Assembly (NCBI RefSeq): GCF_018499875.1
Contig: NZ_JAHBAY010000010.1
Location: forward strand, 248,001 to 312,000
Direction of reading: 5' to 3'
Length of the DNA stretch: 64,000 bases
DNA from: Kineosporia corallincola
Lineage (GTDB): Bacteria; Actinomycetota; Actinomycetes; Actinomycetales; Kineosporiaceae
Positions 1 through 64,000 of this stretch are shown in pieces (position 1 is the stretch's first letter; each line of letters starts with the position of its first letter). The position numbers and the translations under genes were made by a program. The notes below the pieces were generated by a model. That model was not told the DNA's origin, did no database searches, and saw nothing but the letters and a program-made list of their open reading frames with translations.

Positions 1-325
1 CCAGCTCGACGGGGTGCCCGCCGCGCTGGACGCCCTGGTCGAGGTGGCCCGCGCCGTGGACGGCCGGCTGCCGGTGCTGTTCGACAGCGGGGTGCGGCGC
101 GGGGCCGACGTGGTCAAGGCCCTGGCCCTGGGCGCGGACGTGGTGGTGATCGGCCGGCTCGCCGCCTACGGGCTGACCGCCGGCGGGCAGGCCGGGGTGG
201 AGCGGGTGCTGTCGTTGCTGCACGACGAGATCCGCACGGTGCTGACCCTGCTCGGGCACGGCGGGGTGCGGGATCTGGGGCCGGGTGCCCTGGTGCGGCT
301 GGACGGCACGGATACGCCGATGTGA
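1..325 (+). CDS. FMN-dependent alpha-hydroxy-acid oxidase/dehydrogenase (lactate oxidase-like), C-terminal part
   Basis: Only the last 107 codons are inside the window; the frame is open from base 2 and ends with TGA at 323-325. The fragment reads through the end of a TIM barrel: a DALVEV helix, LFDSGVRRGADVVKALALGA, then VVIGRLAAYGL. In this family the DxGxRxGxDV segment and the following G-R bind the FMN phosphate. The enzymes oxidise L-lactate, glycolate or similar 2-hydroxy acids with flavin. The C-terminus (LGHGGVRDLGPGALV) matches the usual helix that closes the barrel. Which substrate is used cannot be told without the N-terminal two thirds. It is followed by a hairpin and then a GH3 gene on the same strand. 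Confidence 0.85.
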   Translation, partial: QLDGVPAALDALVEVARAVDGRLPVLFDSGVRRGADVVKALALGADVVVIGRLAAYGLTAGGQAGVERVLSLLHDEIRTVLTLLGHGGVRDLGPGALVRLDGTDTPM

Positions 326-326
326 C

Positions 327-345
327 AACCCTCGCACGGAGGGTT
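327..345 (+). terminator. Small hairpin after the oxidase gene
   Basis: AACCCTC (327-333) and GAGGGTT (339-345) pair around a 5-base loop two bases after the oxidase stop codon. There is no T-run, so this is a weak or Rho-assisted terminator at best; it may also simply mark the end of the transcript. Confidence 0.35.
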
Positions 346-444
346 ACCGGATGATGTCCGATATGGGAGTATTTCGCGCGTCGCGGTGTCGTCCTCCGGC
401 TGCAAGGAAGCAGCGCCGCCGCCGCGACGAGGCGGAGGTGCCCC

Positions 445-2406
445 ATGAGTTCCGGAAAGCGTCACAGGCTCCGGGCCCGGCTCGGAATCGTCGCCCCCCT
501 GGCCGGTTTCGCCCTGGTCCTCGCTCCGCTCGGGGCCGCCCGGGCCGACTCGGGCGCCCCCTACCTCGACCCGGACCGGCCGGTGCGGGCCCGGGTGGCC
601 GATCTTCTCGGCCGGATGACGCTGGCCGAGAAGATCGGCCAGATGACCCAGGGTGAGCGGGCCCCGCTGACCACCGACACCGGGGCGGTGACGGAACTCG
701 GCCTGGGATCGGTACTCTCCGGCGGCGGCTCGGTGCCCACCCCGAACACCCCGCAGGCCTGGGCGGACATGGTGGACGGCTTCCAGAAGGAGGCGCTCGC
801 CACCCGGCTGAAGATCCCGATGATCTACGGCGTGGACTCGGTGCACGGCAACGGGAACCTGCTCGGGGCGACCATTTTTCCGCACAACATCGGGCTCGGG
901 GCCAGCCGTGACCCGGCCCTGGTGCGCCAGGCCGCGCAGGTCACCGCCGCCGAGACCCGGGCCACCGGCGTCCCCTGGGTCTTCGCGCCCTGCCTGTGCG
1001 TCACCCGCGACTCGCGCTGGGGTCGCGGCTACGAGAGCTTCGGCGAGACACCGGAACTGGTCACCGCGATGACCACCGCGATCGACGGCTTCCAGGGCAC
1101 CCGCACGGCCGACCTGAAGCAGGCGGACCGGGTGCTGGCGACCGCCAAGCACTTCGCCGGTGACGGCGACACGGTCTACGGCACGGGCAGCGGCGAGTAC
1201 CCGATCGACCAGGGTGTGACGCGGACCAGCCGGGCGCGGTTCGCGCAGATCGACCTGGCGCCCTTCGTCTCGGCGGTGAAGCAGCGCGACGTCGGTTCGG
1301 TGATGCCGTCGTACTCCAGCGTGGACTGGACCGACGACGGGCTCGGGAACCCGGTGAAGATGCATGCCCACCAGGAACTCCTGACCGGGTGGCTGAAGCA
1401 GAAGACCGGCTTCGACGGGTTCGTGATCAGCGACTACAACGCGATCGACCAGCTGCCGGGAACTTTCGCCGAGCAGGTGACGGCGAGCGTGAACGCCGGT
1501 GTGGACATGTTCATGGAACCCAGCCGCTACCGGGAGTTCGTGACCACACTGACCGCCGAGGTGGAGGCCGGCCGGGTGAAGCGCTCGCGCATCGACGACG
1601 CGGTCTCGCGCATCCTGACCAAGAAGTTCGAGCTCGGCCTGTTCGAGAACCCGTACGCCGACCGGAGCGGCATCGCGGACATCGGCTCGGCGCAGCACCG
1701 CGCCGTCGCCCGCCGGGCCGTGGCGCAGTCCCAGGTGCTGCTGAAGAACAGCGGAAACCTGCTGCCGCTGAAGAAGAACGCGAAGGTGTACGTGGCCGGG
1801 CGCAATGCCGACGACATCGGCAACCAGGCCGGCGGCTGGACGCTGACCTGGCAGGGCTTCTCCGGCAACGAGAACCAGCAGCCGGGTACCACGGTGCTGG
1901 AGGGGATCCGGGAGGTCGCGCCGAAGGCCGAGGTGACCTACAGCGAGGACGGCACCGCGCCGGCGGCCGGGAGCGACGTGGCGGTGGTCGTGGTCGGTGA
2001 GACGCCGTACGCCGAGGGGTACGGCGACGTGGGCGGTCCGGAGTGGCCGTGGGACCCGGCGGACGGCGGGGTGCCGCGCGAGGAGAAGTCACTCGCCTTG
2101 CAGCCGGGCGACCAGGCCACCGTCGACCGGGTCTGTGCGGCCGTCGGGAAGTGCGTGGTGCTGGTGGTTTCCGGGCGACCGCAGGTGGTCTCGACGTCGT
2201 CGGGTGTGGACGCCCTGGTCGCCTCCTGGCTGCCCGGTACCGAGGGTGCCGGGGTGGCCGACGTGCTGTTCGGGAAGCGGGCCTTCACCGGGAAGCTGCC
2301 GGTGACCTGGCCGGCCACGGCGGCGCAGGAGCCGATCAACGTGGGCGACAAGGACTACCGGCCCGCCTATCCCTACGGGTACGGGCTGACCACCCGCACC
2401 TCGTGA
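445..2406 (+). CDS. Secreted glycoside hydrolase family 3 beta-glucosidase
   Basis: 653 residues. The ATG has a good ribosome site, GGAGG six bases upstream. Residues 1-35 form a signal peptide (RRHRLRAR-type basic start, hydrophobic core, cut near ARA-DS), so the enzyme is exported. The mature part has the GH3 TIM barrel (RMTLAEKIGQMTQGE near residue 55, HFAGDGDT, GRGYESFGE) and the C-terminal alpha/beta sandwich (VLLKNSGNLLPL). The catalytic nucleophile is Asp330 in GFVISDY; the likely acid/base is a Glu in the VVVGETPYAEGYGD stretch, as in plant and bacterial exo-beta-glucanases. The long form resembles exo-1,3/1,4-beta-glucosidases that release glucose from cello- or laminari-oligosaccharides; exact linkage is inferred only. 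It ends 20 bp from the convergent kinase gene. Confidence 0.92.
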   Translation: MSSGKRHRLRARLGIVAPLAGFALVLAPLGAARADSGAPYLDPDRPVRARVADLLGRMTLAEKIGQMTQGERAPLTTDTGAVTELGLGSVLSGGGSVPTPNTPQAWADMVDGFQKEALATRLKIPMIYGVDSVHGNGNLLGATIFPHNIGLGASRDPALVRQAAQVTAAETRATGVPWVFAPCLCVTRDSRWGRGYESFGETPELVTAMTTAIDGFQGTRTADLKQADRVLATAKHFAGDGDTVYGTGSGEYPIDQGVTRTSRARFAQIDLAPFVSAVKQRDVGSVMPSYSSVDWTDDGLGNPVKMHAHQELLTGWLKQKTGFDGFVISDYNAIDQLPGTFAEQVTASVNAGVDMFMEPSRYREFVTTLTAEVEAGRVKRSRIDDAVSRILTKKFELGLFENPYADRSGIADIGSAQHRAVARRAVAQSQVLLKNSGNLLPLKKNAKVYVAGRNADDIGNQAGGWTLTWQGFSGNENQQPGTTVLEGIREVAPKAEVTYSEDGTAPAAGSDVAVVVVGETPYAEGYGDVGGPEWPWDPADGGVPREEKSLALQPGDQATVDRVCAAVGKCVVLVVSGRPQVVSTSSGVDALVASWLPGTEGAGVADVLFGKRAFTGKLPVTWPATAAQEPINVGDKDYRPAYPYGYGLTTRTS

Positions 2407-2426
2407 CGTTTTTCGGCTGACTGCTG

Positions 2427-4472
2427 TCAGGCCCCGTCGTCGCGGGCGTCGTCGACGTCGTCGGCGTCGAGGCCTGACAGCTTCACGACGGTGGCACCGT
2501 TCTGGGTGCCCTCGTCCGCGTCCACCTCGAAATACCCTTCGAGGCGGTAGCTTCCGCCGCTGAAGTCGAACGAGGCCTGGCTGTCGTCGTCCAGGTCGAT
2601 CAGATAGGTGGTGGCGGCGCACGGGGCGTCCGGCGGAAGTCCCGGCTCCTGGCCGTCTTCCAGGCCGTTGCACTCGAACAGGGTGAAGTGCGGTTCGTCG
2701 TAGTCCGAGTTCTCCGGGTGCTCCACGAAGTAGCGGTCGGTGTGGTCGGAGTCCGGCGCCTGCGCGTCGATGTGGACGACCTGGTCGTGGTTGCCCACGA
2801 TGAACGATCCGAAGCTGGTGGCCAGGTCGAGATCGCCGATCTCGCCGCTGTACGAGGGGATTCCGTCGACGTCCGTCACCGTGCCGGCGGCCGGGGCCTG
2901 CGTGGTGGTGGTCTCGGTGGGGCTCTCGGTCGTTGCTTCCGGTGAACTGGTGGACGACGCCTGCGCCGTGCCCGTCGCGGCCGCGCTCGTGGGGGTCGCG
3001 GCGGTGCTGCCCGCGGCGGCCGCCGCGCCCCCGTTCCCGGTGCCGGGGTCGTCGGGGGACAGGAGCACCCAGGCGGCCAGGGCGGCCACGACGAACGCCG
3101 CCGCGCCACCGACGATCAGGGGGACGCGGTTGCGGGCTGCTGGGGTCGAGGTGTCGTGGTCGTTCCGGTGGCCGAGGGGGTGGTGGCCCGTCTGATGGTC
3201 GTGGTTGCTTGGGGCGGCCCGGCCGGTTCGGCCGGCGTGGGGGCCGTAGTCCGGGTGGCCGGGTTGGCTGTCGTGGGTTCCGTAGCCGGTGTGGTTGCCA
3301 CGGCCGCCGCGATTTTCGTGGTTGTCGCGGAGGCCGGGGTCGCCATGGAGGCTGGGGTCGCCAGGGAAACCGGGGGTGGCGATCCGGGTGGCGCTGACCG
3401 GGTGGACCGGGCCCGATCCGGTGGCGATCAGCGGCTGCGAGGGCAGGGCCGGGGCCTGGGCGGCCGCGGGCTGGCGCCATTCGCGGCGCAGAACCAGCTC
3501 GGTGGCGAGTGGCTCGCCTGCCGCGTCTGTGTTTGCCATCCCGGCCGCGCCCGCCGCCGGGATCGGCGTGCGGGGGGTGGGGGTGGGGGTTTCGCCGTCC
3601 GTCATTCTTGCTCTTCTGCGCGGCGAGCTGTGCTCGGCGCCGGTGACCCGCAGGGGCTGCGTGCCGCTCTCGACCAGCCAGCCCAGAACCTGCTGCGCGG
3701 TGGGGCGGTCGGCGGGCTCGCGTTCCAGGGCGGCGCGCAGCAGCGGCTCGATCCAGGCCGGTGCGCCGGTCATGTCCACCTCGGCGGCGACGGCGCGGTA
3801 CATCAGCGCCTGCGCGGGACCGGTGCCGAACGGGGAGCGGCCGGTGGCCGCGAACAGCACGGTCAGGCCCCAGGCGTAGACGTCGGCGGGCGGGCCGATC
3901 GTGGTGGTGCCGGTGATCTGCTCGGGCGCCATGTAGCCGGGACTGCCCATGCCGACGCCGGTTCCGGTGGCCAGCGTGGCCGACTCCAGGGCGGCGATGC
4001 CGAAGTCGATGACCTTGGGGCCGTCGGGGGCCAGCAGCACATTGGCCGGTTTCAGGTCACGGTGCACCACCCCGGCCGTGTGGATCGCGCACAGCGCCTC
4101 GGCCAGGCCGGCCGCCAGCGGGTGCAACAGGTCGCCGGTGAGCGGGCCGTCGGCGTGGACCACGTCGCTCAGGCTGGCGCCGCCCACGTACTCGGTGGCC
4201 AGCCAGGGTTCGTCGGCGTCCGGGTCGGCGTCGAGCACCCGGGCCGTGCAGGTGCCGGTGACCGCACGGGCCGCCGCGACCTCCCGCCGGAAGCGGGCCC
4301 GGAACCTCGGGTCGGCCGCGTGCTCGGCCTTGACGGCCTTCACCGCGGCGGGTCGGCCGGCCTGGTCGGACCCCACGTAGACCACGCCCATACCGCCCGC
4401 GCCGAGCCGCGCGACCAGCTGGAAACCGCCGATGGCCACCGGATCGCCGGGCCGGAGGGGGGACAGCGGCAC
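2427..4472 (-). CDS. Transmembrane Ser/Thr protein kinase (PknB type)
   Basis: 681 residues. GTG start with AGGAG eight bases upstream. The kinase domain has the glycine loop GAGGMG (24-29), the ATP lysine in AVK (45), HRDLKPAN (137-144), DFG (156-158) and APE (182-184), so all catalytic residues are intact. After residue about 265 comes a long low-complexity stretch rich in Gly, His, Asn and Asp, a single hydrophobic helix (VGGAAAFVVAALAAWVLL), a Thr/Ser/Ala-rich linker and a C-terminal domain of about 150 residues that should lie outside the cell. That outer domain has two Cys and many acidic residues and is not a PASTA domain. No cognate phosphatase is adjacent. The ligand is unknown. The next gene upstream is a LuxR-type regulator on the same strand, a possible target. 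Confidence 0.93.
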   Translation of the reverse strand: MPLSPLRPGDPVAIGGFQLVARLGAGGMGVVYVGSDQAGRPAAVKAVKAEHAADPRFRARFRREVAAARAVTGTCTARVLDADPDADEPWLATEYVGGASLSDVVHADGPLTGDLLHPLAAGLAEALCAIHTAGVVHRDLKPANVLLAPDGPKVIDFGIAALESATLATGTGVGMGSPGYMAPEQITGTTTIGPPADVYAWGLTVLFAATGRSPFGTGPAQALMYRAVAAEVDMTGAPAWIEPLLRAALEREPADRPTAQQVLGWLVESGTQPLRVTGAEHSSPRRRARMTDGETPTPTPRTPIPAAGAAGMANTDAAGEPLATELVLRREWRQPAAAQAPALPSQPLIATGSGPVHPVSATRIATPGFPGDPSLHGDPGLRDNHENRGGRGNHTGYGTHDSQPGHPDYGPHAGRTGRAAPSNHDHQTGHHPLGHRNDHDTSTPAARNRVPLIVGGAAAFVVAALAAWVLLSPDDPGTGNGGAAAAAGSTAATPTSAAATGTAQASSTSSPEATTESPTETTTTQAPAAGTVTDVDGIPSYSGEIGDLDLATSFGSFIVGNHDQVVHIDAQAPDSDHTDRYFVEHPENSDYDEPHFTLFECNGLEDGQEPGLPPDAPCAATTYLIDLDDDSQASFDFSGGSYRLEGYFEVDADEGTQNGATVVKLSGLDADDVDDARDDGA

Positions 4473-4596
4473 GGTAGGTCTCCTGGTGGTTCCGGGTGCT
4501 GACGAACGGCGAATCTACCCGGAAGGGATGAGAGGGCGATGAATGGCCCTGCCCCCGTTACCCAGCTGTAGCCCGGGGCCCCCGCTCCGATCAGAC

Positions 4597-5454
4597 TCAG
4601 ATCAGGCCGTTGCGCACCGCGTAGGCCACGGCGTGCGAGCGGTTGCGCAGACCCAGCCGCTGCGACAGTTCCTGGATGACGGTCTTCACGGTGCGCTCGG
4701 AGTAGGCCAGCCGCCGGGCGATCTCGCGGGTGTCGCAGCCCTCGCCGAGCATCCGCAGCACCGCCAGCTCACGTTCGGTGTGCGGCTGCGCCGGGGGGAC
4801 CTGCACCGTGGAGGTGGCGGCCGGGGCGTCGTCCTTCAGCAGCGACACCCGCGGCCGGGGCGCGCGCACCTGCCGCACCAGCCGGGTCAGCAGCTCGGTC
4901 GGCAGCACGCTCTCACCGGCCTGGGCCGAGGAGATCGCCCGGGTCAGCGAGCGCGTGGTGATGGCGGAACGGCGCAGGATGCCGATCACCCCGGCGTCGA
5001 AGGCGTCGGCCACGCCCCGGGCGTCGATCTCGCCGACCACCAGCAGGGTGCGCCGGGCGCCGGACTGCTGCACGGCGCGGACGGCCAGCAGGCTGGGCTC
5101 GTCCATCGCCTCGGCGGCCACCACGGTGACGTCGGCCGTGGCCATGCCGGCCTCCGGCACCAGCTCAATGCCGGGACAGTCCCGCAGATAGGCGACCATG
5201 CCGGCCTGGGAGAGCCGGTCGCAGCCGAAGACGAACACCTTGGTGGTGCGGGCCGGCTGCGGCTGGTGCGCCTGCTGGGGGTGCCCCTGTGGGTGCACCT
5301 GCGGGGCGTGCGGGTGCTGCCCGCCGAGCTGGCCGCCGGCCTGGCCGGACTGGTTCTGGTACTGGTCGGGGTGCTGTTTTCCGCCGTGCTGGGTGAGCAC
5401 CCTCGGCCGGTTGTCGGTCGCCAGGCTGATCCCCGTGCTGTTGCCGGTCTGCAT
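4597..5454 (-). CDS. LuxR-family (NarL-type) transcriptional regulator with degenerate receiver domain
   Basis: 285 residues from the ATG at 5454, chosen because GGAGGAG lies a few bases upstream; an ATG at 5481 lacks this. The first 60 residues are a Gln/His/Gly/Pro-rich tail (HPHAPQVHPQGHPQQAHQPQ). A receiver-like domain follows (KVFVFGCDRLSQAGMVAYLRDCPGIELV), but the normal phospho-acceptor Asp is not obvious: the expected strand reads DVTVVAAEAMDEPS. The C-terminus is a clear LuxR/GerE helix-turn-helix (TERELAVLRMLGEGCDTREIARRLAYSERTVKTVIQELSQRLGLRNRSHAVAYAVRNGLI). So it binds DNA, probably without classic phosphorylation control. Similar orphan regulators with atypical receivers occur in actinomycetes. 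Nothing shows its regulon. Confidence 0.85.
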   Translation of the reverse strand: MQTGNSTGISLATDNRPRVLTQHGGKQHPDQYQNQSGQAGGQLGGQHPHAPQVHPQGHPQQAHQPQPARTTKVFVFGCDRLSQAGMVAYLRDCPGIELVPEAGMATADVTVVAAEAMDEPSLLAVRAVQQSGARRTLLVVGEIDARGVADAFDAGVIGILRRSAITTRSLTRAISSAQAGESVLPTELLTRLVRQVRAPRPRVSLLKDDAPAATSTVQVPPAQPHTERELAVLRMLGEGCDTREIARRLAYSERTVKTVIQELSQRLGLRNRSHAVAYAVRNGLI

Positions 5455-5651
5455 CGAGACTCCTCCGTCGCTGCCGGGCATCCCCCGCCCGAGAACGTAG
5501 ACGTGATGATGCCGTCCGGCGGGGTCCCAGTGGTAGGAGACGCAAGAATCGGCTCAGATACATGCGCTGCGCCGAAGATCCGTGTGGATGTGGCGCCGGG
5601 TGCGACAAGACAGCACCGGGTGAGTGAGCGTGCTCAGAATGTAGCGGAGTC

Positions 5652-5681
5652 GCCGCCGCCCGGTCACGGCCGGGCGGCGGC
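5652..5681 (-). terminator. Hairpin downstream of the lactonase gene
   Basis: GCCGCCGCCCGG (5652-5663) pairs perfectly with CCGGGCGGCGGC (5670-5681) around a 6-base loop, about 40 bases past the lactonase stop on the minus strand. This is typical of strong GC-rich actinobacterial terminators without a long T-run. Confidence 0.6.
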
Positions 5682-5722
5682 CTCTTCGGGCAGGGCCCGC
5701 CGGCGAGTGGGTGAGGAGGGGG

Positions 5723-6859
5723 TCAGGCCCAGGCCAGGCAGACCGGCGACGGCGCCCAGTGCTCGCCCAGGTACGACAGCACGTTGTCGCCGGGGGCCGA
5801 GCCGTCGACGCTGAACACCGTGACCGAGTGGCTGTCCTGGTTCGCGACCAGCAGGTGCCGCTCGTCGGGGGTGAGCGCGATGTCGCGCGGGGTGAGCCCG
5901 TGCGAGGGCACGACCGTGAGCGGCTGGAGTGCACCGTCGGTGCCGTACCGGAACACGCTGACGCTGTCGTGGCCGCGGACGCTCGCGAACACCAGGTCAC
6001 CACCGGAGCTGACCCGGACGGCGGCGCCGGTGCTGGGTCTTCCGCCGTCCCCGGTGGTGCCCGTGGAGGCGTCGCCGGAGGGGGCGGGAAGGAGTGGGAC
6101 CGAGGCCAGCTCGGCGAAGCCGGAGCGGGCGCGCCCGAGGACGGTGAGGGTGGTGCTGAGCTCGCCGACCAGGAAGAGCACGTCGCCGGCCGGGTGGAAC
6201 GCCAGGTGCCGGGGGCCGCTGCCGGGCGCGCAGGCGATCCGGCCGGCCGGGGCCAGCCGGCCGTCGGTGACCCGGTAGACCAGCACCGCGTCGAGGCCGA
6301 GGTCGGGAACGTAGAGGTCGTGGGTGTGCGGGTCCCAGGCCACCATGTGCGGGTGCGGGGCCTCCTGCCGGGCCGGGTCCGGCCCGGCGCCGTCGTGCCG
6401 GGGCTCGTGCACGACCACGTCGAGGCGCTCGCCGATCCGGCCGGTCTGCCCGTCCAGCGCGAACAGCGCGACCGAGCCGCCGCTGTAGTTGGCCACGGCC
6501 AGGTAGCGGCCGTCGGGTGAGACCGCGAGGTGCGCCGGGTCGGCCCCGCCGGAGGGCTGCATGCCGAGCAGGACCAGCGTGTGCGAGTCCGGGTCGATGC
6601 GGTAGGCGCTGACGTCGCCCTCGCCGCCGTCCGCGCGGGTCTCCGAGACGGCGTAGAGCACACCCTCGAAAGCCGCCACCCAGGACGGGTTGCGGAACAC
6701 CGTGGCCAGCGTGGTCTCACCCAGCTTGCCGTGCCCGGCGTAGCCGGCCCGCATGATGCCGGGAGCCTGCCCGTCGACGTGCGGCAGGCGTTCGGTGTAG
6801 GTGCCGAGGAAGAGGTCGTGGTGCTGCCCGGGAGGGAACGGGGAACGCGCGTCTGACAT
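5723..6859 (-). CDS. Lactonase of the 6-phosphogluconolactonase/carboxymuconate cyclase (YbhE) beta-propeller family
   Basis: 378 residues. The chain shows the seven-blade propeller repeats of this family: LFLGTYTERLP at the start, then blades with HLAVSPDGRYLAVANYSGGSVALFAL, PHPHMVAWDPHTHDLYVPDLGLDAVLVYRV, PRHLAFHPAGDVLFLVGELSTTLTVL and TPRDIALTPDERHLLVANQDSHSVTVFSV. Family members hydrolyse 6-phosphogluconolactone or related lactones in the cytoplasm; no signal peptide is present. Upstream of the ATG on the minus strand CATACT lies 8 bases before the start codon and no Shine-Dalgarno is seen, so the mRNA may be leaderless. It stands alone between a LuxR regulator and a redoxin. Substrate is inferred from the family only. 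Confidence 0.88.
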   Translation of the reverse strand: MSDARSPFPPGQHHDLFLGTYTERLPHVDGQAPGIMRAGYAGHGKLGETTLATVFRNPSWVAAFEGVLYAVSETRADGGEGDVSAYRIDPDSHTLVLLGMQPSGGADPAHLAVSPDGRYLAVANYSGGSVALFALDGQTGRIGERLDVVVHEPRHDGAGPDPARQEAPHPHMVAWDPHTHDLYVPDLGLDAVLVYRVTDGRLAPAGRIACAPGSGPRHLAFHPAGDVLFLVGELSTTLTVLGRARSGFAELASVPLLPAPSGDASTGTTGDGGRPSTGAAVRVSSGGDLVFASVRGHDSVSVFRYGTDGALQPLTVVPSHGLTPRDIALTPDERHLLVANQDSHSVTVFSVDGSAPGDNVLSYLGEHWAPSPVCLAWA

Positions 6860-7016
6860 GGGCCCGAGTATGTCGGTCCGGCTGCGCGGGCCGGACGCGG
6901 CGTGCCGGGGTGCCGGCGTGCGGGGGTGGTCGGCCGGGGAGAGCCGGCCGGTCTGCTGCTCGTGGCCGGCACCACCGGCGGTGGCCAGGTGGAACCGCCC
7001 TGACGGCCGCCCGTGC

Positions 7017-7508
7017 TCAGCCGGCCTCTGCCTGCATCCGCTCCAGCCGGCTGATCAGGGCCTGTTCGCTCAGCACCCCGAAGATCCGGTCGCGCACCAC
7101 CCCTTGCCTGTCGACGGGCACGAAGCTGGGCGTGCCGATCAACTGGAGACGCCGCATGGTCACCGGGGCGTCGTGGCCGGGCTCGTGCCGGTCGACGCCC
7201 ACCGGGAACCGGACGCCGGCCGAGCCCAGGTAGCCCGCCAGGGCCTGCGGGCCCATGGCCTCGTGATTCTCGAAAACCGTGTGCAGACCGACCACCTCGA
7301 TGCCCGGGCGGTCACGGGTGAGCCGGTGCACGCGGTTCACCAGCGGGGTGGCCTCGTGCACGCAGAGCGGGCAGAGCATCTGGAAGGCGTAGAGCAGCAC
7401 CACCTTCCCGTCGAGGTCGGCCGCCGTGAGCGGGCGCGGCGTGTTGAACCAGCGGTCGGCCGACAGGGCCGGGGCGAGCCGCAGGGTGCGGGCTGACGCG
7501 TCGTTCAC
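7017..7508 (-). CDS. Thioredoxin-fold protein of the peroxiredoxin/AhpC-TSA type with a CxxC motif
   Basis: 163 residues from GTG at 7508, which has GAGGA five bases upstream; in-frame ATGs further up (7550, 7568) lack a ribosome site. The chain has the thioredoxin fold: WFNTPRPLTAADLDGKVVLLYAFQMLCPLCVHEATPLVNRVHRL, then VVGLHTVFENHEAM and a cis-proline segment IGTPSFVPVDRQGVV. The active site reads MLCPLCVHE, a CPLC dithiol, nearer to thiol-disulfide reductases than to 1-Cys peroxiredoxins. It has no signal peptide, so it probably works in the cytoplasm as a thiol reductase or peroxidase. The gene is alone between the lactonase and the luciferase-like oxidoreductase, all on the minus strand. 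Confidence 0.82.
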   Translation of the reverse strand: MNDASARTLRLAPALSADRWFNTPRPLTAADLDGKVVLLYAFQMLCPLCVHEATPLVNRVHRLTRDRPGIEVVGLHTVFENHEAMGPQALAGYLGSAGVRFPVGVDRHEPGHDAPVTMRRLQLIGTPSFVPVDRQGVVRDRIFGVLSEQALISRLERMQAEAG

Positions 7509-7591
7509 GGGATCCTCGTTCCGGGCCCGGGCGGGCCGACACCGGATCATCGGCAGGCGGCGGGCCACTGCTCACCACTGCTCATTCCCGC

Positions 7592-8428
7592 TCACCCTCG
7601 TGGCGGCCCCGCCTCCAGCCGGGCCGTGACCTCGCGCCGTTTCTGCTCACCGTGCTGGTCGCCGCCCCAGCGCGACTCCAGCCACCAGGTGGCCCCGGCC
7701 TCGGACCAGGGCGCGACCGCCTCGATGGCGGCGGCCCGGTCACCGGCGCCGGTCTCGCCCTCGTGCACCACGTCGAGGCCGGTGGCGCCGCGCTCGGCCA
7801 GCCAGGCGATCAGCTCGCGCAGGTCGCCGGGCGTGGGCCGGCGGCCCTCGCCCAGCTGGTACTCCGGGATCACCCCGTCGCACCGCAGGATGCGGTTCAT
7901 CGAGCGGGGGCGGGGCCAGGCGCCGACCGCCCACACCGGGATCGGGTTCTGCACCGGTGCCAGCGCGCCGTCGACGAGGCTGCCGCCGCGGAAGCTGTAG
8001 TGCTCGCCCTGGTACGAGCCGTCGCCGTGCCAGAGCGCCCGCATCAGGTCGATGCCCTCGTCGAGCATGGCCGCGCGCTGCTTGCGGTCGGTGACGTCGC
8101 CCGCGGCGCTGGGCAGGACCGGGTCGACGGCGCCCAGGCCGAGACCGACCACGGCCCGGCCGGCGGACAGGTCGTCGAGGGTGGCGACCTGGGACGCGAG
8201 CTTCCACGGGCGGCGCCAGGGCAGCGGCGTGAGCATGGTGCCGAGCCGGATGCGGGAGGTGGCCGCGGCGATCGCGCTGAGTAGACCCCAGGCGTCGACG
8301 CCGTAGGCCGTCTCGAAGACGAAAACGCCGTCCCACCCGGCCTGCTCGGCGAGGACGGCCTGCTCCAGCTGCTGCCGGGCCGAGCCACCGGGCAGGATGA
8401 AACCGAACCGCGTGCTCTCGTTCGTCAT
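7592..8428 (-). CDS. Luciferase-like flavin (FMN or F420)-dependent oxidoreductase
   Basis: 278 residues from the ATG at 8428 (MTNESTRFGFILPGG). The start is set by homology: RFGFILPGG is the usual first beta strand of the luciferase-like monooxygenase TIM barrel. Later come EQAGWDGVFVFETAYGVDAWGLLSAIAAATSRIRLGTMLTPLPWRRPWKLASQVATLDDLSAGRAVVGLGLGAVDP, which is the diagnostic core of LLM class enzymes. In actinomycetes these often use coenzyme F420, but FMN is equally possible. The start codon lies 61 bases from the divergent gene at 8490, so the two share a promoter region. No pathway is indicated by the neighbours. Confidence 0.85.
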   Translation of the reverse strand: MTNESTRFGFILPGGSARQQLEQAVLAEQAGWDGVFVFETAYGVDAWGLLSAIAAATSRIRLGTMLTPLPWRRPWKLASQVATLDDLSAGRAVVGLGLGAVDPVLPSAAGDVTDRKQRAAMLDEGIDLMRALWHGDGSYQGEHYSFRGGSLVDGALAPVQNPIPVWAVGAWPRPRSMNRILRCDGVIPEYQLGEGRRPTPGDLRELIAWLAERGATGLDVVHEGETGAGDRAAAIEAVAPWSEAGATWWLESRWGGDQHGEQKRREVTARLEAGPPRG

Positions 8429-8489
8429 GATCCAAGAACTACCAGCGACCACCGACAGTCTTGGCACACCACCCGGCTGCCGTGGTGGG

Positions 8490-8969
8490 ATGTCCGCCGT
8501 GAACGCGGACGAGATCGAGCAGGCCCTCGACGACCTCTTCGACCAGGCCCTGGTGTACCACGGGTACACCGACTACATGCGGGACTACGAGGTGATCGTG
8601 CGCGGGAGCGCCGACCCGGAGGCCGGCCAGGGCCACCGGCGCTACCTGTTCCGGCACTGCCCCCGGGTGACCGTGACCTCCACGGTCGGCCCGGACGTCT
8701 GGGCCCGCTCGCTGGACGAGGCCCTCCTGCACCAGGAGACGCCGCACGACGACGCGGTGTACGCCTGGGGCGTGCGCGGCCAGGCCCTCTACCCGGGCGC
8801 CGGCAAACCCGAGACCTCACGCGAGACCCGGCGCTGGGCGTCCCGGCTCGGGGTCCCGTTCTACGAGATCACCCTGGAGGGCAACGGGCACGAGCTGCGG
8901 CTGATGTTCTCCGACCTGACGGTGAGCGACCTGGCCGCCGGCTACACCCCGTTCGTGGTGCCGGCATGA
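8490..8969 (+). CDS. Uncharacterised protein, possibly of the YxiG-like family
   Basis: 159 residues from ATG 8490 (a GTG at 8499 is an alternative). No catalytic motif is recognised. The sequence (DEIEQALDDLFDQALVYHGYTDYMRDYEVIVRGSAD, YLFRHCPRVTVTSTVGPDVW, ETSRETRRWASRLGVPFYEITLEGNGHELRLMFSDLTVSDLA) is an alpha/beta protein with many aromatic and acidic residues. It resembles small actinobacterial proteins annotated YxiG-like, but I hold that only weakly. Its TGA overlaps the ATG of the next gene (ATGA at 8966-8969), so the two are translated together. It is divergent from the luciferase-like oxidoreductase. Confidence 0.7.
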   Translation: MSAVNADEIEQALDDLFDQALVYHGYTDYMRDYEVIVRGSADPEAGQGHRRYLFRHCPRVTVTSTVGPDVWARSLDEALLHQETPHDDAVYAWGVRGQALYPGAGKPETSRETRRWASRLGVPFYEITLEGNGHELRLMFSDLTVSDLAAGYTPFVVPA

Positions 8970-9361
8970 GCGGCGCGACGGCGAAGAAGGCCGACCGGTG
9001 CCCCTGCGGCTGGGGCGACCCGTACCCGGCCTGCTGCGGCCGCTACCACGGCGGCGAGGCCGCCCCGACCGCCGAGGCCCTGATGCGCAGCCGGTACTCG
9101 GCGTTCGTGCTCGGTCTCGAGGACTATCTGCTGCGCACCTGGGCGCCGGAGAGCCGGCCCGGAGGGCTGGGGCTCGACGAGGACATCCAGTGGCAGCGCC
9201 TGGTGGTGCTGGGGCGGGAGGCCGGTGGTCCGTTCGACGCCGAGGGCTCGGTCGAGTTCGAGGCCTGGTACCGCTACGACGGGCAGCGCGAGGTGCAGCG
9301 CGAGGACTCGCTGTTCCGCCGCGACCAGGGCCGCTGGGTCTACGTCGGGCCGCGCCCCTGA
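8966..9361 (+). CDS. YchJ-family protein with N-terminal SEC-C-type zinc motif
   Basis: 131 residues. The N-terminus has the zinc-binding signature CPCGWGDPYPACCGRYH (residues 10-26), followed by the YchJ core ALMRSRYSAFVLGLEDYLLRTWAPES and an NTF2-like half (FEAWYRYDGQREVQREDSLFRRDQGRWVYV). YchJ proteins have a conserved fold but no agreed function; the SEC-C-like motif suggests zinc and perhaps protein or nucleic acid contact. It is coupled to the preceding gene by ATGA overlap and its last 22 bases overlap the end of the convergent acetyltransferase gene. Confidence 0.88.
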   Translation: MSGATAKKADRCPCGWGDPYPACCGRYHGGEAAPTAEALMRSRYSAFVLGLEDYLLRTWAPESRPGGLGLDEDIQWQRLVVLGREAGGPFDAEGSVEFEAWYRYDGQREVQREDSLFRRDQGRWVYVGPRP

Positions 9362-9939
9362 CCCGCCGGCCCGGCCAGCCACTCCTCCCGGGTGATCGCG
9401 TACTCCACCTCGCCGTGCTCGGCACCCGGGATCGGTTCGTCCCACTCCTCGTGGAAGCTGCGCACGTGGCGTAGCCCGATGCTCGCCATCGTGGCCCGGG
9501 ACCCCTGGTTGACCGCCATCGTCTGCCCGAACACCCGCTGCGTGCCGAGGCCGGGGAAGAGGTCGGTGAAGGCGTGCCGCAGCAGCTCGGCCGCCCCCTC
9601 ACTGGCCAGGCCCCGCCGCCAGAACCCGGGCAGCAGGCGGTATCCGATCTCCGCCTCGCCGGGCCGCACCCGCCCGTCGTCGAAGGCCGGTTCCAGCAGC
9701 CACCAGCCGGTGAACGTCCCGTCCAGCAGGCCCACCCAGAAGCCCAGCCCCGGATGCTCTTTCGCCACCCGCAGCCGGCGGTGGTGCGCGGCCACGATGT
9801 CGTCACGCAGCCGGGGGCGGCCGCTGAACAGGTAGCGCATCACCTGCGGATCGGTGTCGAGCGCCACCTCGTGCTCCAGGTGCCGGGGCGCGAGGGGGAG
9901 CAGCGTGAGTCGTCGTGTACTCAGGGTCGCCTGCGTCAT
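9340..9939 (-). CDS. GNAT-family N-acetyltransferase (RimJ/RimL type)
   Basis: 199 residues from ATG 9939 (MTQATLSTRRLTLLPLAPRHLE), the usual start of RimJ/RimL-like proteins. The acetyl-CoA-binding motif A is seen as GEAEIGYRLLPGFWRRGLASEGAAELLRHAF, followed by the late strand and helix VFGQTMAVNQGSRATMASIGLRHVRSFHEEW. Such enzymes acetylate protein N-termini, small amines or antibiotics; the substrate here is unknown. The 3' end overlaps that of the convergent YchJ gene by 22 bases. Confidence 0.88.
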   Translation of the reverse strand: MTQATLSTRRLTLLPLAPRHLEHEVALDTDPQVMRYLFSGRPRLRDDIVAAHHRRLRVAKEHPGLGFWVGLLDGTFTGWWLLEPAFDDGRVRPGEAEIGYRLLPGFWRRGLASEGAAELLRHAFTDLFPGLGTQRVFGQTMAVNQGSRATMASIGLRHVRSFHEEWDEPIPGAEHGEVEYAITREEWLAGPAGQGRGPT

Positions 9940-10050
9940 GGGGGGATTGTGGTGCGCGGGATCCGCGCGGGCCAGGCCTTTTCGGGCCGTTCGCCGTCCA
10001 CCATTCGGGCTTTCGGGCGACCGCGGGGCGATATGGTCTACATTGCGCCA

Positions 10051-10893
10051 ATGGCGGACGACTCGGACCGGGTGCGGCTGCTCGACCGGAAGTACCGCGA
10101 ACTGGCCATGTCCACGTTCGCCTTCGAGACGCGCCTCACCCACCGGCTCGGCTACCTGCGCACGTTCGCCTCACCCCGGATCGCCGGGCTGCTGCGCCAC
10201 ACCGGGCAGATGGGCGCCGAACCGCGCCGCCGCGCCTACGACACCGGGCTGTTCATGCGGGCGATCATCGACGCCGGGCTGGAATCGCCCACCGGGCAGT
10301 GCGGTGTGGCCCGGCTGAACGTGATGCACCGGCAGTGGCGCATCACCAACGACGACTACGTCTGGGTGCTGGGCACTTTCGCGGTGGTGAACATCCGCAT
10401 GATCAGGCGTGCCGGGTGGCGGCCGATCACCCGGGCCGAGCAGCAGACCGTCATCGACTGGCACGTCGAGCTCGGCACCCGGATGGGCATCACCGACATC
10501 CCCACCGACTTCGCCACGTTCGACGCCTGGTTCACCGCCTACGAGGCCCGCATGCTGCGCCGCACCCCGGCCGGTGACGAGCTGCTGCGCCTGGCGATCG
10601 GCGTGGTGGCCTCGACGATCCCGCGCCGTCTGCGCCGCCCCGCCCTCGCCCTGGTGCCGGTGCTGATCGAGGAACCGGCCCGCACCGCACTGGGTTTCCG
10701 GCGGCCGGGTCTTCCGGCACGGTTCGTGATCGGTCTGCTGCTGGCTGTGCGCTCGTGGCGCCGTCGCCGTTCCGGGCCGCCCGGGCCGTGGTTCGCGCTG
10801 GGCGAGCCGAACGGCGAGTACCCGGACGGCTGGACGCTCGACGACCTGGGCCCGCGCCGCTCCTACACCACGGAGACCGGCCGCGGTGACTGA
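10051..10893 (+). CDS. MpaB/DUF2236-family oxygenase-like protein
   Basis: 280 residues from ATG 10051; an in-frame ATG at 10033 would add six residues. No Shine-Dalgarno precedes either, and TATGGT at 10032-10037 could act as a -10 box for a leaderless message. The family signature is present: RRAYDTGLFMRAIIDAG, then GQCGVARLNVMHRQWRITNDDYVWVLGTFAVVNIRMIRRAGWRPITRAEQ, with the His and Arg residues that ligate haem b in latex-clearing protein and MpaB relatives. Family members are haem-dependent oxygenases or peroxidases acting on hydrophobic substrates. The C-terminus ends in a basic hydrophobic helix and a Pro-rich tail. No substrate can be assigned. Confidence 0.78.
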   Translation: MADDSDRVRLLDRKYRELAMSTFAFETRLTHRLGYLRTFASPRIAGLLRHTGQMGAEPRRRAYDTGLFMRAIIDAGLESPTGQCGVARLNVMHRQWRITNDDYVWVLGTFAVVNIRMIRRAGWRPITRAEQQTVIDWHVELGTRMGITDIPTDFATFDAWFTAYEARMLRRTPAGDELLRLAIGVVASTIPRRLRRPALALVPVLIEEPARTALGFRRPGLPARFVIGLLLAVRSWRRRRSGPPGPWFALGEPNGEYPDGWTLDDLGPRRSYTTETGRGD

Positions 10894-10902
10894 GCCGGCG
10901 GT

Positions 10903-11358
10903 TCACCGATCCGCGGGATCCGCCGTCCACCGGGCGAACACCTCGTCCGCCAGCCGGTCCGCGGCCGGGTCCTCGCAGTCCATCCCGGCCTCCACGATCT
11001 GCCGGTAGCTCTCGATCTTGGCCCCGATCAGCGACCGGTCGGCGGTGAGCCGGGCCAGCTGCTCGTCGATCGCCGCCGACTGCCGTTCCAGCAGCGCCAG
11101 CCGGTACCGGTGCCGTTCCAGCGTCTGCGGCCCGGCCTGCACGAACTCCCGCACCTCCGCCACCGGCATCCCGGTGCGGCGCAGCGCCTGCACGGTGCGG
11201 ACCCAGCGCAGGACGGCCGGGGTGTAGCGACGGCGCCCGTCCGTCCCCCGCCCGACCTCCGGGATCAGGCCCTCCCGTTCGTACCAGCGCAGCGTGTCGA
11301 CGCTGATGCCGGTGCGCTCGGACACGTCCCGGATGCCGACGGCGGGTTGCTCGCTCAT
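10903..11358 (-). CDS. MerR-family transcriptional regulator
   Basis: 151 residues. The N-terminus has the MerR winged helix: VGIRDVSERTGISVDTLRWYEREGLIPEVGRGTDGRRRYTPAVLRWVRTVQALRRTGMPVAEVREFV, followed by a long dimerisation coiled coil (LERHRYRLALLERQSAAIDEQLARLTADRSLIGAKIESYRQIV). No Cys pair for metal sensing sits after the coiled coil apart from a lone Cys in GMDCEDP. This is like the SoxR-less, alcohol dehydrogenase-linked MerR regulators (AdhR type) that respond to aldehydes. It overlaps the upstream adh gene by ATGA, so it is co-transcribed with the dehydrogenase it may control. Confidence 0.9.
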   Translation of the reverse strand: MSEQPAVGIRDVSERTGISVDTLRWYEREGLIPEVGRGTDGRRRYTPAVLRWVRTVQALRRTGMPVAEVREFVQAGPQTLERHRYRLALLERQSAAIDEQLARLTADRSLIGAKIESYRQIVEAGMDCEDPAADRLADEVFARWTADPADR

Positions 11359-12404
11359 CCGGCCACGATAGGCGCCTCGTCGGTGACGGTCAGGTCGAGC
11401 ACCAGCCGGCCCCGCACGTCCCCGCGCGCGAGCCGGTCCAGCGCCTCCCGCACCCGCGGGGCCGGCAGCACCTCGACGTCCGCGGTGATCCCGTGCTCCG
11501 CGGCGAACGCCAGCATCTCCCGGGCGTCGCGCACTCCGGAGGACCCGGAGGCGGTGACCCGGCGGCGTCCACGCAGCAGGGCCATCGCGTCCACCTGGTG
11601 ACGCGGTGGGATGCCGAGCACGCAGAGGGTGCCGTCGAAGTCGAGCGTGAGCAGGTACGGCGTGAGGTCATGCTCACCCGGGACGGTGTCGACGATTACG
11701 TCGAAGGCATAGGCGTGCCGGGCCATCTGGTCCGGGTCGGTGGAGAGCACCACCGCCTCCGCCCCCAGGGCGAGAGCCTGCTCACGCCGGGACCGCGAGG
11801 TGGTGAACACGGTCACCGACGCACCCAGCGCCCGGGCGAACTTCACCGCCAGGTGGCCGAGCCCGCCCAGCCCGGCCACGCCGACCCGGGTGCCGGCCCC
11901 GACCCCGAGCCGGCGCAGTGGCTGCCACATCGTGACGCCCGCACACATCAGGGGCGCGGCGCCGGCCGGGTCCAGCTCCTCGGGCAGGTGATACACGAAC
12001 CGGTCACGCACCACCGTCTCCCGCGCGTACGCGCCGTGGCGGGGCGTGCCGTCGTGCCGGTCCACCCCGCCATAGGTCAGGGTGGGGAACTCCAGGCAGT
12101 ACGTCTCCTCCTCGTCGAGGCAGGCCGGGCAGACGCCGCACGAGTCGACGATGTTGCCGACGGCCACCCGGTCGCCGACAGCGAATTCGGTCACCGCGGA
12201 ACCGATTTCGGCCACCTCACCGGTGAACTCGTGCCCGGGCACCAGCGGCAGGCCGTCGGCTGCCTCGATCGCGTGCAGGTCGGAGTGGCAGACGCCGCAG
12301 TGGGTGATGCGGACGCGGACGTCGTCGGGGCGGGTGGCGCGCAGGCCGAAGGTCCACGGCTGGAGCGTGCCGCCCGGGGTGAGCAGGGCGTATCCGGTGG
12401 TCAT
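11355..12404 (-). CDS. Zinc-dependent alcohol dehydrogenase (cinnamyl-alcohol dehydrogenase/AdhA-like)
   Basis: 349 residues. Catalytic zinc ligands: Cys39 in CGVCHSD and His58-Glu59 in PGHEF. The structural zinc lobe has four Cys (89, 92, 95, 103; CGVCPACLDEEETYC). The Rossmann fold shows VGVAGLGGLGHLAVKFARALGA. This pattern matches the NADP-dependent CAD/YjgB-type dehydrogenases that reduce aldehydes to alcohols. It starts nine bases after the lysR stop and overlaps merR by four bases, forming lysR-adh-merR. With the MerR partner, a role in aldehyde detoxification is a reasonable inference. Confidence 0.92.
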   Translation of the reverse strand: MTTGYALLTPGGTLQPWTFGLRATRPDDVRVRITHCGVCHSDLHAIEAADGLPLVPGHEFTGEVAEIGSAVTEFAVGDRVAVGNIVDSCGVCPACLDEEETYCLEFPTLTYGGVDRHDGTPRHGAYARETVVRDRFVYHLPEELDPAGAAPLMCAGVTMWQPLRRLGVGAGTRVGVAGLGGLGHLAVKFARALGASVTVFTTSRSRREQALALGAEAVVLSTDPDQMARHAYAFDVIVDTVPGEHDLTPYLLTLDFDGTLCVLGIPPRHQVDAMALLRGRRRVTASGSSGVRDAREMLAFAAEHGITADVEVLPAPRVREALDRLARGDVRGRLVLDLTVTDEAPIVAG

Positions 12405-12413
12405 GGCACGACG

Positions 12414-13331
12414 CTAGGAACTGGAGTGCACTCCAGCGCAAGCCCGCCGCACCACGTCCCGCAGGTACTGGTGCTCCGGCTCGTCATCGAAGGTGGGGTG
12501 CCACCACATCGCCTCGATCAGCGGCGGCGCGTCGAACGGGCAGGGCAGCGGGCGCACGCCGGCGTCCGGGGGCAGCAGGTCAGCCAGGCGGCGTTGCAGC
12601 AGCGCCACCCGGTCGCTGCGGGCCACCAGGGCGGGCACGGCGAGGAAGTTCTCCGTGACGATCTGCACGTGCGGCTCGATGCCGAGCATCTGCATCTGCC
12701 GGGTCACCGGCGACGGGTCGGACGGGCCGTGATAAGTCGCCACCCAGGGCAGTTTCCGGAGGTCGTCGACGGTCAGCCCGTGCTCGGCGGCGGCCGACCC
12801 CGAGGCCACCAGGCAGACCCACCGGTCGCGGAACAGGTCCTGGTGCGACATGTCGCTGACGATGCCGTGGGGCAGCACCAGCAGGTCGGAGGTGAGCAGC
12901 GCGCGGTCGGCGCGGTCGACCACGGACGGATGGCTGTCGGAGAGCCGGAGCCGGGCGTTCGGTGACTCCTCGCCGAGGATGCGGGCGATCCGGTCGCCGA
13001 ACACCGTGGTCGCGTAATCGCTGATGGTCAGCGTGAATTCGCGGGTGGACACGGCCGGGTCGAACCCGCTCTGGGCGGCGAACACCCGCTCGGCGCCGGT
13101 CAGCGCGGTGCGCACCAGCTCTTCCAGCTGCACGGCCAGCGGCGTGAGCCGGTAGTCGTTGCCCACCCGGGTGAGCAGGTCGTCACCGAAGTGCCGGCGC
13201 AGTTTTCCCAGGGACGCCGAGAGAGCGGGCTGCCCCAGGCCCATTGCCGCGGCGGCGCGGGTGACACTGCGCTCACGCAGCAGAGCGTCTAGTGCCACCA
13301 GCAAATTCAGGTCAAGGCGCGCCAAACTCAC
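12414..13331 (-). CDS. LysR-family transcriptional regulator
   Basis: 305 residues, GTG start. The N-terminal winged helix is typical (LDLNLLVALDALLRERSVTRAAAAMGLGQPALSASLGKLRRHFGDDLLTRVGNDYRLTPLA), followed by the periplasmic-binding-like effector domain (FTLTISDYATTVFGDRIARILGE). It resembles NodD/PcpR-like regulators of aromatic catabolism. It is divergent from a FAD monooxygenase, the standard arrangement in which a LysR protein controls the facing gene. No Shine-Dalgarno is visible before the GTG; a CATATT box ends about 10 bases before it, so the message may be leaderless. Confidence 0.9.
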   Translation of the reverse strand: MSLARLDLNLLVALDALLRERSVTRAAAAMGLGQPALSASLGKLRRHFGDDLLTRVGNDYRLTPLAVQLEELVRTALTGAERVFAAQSGFDPAVSTREFTLTISDYATTVFGDRIARILGEESPNARLRLSDSHPSVVDRADRALLTSDLLVLPHGIVSDMSHQDLFRDRWVCLVASGSAAAEHGLTVDDLRKLPWVATYHGPSDPSPVTRQMQMLGIEPHVQIVTENFLAVPALVARSDRVALLQRRLADLLPPDAGVRPLPCPFDAPPLIEAMWWHPTFDDEPEHQYLRDVVRRACAGVHSSS

Positions 13332-13338
13332 TGTACTA

Positions 13339-13353
13339 ATATGACAAACGTAT
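13339..13353. promoter_or_regulatory. Probable LysR-type binding box in the divergent promoter
   Basis: ATATGACAAACGTAT fits the T-N11-A rule with imperfect dyad symmetry (ATATG/CGTAT). It lies 8 bases upstream of the lysR start and about 105 bases upstream of the monooxygenase start, where autoregulation is usual. Confidence 0.4.
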
Positions 13354-13457
13354 CACTGTGGTCGATGCACCCCATCAGGCATCGTGTCTTCCCTCCCGAG
13401 ACTCCCCTCCCCGACAGTGGACGTGCCGCAAGGGCACACAACGAAGGAGAGTGGATC

Positions 13458-14588
13458 GTGGCCGCAGTCGGGAACGTGCTGGTGATCGGTGGAGGCGTCG
13501 CCGGGACGGCCGTCGCGATCGGGCTGGCCGGCGCCGGGGTGGCGGTCGACCTGGTCGAGCGCCAGCCCGGGGTCACGGCCCTCGGATCGGGTATCACCGT
13601 GCAGGGCAACGCTTTGCGGGTGCTGAAGGGCCTGGGGGTGTGGGACGAGGTGCTGGCCGCCGGGTACGCGTTCGACAGCCTGGGCATGCGGGCCCCGGAT
13701 GCGCACGGCACGCTGCTGGCCGAGGTGCCGGACGCGCGCACCGGCGGTCCGGACCTGCCCGCCACGGTGGGCATGCCCCGCCCCGAGCTGGCCCGCATCC
13801 TCGTCGACCGGGCCGCCGCGGCCGGCGTCGGGCTGCGTTTCGGCACCACGGTGACCACCCTCACCCAGGACGACGCCGGCGTCGACGTCACCCTGAGCGA
13901 CGGCTCGCGGGGCCGGTACGACGTGGTGGTCGCGGCCGACGGCATCCGGTCCGCCACGCGCGCCGGGCTCGGCATCGAGCTGGAGACGAAGGCCGTGGGC
14001 ATGGGCATCTGGCGGGCGTTCGGCCCGCGCCCGGCGAGCGTGACCCGCACCGACCTGATCCACGGCGGCGAGTCGTACATCGCGGGCTACTGCCCGACCG
14101 GCGAGAACTCGCTCTACGCCTACATCGTCGAGAGGGCCCAGGACCGGTCCGGGCTGGCGCCGGAGCAGCAGCTGGCCACGATGCGGCGGCTCACGCAGGC
14201 CTACCACGGACCCTGGGACGAGATCCGGGAGAACCTCACCGACCCCTCGAAGGTCAACTACACCTGGTTCGAGACCCACCTGCTGGACGCGCCGTGGAAC
14301 CGCGGCCGGGTGGTGCTGATCGGCGACGCCGCGCACACCTGCCCGCCCACCCTGGCCCAGGGCGCGGCGATGGCGCTGGAGGACGCCGCGGTGCTGGCCG
14401 AGTTGCTGACCACCCACGAACAGGTGGACGACGCACTGTGGAACGCCTTCACCGAGCGGCGTTTCGCCCGCGCCGGTGCCGTGGTGGAGGCGTCCAACCG
14501 GATGGCGGGCTGGCTGCTGAACGGCGAGCGCGGCGACGTGCCCGGGCTGATGCGTGACATCTCGGCGCTGGTGAGCGTGCCGGCCTGA
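13458..14588 (+). CDS. FAD-dependent aromatic-type monooxygenase
   Basis: 376 residues from GTG 13458, which has AAGGAGAG seven bases upstream; earlier in-frame ATG codons (13341, 13365) have none. The FAD site begins at once: NVLVIGGGVAGTAVAIGLAGAGVAVDLVE (GxGxxG). The DG motif is VVAADGIRSATR, and the GD motif is GRVVLIGDAAHTCPPTLAQGAAMALEDAAVLAELL. These three define class A flavoprotein hydroxylases such as salicylate and 6-hydroxynicotinate hydroxylases. The product probably hydroxylates a small aromatic ring with NAD(P)H. The facing LysR gene supports substrate-induced expression. Confidence 0.92.
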   Translation: MAAVGNVLVIGGGVAGTAVAIGLAGAGVAVDLVERQPGVTALGSGITVQGNALRVLKGLGVWDEVLAAGYAFDSLGMRAPDAHGTLLAEVPDARTGGPDLPATVGMPRPELARILVDRAAAAGVGLRFGTTVTTLTQDDAGVDVTLSDGSRGRYDVVVAADGIRSATRAGLGIELETKAVGMGIWRAFGPRPASVTRTDLIHGGESYIAGYCPTGENSLYAYIVERAQDRSGLAPEQQLATMRRLTQAYHGPWDEIRENLTDPSKVNYTWFETHLLDAPWNRGRVVLIGDAAHTCPPTLAQGAAMALEDAAVLAELLTTHEQVDDALWNAFTERRFARAGAVVEASNRMAGWLLNGERGDVPGLMRDISALVSVPA

Positions 14589-14601
14589 GGCTGGTGCGAT
14601 C

Positions 14602-14660
14602 GCTGGAACGACGGACGACGGGGGGCTCCGCACGGGCTCCCCGTCGTCCGTCGTTCCAGC
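14602..14660. terminator. Bidirectional terminator with a 22-bp perfect stem
   Basis: Bases 14602-14623 and 14639-14660 are perfect reverse complements (22 bp) around a 15-base loop. The hairpin fills the gap between the convergent monooxygenase (stop 14588) and sulfatase (stop 14664) genes, so it should end transcripts from both sides. Confidence 0.75.
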
Positions 14661-14663
14661 CGG

Positions 14664-17018
14664 CTACTGGGCGCTCATCACCCGCTGGTACGCGCCGCCC
14701 TGCCCGTCCTGGCCACTGCGGTCCTCGCCCAGGTCGATGCGGACCTGGTGCACGATGCCGGTCAGGGCGTTGTCGAGACGGGGGTACTCCGGGCTCACCG
14801 GGGTGCCGAGATCGACGCCCAGGTTGAGGGTCTCGTCGAAGGAGAAGTAGTAGGGGATGGTCGAGCCGACCCGGCCCTTGCCGTCGGTGACCCCGTCGAC
14901 CGCGATGGCGACCGCGCCGCCCAGGCCGGTGCCCTCGCCGTCGTAGGTGAACTCGACGCGAACCTCGTGCCGGCCCGCGGGCAGGGGACTCTCGGTGCGC
15001 ACCTGGAAGCGCTCCAGGCCGAAGTAGTTGTAGTGGTAGGTCGGCCGGCCGCCGACCAGGTACACGCTCCAGCCGCCGAAGGCGCCGCCCTGGGCGATGA
15101 TCACGCCGTTCGCGTCGCCGGGCACCTCGATGTCGGCGGTGATCGTGTGCGAGCGGTTCTTGACGTTCGGGGTGGTCTCCTCGGTGAGCCGCCGCATGCC
15201 GCCGTGGTAGGTGATCGAGCGGCGCCCGGCGAGCAGGTCGATTCTGCCCGCCACAGTGGGGTTCTCGCGCTCGGTGACCCGGTCGTCGAGCGGGAACACC
15301 TGATGCTTGGCGGCCTCCACCAGGAACAGGTCCTGCAACTGGCGCAGTTTCGCCGGGTGCTGCGCGGCCAGGTCGTTGGACTGGGTCCAGTCGCTGGTCA
15401 GGTCGTACAGCTCCCACACGTCGTTCTCGAAACGCCGCTCCGGGTCGGGGATCATCTGCCAGGGGATGCCGTGGCGGGTGACCGCCATCCAGCCCTCGTG
15501 GTAGATGCCGCGGTTGCCGCACATCTCGAAGTACTGGGTGGTGCGCCGGTCGGGAGCGGTCTCGTCGGCGAACGTGTAGCGCATGCTGGTGCCCTCGATC
15601 GGCTGCTGCTGAACGCCGTTCACCAGGTGCGGGGCGGGCACGCCGACACAGTCGAGAATGGTCGGCAGCACGTCGATCACGTGGTGGAACTGCGGGCGCA
15701 CGCCACCGCCGCCGGTGATCCCGCCGGGCCAGTGGATGATCAGGCCGTCGCGGGTGCCGCCGAAGTGTGAGGCGACCTGTTTCGTCCACTGGTAGGGGGT
15801 GTTCAGCGCCACCGCCCAGCCGGCCGGGCCGATCGGGTAGCTGTCGGCGGTGCCGATCAGGTCGATCTGCTCGATCATCTCGTCCGGGTCGTCGGCGATG
15901 CCGTGCCCGAGGCGGTGCTCGTTCAGCGTGCCGTCGATCCCGCCCTCGCCGGAGGCGCCGTTGTCGCCCAGCAGGTACACGAAGACGGTGTTGTCGAGCT
16001 CGCCCAGCTCGGTCAGCGCGTCGACCAGGCGGCCCACCTGGGTGTCGGCGTGCTCGGTGAACCCGGCGAAGGTCTCCATGAACCGCGCGGACAGGCGGCG
16101 CTGGTTCTCGCTCAGCTCGTGCCAGTGCGGCAGTCCCTGCGCCCAGTCGGACAGCACCGCGTCGGGCGGAACCACGCCGAGTTCCTTCTGCCGCACCAGG
16201 ATTCGTTCCCGCTCGGCGTCCCAGCCCTGGTCGAACCGGCCCGCGTACTTCTCCCGCCACCGCGGCGCCACGTGCAGCGGCGCGTGCGAGGCGCCGAAGG
16301 CCAGGTAGGTGAAGAACGGCCGGTTCGGGGTGAGGGAGCGCTGCGTGCGGATCCAGTCGATGCTCTGCTCGACCAGGTCCTCGGACAGGTGGTAGCCGTC
16401 TTCCGGGCGCCGGGTCGGCTCGAACGGGGTGGTTCCGCGGTACAGCTGCGGGTACCAGTGGTTCATCTCGGCGCCCATGAACCCGTAGAACGCGTCGAAA
16501 CCCTCACCGGTGGGCCAGCGGCCGAACGGCCCGACCGCGCTGATCTCGCGCGGCGGGGTCTGGTGCCACTTGCCGAAGGCGGCCGTGCTGTAGCCGTTGC
16601 CCTGGAGGATCTGCGCGAGCGTGGCGGCGCCGGCCGGGCGGAACCCGTTGTAGCCGGGTGCCGCGGTGGCCATCTCGGTGGTGCCGCCCATGCCCACGGA
16701 GTGGCAGTTGCGGCCGGTCATCAGGGACTGCCGGGTGGGGGAGCAGAGCGCGTTGACGTGGAACCGGTTGTAGCGCAGGCCTTCTGAGGCCAGCCGCTCG
16801 GCGGTGGGCATCTGGCAGGGGCCGCCGAACGCGCTGGAGCTGCCGAAGCCCAGGTCGTCGAGCACCACGATGACGACGTTCGGGGCCGCCGGGGGCGGGG
16901 TGGTCGGGCCGATCGCCTGGAACGGCTCGTGCTGGTCGTGGATGCCGACCGCGGTGACCGGTGTCTGCTGCCGCAGCGGCTCCGGCAGAACGTGCCGGCC
17001 GGCTTCGAAACCACCCAC
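14664..17018 (-). CDS. Formylglycine-dependent arylsulfatase
   Basis: 784 residues from GTG 17018, preceded by AGGAG six bases upstream (a GTG at 17039 lacks a site). The catalytic core is complete: metal ligands in VVIVVLDDLGFG, and the sulfatase signature ALCSPTRQSLMTGR whose Cys (about residue 92) is converted to formylglycine by FGE (C-x-P-x-R rule). Further family landmarks are FLYLLGDNGAS-like GDNGASGEGG and KWHQTP. The C-terminal 230 residues add a beta-rich domain (GDANGVIIAQGGAFGGWSVYLVGGRPTYHYNYFGLERF). No signal peptide is seen, so it is probably cytoplasmic or exported by an unseen route. It hydrolyses sulfate esters; the substrate is unknown. Length is at the upper end for arylsulfatases. 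Confidence 0.93.
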   Translation of the reverse strand: MGGFEAGRHVLPEPLRQQTPVTAVGIHDQHEPFQAIGPTTPPPAAPNVVIVVLDDLGFGSSSAFGGPCQMPTAERLASEGLRYNRFHVNALCSPTRQSLMTGRNCHSVGMGGTTEMATAAPGYNGFRPAGAATLAQILQGNGYSTAAFGKWHQTPPREISAVGPFGRWPTGEGFDAFYGFMGAEMNHWYPQLYRGTTPFEPTRRPEDGYHLSEDLVEQSIDWIRTQRSLTPNRPFFTYLAFGASHAPLHVAPRWREKYAGRFDQGWDAERERILVRQKELGVVPPDAVLSDWAQGLPHWHELSENQRRLSARFMETFAGFTEHADTQVGRLVDALTELGELDNTVFVYLLGDNGASGEGGIDGTLNEHRLGHGIADDPDEMIEQIDLIGTADSYPIGPAGWAVALNTPYQWTKQVASHFGGTRDGLIIHWPGGITGGGGVRPQFHHVIDVLPTILDCVGVPAPHLVNGVQQQPIEGTSMRYTFADETAPDRRTTQYFEMCGNRGIYHEGWMAVTRHGIPWQMIPDPERRFENDVWELYDLTSDWTQSNDLAAQHPAKLRQLQDLFLVEAAKHQVFPLDDRVTERENPTVAGRIDLLAGRRSITYHGGMRRLTEETTPNVKNRSHTITADIEVPGDANGVIIAQGGAFGGWSVYLVGGRPTYHYNYFGLERFQVRTESPLPAGRHEVRVEFTYDGEGTGLGGAVAIAVDGVTDGKGRVGSTIPYYFSFDETLNLGVDLGTPVSPEYPRLDNALTGIVHQVRIDLGEDRSGQDGQGGAYQRVMSAQ

Positions 17019-17052
17019 AAGGAACTCCTGTTCGCGCACAGTTGATGACGGC

Positions 17053-17088
17053 GCACGATCGGCCGCGGTCGCGGCCGTCCGGTCGTGC
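17053..17088. other. Compound hairpin between cbiO and the sulfatase gene
   Basis: CGGCCGC (17060-17066) pairs with GCGGCCG (17071-17077), and an outer pair GCACGA/TCGTGC (17053-17058, 17083-17088) extends it with small bulges. It could be the end of the cbi transcript or a 5' structure of the sulfatase mRNA. The rest of 17019-17231 shows no gene. Confidence 0.35.
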
Positions 17089-17231
17089 TCATCGCTCAGG
17101 GTGACAGACCCGCGGGGCCGCCCACAACGAGGCCCCCTCGGCGAGCGATACCGTTTCGCGATGAAGGCCAGAGGTGCGGCCTATGTGTGGCACAACGGGT
17201 TTCGCGGATGTGTCAGGACCGGTCGGGACGG

Positions 17232-18101
17232 TTACGGGCCGGGGGCCTCGCTGTCGTCCCGGCGACCCGGACCGGGACCCGGACCGGGATCGTCCAGCGC
17301 CGCCAGCAGCCCGGCCTCGTCGCGCACCACGGTGCCCGCTCCCAGCACACCGCGACCGCGCAGCCGGGCGGCCACCGAGAGCACCCAGGGCCGGCGCAGC
17401 CGGGCCGCGGTCAGCAGGTCGGTGGAGTTCAGCAGCTCCTGCGGCGGCCCCTGCCGGGCGGTGCCCCCGACCAGCACCAGCACCTCGTCGGCCCAGGCCA
17501 GGGCCAGGTCGACGTCGTGCGTGGCCATCACCAGCGTGGTGCCACGCGCGTGCAGCCGGGCCAGTGCGGCCGCCGCCTCGTCGCCGGCCGCCGGGTCGAG
17601 CCCGGCCGTGGGCTCGTCGAGCACCAGCACCCGCGGGCGCATCGCCACCGCACCGGCGATGGCCACCCGCTTGCGCTCGCCGAACGAGAGCTGGTGGGTG
17701 GGCCGGGCGGCCAGGTGGGTCGCGGCCAGCAGGTCCAGCGCCTCGTCGCAGCGGGCCCGCACCTCGTCGTCGGTGAGCCCCTGGTTGACCGGGCCGAACG
17801 AGACGTCCTCGCGCACCGACGCGGAGAACAGCTGGTCGTCCGGGTCCTGGGTGATCAGCTGCACCAGGTGACGGTGCGCGCGCAGGCCGGACCGGGTGTG
17901 CCGCAGTTCGTCGTCCCCCACACAGATCCGGCCGGCGGTCGGGCGCAGCGCCCCGGACAGGCAGCGCAGCAGGGTGCTCTTACCCGACCCGTTGGCGCCG
18001 AGCACGGCCAGCCGCCCGGCCTCCGGCACCCGCAGGTCCACCCCGGCCAGCACCGGCGGACCGGCGGGATAGGCGTACTCCAGCCCCTTGACCTCGATCA
18101 C
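17232..18101 (-). CDS. cbiO: Cobalt ECF transporter ATPase
   Basis: 289 residues from GTG 18101, whose GTGA overlaps the cbiQ stop. ABC ATPase motifs: Walker A GANGSGKST, Q-loop LITQDPDDQLF, signature LSFGERKRVAIAGA, Walker B VLVLDEPTAGLD, H-loop MATHDV. QDPDDQLFSASVREDVSFGP is characteristic of energy-coupling factor ATPases. It powers uptake through CbiQ and CbiM/CbiN at the membrane. The C-terminal 60 residues form an Arg/Pro/Gly-rich tail (PGPGPGPGRRDD). It is last in the cbiMNQO operon under a cobalamin riboswitch. Confidence 0.95.
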   Translation of the reverse strand: MIEVKGLEYAYPAGPPVLAGVDLRVPEAGRLAVLGANGSGKSTLLRCLSGALRPTAGRICVGDDELRHTRSGLRAHRHLVQLITQDPDDQLFSASVREDVSFGPVNQGLTDDEVRARCDEALDLLAATHLAARPTHQLSFGERKRVAIAGAVAMRPRVLVLDEPTAGLDPAAGDEAAAALARLHARGTTLVMATHDVDLALAWADEVLVLVGGTARQGPPQELLNSTDLLTAARLRRPWVLSVAARLRGRGVLGAGTVVRDEAGLLAALDDPGPGPGPGRRDDSEAPGP

Positions 18102-18847
18102 CAGCGGCCCCAGCTCACCGAGACCGCCACCAGGGCGCCGAGCCCGAGCACAGTGGCCACGACAAAGGACGGCGAGGACCGGCGCGGCTGCGCCAGGGTG
18201 CGCATCACACCCTCGAAACCCCGCCCGGCGAGCCCGGACTCCAGTCTGCGGGCGCGTTCGAGCGCGCGGGTCAGGGTGGCCGCCGCCAGCGTCGACGCCG
18301 ACCGCAGCGTGGCCCGGCGGGTGGTGTAGCCGAGCCGGGCGGTCTGCGCGGCCCGCACCGCACCGATCGATTCCAGCAGTACGAACAGCATGCGGTAGAT
18401 CAGCCCGGCGACGTCGACGACCGCCTCCGGCACGCCCCGGCGCCGGGCCCAGGCCAGCAGGTCGGTCATCGGGGTGGTGGCGGCCAGCAGCAGCACCGCG
18501 CTGCTGCCCGCCACCGCGTGGGCCAGGGTCTGCGCGGCGGCCCGGAGGCTGGGCCCGGTGACGGCCGGGCCGAATCCGTCGGTGCGCCAGGTCACCGCGA
18601 TCGACACGGTGCCCAGCAGGATGAACGCCGCCGGCCCGCGCGCGGCCCGGGCCAGCAGGTGCGCCGGCACCCGGGCCGGCCCGAGCAGCAGACCCAGCGA
18701 CACCAGCGTCACCAGCCCGGACGCCGGCCACGGCGGCAGCACCAGGGCGGCGATCACCAGGCCCAGACCGAGCAGGAGCTTGTCGCCGGGGGAGCGCCGC
18801 CGCCAGGGACTGGCCCAGGCGGCGACGTCGATGGCAGGGGCGGTCAA
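18098..18847 (-). CDS. cbiQ: Cobalt ECF transporter transmembrane coupling protein
   Basis: 249 residues if translation starts at TTG 18847, whose TTGA overlaps the cbiN stop; this fits the overlap pattern of the whole operon. Several hydrophobic helices (DKLLLGLGLVIAALVLPPWPASGLVTLVSLGLLLGPA) are followed by the coupling region with ECF-T Ala-Arg-Gly type motifs (TARLGYTTRRATLRS and RRLESGLAGRGFEG), which bind the ATPase. It is the T component joining CbiO to the CbiM substrate module. Upstream in-frame codons run into cbiN and are not coding here. Confidence 0.92.
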   Translation of the reverse strand: MTAPAIDVAAWASPWRRRSPGDKLLLGLGLVIAALVLPPWPASGLVTLVSLGLLLGPARVPAHLLARAARGPAAFILLGTVSIAVTWRTDGFGPAVTGPSLRAAAQTLAHAVAGSSAVLLLAATTPMTDLLAWARRRGVPEAVVDVAGLIYRMLFVLLESIGAVRAAQTARLGYTTRRATLRSASTLAAATLTRALERARRLESGLAGRGFEGVMRTLAQPRRSSPSFVVATVLGLGALVAVSVSWGRW

Positions 18848-19194
18848 CCGGCCCTGCTCTGCGAGAGGTCGCTCTCCCCGGCCCGGCGGCGCCGCCCGGA
18901 CAGCCGCCCGAGGGCGAACCCGAGCACCCCGGCCCCGGCCGCGGCCTGGAGGGCGAACAGGCCGGACTCGACCTCGCCCGACGACGGCTCGAACAGGGGG
19001 CTGAACCACACGTGGTAGCCGGGGTTGATCTCCTCCACCTTGGTGGCGGCGGAGGAGTCGCTGCCCGCGTAGGACTCGCCCTCGGCCTGGCCGGCGGTGT
19101 TCAGCCGCAGCGCCAGGGGGATCGCGAAGATGGCCACGACCAGCAGCAGGATGGCCAGGTCGACGGTGAGACGACGACGGTTGCGCATGATCAC
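18844..19194 (-). CDS. cbiN: Cobalt transport accessory membrane protein
   Basis: 116 residues from GTG 19194 (GTGA overlap with cbiM); ATG 19188 is an alternative. Two transmembrane helices flank an outer loop: [20 protein letters not shown] and [21 protein letters not shown], with [26 protein letters not shown] between, the diagnostic CbiN signature. CbiN loads Co2+ into CbiM. It is encoded between cbiM and cbiQ in the usual order. Confidence 0.93.
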
Positions 19195-19907
19195 TCACCC
19201 TTCCGCGCGGGGGTGGCGACCGGGACGGTGCTCTCCGGCGTCTCCAGAGCCCGGCGCAGGCCGAGGGAGAGCAGCTCCTGCGGGGCGATCCGGGCCAGGA
19301 TGCGGAACACCAGCACGCCGAGCAGGCCCTCGGCGATCGCCAGCGGGATCTGGGTGAGCGCGAAGATACCGAGGAACTCGCCGATCGACCCGATCACGCC
19401 GCCGATCGGATCCGGGTGGGCGAGGCCGAGCTGCACCGACGTCACCACGTAGGTGGACAGGTCGGACAGCGCCAGCGCCGCGAACACGCCGACCGGGAAG
19501 GCCAGGCGCAGGGCCAGGCAGGCCCGGTAGGCGCCGTAGCCCACCCAGGGCCCGACGATCGCCATCGAGAACACGTTCGCGCCGAGCGTGGTGATGCCGC
19601 CGTGCGCCAGCAGCAGGGCCTGGAACAGCAGCACGATGGCACCCAGCACGGCCATCACCGGGGGCCGGAACAGCACCGCGCCCAGGCCGGTGCCGGTCGG
19701 GTGGCTGGAGCTGCCGGTGACCGAGGGCAGCTTGATCGCCGACAGCACGAAGGTGAAGGCGCCCGCGGCGCCGAGCAGCAGCCGGGACTCAGGACGTTCG
19801 CGCACCTCACGCACCACGCAGCGGGCGCCGTGGACGACGAACGGGGCGGCCGCGACGGTCCAGGCGGCGGCGTGCAACGGGGGCAGGTATCCCTCAGCGA
19901 TGTGCAT
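19191..19907 (-). CDS. cbiM: Cobalt ECF transporter substrate-binding membrane protein
   Basis: 238 residues. It starts [16 protein letters not shown]; the N-terminal Met-His-Ile is part of the metal site in CbiM and NikM, where the free amino group and His2 bind Co2+. About seven hydrophobic helices follow, with [19 protein letters not shown], the second metal-site segment including the conserved His. Start ATG 19907 has GAGGTG a few bases upstream. The start overlaps a 17-codon reading frame (see 19894-19947). A cobalamin riboswitch upstream indicates repression by vitamin B12, so the metal is cobalt rather than nickel. Confidence 0.95.
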
Positions 19908-19947
19908 GCAGCACCTCGCCGGATCGCTGGAAGAGCGCGTGGTTCAT
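19894..19947 (-). CDS. 17-residue leader ORF between the B12 riboswitch and cbiM
   Basis: ATG 19947 has a perfect ribosome site GAGGAG with a 5-base spacer. The frame reads [17 protein letters not shown] and stops at 19894, 14 bases inside cbiM, so ribosomes finishing it end on the cbiM start. The peptide has three His. It may serve translational coupling: the riboswitch would gate this strong site and cbiM would follow. Whether the peptide itself matters is unknown, and it could be chance. Confidence 0.45.
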
Positions 19948-19984
19948 CGGATCTCCTCGGGTCCTCGCCCTGGATCGGATGCGA

Positions 19985-20135
19985 CGGCCGAAGTCTCCTG
20001 GCTTCCGGATCGGCGCTCGCCCCGGCCTTCCGGCCCGATCGGGGCCGTGGCACGGCAAGGGGTCTGCTCCCCGGTGACAGTGGCGGGACCGCGCCGGATT
20101 CACACCGGCTTCCTTCACTGCCGTCACGGTTGACG
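19985..20135 (-). ncRNA. Cobalamin (adenosylcobalamin) riboswitch
   Basis: On the minus strand the conserved core AAGCCGGTGTGAATCCGG followed by CGCGGTCCCGCCACTGT lies at about 20111-20077, and the B12 box AGCCAGGAGACTTCGGCC at about 20003-19986. Order and spacing are those of class I cobalamin riboswitches. It precedes cbiMNQO and should shut off cobalt uptake when B12 is plentiful. Confidence 0.93.
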
Positions 20136-20273
20136 TATGTAATTGGGGACGAGCGGGTGCACGGACCGGGTGTGACCGCGCGTTGGCATCTAATCACGGA
20201 CGGACCGCCGATAGAACGCCATTCCGGTCCGGGTTTCGCGCCGTCCCCGGTTCTCGCGCCCCGGCAAAGCGGT

Positions 20274-20304
20274 GACGGCGCCCGGGCATCTGCCGGGCGC
20301 CGTC
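20274..20304 (-). terminator. 12-bp perfect hairpin after the SET-like transporter
   Basis: GACGGCGCCCGG (20274-20285) pairs with CCGGGCGCCGTC (20293-20304) around a 7-base loop, 24 bases past the stop of the transporter gene on the minus strand. Confidence 0.65.
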
Positions 20305-20327
20305 CCTCTGTCGTGGGGGTGTCGCTC

Positions 20328-21578
20328 TCAGACCGTCGGCTCGAGCTCGGCCGACTGCTTGCCGGTGTGCCGGATCCGGGTGGTCCGGATCACCCGCGGC
20401 CCGGTCAGGCTCGGGCGGGCCAGCAGGAACAGCACGAAGGCCACACCGGCCAGCGCGGCGCCGATCAGGTAGGCCTCGCGGTAGCCGAAACCGGCCGCGG
20501 CACCGAGGATCGGCCCGGCCAGCATGGCGCCGACCGGCCCGGCGCTGGTGAACAGCGTGGAGGCGTGACCCGGGCGGCTCGGCACCATGTCCTGCACATA
20601 GCTGATGCCCAGGCCCTGGAGAAGAGCGATGGACGACGCGTTGAGCAGCTGCGCCGCGGCCACCTGCCAGGTGCCCGACGCGCTCGCCACGACCAGCGCG
20701 TAGGCCAGGCTGAGCAGCGGCCCGCCCAGCATCAGCAGCCGCAGCCGGTAACGCGCGGCCAGCATGCCGAAGCCGAGCATCAGCGGGATCTCCAGCCCGG
20801 CGCACAGGCCCAGGATCAGCCCGGAGTCACCCAGCCCGGCGTTCAGCTCGCTCTTCAGGAACAGCGGAAGTGCCTGGAGCGAAAGGTTTCCCGTGCACTG
20901 GAGCAGGACGAACGCGGCCACGGTCAGCACGATCACGCGCCGGTTCTCGTCCGGCCCGGCGACCGTGTGCGCGGGGTCCGGGCTGTCGGCCGCGGGAGCG
21001 GCGGGGGCTGCGGGGGCTGCCGTGGGGAACATCCGCCACGCCACCACGGCGGCGACCACGTACATCACCGCCGCGAAAACATAGACGGCGGTGAAGCTTC
21101 CGGCGCTGAGCAGGACGGTCGCCAGGAACGGCCCGCCGACCCAGGACAGCGAGAGCACGGTGCGCAGGGTGCTCATCGTCATCACCGCGCTGGGCGATCC
21201 CTGGAGGCTGGTGCGGGCGTGCGCGAACACCTGCGGCACCAGGGCGCTCGCGGCGGCGGTCGCGGTGACGGTCAGCGCGAGAAGCAGGTAGTAGTCCCGG
21301 ATCACGGCGGTGAGCAGGGTGCCCACGGCTCCGGTCACGGCGGTCGCGACGATCAGGCCGCGCCGTGAGGACAGGCGGTCGGAGTAGTGACCCATCAGCA
21401 GCGACACCGTGACCGCGGACAGCGGTGCGGCGATCAGGTAGGCGGTCACCTGGAGCGGGGACGCCCGCACGGCGTCGGTGAGGAAGAGGGTGAGGAAGGG
21501 GACGGCCATGGCACTGGCGAGACCGACACACAGAAAGACCAACGCCAGCGGGAGCTGCCGGCGGACAGGGGCGAGCAC
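20328..21578 (-). CDS. Major facilitator transporter, sugar efflux (SET)-like
   Basis: 416 residues, GTG start. Twelve hydrophobic helices in two halves joined by a Pro/Ala-rich loop (PTAAPAAPAAPAADSPDPAH). The cytoplasmic A-motif appears as GHYSDRLSSRRGLIV. The start PLALVFLCVGLASAMAVPFLTLFLTDAV, YLIAAPLSAVTVSLLMGHYSD and GISYVQDMVPSRPGHASTLFTSAGPVG resemble the SetA/SetB sugar efflux group. The compound exported is unknown. The 263 bases upstream (21579-21841) hold an AT-rich patch near 21676-21693, a likely promoter, but no gene. Confidence 0.85.
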   Translation of the reverse strand: MLAPVRRQLPLALVFLCVGLASAMAVPFLTLFLTDAVRASPLQVTAYLIAAPLSAVTVSLLMGHYSDRLSSRRGLIVATAVTGAVGTLLTAVIRDYYLLLALTVTATAAASALVPQVFAHARTSLQGSPSAVMTMSTLRTVLSLSWVGGPFLATVLLSAGSFTAVYVFAAVMYVVAAVVAWRMFPTAAPAAPAAPAADSPDPAHTVAGPDENRRVIVLTVAAFVLLQCTGNLSLQALPLFLKSELNAGLGDSGLILGLCAGLEIPLMLGFGMLAARYRLRLLMLGGPLLSLAYALVVASASGTWQVAAAQLLNASSIALLQGLGISYVQDMVPSRPGHASTLFTSAGPVGAMLAGPILGAAAGFGYREAYLIGAALAGVAFVLFLLARPSLTGPRVIRTTRIRHTGKQSAELEPTV

Positions 21579-21841
21579 AAGAACCTCGATGCCAGATCAG
21601 GATGGACGAAGACGTGAAGCACTGCCGCCTTGCAGCCTCCTGAGTGTCTAACGGCACGAGGGCCGAAAGTGTTACATCAACTGGTGCATATATTTGCGCT
21701 GGATCCGGGGGACGATCCGGGAGGAATCGCGCCGACCGCCCCGATGGGGCAGACGCCCGGGGGCCGCTGCGGTTGCCGATCCCCGGGCGGGCGCCACCGT
21801 GGAGTTCTGTCCACGAGCCTGACCTGCGAGGAGTCCTTCCG

Positions 21842-22135
21842 ATGGCGAACACGTCCGCCCGCGTCCTGTACAAGCCGTTCGGCCTGGCCGGCAGCGTCGG
21901 CGCCGGTCTGGTGGCCGGGATCGCGTTCAAGCAGATCTGGAAACGCGTCGCCGACTCCGAGGACGCCCCCGAGGCCAACGACCGGCGTCACGGCTGGGCC
22001 GAGATCCTGATCGCCGCCGCGATCCAGGGCGCGATCTTCGCCGCGGTCAAGGCCGCGGTGGACCGGGGCGGTGCGACCGTGTTCGAGCGGCTGACCGGGG
22101 AGTGGCCGGGTGAGGACGTCGGCGACGAGGACTGA
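21842..22135 (+). CDS. Small DUF4235 membrane protein
   Basis: 97 residues from ATG 21842; GAGGAG stands about 12 bases upstream. The DUF4235 pattern is visible: VLYKPFGLAGSVGAGLVAGIAFKQIWKRV, then HGWAEILIAAAIQGAIFAAVKAAVDRGGATVFERLTGEWPG. It has two predicted membrane helices. The family is common in actinomycetes and its function is unknown. Confidence 0.85.
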   Translation: MANTSARVLYKPFGLAGSVGAGLVAGIAFKQIWKRVADSEDAPEANDRRHGWAEILIAAAIQGAIFAAVKAAVDRGGATVFERLTGEWPGEDVGDED

Positions 22136-22172
22136 TCCCGGCGACTCCCGGCGACTCCCGGCGACGGAGCCC

Positions 22173-22472
22173 CTACAGGCCCCAGCGCTGGTGCAGGTGG
22201 AAGCTGTCGCTGAGCCGCTCCAGCGAACCGGTGTGCAGCTCGGCGCTGACCTCCTGGTCGCCGGAGACCGAGAAGTGCCCGAACACCCAGGGGAAACACG
22301 GCGGGCCGCTGGCGCTGACCCGCTGGAGCACGGCCTGGCCCGGCACCCCGTCCACCCGCAGCTCACCGGCGGTGAGCGGGGCGTGACGACGCCGGGTCAG
22401 GTGCTCGTTGAGGGCGGCCACCTGGTCCATCTCCAGGGTGTGGGTGGTGCTGGCGGTAGAAGTCTGGGTCAT
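22173..22472 (-). CDS. Hypothetical protein divergent from pflB
   Basis: 99 residues from ATG 22472 with GAGGAGG upstream. I do not recognise the family. The sequence (MTQTSTASTTHTLEMDQ, AALNEHLTRRRHAPLTAGELRVDGVPGQAVLQRV, GPPCFPWVFGHFSVSGDQEVSAELHTGSLERLSDSFHLHQRWGL) predicts a small mixed alpha/beta soluble protein. It shares the promoter region with pflB, including two DosR/DevR-like palindromes, so it may belong to the same low-oxygen response. Confidence 0.65.
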   Translation of the reverse strand: MTQTSTASTTHTLEMDQVAALNEHLTRRRHAPLTAGELRVDGVPGQAVLQRVSASGPPCFPWVFGHFSVSGDQEVSAELHTGSLERLSDSFHLHQRWGL

Positions 22473-22517
22473 TGATTCGCCTCCTCGGCCCCTGAGTCTC
22501 GCGCTCCGGGCGTCCCG

Positions 22518-22531
22518 GGGGCACCGGTCCC
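22518..22531. promoter_or_regulatory. DosR/DevR-like palindrome, site 1
   Basis: GGGGCACCGGTCCC reads GGGAC-CGGT-GCCCC on the other strand, close to the published core GGGAC-N4-GTCCC of DosR/DevR boxes. Its centre is 30 bp (about three helix turns) from site 2. Confidence 0.4.
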
Positions 22532-22547
22532 ACGACGTGTGTGTTCC

Positions 22548-22561
22548 GGGACCATGGTCCT
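22548..22561. promoter_or_regulatory. DosR/DevR-like palindrome, site 2
   Basis: GGGACCATGGTCCT contains the perfect 12-bp palindrome GGACCATGGTCC (22549-22560) and matches GGGAC-TWWA-GTCCC at 9 of the 10 arm positions. It lies midway between the starts at 22472 and 22634. A possible -10 box for pflB (CATAGG, about 22574) would place it next to the promoter. Confidence 0.5.
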
Positions 22562-22633
22562 TCGACAAAAGCCATAGGACATCAAGGCACTTGGCCTCTG
22601 ACGACCGTTTTCCGTCAGTCGGACGATTGCCTC

Positions 22634-24916
22634 ATGGACACCCTGCGTACCAACGAACAATCGGCCGCCTCCGCCGCCTGGCGTGGATTCGCCGGGCAGG
22701 AGTGGCAGGACCGGATCGATGTCAGCGCCTTCATCAAGGCGAATGTCACCCCCTACAGCGGTGACTCTGCGTTCCTGGCGAAGGCGACCCCTCGCACGGA
22801 CGCGATCCAGCAGCGCATCAGCGAACTCACCCTGGTGGAGCGGGAGAGGGGGATCCTGGACGTCGAGACGAAGATTCCGTCCACGATCACCAGCCACCAG
22901 CCGGGTTACATCGACAAGGACGCCGAGCTGATCGTTGGGCTACAGACCGACGCACCGCTGAAGAGGGGCATCATGCCCAACGGCGGCCTGCGGATGGTCG
23001 AGAACGGCCTGCACGCTTACGGCTACGAGCTGGACCCGTCGGTGAAGGAGATCTTCACCAAGTACCGTAAAGACCACAACATGGGTGTCTTCGACGCCTA
23101 CACCCCCGACATCAAGGCCGCCCGCAAGTACGGCATCGTCACCGGCCTGCCGGACGCCTACGGCCGTGGCCGGATCATCGGCGACTACCGCCGCGTGGCC
23201 CTCTACGGTGTCGACGCCCTGATCGCCGGAAAGAAGGCCGAGAAGGCCGCCCTCGACGGCGAGCGCGCGAGCGAGAGCATCATCCGCGACCGCGAGGAAC
23301 TGTCCGAGCAGATCAAGGCGCTCGGCGAACTGGCGCAGATGGCAGCCGGTTACGGCTACGACATCAGCAAGCCGGCCACCACCGGCGCCGAGGCGATCCA
23401 GTGGCTGTACTTCGCCTACCTGGCCGCGGTGAAGGAGCAGAACGGCGCGGCGATGTCGTTCGGCCGCACGTCCAGCTTCATCGACGTGTACCTGGAGCGG
23501 GACATCGCCGAGGGTGTGATCACCGAGGAGCGGGCCCAGGAGCTCGTCGACGACCTGGTGATCAAGCTGCGCATCGTGCGGTTCCTGCGCACCCCGGAGT
23601 ACGACGCGCTGTTCTCCGGCGACCCGACCTGGGTCACCGAGTCGATCGGCGGCTGCACCGACGACGGCTCGCCGCTGGTCACCCGCACCTCGTTCCGCTA
23701 CCTCCAGACCCTGTACAACCTCGGCCCGGCCCCCGAGCCGAACCTGACCGTGCTGTGGTCGCCGCGTCTGCCGGAGCCGTTCAAGCGGTTCTGCGCGCAG
23801 GTCTCCATCGACACCAGCGCCATCCAGTTCGAGAACGACGAGCTGCTGCGCCCGATGAACAGCGACGACGCCGCGATCGCCTGCTGTGTCTCGGGTGCCA
23901 CGGTGGGCAAGGCAATGCAGTTCTTCGGCGCCCGGGCCAACCTGGCCAAGGCCCTGCTCTACGCCATCAACGGTGGCCGCGACGAGAAGAGCGGCACCCA
24001 GGTGGCGCCGGCGACCGCGCCGGTGGCCGGTGACACGCTGGACTTCGACGACGTGATGCAGCGCTACGACGCGATGATGGACTGGCTGGCCACCACCTAC
24101 GTGGACGCCCTCAACATCATCCACTACATGCACGACAAGTACGCGTACGAGCGCGTGCAGATGGCGCTGCACGACTACGCCCCGCACCGCATGCTCGCCT
24201 GCGGCATCGCCGGGCTCTCGGTCGCGGCGGACTCGCTGTCCGCGATCAAGAACGCCAAGGTGCACCCGGTGCGCGACGAGACCGGGCTCGTCGTGGACTA
24301 TCTCGTGGACGGTGAGTTCCCCTGCTACGGCAACGGGGACGACGACGTGGACGCCCTGGCCGCCGACCTGGTGCACCGTTTCATGCAGAAGCTGCGCTCG
24401 CACCAGGCCTACCGCGACGCCGAGATCACCCAGTCCGTGCTGACCATCACCTCGAACGTGGTGTACGGCAAGAAGACCGGCAACACCCCGGACGGACGGC
24501 GCGCGGGCGAGCCGTTCGCCCCCGGTGCCAACCCGATGAACGGCCGCGACCGGCACGGCCTGCTCACCTCGGCGCTCAGCGTGGCCAAGATCGACTACGC
24601 GGACGCCCGGGACGGCATCTCGCTGACCTCCACCACGGTTCCCTCGGCCCTGGGCCGCACCCGGGAGGACCGGATCAGCAACCTGGTCGGTGTGATGGAC
24701 GCCTACATGGTGGCCGGCGGCTATCACATGAACGTCAACGTGCTGGAGCGGGCGACGCTGATGGACGCCATGGAGCACCCGGAGAACTACCCGAACCTGA
24801 CCATCCGGGTCTCCGGCTACGCCGTCAACTTCGTCCGGCTCACCAGGGAACAGCAGCTGGACGTGATCAGCCGCACCTTCCACGGCGACGCCCGCGACTC
24901 GGCAGCGCTGGTCTGA
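22634..24916 (+). CDS. pflB: Pyruvate formate-lyase (formate C-acetyltransferase)
   Basis: 760 residues, the same length as E. coli PflB. Active-site Cys417-Cys418 lie in [12 protein letters not shown], and the glycyl-radical site is Gly728 in RVSGYAV. Other landmarks are [39 protein letters not shown] and [39 protein letters not shown]. The enzyme splits pyruvate plus CoA into acetyl-CoA and formate and works only without oxygen. It is followed one base later by its activase. No strong Shine-Dalgarno precedes the ATG. PFL is not common in actinomycetes. Confidence 0.97.
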
Positions 24917-24917
24917 C

Positions 24918-25721
24918 ATGAACACGTCCGTCAGCGTCGAGATCGGCGAGCGTCCCCCGCTCGCCGGGTACGACCCGGATATCTGGCGTTCCGGCCGGGC
25001 CGGCTGGGTGCACTCGTGGGACATGTCGATCGGGGTGGACGGACCGGGCTGCCGGTTCGTGCTGTTCACCGCCGGCTGCCCGCTGCGCTGCCAGTACTGC
25101 GCGAACCCGGACACCTGGACGGCCCGGGGTGGCAGGGTGACGCTGGTGGACGAGGTGGTGACGAGGATCCGGGGCTACCGGGCGGCCCTGGTCGCGGGCG
25201 GCGGGGGCGTGACGATCAGCGGAGGCGAGCCGATGGCCCAGCCGAAGTTCATCGGCAACGTCCTCGCCGAGGCCCGGGCGATGGGCCTGCACACGGCCCT
25301 GGACACCTCCGGCATCTACGGGGACCTCGGGTCCGACGAGTTGCTCGACGACGTCAGCCTGTTCCTGCTCGACATCAAGTCGTTCGACCCGGCGACCTAC
25401 CGCAGGACGACCGGGCAGCCGGTCGAGCCGACGCTGCGGTTCGCCCGGCGCCTGGCCGAGCGGGGCCGGCCGGTCAACCTGCGCTTCGTGCTGGTGCCCG
25501 GCCTGACCGACGCCCCGGACAACGTCGAGGGGGTGGCGCGGTTCGCGGCCGGGCTCGGGAACGTCGAGCGGGTGGACGTTCTCGCGTACCACACGCTCGG
25601 TCTGGAGAAGTACCGCAAGCTCGGGCAGCGCTACCGCCTGGAGGGGGTGCGGCCTCCCACCCGGGAGCAGGTGGAGGAGGCGAAGAAGCACTTCTCCGAC
25701 CGGGGGCTCACGGTCAGCTGA
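24918..25721 (+). CDS. pflA: Pyruvate formate-lyase activating enzyme (radical SAM)
   Basis: 267 residues. The radical SAM cluster Cys are 54, 58 and 61 (CPLRCQYC), followed by NPDTW, the typical PflA segment. GGGVTISGGEPMAQPKF holds the SAM-binding GGE motif. It uses SAM and a 4Fe-4S cluster to place the glycyl radical on PflB. It starts one base after the pflB stop and is surely co-transcribed. A strong palindrome follows at 25729. Confidence 0.96.
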   Translation: MNTSVSVEIGERPPLAGYDPDIWRSGRAGWVHSWDMSIGVDGPGCRFVLFTAGCPLRCQYCANPDTWTARGGRVTLVDEVVTRIRGYRAALVAGGGGVTISGGEPMAQPKFIGNVLAEARAMGLHTALDTSGIYGDLGSDELLDDVSLFLLDIKSFDPATYRRTTGQPVEPTLRFARRLAERGRPVNLRFVLVPGLTDAPDNVEGVARFAAGLGNVERVDVLAYHTLGLEKYRKLGQRYRLEGVRPPTREQVEEAKKHFSDRGLTVS

Positions 25722-25728
25722 GACGGGG

Positions 25729-25760
25729 AGAGGGGGCGGCCCGGCCGGGCCGCCCCCTCT
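25729..25760. terminator. Bidirectional terminator, 32-bp perfect palindrome
   Basis: Bases 25729-25744 are the exact reverse complement of 25745-25760; in RNA the middle CCGGCCGG forms the loop. TTTC follows on the plus strand. It separates pflA from the convergent DUF1177 gene. Confidence 0.8.
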
Positions 25761-25769
25761 TTCACGCCG

Positions 25770-26702
25770 TCACGGCCTGAGCTTCTGGAGGTGTGCCAGG
25801 CTGCCGTAAAGACCAGTCAGGTGCGCGAACTCGGCCTCGTCGTAGAACGAGGCGATGCCCCGGCCGTAGTCCTTGGCCACCTCGATCACGAAGCGCACCG
25901 CGCTCTCCACCACCTGGAGGTCGGAGGCGCCGGTGGCCGAGCCGGGCACGGCGGTGACCGTGGTCAGCGCGACGCCGACGACCGGGGCGCTGGTCGCCGT
26001 GGTCGGCTGCACGATCGAGTTCACGTGGTACACGTCGTTGCCGTACGGGGTGATGTCCTGCGTGGTGATCGGCATGATCACCGGGGCCAGGCCGCTGGTG
26101 CGCTCCACCGCGTCGAGCAGGGTCTCGGAGACCCGCAGGATCCAGCCCTCCTTGATGGTCGGCGTGATCGCGAAACCGCGGTGGTTGCACACCCGGTTGC
26201 CGCGGGTGGTGTCGACGGACAGGATCGCGTCCATCGCCGGGTCGACCTCGACCTCGTTGGTGACGGCCATGTCGACGGCCGAGCCCATGAACGGCACCGG
26301 GTCGTGCGGCTGGGTCGGGGCGTCCGGGTCGACGTGCGTGCTGACGACCACGTCGCCGGGCAGCCGGTCGCCCTTGGCCGCGGCGTCGAGCAGCTTGGCC
26401 GCGGCGGACAGCGCCACCAGCGCGCCGTCGCCGTCCGAGACGAACCCGATCTGCTCCGGACGGGCGCCGAGACCGCCCAGCCGGCCGATGATCCCGAGGG
26501 TCGGCGCGTCACCGCCGGAGCTCTTGCCGTTCGTGCCGGGGATGGTCAGCGAGACGAAGTCGGTGGCTCCCGCGTCGCCGGTCACCTCGGTGACCCGGAC
26601 GTCGGTGGCACCGAGCGCGCGCAGCGCCCCGGCGGCGGCCTCACCGCTGGCGGCGGGGGAGTCGAGCAGTTCGGAAAAGGCGAGGACATGGCGCCAGGAC
26701 AC
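25770..26702 (-). CDS. DUF1177-family protein
   Basis: 310 residues from GTG 26702, with AAGGAG eight bases upstream. No biochemical role is known for DUF1177. The sequence carries conserved-looking polar motifs that could bind a metal: GDVVVSTHVDPDAPTQPHDPVPFMGSAVDM, DAILSVDTTRGNRVCNHRGFAITPTIKEGW and PITTQDITPYGNDVYH. These recall the look of M20/M42-type zinc peptidases, but I cannot align them. It is the last gene of iclR-OPT-aroM-racemase-DUF1177, 38 bases behind the racemase, so it probably acts on a compound imported by the OPT protein. Confidence 0.82.
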   Translation of the reverse strand: MSWRHVLAFSELLDSPAASGEAAAGALRALGATDVRVTEVTGDAGATDFVSLTIPGTNGKSSGGDAPTLGIIGRLGGLGARPEQIGFVSDGDGALVALSAAAKLLDAAAKGDRLPGDVVVSTHVDPDAPTQPHDPVPFMGSAVDMAVTNEVEVDPAMDAILSVDTTRGNRVCNHRGFAITPTIKEGWILRVSETLLDAVERTSGLAPVIMPITTQDITPYGNDVYHVNSIVQPTTATSAPVVGVALTTVTAVPGSATGASDLQVVESAVRFVIEVAKDYGRGIASFYDEAEFAHLTGLYGSLAHLQKLRP

Positions 26703-26740
26703 GGTGGAACTCCTTCGGATTGCTTTTATTACCAGGTGTT

Positions 26741-27382
26741 TCAGAAGCGGGCTGCGAGCAGCCCGCCGGTCCGGACCGCGTCCACGACCGGCAGGCCCAG
26801 CCGTTCCCGCAGAGGCTCCGCCAGACCGATCGTGGTCATGCCGGTGCAGGCCAGCATGACCACGTCGGCCCCGGCGGCGACCAGCTCGTCGCCGCCCCGC
26901 AGGCAGGCCTCGAAGCCGGAAGCGGTGAGCAGGTCCGCGGTTTCGTGGACGCCCTCGGGCTGGAGCGAGGCGATCAGCCGGTCGCCCAGCACCGACGTCA
27001 CCGACACCGGCGTCTGCGGGGTCAGGTCGAGCACGCCGATCCGGGTGCCCAGGGCCAGCGCCACCGCGGCGGCGGCCGATCCGGCGCCGGTCACCGGCAC
27101 GGAGCACAGCCGGCGCGCGGCCTCCAGGCCGGGGTCGGCGGCGCAGCTGATCAGGAGGGCGTCCACCTGATCGTTCAGTTCCCGGGCCAGAACCGGGATT
27201 TTGGACGACGCGGCGGCGAAACTCGCGTCGTCGTGCACGCCCCGGGGCTGGTCCGGGATGGCCCGGGTGACGGTGGTGATCCCCAGCTCGGCCTCCAGGA
27301 TGCGGCCGTGGGTGCCGAGAAATTCCTCGTCGTCCGAGGTGACCACCCGCAGCACGCCGACGGTACGGCTCGCCCGGCTCAT
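26741..27382 (-). CDS. Asp/Glu/hydantoin racemase-family protein
   Basis: 213 residues; ATG 27382 overlaps the aroM stop (ATGA). Cys in LLISCAADPG and the later VVMLACTGMTTIGL match the two catalytic Cys of the Asp/Glu/hydantoin racemase superfamily, and VPVTGAGSAAAAVALALGTRIGVL the linking strand. These enzymes invert the alpha carbon by a two-base Cys mechanism. The N-terminus (VGVLRVVTSDDEEFLGTHGRILEAELG) is longer than in glutamate racemase and nearer to hydantoin racemase. Probable substrate: an amino acid or cyclic imide released in the pathway of this operon. Confidence 0.85.
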   Translation of the reverse strand: MSRASRTVGVLRVVTSDDEEFLGTHGRILEAELGITTVTRAIPDQPRGVHDDASFAAASSKIPVLARELNDQVDALLISCAADPGLEAARRLCSVPVTGAGSAAAAVALALGTRIGVLDLTPQTPVSVTSVLGDRLIASLQPEGVHETADLLTASGFEACLRGGDELVAAGADVVMLACTGMTTIGLAEPLRERLGLPVVDAVRTGGLLAARF

Positions 27383-28083
27383 GCGGCAGGTGCTCCCCGG
27401 TCGAGCAGCTCGGCGGCCAGCCGGGCCACGACCGACCGGGCCAGCACCACCGGCACCCCGGCCTCGTCGGCCAGCGCCGCGCGCATCGGCTGCGAATAGC
27501 CCATGCAGTCGGCCACGATCAGCTGCGCACCCCGATCCCGCAGGCGTCGCGCCGCTGCGCGCAGTCCGGGGGCGACGGGTGCGCCGTCGGCGCCGACGTA
27601 CGGGCTCGCGTCGTCCACCACCACCTTCGCGTCCAGGGCGGCGTACTTGCCGTCGGGGTGATGACGCTGCTCGGGCAGCGGCACCAGCACGCCCACGGTG
27701 TCCAGGCCGGCGGCCAGCGCGGCCACGCCCGGGCCGATCATCCGCTCCGGCCGCAGCAGCGGCCTCGCGCCGGTGACCTCCTCGAAAGCGCCGGTGCAGG
27801 CGAGGAACACGGCGTCCACGTCGTCCAGGCCGTCGAGGATGCGCTGCACCCGGGGCACGATGTGGTGGTGCGCGACGATCGCGTTCGAGCCGTCGCGCAG
27901 CCGCGTGGTCAGCACCTCGTCGCCGGGCCCCGGGGCCATGGCGGCGATCTCGTCCGGCCCGTCGTCGTCCAGGGCACCGCGTTCCACCAGGTCCACGCCG
28001 GGCAGCCAGGTGCGCAGCTCGGGGGTGAGGTCGGTGCGGGGGGCCTGGCCGATCGTCACGACCGCCAGTCGGGAGTTGCTCAT
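27379..28083 (-). CDS. AroM-family protein
   Basis: 234 residues; ATGA overlaps with both neighbours. The start RLAVVTIGQAPRTDLTPELRTWLP is the AroM signature. Cys in AVFLACTGAFEEV and in LIVADCMGYSQPMR sit in the same places as the racemase catalytic pair, so AroM looks like a distant member of the Asp/Glu racemase fold. Despite the name, AroM has no proven role in aromatic synthesis. Here it is wedged between an OPT transporter and a racemase, which argues for a catabolic isomerase-like function. Confidence 0.85.
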   Translation of the reverse strand: MSNSRLAVVTIGQAPRTDLTPELRTWLPGVDLVERGALDDDGPDEIAAMAPGPGDEVLTTRLRDGSNAIVAHHHIVPRVQRILDGLDDVDAVFLACTGAFEEVTGARPLLRPERMIGPGVAALAAGLDTVGVLVPLPEQRHHPDGKYAALDAKVVVDDASPYVGADGAPVAPGLRAAARRLRDRGAQLIVADCMGYSQPMRAALADEAGVPVVLARSVVARLAAELLDRGAPAA

Positions 28084-29723
28084 TTGAGGATCTGTCCTGC
28101 CGAGTAGATCGAGTCGCCGGCGATGAGACCGGCTCCGACGAGGGCCATCTCGTTCTCGCCCTGGTCGCCGCGGGTGCGTTCCCAGACCACCCGCACGGCC
28201 AGCGCGGCCAGCACCAGCCAGCCCGCGTTCGGGCTGCTGACCAGCAGACCGGTGGCCAGCAGCACACCCATCTGCCGCTTCGGGCCGCCGATCAGCTGGA
28301 TCAGCGCGCCGGGGATCGCCCACAGCGCCAGCGTGGTGATCATGTGCGGCTTGGTCAGGCCGTCGACGATCGAGGTGGCGTAGACGGTGGAGACCGGCGG
28401 CACGTCACCGGCCTCGAAGTACGAGCGCCACAGCAGGGCCACCATGGCGGCGGCCACCACGAAACCGATGACGCCGCCGAGAAGCTGCTGCCGGCGTCCC
28501 TCGAGCTCGAAGGCCGTGTAGGGACGGTGCTCGCGGCGCAGCAGCCAGCCGGCCTTGAAGTCGTAGCCCATGTCGGCGAACGCCGGGCCGGTGGCCGCGC
28601 AGTAGCCGACCAGCACGATCAGCGGCTCGGTCGGAATGTGCAGCAGCAGGCCGAAGATCAGGAAGATCAGGGTGACGGCGAAGGCCGGGAACCAGCCCGA
28701 GTGCATGGCGGCCAGGCCGACGATCAGCTCGTGCACGATGGCGGCGAACGCGGCGAACAGCACCCAGCCGATCATCGCCGGCACCGACATGTCGCCCCAG
28801 ATGCCGGTGGCGGTGGCCAGCACGATCGCCCCGGCCACATAGAGGCCGTATCCGATCGAGAAGGTGCGGCGCAGAGCCTCGACGGTGACCGTGGGGGCGA
28901 GCGACGGGTCGTTCTCGTCCAGCGCCTGCGGTGCCGGGGCGCCCTTCGCCGACGAGGACCGCCCGGCCAGCAGGAACCCGGCCTGCACCAGCGCCACCAG
29001 GCCCGCGCCGATCATCACGCCGTGCGGGATGTACTGCGACGACAGGGTCACGCCGCCGTCCGAGAAGTTCGGGTAGTACTGGTTGATCAGCAGGCCGATG
29101 CCGAACATCAGCAGCGCCCACATGTTTCCGATCAGGGCCACACCTGCCGCGGACATCGGCAGGCCGAAGAAGTTCAGCGCGAAACCGGCCACGCCGCCCG
29201 CGCCGAGCAGTGCGGCCTGCTTGCCGCCGGAGTCACCGGCCTTGATCGTCTCGGCCGCCGCCACGCCCGACGGCCAGGCGCCGTGGGCGGGCAGGAACGA
29301 CGAGCCGTAGCTGCGGTACAGCACCCACACGTCGATGGCCAGACCCATCAGAGCACCGCACAGCATCGGCCAGACCAGGTCGGTGCGACCGGTGGCCCAG
29401 GGGATCGCGATCGGCGTGATCAGCGAGTTGGCGGCACCGAACGTGGCGCTGGAGATGGCGGTCTGGGCCAGGTTCTGGCGGTGGATGCTGCGGAAGCGGA
29501 CCAGGCCCATGAAGGCGACCCGGCCGACCAGCATGGCGACGAGAGCGCCGATCACCGAGGTGTTGGGCGAGATGCCCAGTGTGGTGATCATGTGCAGGCC
29601 GATCATCGCGCCGAGCACGCTCAGGATCGCGAGCACGACCAGGGTGAGCGGCTCCAGGGCACGGGGGTGCTCGGCCTGCGCCGGGACCCCGGGCGAGGTG
29701 CCGGTGGTGGCGTCGACGGACAT
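28080..29723 (-). CDS. OPT/YSL-family oligopeptide transporter
   Basis: 547 residues with about 14 hydrophobic helices (LVVLAILSVLGAMIGLHMITTLGISPNTSVIGALVAMLVGR at the start). NLAQTAISSATFGAANSLITPIAIPW and GTGPAFADMGYDFKAG-like ATGPAFADMGYDFKAGWLLR are typical of bacterial OPT proteins. It should import small peptides or metal-chelate compounds through the cytoplasmic membrane. It lies 39 bases after iclR and overlaps aroM by ATGA, so uptake and conversion are under one control. Peptide cargo is suggested by the divergent S51 dipeptidase. Confidence 0.88.
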   Translation of the reverse strand: MSVDATTGTSPGVPAQAEHPRALEPLTLVVLAILSVLGAMIGLHMITTLGISPNTSVIGALVAMLVGRVAFMGLVRFRSIHRQNLAQTAISSATFGAANSLITPIAIPWATGRTDLVWPMLCGALMGLAIDVWVLYRSYGSSFLPAHGAWPSGVAAAETIKAGDSGGKQAALLGAGGVAGFALNFFGLPMSAAGVALIGNMWALLMFGIGLLINQYYPNFSDGGVTLSSQYIPHGVMIGAGLVALVQAGFLLAGRSSSAKGAPAPQALDENDPSLAPTVTVEALRRTFSIGYGLYVAGAIVLATATGIWGDMSVPAMIGWVLFAAFAAIVHELIVGLAAMHSGWFPAFAVTLIFLIFGLLLHIPTEPLIVLVGYCAATGPAFADMGYDFKAGWLLRREHRPYTAFELEGRRQQLLGGVIGFVVAAAMVALLWRSYFEAGDVPPVSTVYATSIVDGLTKPHMITTLALWAIPGALIQLIGGPKRQMGVLLATGLLVSSPNAGWLVLAALAVRVVWERTRGDQGENEMALVGAGLIAGDSIYSAGQILK

Positions 29724-29762
29724 GGTGTTCCTCCGGAACGATCTTGATGAGATGCGCTGGTG

Positions 29763-30503
29763 TCAGCGCAGCAGGGCGGACAGCTCCCGCGCTGCCGAGA
29801 GAACCTGGTCGATCAGGGCAGGATCGACCTCCAGCGGCCGGGTGACACCGATCACCGAGACGCTGGCGGAGACCTCGCCGCTCACCCGGATGGGCGCGGC
29901 GAGCGAGGTGACGTGCGGATTGACCTCGCCGCAGGAGTAGGCCCAGCCCTGTTCGCGGGTGAGCCGGTGGCGCTCGCGGATCTCCTCGGCCCGGCGCGGG
30001 CCGGACCGGGTGGACTCCTCGAACCCGGTGGCCAGCAGGGCGTCGACCTCGGCCTCCGGGCGGAAGGCGTAGATCGCGTGCCCGGAGGCGCCGCCGTACC
30101 AGGGGTAGCTGCGGCCGAGGGTGAGTTCCCAGCGCAGGTCGCCGGGGGCGTCGGCGGCAGCGGTCAGCTGGTAGCGCGAGCCCTGGCGGACGTTGAGCAC
30201 CGCCGAGCGGCCGGTCGAGGCGGCCAGCCGGTGCAGGACGGGCAGCGCGATCTGGCGCGTGCCGTCGGACTCGGCGGCGAGCTGGCCCAGCCCGATCAGG
30301 GCGGGGCCGAGCCGGTAGAGCCGGGTGCGGGGGTCGGGGACGACGAAACCACGGCCGGCCAGCGTGGCCAGGATGCGGTGGGCCTGGGAGGTGCCGAGGT
30401 CGAGGCGGCGGGCCACCTCGCTGACACCCCAGGCACCCTCCGTGGAGGTGAACAGCCCGAGCACGTCGAGGGCCCGCTGGACGGTGAGAAGTTCGTCAGC
30501 CAT
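29763..30503 (-). CDS. IclR-family transcriptional regulator
   Basis: 246 residues. The N-terminal winged helix reads LLTVQRALDVLGLFTSTEGAWGVSEVARRLDLGTSQAHRILATLAGRGFVVPD, the C-terminal effector domain QGWAYSCGEVNPHVTSLAAPIRVSGEVSASVSVIGVTRP. IclR proteins bind small organic acids or related metabolites. AAAGGAG precedes the ATG. It heads the OPT-aroM-racemase-DUF1177 operon and faces the dipeptidase gene; two repeated operator-like sites lie just upstream (30515-30550). Confidence 0.93.
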   Translation of the reverse strand: MADELLTVQRALDVLGLFTSTEGAWGVSEVARRLDLGTSQAHRILATLAGRGFVVPDPRTRLYRLGPALIGLGQLAAESDGTRQIALPVLHRLAASTGRSAVLNVRQGSRYQLTAAADAPGDLRWELTLGRSYPWYGGASGHAIYAFRPEAEVDALLATGFEESTRSGPRRAEEIRERHRLTREQGWAYSCGEVNPHVTSLAAPIRVSGEVSASVSVIGVTRPLEVDPALIDQVLSAARELSALLR

Positions 30504-30514
30504 CTGTTGCTCCT

Positions 30515-30550
30515 TTCCGATAATCGGGATACTGTTCCGTACATCGGGAT
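30515..30550. promoter_or_regulatory. Two-site operator between iclR and the dipeptidase gene
   Basis: TTCCGATAATCGGGAT (30515-30530) and TTCCGTACATCGGGAT (30535-30550) agree at 13 of 16 bases, repeat with a 20-bp period and each has CCG/CGG dyad symmetry; the first holds the perfect CCGATAATCGG. This fits binding of an IclR tetramer to two adjacent half-operators. Confidence 0.6.
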
Positions 30551-30616
30551 GCAGGTTAGGCCGGGGTCACCCCCCGGATCCAGCCCCTCGCGTTTCAGGG
30601 CCGTAAAGTTTTGCCT

Positions 30617-31369
30617 GTGGAACTTCTGTTGCTCTCCAACACGACCAATCACGGCGGCACCCCGTACGGGCACGTCAGAGCCGATCTGGCGGATTTCGTC
30701 CGGGGGATCACGAAGGGCGTCTTCGTCCCCTTCGCCTTGGCCGATCACGACGCCTACACCGCCTCGGTGGCCGTGCCCTACGCGGAGGCCGGGGTCGAGC
30801 TGACCGGCCTGCACACCGTCGGCGACGCCGCCGCCCAGGCCGCCGCGGTGGCGTCGGCCGAGCTGGTCGTGGTCGGCGGCGGCAACACCTTCCGCCTGCT
30901 GCGCACCCTCCAGCGCGCGGGCCTGGTGCAGCCGCTGCGCGAGGCGGTCGCCGCCGGCACCCGCTACGTCGGCACCAGCGCCGGCACGAACATCACCGCG
31001 CCGACCATCCGCACCACCAACGACATGCCGATCGTCGAACCGGACTCGTTCGAGGCGCTGAACTTCGTTCCGTTCCAGATCAATCCGCACTACATCGACG
31101 CCGACCCGGCCAGCAGGCACATGGGCGAGACCCGCGAGACCCGGCTGCGTGAGTTCGGTGAGGAGAACGACGTCCCGGTGCTCGGCCTGCGCGAGGGAAC
31201 GTATCTGCGGGTGTCCGGCGAGACGGCGCGGATCGGCGGCAAGGCCGTCTCCCCCCTGGCCCCCGGCCCGGCCATCCTGTTCCGCCAGGGCGCCGAGCCC
31301 GAGGAGATCGCCGGCGACGTCAGCGGCCTCCTGGCCCTGCCGGCGGAGTACGACTCGCCCCTGGGCTGA
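30617..31369 (+). CDS. pepE: Peptidase E (S51, alpha-aspartyl dipeptidase)
   Basis: 250 residues from GTG 30617 (TTG 30611 is possible). No Shine-Dalgarno is present; TAAAGT at 30604-30609 would place transcription at the GTG, so the message is probably leaderless. The catalytic Ser is in VGTSAGTNI, preceded by VVGGGNTFRLL; the His is in PFQINPHYIDADP, all as in E. coli PepE, which cleaves N-terminal Asp from dipeptides in the cytoplasm. It faces the iclR-OPT operon and shares its operator region, so Asp-X dipeptides are a plausible cargo of that system. Confidence 0.92.
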   Translation: MELLLLSNTTNHGGTPYGHVRADLADFVRGITKGVFVPFALADHDAYTASVAVPYAEAGVELTGLHTVGDAAAQAAAVASAELVVVGGGNTFRLLRTLQRAGLVQPLREAVAAGTRYVGTSAGTNITAPTIRTTNDMPIVEPDSFEALNFVPFQINPHYIDADPASRHMGETRETRLREFGEENDVPVLGLREGTYLRVSGETARIGGKAVSPLAPGPAILFRQGAEPEEIAGDVSGLLALPAEYDSPLG

Positions 31370-31566
31370 CCCGGCTGGTCCGGTCCGGCCTGGTCTGGTC
31401 CGGTCCCGCTCGATCTGGCCCGGCTCGGTCCGGCCTGGTCCGCGGTGGTTTCGGGCGATCGCGGCTCGCTGCGCGGCAGCTGGTCCTGGTGGGCATTGGT
31501 TGTGCGACGAGCGTCCCGATCGCCGACCCGCCTCCTCCGCGGACGAAGTCTTGGCGGTACGAGGTG

Positions 31567-31627
31567 GACACCTTTGCGTTTTGACACCACCCAGGCGCTG
31601 AGGCCGGTGTCAAAACGCAAAGGTGTC
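31567..31627. repeat. Long hairpin, copy A of the TTTTGACACC element
   Basis: Bases 31567-31588 and 31606-31627 form a perfect 22-bp stem around a 17-base loop; the inner arm is TTTTGACACC/GGTGTCAAAA. A second element with the same inner arm is at 35476-35512. The T-tract is on the 5' arm and the A-tract on the 3' arm, so this is not a normal terminator. Confidence 0.65.
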
Positions 31628-31678
31628 ACCCCGTACAGCTGCGGCCGACGCGGCTCGGGCACTGGACGGGACAGCCGG

Positions 31679-31766
31679 CTCAGGTCTGCACGTTGGCTCA
31701 GGTCTGCACAGTCAGCTCAGGTCTGCACAGTCGGCCCAGGTCTGCACAGTCGGCCCAGATCTGCGC
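31679..31766. repeat. 19-bp tandem repeat array
   Basis: About 4.7 copies of CTCAGGTCTGCACAGTCGG (first copy 18 bp, last partial) run head to tail. There are no unique spacers, so it is a minisatellite-type repeat and not CRISPR. Confidence 0.7.
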
Positions 31767-31854
31767 GAGGGATCAGGGGGCCGGCCGATCGCGACGGCGT
31801 GGGCCGTGCTGGGCGTGGTGGTGTCCGCGGTGGGCGTGGTGGGTGCGGTGGTGA

Positions 31855-32967
31855 TCAGGCGGCGGTGGGGGCGGGGAGGGTGTGAGGGGCGGGGAGAGCG
31901 GCCAGCACGCGGTCGGTGGCGATCGCGTCGGCCACGGTGATCCGGACCCCGTCGCCAGGGTAGGCGCGGACCAGGATGTCGGCTGCTGCAAGGCTTTCCA
32001 CGGTGCGGCGGCTGTTCTCGTCGTCCATGCGCAGCCAGACGAAGTTGGCCGCGCTGTCGGGCACCCACCAGCCGCTCGCCCGCAGCCCGGCGGTCAGGCG
32101 GGCGCGTTCGCCGACCACGGCGGCCACTCGCTGGGCGATCTCGTCGACGGCGTCCAGCGAGGCGATCGCCGCCTCCTGTGCCAGGGCGGTGACGCCGAAC
32201 GGCAGGGCTGTGCGGCGTGCGCCCTCGGCGAGTTCCGGATGCGCGATCGCGTATCCCACCCGCAGTCCGGCCAGGCCGTAGGCCTTCGAGAAGGTGCGCA
32301 GAACACAGAGATTCGGGTAGCGGTGGTAGGCGGCCAGGCCGTCGACCGGGTCGGTACCGGTGACGAACTCGACGTACGCCTCGTCCAGGATCACCAGCAC
32401 GTGCGGCGGTACTGCGTCGAGGAAACCGGTCAGCTCGTTGTGTGAGAGCGGCACGCCCGTGGGGTTGTTCGGCGAGCAGAGCAGCACCACCCGGGTGGCC
32501 GGGCCGATCGCGGCCAGCATCGCGGGCAGGTCGTGGTGCTCGTCGGCGGTCAGCGGCACCGGCACCGACGTGCCCCCGGCGATCGCCACCAGGATCGGGT
32601 AGGCCTCGAAAGACCGCCAGGCGTGCACCACCTCGTCGCCCGGCTCGATCACCGCGTTCAGCAGCTGCTGGAGCACGCCGACGCTGCCCGGCCCGACCAC
32701 CACCTGGTCGGCGCCGCCGGAATCCGTTCCGCCGGGGCCCGCGACACCGCAGTGCCCGGCGATCCGCTCACGCAGGGCGGTCGCGGCCATGTCGGGGTAG
32801 CGGTGAACCCGCAGGGCCCCGGCCAGGATCCGCTCCCGCACCGAGGGCAGCGGGTCGAAATGGCTCTCGTTGGAAGCCAGTGCGGCCACGTCGGCGCTGA
32901 GCGAGCGCCGTCCGGGCACGTAACCGGGCAGGTTCCGCACCGCGGCGCGCAGCTCCGGGCGGCTCAT
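31855..32967 (-). CDS. pat: Aromatic amino acid aminotransferase (Pat; HisC-like, class I/II PLP)
   Basis: 370 residues; ATG 32967 overlaps the decarboxylase stop (ATGA). The start RAAVRNLPGYVPGRRSLSADVAALASNESHFDPLPSVRERI is the signature of actinobacterial Pat proteins, which are split from HisC and prefer aromatic 2-oxo acids. The PLP lysine is in LRTFSKAYGLAGLRVGYAI and the Asp/Tyr pair in VLILDEAYVEF. CSPNNPTGVPLS is the usual ring-binding loop. Coupled to a ThDP decarboxylase it would make the aryl-pyruvate that the decarboxylase uses. HisC remains an alternative, but no his genes are nearby. Confidence 0.85.
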   Translation of the reverse strand: MSRPELRAAVRNLPGYVPGRRSLSADVAALASNESHFDPLPSVRERILAGALRVHRYPDMAATALRERIAGHCGVAGPGGTDSGGADQVVVGPGSVGVLQQLLNAVIEPGDEVVHAWRSFEAYPILVAIAGGTSVPVPLTADEHHDLPAMLAAIGPATRVVLLCSPNNPTGVPLSHNELTGFLDAVPPHVLVILDEAYVEFVTGTDPVDGLAAYHRYPNLCVLRTFSKAYGLAGLRVGYAIAHPELAEGARRTALPFGVTALAQEAAIASLDAVDEIAQRVAAVVGERARLTAGLRASGWWVPDSAANFVWLRMDDENSRRTVESLAAADILVRAYPGDGVRITVADAIATDRVLAALPAPHTLPAPTAA

Positions 32968-34634
32968 CGGGCGCTCCCGCTGTTGCGCTCGGCCAGTTTT
33001 CGCAGAAGTGTTGGGGCGTCGAACATGTCGAGCACCGCGTGCACCAGCACGATCCGGTCGGCGGGCGCCGCGTCGAGGGCGGTCCGCAGCTCGTCCGTGG
33101 TGCGCACCGTGCTCGCCTCCAGCCGTCCAGCACCGATCATGGACGACGCCAGCCCCGCCCAGTCCCACGCCGCGATGTCGTTGTAGCCGGCCTTCGGGCT
33201 CTGGAGGGCCCGCTCGATCGTGTAGCCGGCGTTGTCGATCAGCACGATCACCGGGTTCAGGCCGTGGCGGGCGATCGTGCTGAGCTCCTGGATCGTCATC
33301 TGGGCCGCGCCGTCGCCGATGAACAGCACCGGCCGGCGGCCCGGATCGGCCAGTCCCTGGCCCAGGGTGGCGGGCAGCGCGTAACCGATGGAGTTCCAGA
33401 CCGGCTGGCCGACGAACACCGTGTCGTCGGGCAGCGTCATCGAGACCGCGCCCCAGAAGGCGGTTCCGGTGTCGGCCAGCACCGCGGTGCCGGACGGCAG
33501 CCAGGAACCGGCTGTACGCCAGAGGCTCTCCTGCGTGATCGCGTCGTCCCCGAACTCCGGATGCCGGGGCGGCACCGGGTCGGCGGTCGGCTGATCGGCG
33601 AAACGGTATTTCTGGCAGTGGTCTTCGAGAACCCGCACGGCGTCGGTGAACAGCACCGGGTGGGTGGAGCCGGTGCCGTCCGGGCCGACGGTGGCCGAGG
33701 TGGCGCCGATCCGCACGGTGCGGATGCCCGCCGGGCGGTGGGTGAAGAAGCCGGACAGCACGTCGCTGACCACGGTGCCGAGCTCGATCACCAGGTCGGC
33801 ACCGTCGACCAGCCCGGCGGTGGAGGCGTCGACCATGGTGCCGGCGTAGTCGCCGCGGTGCAGCGGCTCCGAGGCGTCGATCGCGCCCTTGGCGGCGAGT
33901 GTGGTGACCAGTGGGATGTTGGCGGCCCGGGCCGCGGAGAGCACCTGCCCGGCGAGCCCGAACCGGGACACCAGGTGGCCGACGACGAGCACCGGGCGGC
34001 CCGCGCCGTCCATCAATCGGGACAGCTCATGGGCGAACTCACCGACCGCGGCCTCGTCCGGGGCGGCCCGCAACGGCTTTCGCAACGGGGCCGGGTCCAC
34101 GGGCAGGCCCGCCAGGTCCTGTGGGATGCTCAGGTAGGCCGGGCGGCGGTGGGTGAGCGCGGCCAGCAGCACGGCGTCGACCTGCTCGGTGGCGTGTTCG
34201 GCCGTCACCGTCTCCTGATGCACGGTGACCTCGGCGAAGGCCTTCTCGAAGCGGTCGAACACGCCGTCGGCCAGGGTGTGGTGCAGCGGCCGCCGTGCCG
34301 CCACCGCCCCGGTGGCCGGGCTGCCGGCGATGTGCACCACCGGCACGTCCTCCGCCGCGGAACCGGCGACCGCGTTGAGGCAGCTGAGTTCGCCCACGCC
34401 GTAGGTGGTCACGAGTGCGGCCAGGCCCCGGCGGCGGGCGTAGGCGTCGGCGGCGTAGCCCGCGCCCAGCTCGTTCGGCGATCCCACCCACTCCAGCCCG
34501 GGCACCGTCGTCACCAGGTCGAGCAGGGTGAGGTTGAAGTCACCCGGCACGCCGAACAGGTGGTCGACACCGGCCTGACGCAGCCGGTGACCCAGGTACT
34601 CGGCGAGGGTGATGGGCTCCGAAGGGGTGGTCAT
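32964..34634 (-). CDS. Thiamine-diphosphate decarboxylase of the pyruvate/indolepyruvate decarboxylase family
   Basis: 556 residues. N-terminal domain: TLAEYLGHRLRQAGVDHLFGVPGDFNLTLLDLV with the PP-domain Glu in WVGSPNELGAGYAADAYAR. The ThDP/Mg site is GDGAAQMTIQELSTIARHGLNPVIVLIDNAGYTIE, the GDG-x(n)-N pattern. VPGDFNL and NAGYTIE are typical of PDC/IpdC/KivD. It converts a 2-oxo acid to an aldehyde and CO2. Being translationally coupled to pat and divergent from an Lrp regulator, the likely substrate is indolepyruvate, phenylpyruvate or a branched oxo acid rather than pyruvate alone; that part is inference. Confidence 0.92.
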   Translation of the reverse strand: MTTPSEPITLAEYLGHRLRQAGVDHLFGVPGDFNLTLLDLVTTVPGLEWVGSPNELGAGYAADAYARRRGLAALVTTYGVGELSCLNAVAGSAAEDVPVVHIAGSPATGAVAARRPLHHTLADGVFDRFEKAFAEVTVHQETVTAEHATEQVDAVLLAALTHRRPAYLSIPQDLAGLPVDPAPLRKPLRAAPDEAAVGEFAHELSRLMDGAGRPVLVVGHLVSRFGLAGQVLSAARAANIPLVTTLAAKGAIDASEPLHRGDYAGTMVDASTAGLVDGADLVIELGTVVSDVLSGFFTHRPAGIRTVRIGATSATVGPDGTGSTHPVLFTDAVRVLEDHCQKYRFADQPTADPVPPRHPEFGDDAITQESLWRTAGSWLPSGTAVLADTGTAFWGAVSMTLPDDTVFVGQPVWNSIGYALPATLGQGLADPGRRPVLFIGDGAAQMTIQELSTIARHGLNPVIVLIDNAGYTIERALQSPKAGYNDIAAWDWAGLASSMIGAGRLEASTVRTTDELRTALDAAPADRIVLVHAVLDMFDAPTLLRKLAERNSGSAR

Positions 34635-34685
34635 GCAGTCAACATGGGGCCGGTCGCGCACCCTGCGCAATATCCTGGTCGGCGC

Positions 34686-34702
34686 TTGAGCAGGATGCTC
34701 AA
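34686..34702. promoter_or_regulatory. Probable Lrp/AsnC operator
   Basis: TTGAGC-AGGAT-GCTCAA is a perfect 6-5-6 palindrome in the 93-bp gap between the decarboxylase and the Lrp gene. It covers an ATG at 34695, which argues that the regulator really starts at TTG 34728. Confidence 0.5.
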
Positions 34703-34727
34703 GGAGAGGTTGTCGAAAGGATTCGCA

Positions 34728-35207
34728 TTGAGCAACCTGACACCCCTGGATGCTACCGACGCGCGCATCCTGCTGGCCCTCGACCGTGACCCCCAGGCCA
34801 CGGTGGTGGCGCTGGCCAACGACCTGAAGCTGGCCCGGAACACGGTGCAGGCCCGGCTGCGGCGGATGAACACGAACGGGGCGCTGGGCCGCAACAGCCG
34901 CCGGGTCGAGCCGGAGGCGGTGGGCTATCCGCTGCTGGCGTTCGTCACGGTGTCGATCCAGCAGCGCATGCGGGTGGAGGCCACCGAGGCGCTGGCCGGC
35001 CTGCCGGAGATCGTCGAGCTGCTGGCCACCACGGGGGAGGGCGACATGCTGTGCCGGGTGGTGGCCCGCGACACCGCCGACCTGAACCGGATCACCGAGC
35101 ACCTCGTCGACATGCCCGGGATCGTGCGCACCAGCACCTCGATCGTGCTGCGCACGGTGCGGCCGCTCCGGATGGACCCGCTGCTGGAGGAGCTGGCCGG
35201 GAGGTAG
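34728..35207 (+). CDS. Lrp/AsnC-family transcriptional regulator
   Basis: 159 residues from TTG 34728, with AAAGGA about seven bases upstream; ATG 34695 would add 11 residues but lies inside the operator palindrome. The helix-turn-helix is LDATDARILLALDRDPQATVVALANDLKLARNTVQARLRRMNTNGALG, the RAM effector domain VTVSIQQRMRVEATEALAGLPEIVELLATTGEGDMLCRVVARDTADLNRITEHLVDMPGI. Lrp proteins sense amino acids. It faces decarboxylase-pat and very likely controls them in response to an amino acid such as Trp, Phe or Leu. Confidence 0.92.
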   Translation: MSNLTPLDATDARILLALDRDPQATVVALANDLKLARNTVQARLRRMNTNGALGRNSRRVEPEAVGYPLLAFVTVSIQQRMRVEATEALAGLPEIVELLATTGEGDMLCRVVARDTADLNRITEHLVDMPGIVRTSTSIVLRTVRPLRMDPLLEELAGR

Positions 35208-35233
35208 CGTACGCCCTGTCGGCCGCGCATCCG

Positions 35234-35446
35234 CTAGTGCTCGTGAGTGACCGGTGGCTGCCAGATCTCGTGCGCGCGGGTGGCGGGGCGGCCGTCCCAG
35301 TGCAGGTCGCGGCTCAGGTCGAGGGTCTCGAGCAGAGTCGGGGCGCTGATCGGTCGGCGTTGAGCTGAGGGGGTAGTTGCCGCAGCCCCGGTCGCCGCAG
35401 CCGCACAGGGGGATTCGGGCCAGGGCTTGGCCGGAAATCCTGGCAC
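35234..35446 (-). pseudogene. Possible frameshifted remnant of a small Cys-rich protein gene
   Basis: The peptide RIPLCGCGDRGCGNYPL in one frame resembles the CGxCGDxGCG segment of small actinobacterial proteins. The downstream piece DLSRDLHWDGRPATRAHEIW continues in a different frame to a stop at 35234. No start or ribosome site supports an intact gene. It may be chance in GC-rich DNA. Confidence 0.2.
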
Positions 35447-35475
35447 AGTCGGACGGATCCGGCATTCCGGGAAAA

Positions 35476-35512
35476 TTTTGACACCGCCCAGCCGCCCAGG
35501 GCGGTGTCAAAA
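35476..35512. repeat. Hairpin, copy B of the TTTTGACACC element
   Basis: TTTTGACACCGCCC (35476-35489) pairs with GGGCGGTGTCAAAA (35499-35512) around a 9-base loop. It shares its first 10 bp of stem with the hairpin at 31567-31627; between them lies exactly pat, the decarboxylase gene and lrp. Confidence 0.65.
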
Positions 35513-35517
35513 ATGAG

Positions 35518-35583
35518 GGGGTGCCCCCGTGCCGGGCGAGGGGTGCCCCCGTGTCGGGCGAGGGGTGCCCCCGTGCCGGGCGT
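35518..35583. repeat. 22-bp tandem triplicate
   Basis: Three head-to-tail units of 22 bp (35518-35539, 35540-35561, 35562-35583) starting GGGGTGCCCCCGTG. They differ at only two positions. No function is apparent. Confidence 0.75.
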
Positions 35584-35605
35584 GAGGCCCGGGCCTCACG
35601 CCCGG
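35576..35605 (-). terminator. 30-bp perfect palindrome spanning the stop of the PLP enzyme gene
   Basis: Bases 35576-35590 are the reverse complement of 35591-35605. The TGA of the minus-strand gene (35596-35598) is inside the palindrome. It would fold at the 3' end of the transcript; no T-run follows. Confidence 0.5.
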
Positions 35606-36870
35606 CGGGTGAACTCCGTCCGGTCCAGGGCGGTCCTCAGGTCGGCGAGCAGGTCCTCGACGTCCTCCAGCCCGATCGACAGCCGAAGATGGCCGTACCG
35701 CAGGAACTCCGGCGGGTAGTGCTCGCTGCCGCCGCGGGCGTCCGGGCCGACGTGCACGATCAGCGACTCGTCGTGGCCGAGCGAGACGGCGGAGGTAATC
35801 ACCCGCAGGTTGGCCACGAACCGGTTCTGGGTGGCCGGGTCGCCGTCCAGCGCGAAGGCCAGCACGGCGCCGTACCCCCGGCCGCCGAACTGGCGCCTGG
35901 CCAGCTCGTGCTGGGGATGCGACGCCAGGGAGGGATGGGCGACGAAGGCGATGCGCGGGTCGGCGTCGAGGAACCGGGCCACGGCGTCGGCCGAGGCCAG
36001 GTGCTGCCGCAGCCGCAGCGGCAGGGTGACCGAGCCCCGCATGATCAGCCAGGCGTTGAACGGCGAGAGCACGCCCCCGACGTCCACGATCGCGTCGTGC
36101 CGGATGCGCCCGATCGTGGCCGCGTCGCCGGTCACCACACCACCCATCGCGTCGCCGTGCCCGTTGACGTACTTCGTCAAAGAATGGACGACGAGGTCGG
36201 CCCCGTCGGCCAGCGGCCGGTAGAGCGGCGGCGGGGTGAACGTGGCGTCGACGGTGAGCAACGCGCCGGCCTGGTGGGCGATCGCCGAGAGTGCCCGCAC
36301 GTCGGCCACCTTCGTGGTCGGGTTGGCGATCGTCTCGACGTGCACGAGCCTGGTGGTGGGACGGATCGCGGCGCGGACGGCGTCCGGGTCGCCGGCGTCC
36401 ACGAACGTCGCCTCGATGCCGTAGCGCCGGGGGAGCAGCTCGGCGAACAGCCGCCAGACCGCCTCGTAGGTGACGTCGGACACCACCACGTGGTCGCCGC
36501 CGCGCAGCAGCGTGAAGAACATGCCGTGCAGTGCCGCGACGCCGGTGGCGAACACCGCGGCGGCCTCGCCACCGTCCATCGCCGCCAGTTTGCGTTCCAG
36601 CGCGGCCTGATTCGGGTTTCCGTTGCGGGTGTACAGCGGCCGGTCGGTCGCCGACCAGTTCATCGACGCCGGGTCCTCGGGCAGGGCGTAGGAGTTCGCC
36701 AGCACGAGAGGACTGCGGATCGCGCCGCTGCCGGCGTCGATCTCGTTGCCGCCGTGCACCGCCCAGGTGCCGGTGCCCACGGTGGCCGGGTCGTGCCGGT
36801 CGGGTCGTTCGCTGGTCTCGTCCACCGACCGCACGATAGGGCCGGGGCGGGATGCCCCGTCGTCACTCAT
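35596..36870 (-). CDS. Cys/Met metabolism PLP-dependent lyase/transferase (cystathionine gamma-synthase/lyase family)
   Basis: 424 residues. The PLP lysine is in VVHSLTKYVNGHGDAMGGVV; RNGNPNQAALERKLAAMDGGEAAAVFATGVAALHGMFFTLLRGGDHVVVS is the phosphate-binding half of the fold, and HVETIANPTTKVAD the ring-stacking loop. The family includes cystathionine gamma-synthase, cystathionine gamma-lyase and methionine gamma-lyase, and I cannot pick one. The N-terminal 45 residues are a polar extension. The gene stands alone on the minus strand; the start codon has no clear ribosome site. Confidence 0.88.
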   Translation of the reverse strand: MSDDGASRPGPIVRSVDETSERPDRHDPATVGTGTWAVHGGNEIDAGSGAIRSPLVLANSYALPEDPASMNWSATDRPLYTRNGNPNQAALERKLAAMDGGEAAAVFATGVAALHGMFFTLLRGGDHVVVSDVTYEAVWRLFAELLPRRYGIEATFVDAGDPDAVRAAIRPTTRLVHVETIANPTTKVADVRALSAIAHQAGALLTVDATFTPPPLYRPLADGADLVVHSLTKYVNGHGDAMGGVVTGDAATIGRIRHDAIVDVGGVLSPFNAWLIMRGSVTLPLRLRQHLASADAVARFLDADPRIAFVAHPSLASHPQHELARRQFGGRGYGAVLAFALDGDPATQNRFVANLRVITSAVSLGHDESLIVHVGPDARGGSEHYPPEFLRYGHLRLSIGLEDVEDLLADLRTALDRTEFTRRA

Positions 36871-36987
36871 GTCGCAGATGCATGGGTTGACGCCTGAACC
36901 GGCATTGGACGCATGAGACCAGGTGACGCAGGCTGGAGGCCGTCAAGAGCCTTCCGTCCCGTGGTGAATCCAGGAGTCCAGAACCCG

Positions 36988-38667
36988 ATGCCGCAACACC
37001 CGCTCACCACCACCGCCCGTGGCCGCGCCGTGCTGACCGACCCCCGTCTCAACCACGGAACGGCGTTCACCCTCGAGGAGCGGCGCGAGCTGGACCTGGT
37101 GGGCCTGGTGCCGCCGCAGGTGCTCACCCTGGAGCAGCAGGCCGCCCGGGCCTACCGGCAGTACACCGAGCAGCCCACCGACCTGGCCCGCAACGTGTAC
37201 CTGACGGCCCTGCGCGACCGGAACCAGGTGCTGTTCTACCGGCTGCTCGGCGACCACCTGGGCGAGATGCTGCCGATCGTCTACACGCCCACGGTGGGCA
37301 CCGCGATCGAGCGCTACAGCTACGAGTACCGGCGCCCGCGCGGCATCTACCTGTCCGTGGACGCGCCCGGCGACATCGAGCAGTCGCTGCTGGCCTCCGG
37401 GCTGGGCCCGGACGACGTGGACCTGATCGTGGCCACCGACGGCGAGGCCGTGCTGGGCATCGGCGACTGGGGTGTGGGCGGTGTGGACATCGCGGTCGGC
37501 AAGCTCGCCGTGTACACCGCCGCGGCCGGCCTGGACCCGCGCCGCACCCTGGCGGTGATGCTCGACGTCGGCACCAACCGGCGCGAGCTGCTCGACGACC
37601 CGCTGTACCTGGGCACCCGGCACGAGCGCGTGGACCCGCGGGCCTACGACGAGTTCGTCGGCGAGTACGTCGCCGCCGCCACCCGGCTGTTCCCGAAAGC
37701 CCTTCTGCACTGGGAGGACCTGGGCCCGGCCAACGCCCGCCGGGTGCTCGATCGCTACCGCGGCGAGGCGTTCACCTTCAACGACGACATCCAGGGCACC
37801 GGTGCGGTGAACCTGGCGGCCGTGCTGTCCGGCGTGCGGGCCGGCGGCCTGCCGCTGGCCGACCAGCGGATCGTGGTGTTCGGCGCCGGCAGCGCCGGCA
37901 CCGGCGTGGCCGACCAGCTGTGCGACGCGCTGGTGCGGGCCGGGCTGACCCCGGCGCAGGCGCTCGCCCGGATCTGGGCGGTCGACCGGCACGGCCTGAT
38001 CACCACCTCCACGCCCGGCCTGCGTGAGGCCCAGCGCCGCTACGCCCGCCCGGACGCCGAGGTGGCCGGCTGGAGCGACACCGGCACCGTGGGCCTGGCC
38101 GAGGTGGTCGACCACGTCGCGCCGACCGTCCTGATCGGGACCTCCGGCCAGGGCGGCGCCTTCACCGAGCCGATCGTGCGCTCGATGGCGGCGAACACAC
38201 CGCGCCCGATCGTCCTGCCGATGTCGAACCCGACCCGGCTGGCCGAGGCCACCCCCGCCGACCTGCTGGCCTGGACCGACGGCCGGGCCCTGATCGCCAC
38301 CGGCAGCCCGTTCGGCGACGTCGAGCACGCGGGCGTGCGCCACCGGATCGGCCAGGCCAACAACGCCCTGGTCTTCCCCGGCCTGGGGCTGGGCGCGGTG
38401 GTCGCCGGGGCGTCCCGGGTCACCGACGGCATGCTGGTCGCCGCGGCCGAGGCGGTCGCCGCGCAGACCGACGTCTCGGTGCCCGGTGCCCCGATCCTGC
38501 CGCTGGTCTCCGGGCTGCGCGAGACGTCCGTCGCGGTGGCCGTCGCGGTGGCCCGCGCCGCCGTCCGGGACGGTGTGGTGTCCGGGAGGATCGCCGACGG
38601 TGAACTGGAGGACGCCGTGCGCGCCGCCCGCTGGCAGCCCGTCTACCGCCCGGTCCGGGCTGTCTGA
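36988..38667 (+). CDS. NAD-dependent malic enzyme
   Basis: 559 residues from ATG 36988, with AGGAG 12 bases upstream. The long malic-enzyme form is clear: FTLEERRELDLVGLVPPQVLTLEQQ, LPIVYTPTVGTAIERYS (malate-site Tyr), WGVGGVDIAVGKLAVYTAAAG with the catalytic Lys, HWEDLGPANARRVLDRYRGEAFTFNDDIQGTGAVNLA (metal ligands Glu-Asp...Asp) and VVFGAGSAGTGVADQL for NAD. It converts malate to pyruvate and CO2, linking the TCA cycle to pyruvate. TGATG overlap with the next gene shows co-translation with the FUSC protein. Confidence 0.95.
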   Translation: MPQHPLTTTARGRAVLTDPRLNHGTAFTLEERRELDLVGLVPPQVLTLEQQAARAYRQYTEQPTDLARNVYLTALRDRNQVLFYRLLGDHLGEMLPIVYTPTVGTAIERYSYEYRRPRGIYLSVDAPGDIEQSLLASGLGPDDVDLIVATDGEAVLGIGDWGVGGVDIAVGKLAVYTAAAGLDPRRTLAVMLDVGTNRRELLDDPLYLGTRHERVDPRAYDEFVGEYVAAATRLFPKALLHWEDLGPANARRVLDRYRGEAFTFNDDIQGTGAVNLAAVLSGVRAGGLPLADQRIVVFGAGSAGTGVADQLCDALVRAGLTPAQALARIWAVDRHGLITTSTPGLREAQRRYARPDAEVAGWSDTGTVGLAEVVDHVAPTVLIGTSGQGGAFTEPIVRSMAANTPRPIVLPMSNPTRLAEATPADLLAWTDGRALIATGSPFGDVEHAGVRHRIGQANNALVFPGLGLGAVVAGASRVTDGMLVAAAEAVAAQTDVSVPGAPILPLVSGLRETSVAVAVAVARAAVRDGVVSGRIADGELEDAVRAARWQPVYRPVRAV

Positions 38668-40340
38668 TGAAGACCACGGTGGACGCCCCCGGGCGAAGGT
38701 CGTGGGGGTCACGAGCGGACGCCCTCACGCGCGGGTTCCGGTGGGGGGCGCCACGGGTCGGCGCCGCCGCAGCGGCGGCGCGGGCGGCCGTGGCTCTCGG
38801 CGTCCCCGCCCTGATCGGCGTCCTGACCGGGAGCATCGAGCTCGCCGTGGTCGCCTCGGTGGGCGGGCTGTGGGGGGTCGGGCAGGACGGCCAGGACCCG
38901 TACCGCTCGCGGGTGGCCCGCCTCGGCTCGCTCGGCCTGGCCGCCGCCGGTGGCCTGCTGGCCGGTGAACTGGCACTGCGCAGTGGGCATCCCGGCGCCG
39001 TGCTGGTCTGCCTGGTGTTCTGTGCGGTGCTGGCCGGGGCCGTCAGCCTGCGCGGGCGGGTGGCCTCGGTGGCGGGCATGCACCTGCTGCTGGGTGCCGT
39101 GGTCGGCGGCGGAATGCCGGTTCCGGGGCCCTGGTGGCAGGCGCCCCTGGCGCTGTTCGCCGGGGTGATGCTGGTGCTCGCGCTGTCGGTCGCGCCCTGG
39201 CTGTGGGACCGCCACCGGATCGCCCGCGAGGCGGTGCAGGCCGTGTACCGCGCGGCGTCGCGGGCCCTGGCCGCCGCGGGCACCCCCGCCGCCGGTGACG
39301 CCCGGCGCCGCCTGGCCGACTCCCTCGACACCGCGCAGCAGGCCCTCGGCCCGAACACCCCGGCCCGGCTGCGCCGCTCGTTCGCCCTGGCCATCCGGCT
39401 CGCCGAGGCCGTCACCACGCTGATCTGGGAGGGCCGACCGCTGCCCGTCACGGTGACCGGCACCCCGCTGTCGCTGATGGCCGGCGAGATCCGCGTGCTG
39501 CCCACCCCGTTCGCCCAGGACACTCCCGGACTACGCGCCCTGGCCGGCGTTTTCGAGGCCGCCGGGCAGGAGCAGATCGACGAGATCCCGCTGGAGCCCG
39601 CGCCCCACCGCCCGCCCGGCCTCGCCGACTGCCTGCGCTACGCCCTGCTGCTCGGCCTCGCCGTGCTGCTCACCCAGCTGCTCGCCGAGGCCCTCGACGG
39701 CCCCCGCAACTACTGGCTGCCGATGACCGTGGCGTTCGTCTACAAGCCCGACCTCGGGCCGGTGTTCCGGCGGGCCGTGCACCGCTGCCTCGGCACCGTG
39801 GCCGGCGTCGCGGTCATCGCCGCCCTCGCCCTGTGGATCACCGACCCGTACGTGTGGCTGGCCGTGCTGGCGGTGTTCGGCGCCGTGATGGCCGTCGGGG
39901 TGCGTCACCACTACGGCGTCGCGACGGCCGGCCTGACCGTCGTCGTCCTCGTGCTCCTCGACCTGCTCGGCGACGAGCGGGCCCTGTCCTGGCCGCGCAT
40001 CCTCGACACCGCGCTGGCCGCGGGCATCGTGCTGGTGCTCCACTTCGCGCTCTGGCCCCGCTCCGCCGCCGCGACCGCCGACGACCGGATCCGCACCGCG
40101 CTCGCCGCGGTGCAGCGCTACCGGGCCCTGGCCCCGGCCGCCGGGCCGGTGCGCCGGCACGTGCTGCGCCGCTCGGCCTACCAGCAGCTGGGCGCCGCCC
40201 GCCGGGCCGTCGCCCTGGCCGGGCACGAACCGGCCCTGCGCCGCCCGCGCCAGGACTGGGAGCCGGTGATCGCCACGGCCGAGAAGCTCTGCGACGTGGT
40301 GACGGCGCGCGTGCTGGCGAGCGACCTCGTGCGAACGTGA
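38667..40340 (+). CDS. FUSC-family integral membrane protein (aromatic-acid exporter type)
   Basis: 557 residues. Two blocks of five to six membrane helices (near residues 25-165 and 315-430) are separated by cytoplasmic stretches, the layout of FUSC/YccS/AaeB-type proteins. The segment DGPRNYWLPMTVAFVYKPDLGPVFRRAVHRCLGTVAGVAVIAAL is the FUSC motif. Members export small aromatic carboxylic acids or lie beside siderophore genes; cargo here is unknown. Its ATG overlaps the malic enzyme stop by one base, so the two are expressed together, perhaps for organic-acid handling. Confidence 0.85.
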   Translation: MKTTVDAPGRRSWGSRADALTRGFRWGAPRVGAAAAAARAAVALGVPALIGVLTGSIELAVVASVGGLWGVGQDGQDPYRSRVARLGSLGLAAAGGLLAGELALRSGHPGAVLVCLVFCAVLAGAVSLRGRVASVAGMHLLLGAVVGGGMPVPGPWWQAPLALFAGVMLVLALSVAPWLWDRHRIAREAVQAVYRAASRALAAAGTPAAGDARRRLADSLDTAQQALGPNTPARLRRSFALAIRLAEAVTTLIWEGRPLPVTVTGTPLSLMAGEIRVLPTPFAQDTPGLRALAGVFEAAGQEQIDEIPLEPAPHRPPGLADCLRYALLLGLAVLLTQLLAEALDGPRNYWLPMTVAFVYKPDLGPVFRRAVHRCLGTVAGVAVIAALALWITDPYVWLAVLAVFGAVMAVGVRHHYGVATAGLTVVVLVLLDLLGDERALSWPRILDTALAAGIVLVLHFALWPRSAAATADDRIRTALAAVQRYRALAPAAGPVRRHVLRRSAYQQLGAARRAVALAGHEPALRRPRQDWEPVIATAEKLCDVVTARVLASDLVRT

Positions 40341-40388
40341 AGCAGGAGGTCGGGCGGATGCCCGGTGATCTCGTGAGACCGTGGGCGG

Positions 40389-41273
40389 ATGGAACTGGAG
40401 GTGCTGCGGGCGTTCCAGGCCGTGGCCGGGGGCGAGACCGTGACCGACGTGGCCGGGGACGCCCGGATGACCCAGCCCGCGCTCTCCCGGGCCCTGGCCC
40501 GGCTGGAGCAGGAGGTGGGGGCGCAGCTGCTGCACCGGGTCGGCCGGGTGCTGCGGCCGACCCCGGCCGGGCAGGTGTTCAAGCAGCACGTCGACAGCCT
40601 GCTCGACAGCTACGACCGGGGACGCCGGGCGGTGGCCGAGATGGTCGACCCGGACGCCGGCACGGTGTCGCTGGCCTTTCTGCACACCCTGGGCACCTGG
40701 CTGGTGCCCCGCCTGCTGAACGGGTTCCGGCAGACCTACCCGCAGGCCCGGTTCGAGCTCCAGCAGGCCGGTGAGAACGGGCTGTCCGCCTGCCTTCTCG
40801 ACGCCACCGCCGACCTGATCATCACCAGCAAGGACCCCGGTCACCCGCTGATCACCTGGCGCCGGCTGCTGGTCGAGCCGCTCTGGCTGGCGGTGCCCGC
40901 CCGGCACCGGCTGGCCCGGCGCCGCCGGGTGCGCCTGGCCGAGGTGCCGGGTGAGCAGTTCATCGTGCTCAAGCCCGGCTACGGCCTGCGCAGCATCACC
41001 GAGAACCTGTGTCACCAGGCCGGGTTCGCGCCGCACATCGGGTTCGAGGGCGAGGAGGTGGAGACGCTGCGCGGCCTGGTCGCCGCCGGTCTGGGGGTCT
41101 CGCTCATCCCGTCGCCGCCCGATGTGGCCCTCCAGGGCAACCTGCCCATCCGCTACCTGGAGATGACCGACGTGCGGGCCTCCCGCGACATCGGCATCGC
41201 CTGGCTGACCTCCCGCACCCTGCCGCCCGCGCCGCAACGGTTCATCGACCACGCGCTGGAGGTGTCCGGGTAG
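40389..41273 (+). CDS. LysR-family transcriptional regulator
   Basis: 294 residues. Helix-turn-helix: MELEVLRAFQAVAGGETVTDVAGDARMTQPALSRALARLEQEVGAQLLHRVGRVLRPTPAGQVF; effector domain VSLAFLHTLGTWLVPRLLNGFRQTYPQARFELQQ. It resembles the GltC/YybE group. It follows the malic enzyme and FUSC genes by 48 bases on the same strand, so it could be the third gene of that unit and its regulator. The 3' end is seven bases from the convergent GH gene. Confidence 0.9.
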   Translation: MELEVLRAFQAVAGGETVTDVAGDARMTQPALSRALARLEQEVGAQLLHRVGRVLRPTPAGQVFKQHVDSLLDSYDRGRRAVAEMVDPDAGTVSLAFLHTLGTWLVPRLLNGFRQTYPQARFELQQAGENGLSACLLDATADLIITSKDPGHPLITWRRLLVEPLWLAVPARHRLARRRRVRLAEVPGEQFIVLKPGYGLRSITENLCHQAGFAPHIGFEGEEVETLRGLVAAGLGVSLIPSPPDVALQGNLPIRYLEMTDVRASRDIGIAWLTSRTLPPAPQRFIDHALEVSG

Positions 41274-41280
41274 CACCCGG

Positions 41281-42948
41281 CTACACCAGGGTGAACGACT
41301 CCCACGGCCCGATCGCGTCGCGGTTGGGCACGAGCGGGTCGGCGCCGGTGTTCTCGGCGCACACGTACTTCCCGTTCGCCCCGCAGCGGAAACTCACCGT
41401 GCCGTCGGCGTTCTCGACCAGCGCGAAGATCTCCCAGCCGCCGATCGCCTCCCGGTCGGCGGTCAGCGCGACCGCGCCGGCGTTCTCCGCGCAGACGTAC
41501 CTGCCCGTGCTCTTCACCCGCAGCGCCACGTTGCCGGCGCCCAGATCGACGACGACGAACTTCTCGCCCGCACTCGCGGCGCTCGCCACCAGGGCGCCGG
41601 AGGCCAGGGCGACGTACCGGTCGTTGGCCTTCGAGCGCAGCGCGACGGTGCGGTTCGGGTCGTCGCCACCCACCGGGTCGGCCCCGACCAGCGGTGTGGT
41701 GAAACGCTTCTCGGTCAGCGCGACCTCGCCCCTGAGCATGCGCCCGCCGTCGTTGGTCAGGCGCAGGTAGTAGTCCGACGAGCAGGCCGTGCCGTCTTCG
41801 TCCAGGGTGAGGAAACCGGCCGGGGCGGTGGCGGGCGTCTCGGCGGTCTTGGCGATCTGGTTGCCCTCGTTGTACTCGTCGAACATCGAGACGTAGATGC
41901 CGGCCGCCCCCACGCGCACCATGTTGTAGAACTGCCGCCACATGAAATCGCCGTGCGCGCGCTGGCGTTCGCTCACGTCACCCGGCAGCACGCAGGGCTG
42001 GTAGTCGATGCCGTGGGCGTCGCAGTCGGCCTGGTCGGGGGTGTTCACCTTCTCGTAGAACCAGTCCGAGCCGTCGGCGTCACCGATCCGCCCGACCATC
42101 CACGGCGAGAGCATGTCGAAGGCGTGGTACACGTCGCCGAAACCGCTGCGGGAGTCGTTCTTCCCCTCCCGCCAGTAGGTCGGCACCCCGCCGATCACGT
42201 AGCAGCCCTGCTCCTGCAACCAGTGGACGACGTCGAGGCAGTCCGCCGCGGCCCAGTCGTGGTTCTCGTCGTTGAACCCGAAACCCCAGATGCAGACCAC
42301 CGGCCTGCCGTTCTGCGTGGCGTACGCCGACGACGCGGTGTAGGCCTTCATCTTCGACGTCCAGTCGGCGGGCAGCTGCGTGGCCATCTGCTTCCAGCCG
42401 GTCACGTCGTACATGATGTAGAACTTGCGCCCGGTGGCCTCGGCGGCCGTGCGCACCTTCGCGGTCATGTCGTCACGCGTCGGGCCCTCACCGCCGGTCG
42501 GGTCGAACCGCTGGAGAGCGGCCGTGTCGCAGCCGTTCTCCTGCATCCAGGCGAAGTGCGTGTCCACGGTCTGCTGGTCGTACGACGAGAACAGGGTGGC
42601 CGGGCGGCCGTTGCCGAGTGCGGGGAAGGCTGTTTCGTAGGTGGTTTCGTACTCGCTCATGTCCGGCCAGGCCTTGATCCCGTTGTTGCTGACCGACGGG
42701 GCCTTCTGCGCGTCCGGGCTCCAGTGCCACCAGCAGTCGATCGGCGAGCCGTCGCCGGTGGCCGCGAACCAGCCCTGGTAGCCGACGGTGATCTTGCCGA
42801 CCACGTCACCGGCGGCGGATCCCGCCGCACCGCTGGCTGCTTCGGTGGCTGGTTCGGCCGCCATCACCCGCTGCGCGCCGAGCGCGGCGGCGGCCAGCGG
42901 CAGGGCGAGGGCGGAGGCGAGAAAGGTACGGCGGCGCGTGCTGCCCAC
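41281..42948 (-). CDS. Tat-exported GH71/GH99-like glycoside hydrolase with C-terminal fascin-like domain
   Basis: 555 residues, GTG start with AGGGAG upstream. RRRTFLASALALPLAAAALGA is a twin-arginine signal peptide. The catalytic part (about residues 50-385) has VGYQGWFAATGDGSPIDCWWHWSP, CDTAALQRFD, GRPVVCIWGFGFND and AAGIYVSMFDEYNEGNQI, as in proteins called xylosidase/arabinosidase-like or GH71/99-like. The Glu residues in FDEYNEG are candidate catalytic acids, as in GH99. The C-terminal 140 residues hold beta-trefoil repeats (ALRSKANDRYVALASG, ALRVKSTGRYVCAENAGA, NGKYVCAENTGADPLVPNRDAIGPWESF), a fascin-like carbohydrate-binding module. A secreted alpha-mannan- or glucan-active role is inferred. 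Confidence 0.82.
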   Translation of the reverse strand: MGSTRRRTFLASALALPLAAAALGAQRVMAAEPATEAASGAAGSAAGDVVGKITVGYQGWFAATGDGSPIDCWWHWSPDAQKAPSVSNNGIKAWPDMSEYETTYETAFPALGNGRPATLFSSYDQQTVDTHFAWMQENGCDTAALQRFDPTGGEGPTRDDMTAKVRTAAEATGRKFYIMYDVTGWKQMATQLPADWTSKMKAYTASSAYATQNGRPVVCIWGFGFNDENHDWAAADCLDVVHWLQEQGCYVIGGVPTYWREGKNDSRSGFGDVYHAFDMLSPWMVGRIGDADGSDWFYEKVNTPDQADCDAHGIDYQPCVLPGDVSERQRAHGDFMWRQFYNMVRVGAAGIYVSMFDEYNEGNQIAKTAETPATAPAGFLTLDEDGTACSSDYYLRLTNDGGRMLRGEVALTEKRFTTPLVGADPVGGDDPNRTVALRSKANDRYVALASGALVASAASAGEKFVVVDLGAGNVALRVKSTGRYVCAENAGAVALTADREAIGGWEIFALVENADGTVSFRCGANGKYVCAENTGADPLVPNRDAIGPWESFTLV

Positions 42949-43106
42949 GACGGGAACTCCCTGGAACGATGCGGATCCGGCTCCGCGACGCTACCCAGGT
43001 GCCACCGGTGCGACGTCAACTCCCGGTCAGTGCCGGGTCAAGACGAGCCATAGCGCGCCGGTTCAATGACTCCGCTCACATTCGGCGTCCGGCAGCGGGT
43101 TTCGGG

Positions 43107-44012
43107 TCAGCGCATCACGTAGCGCCGCACCACCCGGAACGTTCCGTCACCCAGGTCGGCCGAGGCGTCCTGGATCTGGAGCTCGTGATGGAAGTCCCAG
43201 CGGGTGCGGAAGTCCCAGCGGGCACCGGTCAGTTCCACCCCGAACGCCGACACGCCGCTCAGGTCGGCGCCGAAGAGCGTGGCGTCCTTCAGGCTGACCG
43301 ACGACATCCGGGCGTCCCGCAGATCCGCGCCGGTCAGGTCGGCGTGGTCGAGGTGCACGTTGCCGGACCGGGCCGAGCGGCCCATCATGATGCCGCGCAT
43401 GCGGGCGTCCGTCAGGTCGGCGCCGGTCAGGTCGGTGCCGCCGAGCGAGGCACCGGTCAGGTCGGCCTCGCTCAGCGTGGCCGACACCATCTGGGTCTCG
43501 GTCATGTGGGCGCCGGCCAGGCTGGCGTGCGCCAGGTCGGCGTTGGACACCTCGGCCTTCTTCAGGTCCGCGCCGGACAGCCGGACCCAGGTCAGTGCGG
43601 CCCCGCTGAGGTCGGCGCCGCGCACCGCGGCGTCACCCAGGTCGGCGTGGTCGAGACGGGCGCCGTGCAGGTCGGCGTTGCACAGGTCGGCGCCGTGCAG
43701 GTGGCCCTCGCGCAGGTCGGCGGTGGCCAGCTGGGCGCCCTTCAGGTTGGCCCAGGTGAGCACCGTCTGCTGGAGCTTGGCCCCGTGCAGGTCGACGCCG
43801 GACAGGTTGGCGCCCTCGAGGTTGGCCTCGGTCAGGTTCGCCTCGGTCAGGTTGGCGCCGTGCAGGTCGGCACCGCGCAGATCGGTGCCCTGGAGACTGC
43901 ACCGGCTCAGGTCCGCGCCGTGGAGCCGGTAGTCGCGCAGGTGGGTGTTGTTCCTCAGGTCACGGCCGGCCAGATCATCTTCACCGACACTGTTGACAGC
44001 CATGGCAAACAT
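43107..44012 (-). CDS. Pentapeptide-repeat protein
   Basis: 301 residues from ATG 44012 (44003 is also possible; an ATG at 44156 would extend into the divergent gene). From about residue 20 to 260 the chain consists of A(D/N)Lxx repeats: LRGADLHGANLTEANLTEANLEGANLSGVDLHGAKL and onward, folding as a right-handed quadrilateral beta-helix. The last 40 residues (GARWDFRTRWDFHHELQIQDASADLGDGTFRVVRRYVMR) leave the repeat. Some such proteins mimic DNA and protect gyrase from quinolones, but most have no known role. No Shine-Dalgarno is evident. Confidence 0.88.
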   Translation of the reverse strand: MFAMAVNSVGEDDLAGRDLRNNTHLRDYRLHGADLSRCSLQGTDLRGADLHGANLTEANLTEANLEGANLSGVDLHGAKLQQTVLTWANLKGAQLATADLREGHLHGADLCNADLHGARLDHADLGDAAVRGADLSGAALTWVRLSGADLKKAEVSNADLAHASLAGAHMTETQMVSATLSEADLTGASLGGTDLTGADLTDARMRGIMMGRSARSGNVHLDHADLTGADLRDARMSSVSLKDATLFGADLSGVSAFGVELTGARWDFRTRWDFHHELQIQDASADLGDGTFRVVRRYVMR

Positions 44013-44154
44013 GGTCGGGCGGGGTGGGCGGACCGGCCACCCGGGCACCCCCGCCCGGCCCAACCGGTGTGCGCGGTCCGGCGTCGTCCATGGTGGTTGA
44101 TCGTTCCTGATCGGATGGCTGCGGGCGGGCGCGGGGCGACCGAGAATCGGGTGC

Positions 44155-45882
44155 ATGGCGCACGCGGAGTTCCACCGTAAGGACCTGGACTACTCGCCCT
44201 GGGCGTTCTGGCAGGAGGCGGGCGACGAGGCCCGCGAACGCCAGCTCGCCCTTCAGCGCGACCTGGTGGCACTGGACGGGTACGAGCTGGGGGAGCGGTG
44301 TTTCGTGTCGCCGCTGGCCTCGGTGCACAACGAGAAACTGCGGCTGGGCGACCGCACCTGCGTGGCGGCGGGCGCCTACCTGACCGGGGAGCTGAGCGCC
44401 GGGCGGGACTGCACGATCAACGCGTACGGTGTGGTGCGGGGTTCGGTGCGGCTGGGTGACGCGGTGCGGATCGGGGCGCACACCTCGATCCTGGGGTTCA
44501 ACCACTCGATGGACGATCCGGGCGTCGAGGTGTTCCGCCAGCCCCTGACCTCGGCCGGGATCACGATCGGGAACGACGTGTGGGTGGGCTCGCACGTGGT
44601 GGTGCTCGACGGCGTGACGGTGGGCGACCGGGCGGTGCTGGCGGCCGGGGCGGTGGTGACGAAGGACGTGCCGGCCGGGGCCGTGGTCGGCGGGAACCCG
44701 GCGCGGCTGCTGCGCTGGCGGGTGCGGCCGGAGACGCCCGGCGACCCGGTGGGGGAACTGGAGGCGTTCGGGGCGAGAGCCCGCGCATCGGCCCAGGAAC
44801 TGCTGGATCGCGCCTGGGACCCGCGGCGGGGGCTGTTCGCCGACCGGCCCGGCGCCGCCGTCACGGTGCGCGCCCAGTGCGACGCGGTGGAGATCGCCGA
44901 CCTGCTGCTGGGCGGTCCGCCCGGGCAGCGCCCGGCCGCCGAGCAGGTGGCCTGGTTGCGGGGGCGGCAGGATCCGGTCAGTGGTCTCGTGGGGGAGATC
45001 ACGGACGATTCGGCGGACGGTCTGGTGGACGTTCCGGTGGACGGCGACGGGCCGCGCCCGGGCACCGCCGGCCTGGACGACCCGCAGGCGCTGTATCACG
45101 TGCTCTGTGCCGGGTATGCCCTGGATCTGCTCGGAAGTGCTTTTCCCGAGCCGGTTCACGCGGTGGGGCGGCTGGGCGCCGACGGCCTGCTCAGGTCCGT
45201 GGCGGCCCTGCCCTGGGCGGACCGGGCCTGGCACGCCGGGGCCTGGGTGGACGCCGTCGGCACCGCCTGCCACTGGAACCGCCGGGCCGCTCCCGGCAGC
45301 GAGAGCCCGGTGCTGGAGGCGCTGTCCGGATGGCTGCTCACGCACGCCGACCCGGACACCGGGCTGTGGGGCCGGCGCACGCCGGCCGAGGGGCTGCTCC
45401 AGCCGGTCAACGGCTTCTACCGGGCGTCGCGGGGCACGTTCGCCCAGTTCGGGCTGCCCCTGCCGTATCCGGAGCGGGTGATCGACACGGTGCTCCAGCA
45501 CGTGCGCGACCCGCGCTGGTTCGCGCCCGGGCGGTACAACGCCTGCAACGTGCTCGACGTGGCCCACCCGCTCTGGCTCACCCGGGGCACCGGGTACCGC
45601 GCCGAGGAGGTGACGGCGGTGGCGGGGCGCCTGCTCGGCGTCGTCCTCAAGCAGTGGGTGGACGGCGCCGGATTCGCCTTCGCCGCACCCCCGCTGCCGG
45701 GGCGGGCCGGGAGCGGCCCGGTCGGGCCTGCCGGAAACTGGCCCGCGGAAACGGTTCCCGGGCTCCAGGGCACCGAGATGTGGCTGTCGGTGGTCTGGCT
45801 GCTGGCCGACCTGCTGGGCGGCGCGGGGGCCCTGGGTTACCGGCCCCGGGGCGTTCACCGACCGGAACCGGCTGCGCTCTAG
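44155..45882 (+). CDS. Hexapeptide-repeat acyltransferase fused to a large uncharacterised C-terminal domain
   Basis: 575 residues. Residues 1-195 are a left-handed beta-helix acetyltransferase (maltose/virginiamycin acetyltransferase group): [33 protein letters not shown], catalytic His in [10 protein letters not shown], and [49 protein letters not shown]. Residues 210-575 carry Trp/Asp/Gly-rich helical repeats ([61 protein letters not shown]) that look like an alpha/alpha toroid as in prenyltransferase or glycan-processing enzymes. I do not recognise that domain firmly. The pairing suggests O-acetylation of a glycan or terpenoid product. Confidence 0.8.
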
Positions 45883-46085
45883 CGGTTTTCGTGAGGCAGG
45901 TCGGTGTTGTTCGGATCGGTGTGGTTCGGGTCGCCGGCGGTCAGCCGGCGCAGGGCGATGTCCCAGCGTTCCACGTGGGCGCGGTAGCCGGGGATCGCCT
46001 GCTGCGGCGGGGCCAGGGACAGGCCGGCCCGGTCGATGAGCCGGCCGAGCTGCTGCCGTCGGAGGGGATTGAGGCGGAAGGGCAT
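45879..46085 (-). CDS. Small hypothetical protein
   Basis: 68 residues, convergent with and overlapping the acyltransferase stop by 4 bases. [48 protein letters not shown] predicts helices; the tail [15 protein letters not shown] is polar. Codon usage looks natural, but there is no clear ribosome site; CACAAT lies seven bases before the ATG and could be a -10 box of a leaderless gene. Family unknown. Confidence 0.5.
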
Positions 46086-46127
46086 GACCCGATTGTGCGC
46101 CCGATGGCGGTGGTGAGGGATGTTCTG

Positions 46128-46838
46128 TCAGTCCCCCCTTGGTGCGGACTCCGCCGTCAGCATGCTGTCGCCGCGCATCAGATCCACGGGGAGGCGCTGC
46201 TCCAGCGTGCTGAACTGCTGGTGGACGTCGGCGAGCGCGGCTCTGCGCACGGTTTCGGTCTGCCGGGCGGGGGCGTGGGTGACCACCGGGCGCAGCACGT
46301 CGTAGCCGACGAAGGCCAGCATGCCGTGGTGGATGTGGAACAGCAGGCGGTCCAGGTCGCCGTACTCCCGGCCGGGGCCGAAGTCCGCCTGGGCGCCGCC
46401 GGTGGAGATCAGCAGCACGGCCCGGCGGCCGGTCAGGGCGCCCTGGCCGAAGATGCCGTGCTCGCCGCCGAACACGCTGCCCATCACGAACACCCGGTCG
46501 ATCCAGCCCTTGAGCACGGCCGGCACCGAGAACCACCACAGCGGGAACGAGAGCACCAGCAGGTCGGCGCGGTGCAGGGCGGCCAGGTGCTCACGCACGT
46601 CGGCGGGCAGGGTGCCGTCGGCGGCGGCTCGCTGCTGCTCCGCCTGGGGCTTGAAATAGCCGGTGGCCGAGGGGAAGTCGGAGGACGCCAGGACGGCGTT
46701 CCAGCCGGTGGCGTAGAGGTCGAGCACCTCGACCGCGTAGCCCCGGCCGGTGAGGGCGGCGCGGGCCTCCCGCATCTGGGCGGAGCCGAACGACTGCGGC
46801 TCGGGATGGGCGTGCACGATCAGGGCGGTCGGCGACAT
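46128..46838 (-). CDS. NAD(P)H:quinone oxidoreductase, flavodoxin fold (NQO1/MdaB/KefF group)
   Basis: 236 residues. The FMN/FAD-binding start is ALIVHAHPEPQSFGSAQMREARAALTGRGYAVEVLDLYA, and the diagnostic DLLVLSFPLWWFSVPAVLKGWIDRVF follows, then LLISTGGAQADFGPGREYGDLDRLLFHIHHGML. These enzymes reduce quinones by two electrons in the cytoplasm and protect from redox cycling. An ArsR-type gene ends 44 bases upstream and a large dyad (46847-46876) lies in the gap, so the reductase is probably controlled by that regulator. Confidence 0.9.
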   Translation of the reverse strand: MSPTALIVHAHPEPQSFGSAQMREARAALTGRGYAVEVLDLYATGWNAVLASSDFPSATGYFKPQAEQQRAAADGTLPADVREHLAALHRADLLVLSFPLWWFSVPAVLKGWIDRVFVMGSVFGGEHGIFGQGALTGRRAVLLISTGGAQADFGPGREYGDLDRLLFHIHHGMLAFVGYDVLRPVVTHAPARQTETVRRAALADVHQQFSTLEQRLPVDLMRGDSMLTAESAPRGD

Positions 46839-46846
46839 GGTGCAAA

Positions 46847-46876
46847 CGTATCGTCATATTCCGATGTGACGCTACG
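46847..46876. promoter_or_regulatory. 30-bp dyad upstream of the quinone reductase gene
   Basis: CGTCATAT-TCCG-ATGTGACG (46852-46871, 7 of 8 arm bases match) is flanked symmetrically by CGTA (46847-46850) and TACG (46873-46876). It sits 8 bases upstream of the reductase start, where a repressor would block transcription. Confidence 0.5.
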
Positions 46877-46882
46877 ACTTCG

Positions 46883-47197
46883 TCAGAGTTCCTGGCCCAG
46901 GGTGGCGACGAACCGGGCGATCCGTTCCTCGTCGCGGCGGTAGTGCCGGTACTTGCCCACCCGGCGCGAGCGCACCAGCCCGGCCCGTTCCAGCAGGGCC
47001 ATCGCGGCCGAGGTGGTGGACTGCGCCAGCCCGGCCTTGGCCTGGATGTGGGTCACACACACCCCGAACTCCTGGCGGTCGGCGATCGGCTCGTACATGG
47101 CGAAGTGCCGGTCCGGGTCGCGCAGCCAGGTCAGGATCTCCACCCGGGCCGGGTTGCTGAGAGCCTTGAACACGTCGGCCAGCTCGTCGGGCGTCAT
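46883..47197 (-). CDS. ArsR-family winged-helix regulator
   Basis: 104 residues; ATG 47197 overlaps the dedA stop (ATGA). LADVFKALSNPARVEILTWLRDPDRHF and HIQAKAGLAQSTTSAAMALLERAGLVRSRRVGKYRHYRRDEERIARFVATL are the ArsR fold. The metal box ELCVCDL is absent; there is a single Cys in EFGVCVTHIQAK, so it may sense redox state or quinones rather than metals. The adjacent quinone reductase fits this. Similar ArsR-linked NAD(P)H reductases are known in other bacteria. Confidence 0.9.
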   Translation of the reverse strand: MTPDELADVFKALSNPARVEILTWLRDPDRHFAMYEPIADRQEFGVCVTHIQAKAGLAQSTTSAAMALLERAGLVRSRRVGKYRHYRRDEERIARFVATLGQEL

Positions 47198-47814
47198 GAT
47201 CGTGCGCCCGGGTGCTTGAGCCGGTACCGGCTCACCAGCCCGGCCGCCTGGGTCGCCACGAGCACCAGCACCACCGCGGCGAGCACCCCCTGCCAGGGCT
47301 CGGCGAAGACGCTGCCGCCCACGGTGCCGACGGCCAGGTACACGGCCGACCAGAGCGCGCAGGCCGGGGCGTTGGCGACCAGGAACGTGCGCCAGTCCAG
47401 GCCGAGGAACGCCGCGGCCAGCAGCACCGGGATCCGGCCGCCGGGCAGCAGCCGCGACACCAGCAGGGTCTGTACCGGGTTGCGGTGCAGGCGTTCCTCC
47501 ACGGCGCCGAGGTGGTCGTCGTCGCGCAGCCAGCGCAGCCGCCGGGCCAGGGCCCGGCCACCCACCCGGCACAGCGCGTACATGCCCAGGTCGCCGAGGT
47601 AGGCCCCGGCCGCGCCGGCGGTGAGCACCAGCACGAGCAGCAGCGGGTCGTGGTGCCAGGCGAACGCGCCCACGCCGCTGACCGCGGCGCCGGTCGGCAC
47701 CACCGGCACGATCGCGCCCAGGGTGACGGTCAGGAACAGCCCGGCCAGCGTGGCCAGCCCGAGGCTCGTGGTGGCGTCGACGGTACCGTCGCTCAGCGTG
47801 GTGGCTGCGGGCAC
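47194..47814 (-). CDS. DedA-family membrane protein
   Basis: 206 residues from GTG 47814, preceded by GGAGGA. Membrane helices flank the DedA motifs GAYLGDLGMYALCRVGGRALARRL and VQTLLVSRLLPGGRIPVLLAAAFLGLDWRTFLVANAPACALWSAVYLAVG; the Arg in SRLLPGGR is the conserved functional residue. DedA proteins are lipid scramblase-like or proton-dependent transporters involved in envelope homeostasis. It is the first gene of dedA-arsR-quinone reductase and divergent from an MBL-fold gene 82 bases away. Confidence 0.9.
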   Translation of the reverse strand: MPAATTLSDGTVDATTSLGLATLAGLFLTVTLGAIVPVVPTGAAVSGVGAFAWHHDPLLLVLVLTAGAAGAYLGDLGMYALCRVGGRALARRLRWLRDDDHLGAVEERLHRNPVQTLLVSRLLPGGRIPVLLAAAFLGLDWRTFLVANAPACALWSAVYLAVGTVGGSVFAEPWQGVLAAVVLVLVATQAAGLVSRYRLKHPGARS

Positions 47815-47896
47815 CGGGATTCCTCCGGATCGGTGTGCGGTGTTTCGTGGACGGGTCGGTGACGGGCGTGGCGCCGACGTGGAGCATGCTGGCACG

Positions 47897-48802
47897 GTGC
47901 TGCCCGAAGTATCGCCCCGGGTCGGTCCCGGCCTCACCTGGCTGGGGCACTCGACCGTCGTCCTCGACCTCGACGGCGCGCGGCTGCTCAGCGATCCGCT
48001 GCTGCTGCGCCACAACTGGCCGCTGCGCCGCCGGGGCCCCCGGCCGGATCCGCGGCTGTGGGAGAAACCCGACCTGGTGCTGCTGTCGCACCTGCACCAC
48101 GACCACGCCGAGCTGGGCTCGCTGCGGCTGCTGCCGGGGGTGCCGGTGCTGACCGCCCCGGAGAACGCGGCCTGGTTGCGGCGGCGGGGGGTCACGGCGG
48201 CTGCGGGTGGCCCCGGGGGCGGGACCGCGGGCTCGGTCGCGAGCGGGGCCGCGGGCTCTTCGGGTGACGCTGCGGGCTCTTCGGGTGACGCTGCGGGCTC
48301 TTCGGGGGACGGGACGGGACTCGGGCCGGATGGCTGGTTCGGGGTGCCCGGGTCGAAGGTGCGGGCGCGGCTGGTGCGGGCCGACCACGGTCACCGGCCG
48401 ATGCCGCACCGCCCGAACGCCGCGAACGGCCACCTGGTGCAGACGCCGGACCTGACCGTCTACCTGGCCGGCGACACCAGCCTGTACGACGAGATGGCGG
48501 ACCTGCCCGCCCTGGCCGGTGGCCGGATCGACCTGGCCGTCGTGCCGATCGGCGGCTGGGGGCCGAAACTGTCCGGCGGGCACATGGATCCGGACCAGGC
48601 CGCCCGGGCCTGCGCCCTGATCGGGGCGCGGGCGGCGGTTCCCGTGCACTGGGGCACGCTGCACGCGCCGGTGGTGGGCCGCTATCCGGCCGGATGGATG
48701 GACGCCGGCGGGGAGAACTTCGCCCGCGCCCTGCGACGGCACGCCCCCGGCTGCCGGCCCGTCGTGCTGGAGCCGGGCGCGGGCATCACGATCCCGGGCT
48801 GA
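47897..48802 (+). CDS. MBL-fold metal-dependent hydrolase with low-complexity insert
   Basis: 301 residues from GTG 47897; an in-frame GTG at 47879 is also possible. Zinc motif HLHHDHAE (H-x-H-x-D-H) lies in PDLVLLSHLHHDH; LTWLGHSTVVLDLDGARLLSDPLLLRHNWPLRR and VYLAGDTSLYDEM and VVPIGGWGPKLSGGHMDPDQAARACALIGARAAVPVHWGTL are typical of UlaG/NAPE-PLD-like hydrolases. Between the second and third strands there is a run AAGSSGDAAGSSGDAAGSSGD encoded by three 21-bp repeats (48251-48313), likely a loop expansion. The function may be phospholipid or lactone hydrolysis. Confidence 0.85.
   Translation: MLPEVSPRVGPGLTWLGHSTVVLDLDGARLLSDPLLLRHNWPLRRRGPRPDPRLWEKPDLVLLSHLHHDHAELGSLRLLPGVPVLTAPENAAWLRRRGVTAAAGGPGGGTAGSVASGAAGSSGDAAGSSGDAAGSSGDGTGLGPDGWFGVPGSKVRARLVRADHGHRPMPHRPNAANGHLVQTPDLTVYLAGDTSLYDEMADLPALAGGRIDLAVVPIGGWGPKLSGGHMDPDQAARACALIGARAAVPVHWGTLHAPVVGRYPAGWMDAGGENFARALRRHAPGCRPVVLEPGAGITIPG
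48251..48313 (+). repeat. In-frame 21-bp tandem triplicate inside the MBL gene
   Basis: Three units (48251-48271, 48272-48292, 48293-48313) each encode AGSSGDA or a near copy. The length keeps the reading frame, so copy number can change without breaking the gene. Confidence 0.8.
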
Positions 48803-48865
48803 TCCCGGGCTGATCTCGGGCTGATCTCGGGCTGATCCCGGGCTGATCCCGGGCTGATCCCGGGC
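48791..48865. repeat. 11-bp tandem repeat starting in the MBL stop codon
   Basis: Nearly seven copies of ATCYCGGGCTG run head to tail; the first copy holds the MBL stop codon. Two 16-bp units containing CAGCGTGGCCCGGCC follow (about 48872-48903). This fills most of the gap to the convergent histidine kinase gene. Confidence 0.8.
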
Positions 48866-48923
48866 CCGGCCCAGCGTGGCCCGGCCCCAGCGTGGCCCGG
48901 CCTGCGCGTCTCGGCCGGCCGGA

Positions 48924-50051
48924 TCAACCCGCTCCAGCGGGCGCCCGGGCCGGTTCCGGTGCCCGCGGTGCGGCGGGGAGCCGGACCGTGACCATCAGCC
49001 CGCCCGCCGGGGAGGACACGAGTTCGAGGGTGCCGTGGTGGGCGCGCACGATGCTGTTCACGATGGCCAGGCCGAGCCCGGCGCCGGCGTGCTCGTCGGT
49101 GCGCACCCGCTCGCTGCCGCGTTGGAACGGCTCCAGCAGGGTCGGCAGCGTCTCCGGTGCCAGGGGACGTCCGGTGTTCGAGACCCGCAGCACCACGCAA
49201 GCGTCTCCCGTCGCGGTGTCGACGCTGACCGTGCCACCGCCGGGAAGGTTGTGGACGATGGCGTTCTGCACCAGGTTCGTCACCATCCTCAGCAGCAGCT
49301 CGGCCGAGCCGCTGGTGCGGGCCGGGCAGCCGCCCACGTCGAGCGTCACCCCGCGTCTCTCGGCCAGGGGGAGCAGGGCCTCGGCCGCCTCCTCGGCGGT
49401 GAGTGAGAGGTCGACGCTCTCGCGGGTGAAGTGACCGCGCTCGCCGCGGCTTAGCAGCAGCAGGGCTTCGGTGAGGTCGATGGCCCGCCGGTTGGCCGTG
49501 TTCAGGCGCTCGATCAGCTCGTCACGGTCCAGGGACGGATCGCGGCGGGCCACGTCGAGCATGGCGTGGGAGATGGCCAGCGGGGTGCGCAGCTCGTGCG
49601 AGGCGTTCGCCGCGAACCGCTGCTGCTCGGCGACGTGCGCCTGGAGCTTCTCCAGCATCGCGTCGAAAGCGTCCGCCAGTTCCCGGAACTCGTCCTGGCG
49701 GCCGGGCATCCGGATACGGTGCGACAGCGACCCCTGCCCGGCCGTGCGGGCCGCCTGCGTGATCCGGGTCAGTGGGGCGAGCATGCGGCTGGCCAGCACC
49801 CAGCCGCCGAGCAGGCCGAACCCGAGCAGGAAGGCCAGGGTGGCGGCGGTGGCGGGCGCCAGGGCGTGGAGCACGAAGTAGCGGTTCAGCGGGAGGGCCG
49901 TGGCACCCGGGGGCTCGGTGGGGACGCCCGGCAGGTGACGCAGCAACGAGACCCAGATCGTGGCCAGCACGAGAATGCCTGCCAGGCAGAGGAACCCGGC
50001 ATAGCTGAGAGTGAGCCGGAGTCGTGCGCTGAGCCCGCGCGGGCGGTTCAC
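48924..50051 (-). CDS. Two-component sensor histidine kinase
   Basis: 375 residues, GTG start with GTGA overlap to the response regulator stop. Two membrane helices (YAGFLCLAGILVLATIWVSLL and AATLAFLLGFGLLGGWVLAS) enclose a short outer loop of about 30 residues. A HAMP segment follows, then the H-box NASHELRTPLA with His152, N-box LVQNAIVH, and G-box GAGLGLAIVNSIVRAHHG. The small sensor loop suggests envelope or membrane stress sensing. It is last in vanZ-RR-HK. Confidence 0.94.
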   Translation of the reverse strand: MNRPRGLSARLRLTLSYAGFLCLAGILVLATIWVSLLRHLPGVPTEPPGATALPLNRYFVLHALAPATAATLAFLLGFGLLGGWVLASRMLAPLTRITQAARTAGQGSLSHRIRMPGRQDEFRELADAFDAMLEKLQAHVAEQQRFAANASHELRTPLAISHAMLDVARRDPSLDRDELIERLNTANRRAIDLTEALLLLSRGERGHFTRESVDLSLTAEEAAEALLPLAERRGVTLDVGGCPARTSGSAELLLRMVTNLVQNAIVHNLPGGGTVSVDTATGDACVVLRVSNTGRPLAPETLPTLLEPFQRGSERVRTDEHAGAGLGLAIVNSIVRAHHGTLELVSSPAGGLMVTVRLPAAPRAPEPARAPAGAG

Positions 50052-50788
50052 GGCCGGTCTTCCGGGGGCATGGACGTCGGGGTGGACGTCGGGGTGGACG
50101 CCGGCGCGGATCGTGCGGTCGGGTCGGCCGGCGTCTCGATGCGGTAGCCGACGCCGGGCACGGTGGCGATGAGCCAGGGTTCGCCGAGGCGTTTACGCAG
50201 GGCGGAGACGGTGATGCGCACGGCGTTGGTGAGTGGGTCGGCGTTCTCGTCCCAGGCCCGGGCCAGCAGTTCCTCCGCGCTCACCACCCCGCCCTCGGCG
50301 GCCATGAGCACCTCCAGCACCGCGAACTGCTTGCGGGTGAGCGCGACGTAGTGCCCGTCGCGGAACACCTCACGCCGGAACGGGTCCAGCCGTAGCCCCG
50401 CCACCGCGCGCACCGGCGGCCGGGGCTGCGCCCGGCGCCGGTCCAGGGCCCGCAGCCGCAGCACCAGTTCCCGCAGGTCGAACGGCTTGGTCAGGTAGTC
50501 GTCGGCGCCGAGCCCGAACCCGGAGACCTTGTCGTCGATCCGGTCGGCGGCGGTGAGCATGAGGATCGGGATGCCGCTGCCGGACGACACGATGTGCCGC
50601 GCCACCTCGTCGCCGGAGGGACCCGGCACGTCGCGGTCGAGCACCGCCAGGTCGTAGGTGTTGAGATCGAGCAGTTCGAGGGCGTGGTCACCGTCACCCG
50701 CGATGTCGGCGGCGATCGCCTCCAGCCGCAGCCCGTCGCGCACGGCCTCGGCCAGATGGGGTTCGTCTTCCACGATCAGCACACGCAT
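50048..50788 (-). CDS. OmpR/PhoB-family response regulator
   Basis: 246 residues. Receiver domain with phospho-acceptor Asp51 (DLAVLDRDVPG), acidic pocket Glu7-Asp8, and Lys in DDYLTKPF. The C-terminal winged helix is VALTRKQFAVLEVLMAAEGGVVSAEELLARAWDENADPLTNAVRITVSALRKRLG. The last 25 residues are a Ser/Thr/Pro tail (STPTSTPTSMPP) coded by short repeats. It partners the overlapping histidine kinase gene, and vanZ precedes it by 49 bases. Candidate binding repeats lie upstream of vanZ (51550-51566). Confidence 0.95.
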   Translation of the reverse strand: MRVLIVEDEPHLAEAVRDGLRLEAIAADIAGDGDHALELLDLNTYDLAVLDRDVPGPSGDEVARHIVSSGSGIPILMLTAADRIDDKVSGFGLGADDYLTKPFDLRELVLRLRALDRRRAQPRPPVRAVAGLRLDPFRREVFRDGHYVALTRKQFAVLEVLMAAEGGVVSAEELLARAWDENADPLTNAVRITVSALRKRLGEPWLIATVPGVGYRIETPADPTARSAPASTPTSTPTSMPPEDRP

Positions 50789-50837
50789 GTCTGGCCCCTA
50801 CGACGGCGAAGTGGGCGCATCCGGACGGCTCACCAGC

Positions 50838-51503
50838 TTATCCCGGCCGGTTCCACCAGGGGCGCGACAGCAGGCCCGCCAGCAGCGCCCCGGTGGCGTT
50901 GACCAGCACGTCGTCCACCGACGACACCCGGTCGAGACGCAGCACGTACTGCGCGGTCTCGATCAGGACCGAGCCCGCGGCGCCGAGGGCCAGCACCCGC
51001 GGCAGTGACGCCACCGCCGCGAACCGGACCGGTGCGAAGAACCCCAGGGCCGCCAGCACCAGCAGGTTGCCGCCGATCCCGGGCAGTCCCGTCGTGGCCA
51101 GGTCGCGCAGCGGCACCAGGCTCAGCCGGCCGGGCACCACCCCGGCCCCGGAGCCCGGCATCGTGGTGAGCCACACGAACGGCACGGTGCCGTAGACCAT
51201 TCCGACCTCGGCCAGCGACCGGAGCCAGGCCCGCGAAACCCCCGCGGCCCGCCGCCGGCGGCTCAGCGCCCAGGCCGTCAGGAGGGCCACGGGCGCCCCG
51301 AGCAGCGTCACGAACAGCACCCCGTTGAACGTGTCGAGGCAGCCGTGCGGACGGCCGGCCAGGCAGGTGGGCGCGGACATCAGGAGCGGCCCGCGCAGAA
51401 CGGTGGCCGCGGCGACGACGGCGAGCAGGCCGAGCCCGGCCAGGGCGGTCTGCGCCGCCCGGCGGCCCGGGTGCGCCGCCTGGGAGGGCGTACCGAGAGT
51501 CAT
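50838..51503 (-). CDS. VanZ-family membrane protein
   Basis: 221 residues from ATG 51503. Helices near the N-terminus (LAGLGLLAVVAAATVL) and LFVTLLGAPVALLTAWAL, then the VanZ core: LRDLATTGLPGIGGNLLVLAALGFFAPV, LALGAAGSVLIETAQYVLRLDRVSSVDDVLVNATGALLAGLL, with the IExxQ and DVxxNxxG patterns. VanZ proteins confer low-level teicoplanin resistance in enterococci, though most homologues have unknown roles. Here it is the first gene of a unit with a two-component system, which suggests an envelope-stress module. Confidence 0.88.
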   Translation of the reverse strand: MTLGTPSQAAHPGRRAAQTALAGLGLLAVVAAATVLRGPLLMSAPTCLAGRPHGCLDTFNGVLFVTLLGAPVALLTAWALSRRRRAAGVSRAWLRSLAEVGMVYGTVPFVWLTTMPGSGAGVVPGRLSLVPLRDLATTGLPGIGGNLLVLAALGFFAPVRFAAVASLPRVLALGAAGSVLIETAQYVLRLDRVSSVDDVLVNATGALLAGLLSRPWWNRPG

Positions 51504-51512
51504 GCCGCTACC

Positions 51513-51566
51513 CAACCCGGAAGCGGGTTGCCCCGGCGTATGCGTTCGCCGATACGTCCGCGATAC
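51513..51566. promoter_or_regulatory. Palindrome and 11-bp direct repeat upstream of vanZ
   Basis: CAACCCG-GAAG-CGGGTTG (51513-51530) is a perfect 7-bp dyad 10 bases before the vanZ start. CGATAC occurs at 51550-51555 and again at 51561-51566, an 11-bp period as used by OmpR-type regulators. Either could be the target of the response regulator encoded downstream. Confidence 0.35.
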
Positions 51567-51626
51567 ACGCCGGCGCCGTGAACCCGCTGCATCACGGGCC
51601 GGACGGCCGTGGCCGGGGAGTGCCGA

Positions 51627-53747
51627 TCAGGATCCGGGTGCCGCGGCATCCGCTCGCCGGGCCCCGCACCGCTCCAGCCAGCGCACCAGCTGCCGGTGCA
51701 CCATGTCCGCCCCGTAGAGCAGTTCCTCGCCCTCCACGGTGCGGTCGAGCAGGTCCGGGTCGACCGGCCAGCCGGCCGGGTGCACCAGCACGGCCTGGTT
51801 CTGCCAGCCGCCCAGCCCGCCGTGCGAGCCGACGAGTTCCTCGAACGCGTGCACCTCCCCGGTGCGCGCGTGCAGGGTCGAATGCACATACAGGTCAGGG
51901 GCGTTGCGCATCTGCGCCACCCGGATCAGGTCGGCGGCGGCGCGGGGGCCGAAACCGGCGAGCGGGTCCCGGCCCTCCACGAGGTCCTCCAGCAGCACCC
52001 GGATGCCCGCACGGCCCATCACCAGGGGACCGCGGGCGCTGTCGACCACCACGAAGCCGATGCCGGGTTCGGTCAGCAGGCCGGGGATCAGGCCGGGCAG
52101 GTCCTCGGTCAGCGTCTCGGCGCCGACCCGGCCGGGACGTCGCGGGAACCAGACCAGGCCGAGGTTGCCCGACCCGACCACCACCAGCTCCGGGCGCTCG
52201 CCCTCGTCGGCCGAGGGGGTCGCCGCCGAGGTGGGACCGGCCAGCATCCCCGAGTCCCCGGCCCGTTCCACCCTCCGCCGGGCCCAGCGCGTGCGCGGGG
52301 GCCGGCCGGTGGTGAGCACGTCGCGCAGCAGCGCGTTGAACGGGCCCCAGCCCTCCACGTCGCCGGTCTCGGCCACCGTCTGCCCGGGCGCGGTGCCCGC
52401 GTGCTCCCGCACCGCGGCCTCCAGGGTGCGCCCGGTCAGCTGCCGGAACGTCGTCCCCTGGCTCTGACCGTGGTCGGAGAGCACGACGAACCGGTAGTCC
52501 CGCGGTGCGGCCGCCGCCACCCGTTCCAGGGTGCGCAGGGTCAGGTCGAGCCCGGCCAGGGCGTCGATCGACTCGGGCCGGGAGACCCCGGCGTGGTGCG
52601 CGATCTCGTCGTAGTCGACGAAGTCCACGAAGATCACCGGGGCCGCGGCCATCATGTGCTCGGCGACCAGCGCCACGTTGAGGTCCCTGAGGACGACGTT
52701 GGTGATCCCGCGCAGCGCGACGTACGCACCCCGCCGCGGGATCCGTGGCTCGATACCGCGCACCCGCTGCTGGCGTCCCTGGTACAGCTCCTTGACGATC
52801 TCCGCGACGGTGCGCACCAGGGTGCGGGCCGCCACGAAAGGGCTGAAGAAGAAACGGATGTAGGCGCTTCCGGGGCCCAGGTCGCCGCGCCGCGCGGCCC
52901 GGCTCATCACCATCAGCGAGGTCGGGGCGTCGCCGCTGAACATGTTCGACACGCTGACCCCGCCGTCGGCCAGCAGCCCCCGCCCGTCCGACAGCCGGGA
53001 CTCGATCTCGGCGGCGTCCCCGGGGCGGTTGGCCACCATCAGCCGGCCGGTGTCCTTCTCGTACCACCGGAACGCCGGGATGCCGTCGTTGCCGCCGTGC
53101 AGCAGAGCCGCCTGGCTGGCCGGGGTGGTCGAGGGCACCCGGGCCCACCACGGCGTCATCTCGTGCGAGCCGGACCGCACCCAGTGCGACAGCGTCGGCA
53201 GTACCCCGGACACGATGCCGTTCTGGAGCAGCGGGTAGGGCAGCCCGTCGATCTGCACGATCACCACGCCGCACGGGATCTCGCGCGGCACCTCGGCGCC
53301 GCTGCGCCGCCGCCGGGCCTCACCCCGCCGGATCAGGTCGCCCACCACGTAGGAGCTGTCGTTGACACTCACCACCGACCGGGTGACGGCGGCCAGCAGG
53401 CCCACCATCAGCAGGGTCTGCGCCACCGCCTCCACCCCGGTGACGACCACCCCCGGCACCACCAGCAGCGCCAGCATGATCAGCGCCACCTGCGCGGTCA
53501 GCCCGAGGAACAGGGCGGTGAACGCCCCCGCCAGACCCGCCACCAGACGCAGCGCGGGCCGGGCCGTCGCGTCCACCGCGGCCGTCACCGCGGCCACCGC
53601 GAAGGCCCACCACCAGTGCGCGATCTCGAGACCGGCCAGCACCCACGACGACACCAGCAGGGCGGCCGCGTTCGGGACCAGCCCGATCAGGGCGTCCCGC
53701 AGGTCGCGACCGGAGATGATCAACGACCTCGGCACAACCGGCAACAT
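51627..53747 (-). CDS. Membrane-anchored alkaline-phosphatase-superfamily protein (type I phosphodiesterase/nucleotide pyrophosphatase-like)
   Basis: 706 residues from ATG 53747; a frame continuing further upstream runs into the GH3 gene and is not used. The first 130 residues contain four hydrophobic helices (LIGLVPNAAALLVSSWVLAGLEIAHWWWAFAVAAVTAAVDATARPALRLVAG), like the phage-holin-type (superfamily IV) membrane domain. The large domain has metal ligands in VVIVQIDGLPYP, nucleophile region in WARVPSTTPASQAALLHG (Thr), and IFVDFVDYDEIAHHAG, and VVLSDHGQSQG. All metal residues appear intact. Probable phosphodiesterase or phosphatase acting on envelope phosphate esters. Confidence 0.85.
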   Translation of the reverse strand: MLPVVPRSLIISGRDLRDALIGLVPNAAALLVSSWVLAGLEIAHWWWAFAVAAVTAAVDATARPALRLVAGLAGAFTALFLGLTAQVALIMLALLVVPGVVVTGVEAVAQTLLMVGLLAAVTRSVVSVNDSSYVVGDLIRRGEARRRRSGAEVPREIPCGVVIVQIDGLPYPLLQNGIVSGVLPTLSHWVRSGSHEMTPWWARVPSTTPASQAALLHGGNDGIPAFRWYEKDTGRLMVANRPGDAAEIESRLSDGRGLLADGGVSVSNMFSGDAPTSLMVMSRAARRGDLGPGSAYIRFFFSPFVAARTLVRTVAEIVKELYQGRQQRVRGIEPRIPRRGAYVALRGITNVVLRDLNVALVAEHMMAAAPVIFVDFVDYDEIAHHAGVSRPESIDALAGLDLTLRTLERVAAAAPRDYRFVVLSDHGQSQGTTFRQLTGRTLEAAVREHAGTAPGQTVAETGDVEGWGPFNALLRDVLTTGRPPRTRWARRRVERAGDSGMLAGPTSAATPSADEGERPELVVVGSGNLGLVWFPRRPGRVGAETLTEDLPGLIPGLLTEPGIGFVVVDSARGPLVMGRAGIRVLLEDLVEGRDPLAGFGPRAAADLIRVAQMRNAPDLYVHSTLHARTGEVHAFEELVGSHGGLGGWQNQAVLVHPAGWPVDPDLLDRTVEGEELLYGADMVHRQLVRWLERCGARRADAAAPGS

Positions 53748-53756
53748 TAACCGCAA

Positions 53757-53787
53757 AGGGCGGGACGCATCCCTCGCGTCCCGCCCT
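53757..53787 (-). terminator. 12-bp perfect hairpin after the second GH3 gene
   Basis: AGGGCGGGACGC (53757-53768) pairs with GCGTCCCGCCCT (53776-53787) around a 7-base loop, 11 bases past the GH3 stop on the minus strand, followed by TTTG. It separates GH3 from the phosphatase-like gene downstream. Confidence 0.75.
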
Positions 53788-53797
53788 CCGGACCGGC

Positions 53798-56041
53798 TCA
53801 GCCCTGGGCCGCGTCCTTCAGCAGGACCGCGAGCGTCCCCTCCACGTCGCTCACCCCGCCGAACGAGATCACGTTGCGCATCGGGATGTCGTCGATCATC
53901 GCGGTCATCGCCGGGTCGGAGAACATCGCCCCGGCCGCGCCCAGTCCGGTGACGAAGCCCTCCAGCACCTTCGCGCCCTGCGGGTGCTGCGAGAACTCCC
54001 CGTAGGTGGACTGCTCGTCCAGCACCGGCACGACAGCCGGCAGGTCGAGCGTGATCGACGTGGTGTGCCGGATGTCGCGCGAGGAGGCCCCGACCTCGAT
54101 CAGGTACTCGCCCGGCTCGGCCAGCCAGCCGGTGGGCGCCCAGTAGGCGAACGCCCGCTCGTCCAGCTCCAGCCGCACCCGCCGGGACTCGCCCGCGGCC
54201 AGCCGCACCTTGCTGAACGCCCGCAGCTCGTGGGCCGGCCGGTCGACGCCCGCCACCGGGTCGGCCACGTACACCTGCACCACCTCGGCCCCGGCCCGGT
54301 CGCCGGTGTTGGTCACGGTGACCTCGACCACCGCGGCCGCGACCTTCGGGTCGGCGACCGTGACGGCCACGTCCGAGAACTCGAAAGTGGTGTAGCCCAG
54401 CCCGAAACCGAACGGGAAGGCGACGTCGCGGCCGATCGTGTCGTACCAGCGGTAGCCCACGTAGACGCGCTCGCCGTAGACCACCTTGCGGTCGCTGCCC
54501 GGCCAGTTCACGAACGCCGGGGTGTCGGCCAGGCGCAGCGGCAGGGTCTCGGCCAGACGGCCCTCCGGCTCGGCCGCCCCGAACAGGATGTCGGCCGCGG
54601 CCAGGCCGCTCGCCTGCCCGCCGAGCCACATCTCCAGCACCGCGGCGGCGTCGGTGATGCCGTCGGCCGACACGACGGCACCGTTGCTGAGCACCACGAC
54701 GACGCGCTGGTTCGCGGCCAGCAGCGCGGTCAGCAGCCGGGTCTGCACCGGAGCCAGGTCGAGGTGCGAGCGGTCGAAGCCCTCGGACTCCTCGGCGTCG
54801 GGCAGTCCCAGGAACGCGACCACGACGTCGGCCTCGGAGGCCGCCTTCACCGCGGCCTCGCGCAGGGCCTCCTCGTTGCTGCCGTCGAAGGTGAAGCCCG
54901 GCTCGAACGACACCGCGCGGGTGGTGGTGGCCCGGATCGCGCTCAGCGCGTCGTCCAGCTTGGTCGGGTTGATGTGCGAGCTGCCGGCGCCCTGGTAGCG
55001 CGGGGTGCGGGCGAACTCGCCGACGACGGCGATCCGGCCGCCCTCGGCCGGGTCCAGCGGCAGCAGGCCGCCGTCGTTCTTCAGCAGCACCGAACCGGCC
55101 GCCGCGGTCCGGCGGGCCAGGGCGTGGTGGGCGTCGGTCAGCTCGGCGACGCTCTTCGGAGCCTGCTCACCCCGCGCGGCGCGCAGCCGCTCGTGCACCG
55201 AGACCACCCGTTCGGCGGCCTGGTCGAGCAGCGTCTCGTCCAGCGTCCCCGCCTTCACCGCGGCGACGATCGCGGCCGGGCCGCGATCGCCGGAGGAGGG
55301 CATCTCCAGGTCCAGGCCAGCGGCCACGGCGGCGACCGGGTCGACCACGGCGCCCCAGTCCGACACCACGTAGCCGGTGAAACCCCAGTCCCCGCGCAGC
55401 ACGTCGGTCAGCAGCCAGTGGTTCTGCGACGCGTAGGTGCCGTTGATCTTGTTGTACGAGCACATCACGGTGGCCGGCTGGGCCTGCGTCACGGTGCGCT
55501 CGAACGCCGGGAAGTAGATCTCCCGCAGCGAGCGCTCGTCGACCTCCGCGCTCACCCGCATCCGGTCGGTCTCCTGGTTGTTCGCCGCGTAGTGCTTCAG
55601 CGAGGCGCCGACGCCCTGCGACTGCACACCCTTCACCCAGGCGGTGCCGAGGGCGCCCGCCAACAGCGGGTCCTCGGAGAAGTACTCGAAGTTGCGGCCG
55701 CACAGCGGGGATCGCTTGATGTTGACGCCCGGCCCGAGCAGCACGTCGACGTCCAGGGCCCGCGACTCGGCGCCCAGCGCCTGGCCGACCTCCTCGACCA
55801 GCTCCGGGTCCCAGGTGGAGCCGAGGGCGGCCGCGGTCGGGAACGCGGTGGCCGGGTGGCTGGCGTTGAGTCCGAGGTGGTCGGACTCGCCGGCCTGCAT
55901 CCGCACGCCGTGCGGGCCGTCGGTGAGGGTGGCGGCCGGGATGCCGACGCGGTCGACGGACCGGGTCGTCCAGAACGACGCCCCGGAGACGAGCGACGCC
56001 TTCTCCTCGAGCGTCAGCTGGCTGATCAGCGGATGTGTCAT
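53798..56041 (-). CDS. Glycoside hydrolase family 3 beta-glucosidase (cytoplasmic, with fibronectin-III-like C-terminus)
   Basis: 747 residues from ATG 56041, with GAGGAG five bases upstream. No signal peptide. GH3 N-terminal barrel with [48 protein letters not shown] and nucleophile Asp228 in [10 protein letters not shown]; second domain [20 protein letters not shown]-terminal Fn3-like domain [46 protein letters not shown]. This three-domain form is typical of intracellular enzymes that cleave imported cellobiose or gentiobiose. A TetR gene starts 101 bases away in the other direction. Confidence 0.95.
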
Positions 56042-56089
56042 CGGATCTCCTCGTTGAGGGCGGTTCGGTGGATGCACCGTAACTGAAAT

Positions 56090-56105
56090 TCGACCACTTG
56101 GTCGA
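56090..56105. promoter_or_regulatory. Probable TetR operator between GH3 and its divergent regulator
   Basis: TCGACCA-CT-TGGTCGA is a perfect 16-bp palindrome, 49 bases upstream of the GH3 start and 38 bases upstream of the regulator start. Its size and place fit a TetR dimer site. Confidence 0.6.
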
Positions 56106-56142
56106 GTATCGCTCGGGAGATTCACCCGGTAACGTCACGGCG

Positions 56143-56745
56143 GTGGGCGGTTCAACGACAGGACGACGCGGGCCGTACGCCGGCACCGCCGCGCGGCGGC
56201 GCACCATCCTGGAATCCGCCTTCGAGGTGTTCTCCGAGGCCGGTTACCGCGGCGGCTCCATGCGGGACATCGCCCAGCGCATCGGCATCGCCCACACCAC
56301 GCTGCTGCACCACTTCTCCTCCAAGAGCGACCTGCTGGCCGGGGTGCTCGAACTGCGCGACGAGCACGACCAGCCCGGCCTGGCCGAGGCCGGCGGCGCC
56401 GGCATCCTGCGGCAGCTGGTCGAGGTGGTGCGCCGCAACCAGCGCACGCCCGGTCTGACCGAGCTCTACTGCATCCTGTCCGCCGAGGCCACGGCCCCCG
56501 GCCACCCTGCCCACGAGTGGTTCCGAGAGCGCTACGTGCGCACCGTCGGCCACACCCGCGCGGCCCTGGAGCAGATGGCGCAACGCGGCGAGCTGCGCGA
56601 GGGCGTCGACCCGGCCCGCGAGGCCCAGCGCATCGTCGCCCTGATGGACGGCCTCCAGGTGCAGTGGCTGCTCGATCGCGACTCCATCGACATGGCCGCC
56701 CAGATGCGGGAGTACCTGCGCCGCGTGAGTGTGCCGGAGATCTAG
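56143..56745 (+). CDS. TetR-family transcriptional regulator
   Basis: 200 residues from GTG 56143; upstream in-frame TTG 56098 overlaps the operator palindrome and is unlikely. Helix-turn-helix: RRRTILESAFEVFSEAGYRGGSMRDIAQRIGIAHTTLLHHFSSKSDLLAGVLELRDEHD. The C-terminal domain (GLTELYCILSAEATAPGHPAHEWFRERYVRTVGHTRAALEQMAQRGEL) is the usual all-helical ligand pocket. It probably represses the divergent GH3 gene and itself, with a sugar or glucoside as inducer. Confidence 0.92.
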   Translation: MGGSTTGRRGPYAGTAARRRTILESAFEVFSEAGYRGGSMRDIAQRIGIAHTTLLHHFSSKSDLLAGVLELRDEHDQPGLAEAGGAGILRQLVEVVRRNQRTPGLTELYCILSAEATAPGHPAHEWFRERYVRTVGHTRAALEQMAQRGELREGVDPAREAQRIVALMDGLQVQWLLDRDSIDMAAQMREYLRRVSVPEI

Positions 56746-56788
56746 CGATCCGCTTGACGATGTCCGGTTCGCCCAGTTCGCTAGGGGT

Positions 56789-57610
56789 ATGCACGCCTTC
56801 CTGCTGCTGGTGCACACCGATCCCGCCCTGTGCGGCCTGCTGACCGGACGGCTGGCCGTCACCGGGCCGGTGTTCGTGCACGTGGACGCCCGCGCCGACG
56901 AGGATCCGTTCCGGAAGGCCTGCCCCCAGGCGGTTTTCGTGCAGAACCGGGTGCGGGTTCGGTGGGGCGGCTGGGGGCAGACCGAGGCCACGCTGCGGCT
57001 GATCGAGACCGCCCTGACCGAGCCGGAGGTGCGCCGGGTCTCGCTGCTCAGCGGCCAGCACTACCCGATCGTGCCGGACGCGCGGCTGACGCCCGGCCCG
57101 CTGACCGACCGGATCGCCGCCCTCCCGGCCCCCGACCCGGCCCGGGGAAAACCGGAGAGCCGTTTCACCGAGCGCTTTCTCGCGGCCGGGCGGCCCGGGT
57201 CGGCGAGCGCGGTGCTGGCCGCCGGGATCGGCCGGCGGCTGCCCGCCCTCGACCCGGCCCAGGCCCTGGGCGGGCGCAGGCTGTTCGCCGGGTCGCCGTA
57301 CTTCTCGCTGACCCGCTCCACCGCCGCCCAGGTGGTGGCGGCCGCCCGCACCGATGCCGCACTGCGCCGCTACTTCCGTGCCGTGGTCTCCTCGGACGAG
57401 GCGTTCTTCCACACCGTCGTCGGCAACCTCGACGGCGTGCACCTCGACACCCGCGGCACCACCTACGCCACCTGGTCCGGTGGGCGACATCCGCAGCCGC
57501 TGACGCCGGGCGACCTGGAACCGGCCGCCGCCGAGGGCTTTCTCTACGCCCGCAAGTTCAGCTCCGCCGATCAGGCTCTGCTGCACGCGGCGCAGGCGCT
57601 GGCCGAATAG
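56789..57610 (+). CDS. Core-2/I-branching-type beta-1,6-N-acetylglucosaminyltransferase (GT14)
   Basis: 273 residues from ATG 56789. The N-terminus HAFLLLVHTDPALCGLLTGRL with FVHVDARADEDPF, then RVRVRWGGWGQTEATLRLIETAL and VSLLSGQHYPIVPDARL match bacterial GT14 proteins (for example AYLILVHxxP...VHVDxKSD...WGGxSxVxAtL...SGxDYPI). VVSSDEAFFHTVVGNL holds the catalytic-type Glu. It would add GlcNAc or a related sugar in surface glycan branching. Its last 53 bases overlap the convergent membrane protein gene. Confidence 0.85.
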   Translation: MHAFLLLVHTDPALCGLLTGRLAVTGPVFVHVDARADEDPFRKACPQAVFVQNRVRVRWGGWGQTEATLRLIETALTEPEVRRVSLLSGQHYPIVPDARLTPGPLTDRIAALPAPDPARGKPESRFTERFLAAGRPGSASAVLAAGIGRRLPALDPAQALGGRRLFAGSPYFSLTRSTAAQVVAAARTDAALRRYFRAVVSSDEAFFHTVVGNLDGVHLDTRGTTYATWSGGRHPQPLTPGDLEPAAAEGFLYARKFSSADQALLHAAQALAE

Positions 57611-58163
57611 ACGGCGGGGTGGACCGGACCGCCCCGGCCAGCCTGGGCACGAGTGCCAGTGCCAGCAGCACGCCCAGGTAGAGGCCGTGCGGAACGCTCA
57701 CCCCGGCGCCGCTGAACGGCCAGAACAGCGACACCGGCGCGGTGCCCAGATCGCGCAGCAGGTGCCCGGTCACGCCGATCGCCGCGCCCGCGGCCAGCCG
57801 TGACCACCGGCCCGGCGACAGCACCGCGACGGCCAGCAGCACCACCGGCGTGACCAGGGAGTGCGGGTAGGGGCGGGCGGTGCCGGCGGTGAGCAGGTCG
57901 GTGCCCAGCGACATCGGCAGATGGTCCAGATCGATCAGGTTTCCCGAGACCAGGAGCCCCGCGCTGAAATACACTCCGAGGTGGCGCCCCGGAACCGCGG
58001 CGGCCACCGCGAGCAGCACCACGACCGAGGTGAGGAAGTGGGCCGGCTCGTCGACGAGGCCGAGCACGAAGTACGACGGGGCACGCCGTAGCAGCACGTC
58101 GGCGACGACGACGGCGAGCCAGCAGCACACCGGGAGCCACCACAGACGTCTGTCGGAGAGCAT
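57558..58163 (-). CDS. Membrane-bound metal-dependent hydrolase-like protein (YdjM/DUF457 type)
   Basis: 201 residues, ATG start. Five to six hydrophobic segments; polar motifs DEPAHFLTSVV, GNLIDLDHLPM, YPHSLVTPVVLLAVAVL and GVTGHLLRDLGTAPVSLFWPFS resemble the His/Asp clusters of the DUF457 family, whose hydrolase activity is presumed rather than shown. The stop lies inside the end of the GT14 gene, and the start is only 12 bases from the divergent GH26-like gene, so promoters must overlap coding DNA. Confidence 0.75.
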   Translation of the reverse strand: MLSDRRLWWLPVCCWLAVVVADVLLRRAPSYFVLGLVDEPAHFLTSVVVLLAVAAAVPGRHLGVYFSAGLLVSGNLIDLDHLPMSLGTDLLTAGTARPYPHSLVTPVVLLAVAVLSPGRWSRLAAGAAIGVTGHLLRDLGTAPVSLFWPFSGAGVSVPHGLYLGVLLALALVPRLAGAVRSTPPSIRPAPAPRAAEPDRRS

Positions 58164-58175
58164 GGGACCAGCCTA

Positions 58176-59153
58176 ATGCAGCCAGCCCGCACCGCCCTGC
58201 TGGTTGCCCTTGTCCTGACGCTGGTTTCGTGCGCCTCACCGAAAGCGCCGGTGCCCACGACGAACTGCGTGTACACCGCGCACAGCCTGGAACGGCTGGT
58301 CACGTTCGAGCGGAACCTGGGCCGCTCGCTGGACTGCGTGCTGGTGTTCAACGACGCGATGGACAGCTGGGAGGGCATCACCGACCCCTGGTTCATCGGC
58401 ACGCGCGACCCCGACCACGCCTGGGCGGCCTGGGCCGCGGGGGTGCCCGGCCGCACCCTGGTGATCGGCCAGGGGCTGGTGCCCACCGGCAGCCCGGCCG
58501 ACTGGCGCGCCCGGGGTGCCCGGGGCGAATACGACCAGCACTTCCGGCTTCTCGGGCAGCGGCTGGTGGCGGCCGGTCTGGGGTCGTCGGTGATCCGGCT
58601 CGGGCACGAGGCCAACGGCACCTGGTTCTTCGGCAACATCGGCGACACCGATCAGGACCACCGCGACTGGGCCGCGTACTGGGCCCGGGCGGCGAACATC
58701 CTGCACGCCACCCCGGGCGCGAACTTCCGCCTGGACTGGACGGTCAGCTCCGGGCAGAGGGCCGTGCCGCTCGCCTCCTGGTACCCCGGCGACGACGCGG
58801 TGGACGTGATCGGCATCGACCAGTACGACACCGCGCCGGAGTGGGTGGGCCAGGAACCGCGGGCCCGCTGGGACTTCCAGCGCACCCAGGCCGGCGGCCC
58901 GCAGAGCGTGCTGGCGTTCGCCCGCAGCCGCGGCAAGCCGGTCAGCGTGCCGGAGTGGGGCCCTCTGCCGGACGACCCCTACGGCGGCGGCGACAACACC
59001 TACTACGTCACCCGGATGACCAGCCTGTTCGACACCGAGAACGTGGTGTACCAGGGGTTCTGGGACAAGACCGGGAACGGGCGGACGACGGCGTCAGAGC
59101 TGGCCCCGCAGGCGTTCGCCGTGTACCGGGACTGGCTGCTGAGCCGGCCCTAG
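58176..59153 (+). CDS. GH26-like beta-mannanase-type lipoprotein
   Basis: 325 residues. A lipoprotein signal (ALLVALVLTLVSC, Cys19) anchors it outside the membrane. The GH26 pattern is complete: acid/base Glu145 in VIRLGHEANGTWF and nucleophile Glu260 in PVSVPEWGPL, with DVIGIDQYDT between. GH26 enzymes cleave beta-1,4-mannan, beta-1,3-xylan or exopolysaccharide. Next to surface-glycan genes, it may trim or release an exopolysaccharide as part of export. Its stop overlaps that of the convergent acyltransferase by four bases. Confidence 0.87.
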   Translation: MQPARTALLVALVLTLVSCASPKAPVPTTNCVYTAHSLERLVTFERNLGRSLDCVLVFNDAMDSWEGITDPWFIGTRDPDHAWAAWAAGVPGRTLVIGQGLVPTGSPADWRARGARGEYDQHFRLLGQRLVAAGLGSSVIRLGHEANGTWFFGNIGDTDQDHRDWAAYWARAANILHATPGANFRLDWTVSSGQRAVPLASWYPGDDAVDVIGIDQYDTAPEWVGQEPRARWDFQRTQAGGPQSVLAFARSRGKPVSVPEWGPLPDDPYGGGDNTYYVTRMTSLFDTENVVYQGFWDKTGNGRTTASELAPQAFAVYRDWLLSRP

Positions 59154-59812
59154 TGTTTCCACGAAACGTCTTTCGACACCGCCCGGGCCGGTACCCCGTG
59201 CACCAGGGTGCCCGGGCCGAACCGGCCGGTGACCACGGCCGAGGCCCCGGCCACGCAGTGGTCGCCCAGTTCGGCGCCTTTCAGCACGGTCGCCCCGGTG
59301 CCCAGCCAGCAGTGGTCCCCGATGACGACGGGGGCGTGACGCGGCTGCTCCACGCCGTCCTTCAGCAGGGCGTGCACGTCGCTGTCGAGAATCCGCACGC
59401 CCCAGGAGATCGCGCAGTCCGCGCCGATCTCCACCCGGTGGTCGCAGTGCACGGTGGCGCCGTCGTTGACGAAGGTGCCCGCCCCCACCGACAGGTGCGC
59501 GTCGTAGCCCAGGTGCACCGTGGTGCCGCGCATGAACTGCACCCGCCCGCCGAGCGTCAGCCGCGAGCGCGGGCGCATGCGCAGCACCGCACCGGGCGTG
59601 GAGTCGTGGGCCATGCCGATCACCAGCATCCAGCCGGGCGGCCCCTCGACCCGGGCGGTGCGGTGGATCCGGATGCGGCTGCCGCGCCCGGCCAGCACCC
59701 GGCCGCGCAGCCGCCACGAGTACCACAGCGACCGGGTCACCGAGACCCGGGCGAGCAGCTCGGTGTAGGCCGACAACGGCAGCGGATAGCGCGCGCCGAG
59801 AACAGGTTTCAC
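59150..59812 (-). CDS. Hexapeptide-repeat O-acyltransferase
   Basis: 220 residues; ATG 59812 overlaps the stop of the upstream flippase fusion (ATGA). Left-handed beta-helix repeats: VGAGTFVNDGATVHCDHRVEIGADCAISWGVRILDSDVHALL with the catalytic-type His, and PVVIGDHCWLGTGATVLKGAELGDHCVAGASAVVTGRFGPGTLVHGVPARAVSKDVSW. It is of the WcaF/LbetaH surface-sugar acetyltransferase group. It probably acetylates the glycan made by the upstream glycosyltransferases in this operon. Confidence 0.88.
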   Translation of the reverse strand: MKPVLGARYPLPLSAYTELLARVSVTRSLWYSWRLRGRVLAGRGSRIRIHRTARVEGPPGWMLVIGMAHDSTPGAVLRMRPRSRLTLGGRVQFMRGTTVHLGYDAHLSVGAGTFVNDGATVHCDHRVEIGADCAISWGVRILDSDVHALLKDGVEQPRHAPVVIGDHCWLGTGATVLKGAELGDHCVAGASAVVTGRFGPGTLVHGVPARAVSKDVSWKH

Positions 59813-62220
59813 GTCGTCCCCCCGGCAGGTGCGGTGAAGCGCCGTTCGACGGCGGCGAAGAACACGGTGGCCACCGCGACACCGGCCGCCAGGCCGCCGG
59901 CCAGTTCCAGGCCGAGCCGTCCGGTCTCACCCAGGTGCAGCGGCACGACGGCCAGCCGCCACACCGCCTCGACCACCACCGCGTGGGTCAGGTAGAGGCT
60001 GTACGAGATCGCGCCGAGGAACAGCAGCACCGGTGTCTCCAGGGCCCGGCGCAGCAGGGCGAACGACCCCTCGGCCATCCGGGCCAGCACGGCGGCGACC
60101 GGCGGGCCGAACCACAGCCCGTGCACGGGCGACAGCGGCCCGGCCTGCCCGGCGACCGTGACCACCGTGGCCGCCCCGGCACCCGTGAGAGTGACCAGCG
60201 TCAGCCCCTGTTCGCGGGCCCGGCGCTGCGAGGACGTCTCGGCCACCGCCGCCCGGGCACTGATCAGCCCGAGCAGGAACAGCACGGAGAAGGTCGGGTG
60301 CAGGTTCCCGGCCCAGGACGTGCCGGGTAGCAGGGTGGCCAGGGAGAGAGCCGTGAGCGCGGCGACCAGCACCGGCAGGCCCCGCTGCGGGAGCAGGAGC
60401 ACCAGCGGGAACAGGAACAGGTAGATGTGCCACTCCACGGCCAGCGACCAGAACGCGGTGCTGCCCGCCGGCCCGGCCCACCAGAGGTCCTGCACCAGCA
60501 GGGCGTGCGACAGCACACCGCCGGGCCGCACCGGCACGGCGCCGTCCCACAGGGTCCCCACCGGCCGCGCCAGCAGCGTGGCCCCGATCCCGGCCGACAC
60601 GGCCAGCGCCACCCAGTAGGTGGGCACGACCCGCCGGAACCGCCGCCGCAGGAAGTCACCCGGGCCGCCCGGCCAGCGTCCGTCGTGCCGCCACAGGGGC
60701 AGGCCCAGCGAGAAGCCGGACACCACGATGAAGATCGCCACGGCGTAGTAGCCCAGCCCGAGCCACGCCGTGGCCAGGGCCGGCCCGGCCAGGTGCTCCC
60801 GGGCGTGGGGATAGACGGTGCTCCAGGCGTGCGACAGCACGACGAACGCGGCGGCGCCGCCGCGCAGGCCGTCGAGGAACCGCAGCCGGCCTCCTCGTCG
60901 TCCATGGTTGGAAGGGTTTTCGGGTTTCTTGCGGCTGATCAGGTAGTAGGTGACCACGCCGATCGCCACCGACGCGGCCTGCGCCGTCAGCCAGGCCTGC
61001 CCCACGGCGACCAGACCAGCGCCACCGCCGGAGGCGTGCGTGGCCGCCCAGCCGCAGAAGCCCAGCACCAGCACGGCGTTGACGGCGTTGAGCAGCAGGA
61101 AGCTCCAGGCCCGGCCGAGGGAGTTGACGGCCACGTCGACCAGGTAGTTCAGGCCCGCGACCAGGGCACCCAGCGCCATCCAGCGCAGCGCCACGGTGCC
61201 GGCCGCCTCGTACTGCCGGCCGAAGAACCGCAGCAGCAGGTGACTGGCGGCCAGCGTGAACAGCGTGGCCGGGATCATCACCGCGTAGAGGGCGCGCGCG
61301 GCTTTGAGAATCGCCGCCCGGCGGTGGTCGGGGCGCGCCGACAGCTCCGCGAACAGGCTCTGCGACATGGTCGCGGGCACCACGTTCAGCAGCCCGGTGA
61401 GCTGCATGATCACCCCGAAGAACGCGGCCTCCTCGGCGCCCAGCCGGTGCAGCACGATCAGCGGGGTGACCGTGGAGGGCAGGATGCCGAAGATCATCCC
61501 GGCGTGGTTGCCGAGCGAGAACGACCAGATGCCGGTGAGGGAACGGCGGCGCAGCCGGGCCGGGCCGTCCAGCCGGGGGATCAGCATGACCACGGCGATC
61601 AGGGTGGACGCGATCATCCCGGCCAGGTTGGCGACGGCCAGGTCGATCACGCTCACCTGCGGAACCAGGAACAGCGCGGCCACTTTCACCAGGCCACCGG
61701 GAACGTTCTTGGCCACCAGCAGGTGGGTGGCGCGCAGCGCGACCGGCACGGCGTCGAGGGTGGTACCGACCGCGGTGAGCACCACCGTGGCCACCGCCAG
61801 CGCGATGCCCGCGGCGGCGTGGTCGCGGGCCAGCGGCAGGGCCCACGAGCTGGGCAGCAGCACCAGACTCAGCACCAGGGAGCAGGCCGCGGTGACGGCC
61901 GTGGCGGTGAGCACCAGGGCGCGGGTTCCGGTGCGCTGCTGGAGGAACCGGATGATGCTGTTCGGCAGCCCCAGGCAGCTGGCGGTGCCGAGCAGCACCG
62001 AGGCGGAGATGGTGGACGACAGCAACCCCACCTCGGCGGGCGCGAACCGGCGCACGGCGATCAGCCAGAACACCGAGCCGAGCAGGGTGGCCGCCGCCGT
62101 GTTCACCATCAGCATCAGCGAGTTGCGGTAGAAGCTGTCGGTGAGGAACAGTTTCAGGCGGCTCACCGGAGGCGCGGGGGCCGCGGTGGGGGCGGTGGTG
62201 ACCGGGGGCTCGACGGTCAT
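59809..62220 (-). CDS. Polysaccharide flippase (Wzx/MATE type) fused to an acyltransferase-3 (OafA-like) domain
   Basis: 803 residues. Residues 20-428 are a polytopic lipid-linked oligosaccharide flippase with about 12-14 helices (LMLMVNTAAATLLGSVFWLIAVRRFAPAEVGLLSS; NYLVDVAVNSLGRAWSFLLL). A basic linker (SRKKPENPSNHGRRGG) leads to a ten-helix acyltransferase-3 domain, residues 447-795, starting LRFLDGLRGGAAAFVVLSHAW with the R-x10-H motif (Arg453, His464). No start site or frameshift separates the halves. The protein would translocate and O-acylate the same glycan. It sits between a GT4 gene (one base away) and a hexapeptide acyltransferase (ATGA). Confidence 0.88.
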   Translation of the reverse strand: MTVEPPVTTAPTAAPAPPVSRLKLFLTDSFYRNSLMLMVNTAAATLLGSVFWLIAVRRFAPAEVGLLSSTISASVLLGTASCLGLPNSIIRFLQQRTGTRALVLTATAVTAACSLVLSLVLLPSSWALPLARDHAAAGIALAVATVVLTAVGTTLDAVPVALRATHLLVAKNVPGGLVKVAALFLVPQVSVIDLAVANLAGMIASTLIAVVMLIPRLDGPARLRRRSLTGIWSFSLGNHAGMIFGILPSTVTPLIVLHRLGAEEAAFFGVIMQLTGLLNVVPATMSQSLFAELSARPDHRRAAILKAARALYAVMIPATLFTLAASHLLLRFFGRQYEAAGTVALRWMALGALVAGLNYLVDVAVNSLGRAWSFLLLNAVNAVLVLGFCGWAATHASGGGAGLVAVGQAWLTAQAASVAIGVVTYYLISRKKPENPSNHGRRGGRLRFLDGLRGGAAAFVVLSHAWSTVYPHAREHLAGPALATAWLGLGYYAVAIFIVVSGFSLGLPLWRHDGRWPGGPGDFLRRRFRRVVPTYWVALAVSAGIGATLLARPVGTLWDGAVPVRPGGVLSHALLVQDLWWAGPAGSTAFWSLAVEWHIYLFLFPLVLLLPQRGLPVLVAALTALSLATLLPGTSWAGNLHPTFSVLFLLGLISARAAVAETSSQRRAREQGLTLVTLTGAGAATVVTVAGQAGPLSPVHGLWFGPPVAAVLARMAEGSFALLRRALETPVLLFLGAISYSLYLTHAVVVEAVWRLAVVPLHLGETGRLGLELAGGLAAGVAVATVFFAAVERRFTAPAGGTT

Positions 62221-62221
62221 C

Positions 62222-63358
62222 TCAGCTCACCCCCGAGGTGGCGGGAACGCCGGTGGGGGAGAGGATCTCACGGTAGAGCGCGGCGGTGCGGCGGGCCGCC
62301 TCGGCCCAGGTCGAGTCGGTCCCGGCCGGTCGCCCCCGCTCGCCCATGACCTCCAGATCACGCACGGACGTCGAACAGGCCCGTTCCAGCGCGTCCGCCA
62401 GACCGGTCCGCACCGCCGGGTCGTAGCGCAGGCAGGCGTCGCCGGGCACCGACCGCAGGGCCGGGAGGTCGGGCAGCAGCAGGGGTTTCGCGAACGAGCG
62501 GGCCAGCACCACGGTGCCCCGGGTGGTGGCGGTGCGGAACGGCAGGGTGAGCAGGTCGGCCGCCACCAGGAGGTCGCCCACCTCGTCGTCCGGCACGAAA
62601 CCCAGCCGGGCCACGATCTTTCCGGGATGCGCGCGGGCGGCGGAGCGGACGGTCGCCTCCAGGGCCGGGTCGGTGCAGCGGCCGGCGATCACCAGCCGGG
62701 TGCCCGCGGTCAGGCCGGGCCGCTCCCGGCACAGCCGGGCCCACGCCGCCACCAGCTCGGGCACCCCCTTGTCCGCGGTGACGGCGCCGAAGAACAGCAG
62801 AACCCGTTCGCCGGACGGGATGGCGAGACGTTCCCGGGCCTGCTGCCGGGTGCCCCGGGGGAGGTACCAGCCGGCGTAGTCGCCGTGCGGCGCCACCGTG
62901 ACCGGCGGCAGGTGCGGGTGCAGCTGCCGCAGCCGGGGCACCACCACCGGGTCGTGCACGATCACCCCGTCGGCGTGGCGCAGCACCAGCGCCCGGGCCT
63001 GCCGGTCGTTCCAGAACACCCGGTCGTGCGGCAGCACGTTGTGGGCGGTCCAGACCAGCCGCAGCCCGATCAGCCGGCTCCACCACAGCACCGCCGCGAA
63101 CCAGCCCTGCATCACCAGCCGGAGCACGGCGAGCCGGCCGGCGTAGGGCAGGGCGAAGTCGAAGACCCAGTGCAGGTGCAGGATCCGGGCGCCGCGCAGC
63201 CGGGCCCGCAGCAGGCCGGCCGGCAGCAGCAGCAGGTTCAGCGTCTTCGACGGTGTCGGCATGGCCACGTAGGCCGGCGTCACGTCCTCGTTGCGCAGCT
63301 GGGCGTGCAGCAGTTCCTGGTAGGGGTTGGGGTCACGGGGGAACACCGCCACCCTCAT
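62222..63358 (-). CDS. GT4-type glycosyltransferase
   Basis: 378 residues from ATG 63358 (ATGA overlap with the GT2 stop). GT-B fold: N-terminal RVAVFPRDPNPYQELLHAQL and LRLVWTAHNVLPHDR; C-terminal VLLFFGAVTADKGVPELVAAWARL, IVARLGFVPDDEVGDLLVAADLLTLPFRTATTRGTVVLARSFAKPLLLPD with the nucleotide-sugar-binding region, though the classic E-x7-E is modified. It adds a sugar in exopolysaccharide synthesis on the inner face of the membrane. Confidence 0.87.
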   Translation of the reverse strand: MRVAVFPRDPNPYQELLHAQLRNEDVTPAYVAMPTPSKTLNLLLLPAGLLRARLRGARILHLHWVFDFALPYAGRLAVLRLVMQGWFAAVLWWSRLIGLRLVWTAHNVLPHDRVFWNDRQARALVLRHADGVIVHDPVVVPRLRQLHPHLPPVTVAPHGDYAGWYLPRGTRQQARERLAIPSGERVLLFFGAVTADKGVPELVAAWARLCRERPGLTAGTRLVIAGRCTDPALEATVRSAARAHPGKIVARLGFVPDDEVGDLLVAADLLTLPFRTATTRGTVVLARSFAKPLLLPDLPALRSVPGDACLRYDPAVRTGLADALERACSTSVRDLEVMGERGRPAGTDSTWAEAARRTAALYREILSPTGVPATSGVS

Positions 63359-64000
63359 GAGGCCAGGCCCACCAGGAAGCCGAGAGCGCCCGCGCCGTAG
63401 GTCAGATGATCGGCCATGGTGCGGAACGGGTGTGCCCGGCGGTTGCGCCACAGCGGGATCAGCAGCAGCAGCGGGTAGAACGGGAAGAACAGGGTGAGCG
63501 GAAGACCGAGCAGGAACACCGGGTAGGCGGCCAGGATCGGGTCGCGGCGCGGCAGCTGTGACAGCCGGTTCAGGTGCTTGCGGTACAGCCGGGCGCGGCC
63601 CGCGCCGTAGTACCAGGCCCGCTTGGTCTGCCGCCGGGTGCCGCCCCAGTCCACCAGCACCAGCGCACCGGCGACCATCAGGATGCGGTGCCCCAGATCC
63701 CGGACCCGCCAGCAGAAGTCGATGTCGGACGAGTACGAGAAGGCCTCGTCGAAGCCGCCGACCGCGTCGAACGCCGCCCGGCTGAAGGCCATGTTCAGGG
63801 TCGGGGCCTCCTCGATGTAGCCGTCCGAGAACTGCTGCACGTCGTACACACTCGTGCCCCGGCTGGTGTAGGCCCCCACGGTGACCGTCTCGGCGCCCGA
63901 CCGGATCGGCGTGACCAGGGCGTCGAGCCAGCCGGGGGTGGGCAGGCAGCCGGCGTCGATGAAGACCACGATGTCGCTCTTCGCCGTCCGGACACCGAGG
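63355..64000 (-). CDS. GT2-type glycosyltransferase, N-terminus outside the window
   Basis: The frame is open to the right edge and ends at 63355; about 214 codons are present. Upstream of an internal GTG (63969) the reading frame continues (LGVRTAKSDIVVFIDAGC), so this is the middle and end of the protein. Motifs: VVFIDAGCLPTPGWLDALV (the D-x-D-like metal site), FDAVGGFDEAFSYSSDIDFCWRVRDLG (acceptor ED-type motif) and C-terminal membrane helices (PVFLLGLPLTLFFPFYPLLLLIPL). It is the first seen gene of the minus-strand glycan operon. Confidence 0.88.
   Translation of the reverse strand, partial: LGVRTAKSDIVVFIDAGCLPTPGWLDALVTPIRSGAETVTVGAYTSRGTSVYDVQQFSDGYIEEAPTLNMAFSRAAFDAVGGFDEAFSYSSDIDFCWRVRDLGHRILMVAGALVLVDWGGTRRQTKRAWYYGAGRARLYRKHLNRLSQLPRRDPILAAYPVFLLGLPLTLFFPFYPLLLLIPLWRNRRAHPFRTMADHLTYGAGALGFLVGLAS

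Follow-up and report, generated by a model that had tools for sequence, protein, structure and literature searches.

An operon of iclR, OPT, AroM, PF01177 racemase and DUF1177 genes with a divergent pepE is real in the window (the whole 64,000-nucleotide stretch of Kineosporia corallincola DNA that was analyzed), and related forms of the gene set occur across numerous other bacteria and also in archaea, in keeping with the conserved catabolic cassette of peptide type that the original prediction described. With a rough probability of 0.48, the operon would serve the uptake and breakdown of small cyclic amino-acid amides, most likely 2,5-diketopiperazines; here we infer substrate, direction, reactions and regulation alike. 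A peptide-type substrate is highly probable and a cyclic one moderately so, and the choice of a diketopiperazine in particular is tentative, falling a little short of even odds.

Organization of the locus and its control region

The six genes lie where the original prediction had placed them (Table 1), and the spacing from iclR to DUF1177 on the minus strand is also as it gave: 39 bp, an ATGA overlap, a second ATGA overlap and 38 bp. All products exceed their Pfam cut-offs, namely DUF1177 (431.6 bits), AroM (237.5), Asp_Glu_race (75.7 for a cut-off of 31), OPT (PF03169, 72.1 for a cut-off of 25.8), IclR_C (73.4) and Peptidase_S51 (189 bits). PepE also exceeds the NCBIfam PepE equivalog cut-off (268.6 vs. 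156), and OPT has no NCBIfam match at E 0.001. Pfam and NCBIfam scans found no DUF917, M20, hydantoinase or carbamoylase among the six genes. A genome search recovered no OPT gene other than that of the window. For pepE, the GTG start at 30617, common to two relatives, is more likely than TTG at 30611.

Table 1. Features of the locus, in window coordinates.
Feature	Position	Strand	Basis
DUF1177 protein, M28/M42/M20-like fold, GTG start	25770..26702	-	Pfam DUF1177
PF01177 racemase, hydantoin/allantoin-racemase type, C80/C179	26741..27382	-	Pfam; PDB 2eq5 match
AroM-family protein, Asp/Glu-racemase fold, C96/C193	27379..28083	-	Pfam AroM
OPT-family importer	28080..29723	-	PF03169
iclR regulator	29763..30503	-	Pfam IclR_C + HTH_IclR
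Divergent control region, iclR to pepE	30504..30616	.	Aligned in window, L009, L023
Palindrome-like operator candidate ATCCCGATTATCGGAAA, possibly IclR-bound	30514..30530	-	Kept in window, L009, L023
Weaker second copy of palindrome-like element, ATCCCGATGTACGGAA	30535..30550	-	
Possible pepE -10, TAAAGT, directly 5' of GTG start	30604..30609	+	Inferred
pepE, S51 dipeptidase	30617..31369 (GTG start preferred; ORF list: TTG, 30611..31369)	+	Pfam, NCBIfam

An operator shared by the two divergent units had been proposed, and this part of the prediction holds only in part: a conserved palindrome-like element, which the IclR protein possibly binds, is present, but it lies at 30514-30550 on the iclR side and not midway, so that its control of pepE is possible and nothing firmer. 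Around the putative pepE -10, CGTAAA(G/C)TT is common to the window and to the related loci L009 and L023. The operator pattern has a single exact match in the 8.2 Mb genome of the window. At one or two mismatches, 78 further rows were obtained vs. 2 rows for the backward control. Near matches are thus far commoner than in that control, but the palindromic pattern is counted twice and one near-match row corresponds to the operator itself on the opposite strand; further targets in the genome may exist.

Recurrence of the gene families

Gene content was compared in the best 80 loci of at least 541 confirmed DUF1177 relatives, a choice that tilts all fractions toward proteins close to that of the window. 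AroM, racemase, OPT and PepE were counted at 60 bits, IclR at 80 bits and the other families by cluster membership; SBP5 and DppBC labels were assigned by eye, and taxa by hand from record titles. The figures are raw counts, second PF01177 genes are undercounted, and 14 of the 80 loci are shorter than 12.5 kb. In this set, AroM lies near DUF1177 in 65 loci, a peptide-type importer (OPT or Dpp-type) is found in 63, and one or more genes of peptidase type (PepE, M29-like, M20 or S33-like) in 65. M20 genes occur in 30 of these best 80 loci, AroM together with the racemase in 27, DUF917 in 20, and the combination of OPT, AroM, racemase and PepE in only 15. Co-occurrence thus extends beyond the genus, so that the original prediction passes the first of the refuting conditions it had set, a gene set confined to the genus, and all six families are found together on Sodalis and Klebsiella plasmids; in E. 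coli, a search in near mode for the Klebsiella plasmid cassette gave no match. Related cassettes carry hydantoinase/oxoprolinase genes and Xaa-Pro peptidases, with hydantoinase genes on Planococcus and Shinella plasmids. In one family of the window's phylum, all six DUF1177 loci that were opened hold DUF917 and M29-like genes and are devoid of AroM and racemase, suggesting that epimerization is not essential everywhere.

PepE belongs to the cassette, as had been proposed: it is encoded in 27 of the best 80 loci and inside two plasmid operons. In that set, 27 of the 31 actinobacterial loci carry it and none of the 49 non-actinobacterial loci, some of which are short. M20 or M29-like genes are common in these 49, and a preference for Asp is therefore not a feature shared by the cassettes.

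Folds and conserved residues of the products

The paired cysteines noted originally in AroM and the racemase are real, as C96/C193 of AroM are invariant in 66/66 and C80/C179 of the racemase in 29/29 of the homologs collected. The claim of two related isomerase folds also stands: hhalign relates the two proteins with 97.2% probability (E 3.6e-11), C96/C193 aligning on C80/C179, and AroM adopts the fold of the Asp/Glu/hydantoin racemase superfamily with its two Cys falling at the corresponding positions. In the PDB, the racemase is nearest by sequence to hydantoin and allantoin racemases. In PepE, S123, H160 and E195 (numbered from the TTG) are invariant in 28/28 homologs collected, and we take them to be the catalytic Ser-His-Glu triad. 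The protein aligns with the aspartyl dipeptidases 7c9b and 1fy2, whose motifs and Ser/His/Glu positions it keeps.

DUF1177 has a fold like that of the M28/M42/M20 (MH) metallopeptidases. The 50 Foldseek rows listed were M17 aminopeptidases, with TM (query) close to 0.5 and an rmsd exceeding 7 A, and re-examination of the matches with VIA-align ranked M42/M28/M20 first, at 8-16% identity among the rows listed. Homology to M42/M28 at the sequence level was considered and rejected, as hhalign probabilities were below 1% when 59 DUF1177 sequences (low diversity, Neff 2.3) were compared with 21 M42 and 10 M28 proteins, the likeness being one of fold only; PDB sequence searches gave nothing meaningful. 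Residues R74, D92, H123 and D164 are invariant in 59/59 sequences, no Glu pair follows strand 118-124, and position 261 is D, H, Q, R or C. In a putative register, set from secondary structure and known metal ligands, these residues seem not to match the common arrangement of two-metal sites. Text searches across 5.39 million papers, few of them from subscription journals and none from bioRxiv, found no function for DUF1177 in print. The sole mention encountered was a sentence about plant RING proteins.

Candidate substrates and comparison with known systems

For cyclic amino-acid amides, the pathway could run as follows. OPT would bring the cyclic compound into the cell, where the PF01177 racemase and AroM, each using two cysteines as an acid-base pair, would epimerize the ring at its acidic alpha carbon(s). 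DUF1177, as a hydrolase-fold protein structurally related to M28/M42/M20, may open the ring amide, and PepE would cleave the resulting linear dipeptide, at least if it is of Asp-X type. IclR may sense the compound or a product and control the operon, and perhaps pepE also. The original prediction had favored aspartyl or iso-aspartyl dipeptides, which were not established, and had listed a cyclic compound only as an option, which is the part now favored: the archaeal oxidase pair described below, DUF917, the hydantoinase genes of related cassettes and the racemase relatives acting on cyclic amides speak rather for cyclic dipeptides or rings like them. A bolder version, with the odds leaning against it, would make DUF1177 a new class of ring-opening amidase hydrolyzing diketopiperazines at a rebuilt, perhaps metal-free or single-metal site, with AroM and PF01177 as in-ring epimerases in a mobile cassette common to bacteria and archaea. 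Against the preferred reading, our literature searches turned up no biochemistry for DUF1177, AroM or the OPT clade concerned.

Three genomes of the Thermococcus phylum carry, inside the gene run, a pair of genes like those of cyclodipeptide oxidase (CDO), CDO-A and CDO-B, which share the strand of DUF1177 and are about 8 kb or less away from it; the best PDB match of the one archaeal CDO-A tested is albonoursin synthase (E 9.3e-28). Among the DUF1177-bearing genomes of that phylum, CDO-B occurs in 6/12. CDO was rejected as a general partner for the bacteria tested, and the association is kept for the Thermococcus-phylum set only: CDO-B was found in 2/50 DUF1177 genomes tested from the scan and in 2/396 genomes of the window's phylum, and the four CDO-B regions opened (L150, L157, L158 and L159, the last only 5 kb) contained none of the 11 families searched. 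The window genome itself has no match to CDO-B (PF19585), and the window is hence not classed as a CDO cluster.

As a rival reading, a pathway for hydantoins, thiohydantoins or other cyclic ureides is unlikely; in it, racemase and AroM would racemize 5-substituted hydantoins, ring opening would fall to DUF917 or DUF1177, and M20-type enzymes would remove the carbamoyl group. In its favor, the DUF917 member L041 reaches 277.6 bits for thiohydantoin desulfurase, whose cut-off is 440, one of the M20 members from 30 of the best 80 loci exceeds the DapE-ArgE cut-off, hydantoinase genes accompany the cassettes of the Planococcus and Shinella plasmids, and hydantoin-like rings were favored in a 2024 study of CDO-like clusters (PMC11055893). 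The pathway has to contend with importers that look peptide-type, with PepE, M29-like and Xaa-Pro enzymes that act on peptides, and with six window genes devoid of DUF917, M20 and hydantoinase. Import and cleavage of linear aspartyl, iso-aspartyl or D-Asp dipeptides, with PepE as the main enzyme and racemases recovering D-residues, is improbable as well; the S51 Asp-X type motifs of PepE and its place in the cassettes would suit it, but its absence from the 49 non-actinobacterial loci, the hydantoin/allantoin-racemase kinship of the racemase and the archaeal oxidase pair, which finds no place, would not.

The OPT/YSL family includes carriers of metal chelates, and plasmid OPT genes are annotated as OPT/YSL; the import of metal chelates, with enzymes recycling the chelator, is nonetheless the least probable reading. 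Across the best 80 loci, OPT (39/80) alternates with SBP5 (30/80, both in 6/80), Dpp-type ABC importers standing in for OPT elsewhere, one Dpp-type ATPase is oligo_HPY by Pfam and the plasmid annotation agrees with Dpp-type importers. This alternation makes a peptide more likely than a metal chelate as the OPT cargo; peptidase-like genes in most loci also speak against chelates, as do Pfam scans of ten recurring-cluster members, from a minority of clusters annotated, of which none was a metal-homeostasis protein. S51 peptidases can reportedly confer microcin C resistance (PMC9239234), and PepE might then act in the scavenging or detoxification of peptidoglycan- or antibiotic-derived peptides, a very improbable reading that would leave two racemase-fold proteins and DUF1177 without explanation; the same ten members, a partial look, include no muropeptide or microcin genes.

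If diketopiperazines are indeed the substrates, the cassette would provide candidate enzymes for their ring opening (DUF1177) and stereochemistry (AroM and PF01177), and thereby testable roles for DUF1177 and AroM, families for which we found no assigned reaction. A 2013 study considered that diketopiperazine-hydrolyzing enzymes remain unclear, none of the peptidases tested there doing so (PMC3852281). Since the cassette is compact and occurs in bacteria, in archaea and on plasmids, rebuilding it in a laboratory strain seems practicable.

Several known systems resemble the locus in part. Hydantoin utilization combines a racemase, a hydantoinase, an N-carbamoylase and a carrier; the logic of racemase, importer and hydrolase is alike, but among the six genes only the racemase of these enzymes is present, next to a peptide-type importer and a peptidase. 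The P. horikoshii 'hydantoin racemase' 2eq5, 'hypothetical' in the PDB listing, is nearest both to the racemase by sequence (E 2.3e-54) and to AroM by fold. In the putative register, M28/M42/M20 enzymes would differ from DUF1177, in which no Glu-Glu follows the corresponding strand and Arg takes the place of what is probably the first His ligand. Only one paper retrieved by our gene-combination searches of the same collection looked relevant (Nat Commun 2024, PMC11055893); it reports PF01177 racemase, AroM (termed uncharacterized), DUF917, OPT, Dpp importers and peptidases in CDO-like clusters outside CDPS loci. 'Undescribed', as the original prediction had it, was therefore too strong, the association being partly known. 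These clusters share the above families with ours, and three archaeal DUF1177 runs hold CDO-A/CDO-B, but the window genome lacks CDO-B, and neither DUF1177 nor a PepE-IclR version of the cassette appears in the text consulted. Members of the Asp/Glu racemase family related to PF01177 act on cyclic or peptide-derived substrates: NozR isomerizes cyclo(Trp-Trp), conversion being undetectable once Cys75 or Cys179 is removed (C75/C179 vs. C80/C179 here), and OpaE takes peptide derivatives. OpaE, the one compared directly, matches the window racemase at E 6.2e-4; both differ in working in natural-product synthesis. Finally, the known PepE aspartyl dipeptidases (1fy2, 7c9b) are alike in motifs and Ser/His/Glu positions, but the pepE of the window is clustered with genes for a transporter and for two proteins of isomerase fold.

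Gene content and control region of the cassette

Six adjacent genes make up the cassette (see table): iclR and the OPT, AroM, PF01177 racemase and DUF1177 genes follow one another on the minus strand, separated by 39 bp at the first junction and 38 bp at the last, with ATGA overlaps at the two between, and pepE is transcribed in the opposite direction. All six families exceeded the Pfam cut-off in a profile search of the window proteins, and NCBIfam equivalogs were matched by PepE and AroM (PRK10481). Searches of the 8.2 Mb genome found a single copy each of OPT, AroM and DUF1177, all three within the same 5.6 kb, and four copies of PF01177. This co-location of three single-copy genes is the nearest thing to a random-locus control. 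The genes beside pepE form a possible amino-acid degradation neighbourhood.

Features of the window and of two loci from other genomes
Feature	Sequence	Position	Strand	Basis
Pyruvate formate-lyase and activase, downstream of and convergent with DUF1177	window	22541-25721		TIGR01255 and TIGR02493 above cut-off
Six-gene cassette	window	25770-31369	5 genes minus, pepE plus	window gene listing
Palindrome-like element ATCCCGATTATCGGAAA and weaker copy, upstream of iclR	window	30514-30550		
CGTAAA(G/C)TT directly 5' of the pepE GTG start	window	30604-30617		kept in three sequences
Aminotransferase, keto-acid decarboxylase, Lrp/AsnC-like regulator, methionine/cystathionine lyase-like gene, beside pepE	window	31855-36870		by eye
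Adjacent pair of distinct DUF1177 cassettes, the importer being Dpp in one and OPT in the other	L033	3464-18922		
M29-like gene	L042	2204-3223		

When the window was aligned with two relatives, the palindrome-like element and its weaker copy occupied the best-conserved stretch of the iclR-pepE intergenic region. The element occurs exactly once in the genome, with many near copies. Because it adjoins the iclR start, likely on the downstream side of that gene's promoter, the simplest guess is that it serves to repress the operon. It may also act on pepE, about 70-100 bp away, and the IclR protein is presumably its reader. Judging from the motif at its start, pepE may yield a leaderless transcript.

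Modular conservation across bacteria and plasmids

A DUF1177 alignment was used to scan genome contigs; the loci counted here are the best 80 of at least 541 confirmed relatives. AroM lies near DUF1177 in 65/80, IclR in 45/80, the racemase in 28/80 and DUF917 in 20/80. OPT (39/80) or an SBP5-type binding protein (30/80) serves as importer gene, 63/80 loci having OPT or a Dpp part; among the 66 loci of at least 12.5 kb, 35 carry OPT, 29 SBP5 and 6 both. Peptidase-like genes (M29-like 32/80, M20 30/80, PepE 27/80, S33-like 6/80) are represented by at least one in 65/80. OPT, AroM, racemase and PepE occur together in 15 of the 80, and the make-up of the cassette is modular. Taxa were assigned by record title. 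In most actinobacterial loci PepE and IclR accompany OPT, AroM and DUF1177; the racemase is present in many, and M29-like and S33-like genes in some. Dpp-DUF1177-M20-IclR is the layout of many Bacillota loci, some of them with M29-like, AroM and amidohydrolase genes as well, and several Synergistota and clostridial loci show OPT-racemase-DUF917-DUF1177-AroM, most with M29-like. PepE was present in 27/31 actinobacterial loci versus 0/49 others, and immediately follows DUF1177 in L021 and L024.

The M29-like proteins (L042 and relatives) span about 320 residues against the 406 positions of the Pfam model, none of three members matched NCBIfam, and they may be something other than ordinary aminopeptidases. 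Six loci (L050, L053, L055, L057, L067, L070) carry, close to AroM or DUF1177, an additional gene encoding about 280 residues; its L055 member had no Pfam match and its L053 member no NCBIfam match.

Among 72,556 plasmid records, DUF1177 was found in 7, cassette-type OPT in 8 and AroM in 9. The window's six families recur in a different order, IclR-OPT-DUF1177-AroM-PepE-racemase (IclR by annotation), on Sodalis praecaptivus pHS1 and on a plasmid of Klebsiella pneumoniae. The Klebsiella plasmid (L195) is conjugative and its cassette is flanked by transposase genes, which suggests recent mobility. A Planococcus plasmid joins DUF1177, IclR and OPT to hydantoinase A/B genes and an Xaa-Pro peptidase, and a Shinella plasmid without DUF1177 combines AroM, OPT and racemase with DUF917, hydantoinase, M20 aminoacylase and a Dpp-type importer. 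OPT lies apart from other cassette genes in Variovorax, and no further cassette family was found around the Microvirga copy (unannotated record). In a circular 44.7 kb Paenibacillus record (L201), perhaps a phage-plasmid, IclR, Dpp, an ArgE/DapE-type gene, DUF1177 and AroM adjoin phage structural genes.

Archaeal cassettes and the oxidase link

DUF1177 was found in 12 of the 115 genomes searched from the phylum that includes the Thermococcus locus L029. Seven of the 11 archaeal regions opened hold a run of racemase, DUF917, DUF1177 and AroM genes, joined by OPT in 6 of these 7; one other region holds DUF1177 and AroM, and three hold DUF1177 alone among the families searched. The cyclodipeptide-oxidase-like component CDO-B (PF19585) is present in 6 of the 12 genomes. 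In three of them (G478, G545 and G472) its gene touches or overlaps that of a nitroreductase on the same strand, at most about 8 kb from DUF1177; in G475 it lies about 15 kb away, and in two further genomes on another contig. One such paired nitroreductase had albonoursin synthase as its best PDB match (8uc3, E 9.3e-28). Elsewhere CDO-B is rare (2/396 genomes of the window's phylum; 2/50 scan-derived DUF1177 genomes), and no cassette families surrounded it in the four regions opened around these copies.

Proposed function and relation to known clusters

The importers and peptidases of the cassettes argue for a peptide substrate. Its cyclic nature is suggested by the racemase type, by the DUF917, hydantoinase and oxidase genes of sister cassettes, and by cyclic-amide chemistry, alpha carbons being more acidic inside cyclic amides. 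From gene content, a likely route is that OPT would import the compound, the racemase and AroM would epimerise its alpha carbons, DUF1177 would open the ring and PepE would cleave the opened product. Against this route count the absence of DUF917 and CDO from the window operon and that of AroM and racemase from 6/6 loci of one family, and both linear Asp dipeptides and hydantoin-like rings are live rivals as the substrate.

An open-access literature search found no published function for DUF1177 and no description of a PepE-containing cassette, and the cassette possibly contains a new enzyme class. The gene associations as seen from the oxidase side are already published: PMC11055893 places PF01177, DUF917, AroM, OPT, Dpp and peptidase genes near CDO-type oxidases, whose characterised members act on cyclic dipeptides, a substrate range that it does not extend to oxidases outside CDPS clusters. 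We therefore place the cassette among the cyclic-amide catabolic clusters, as a variant.
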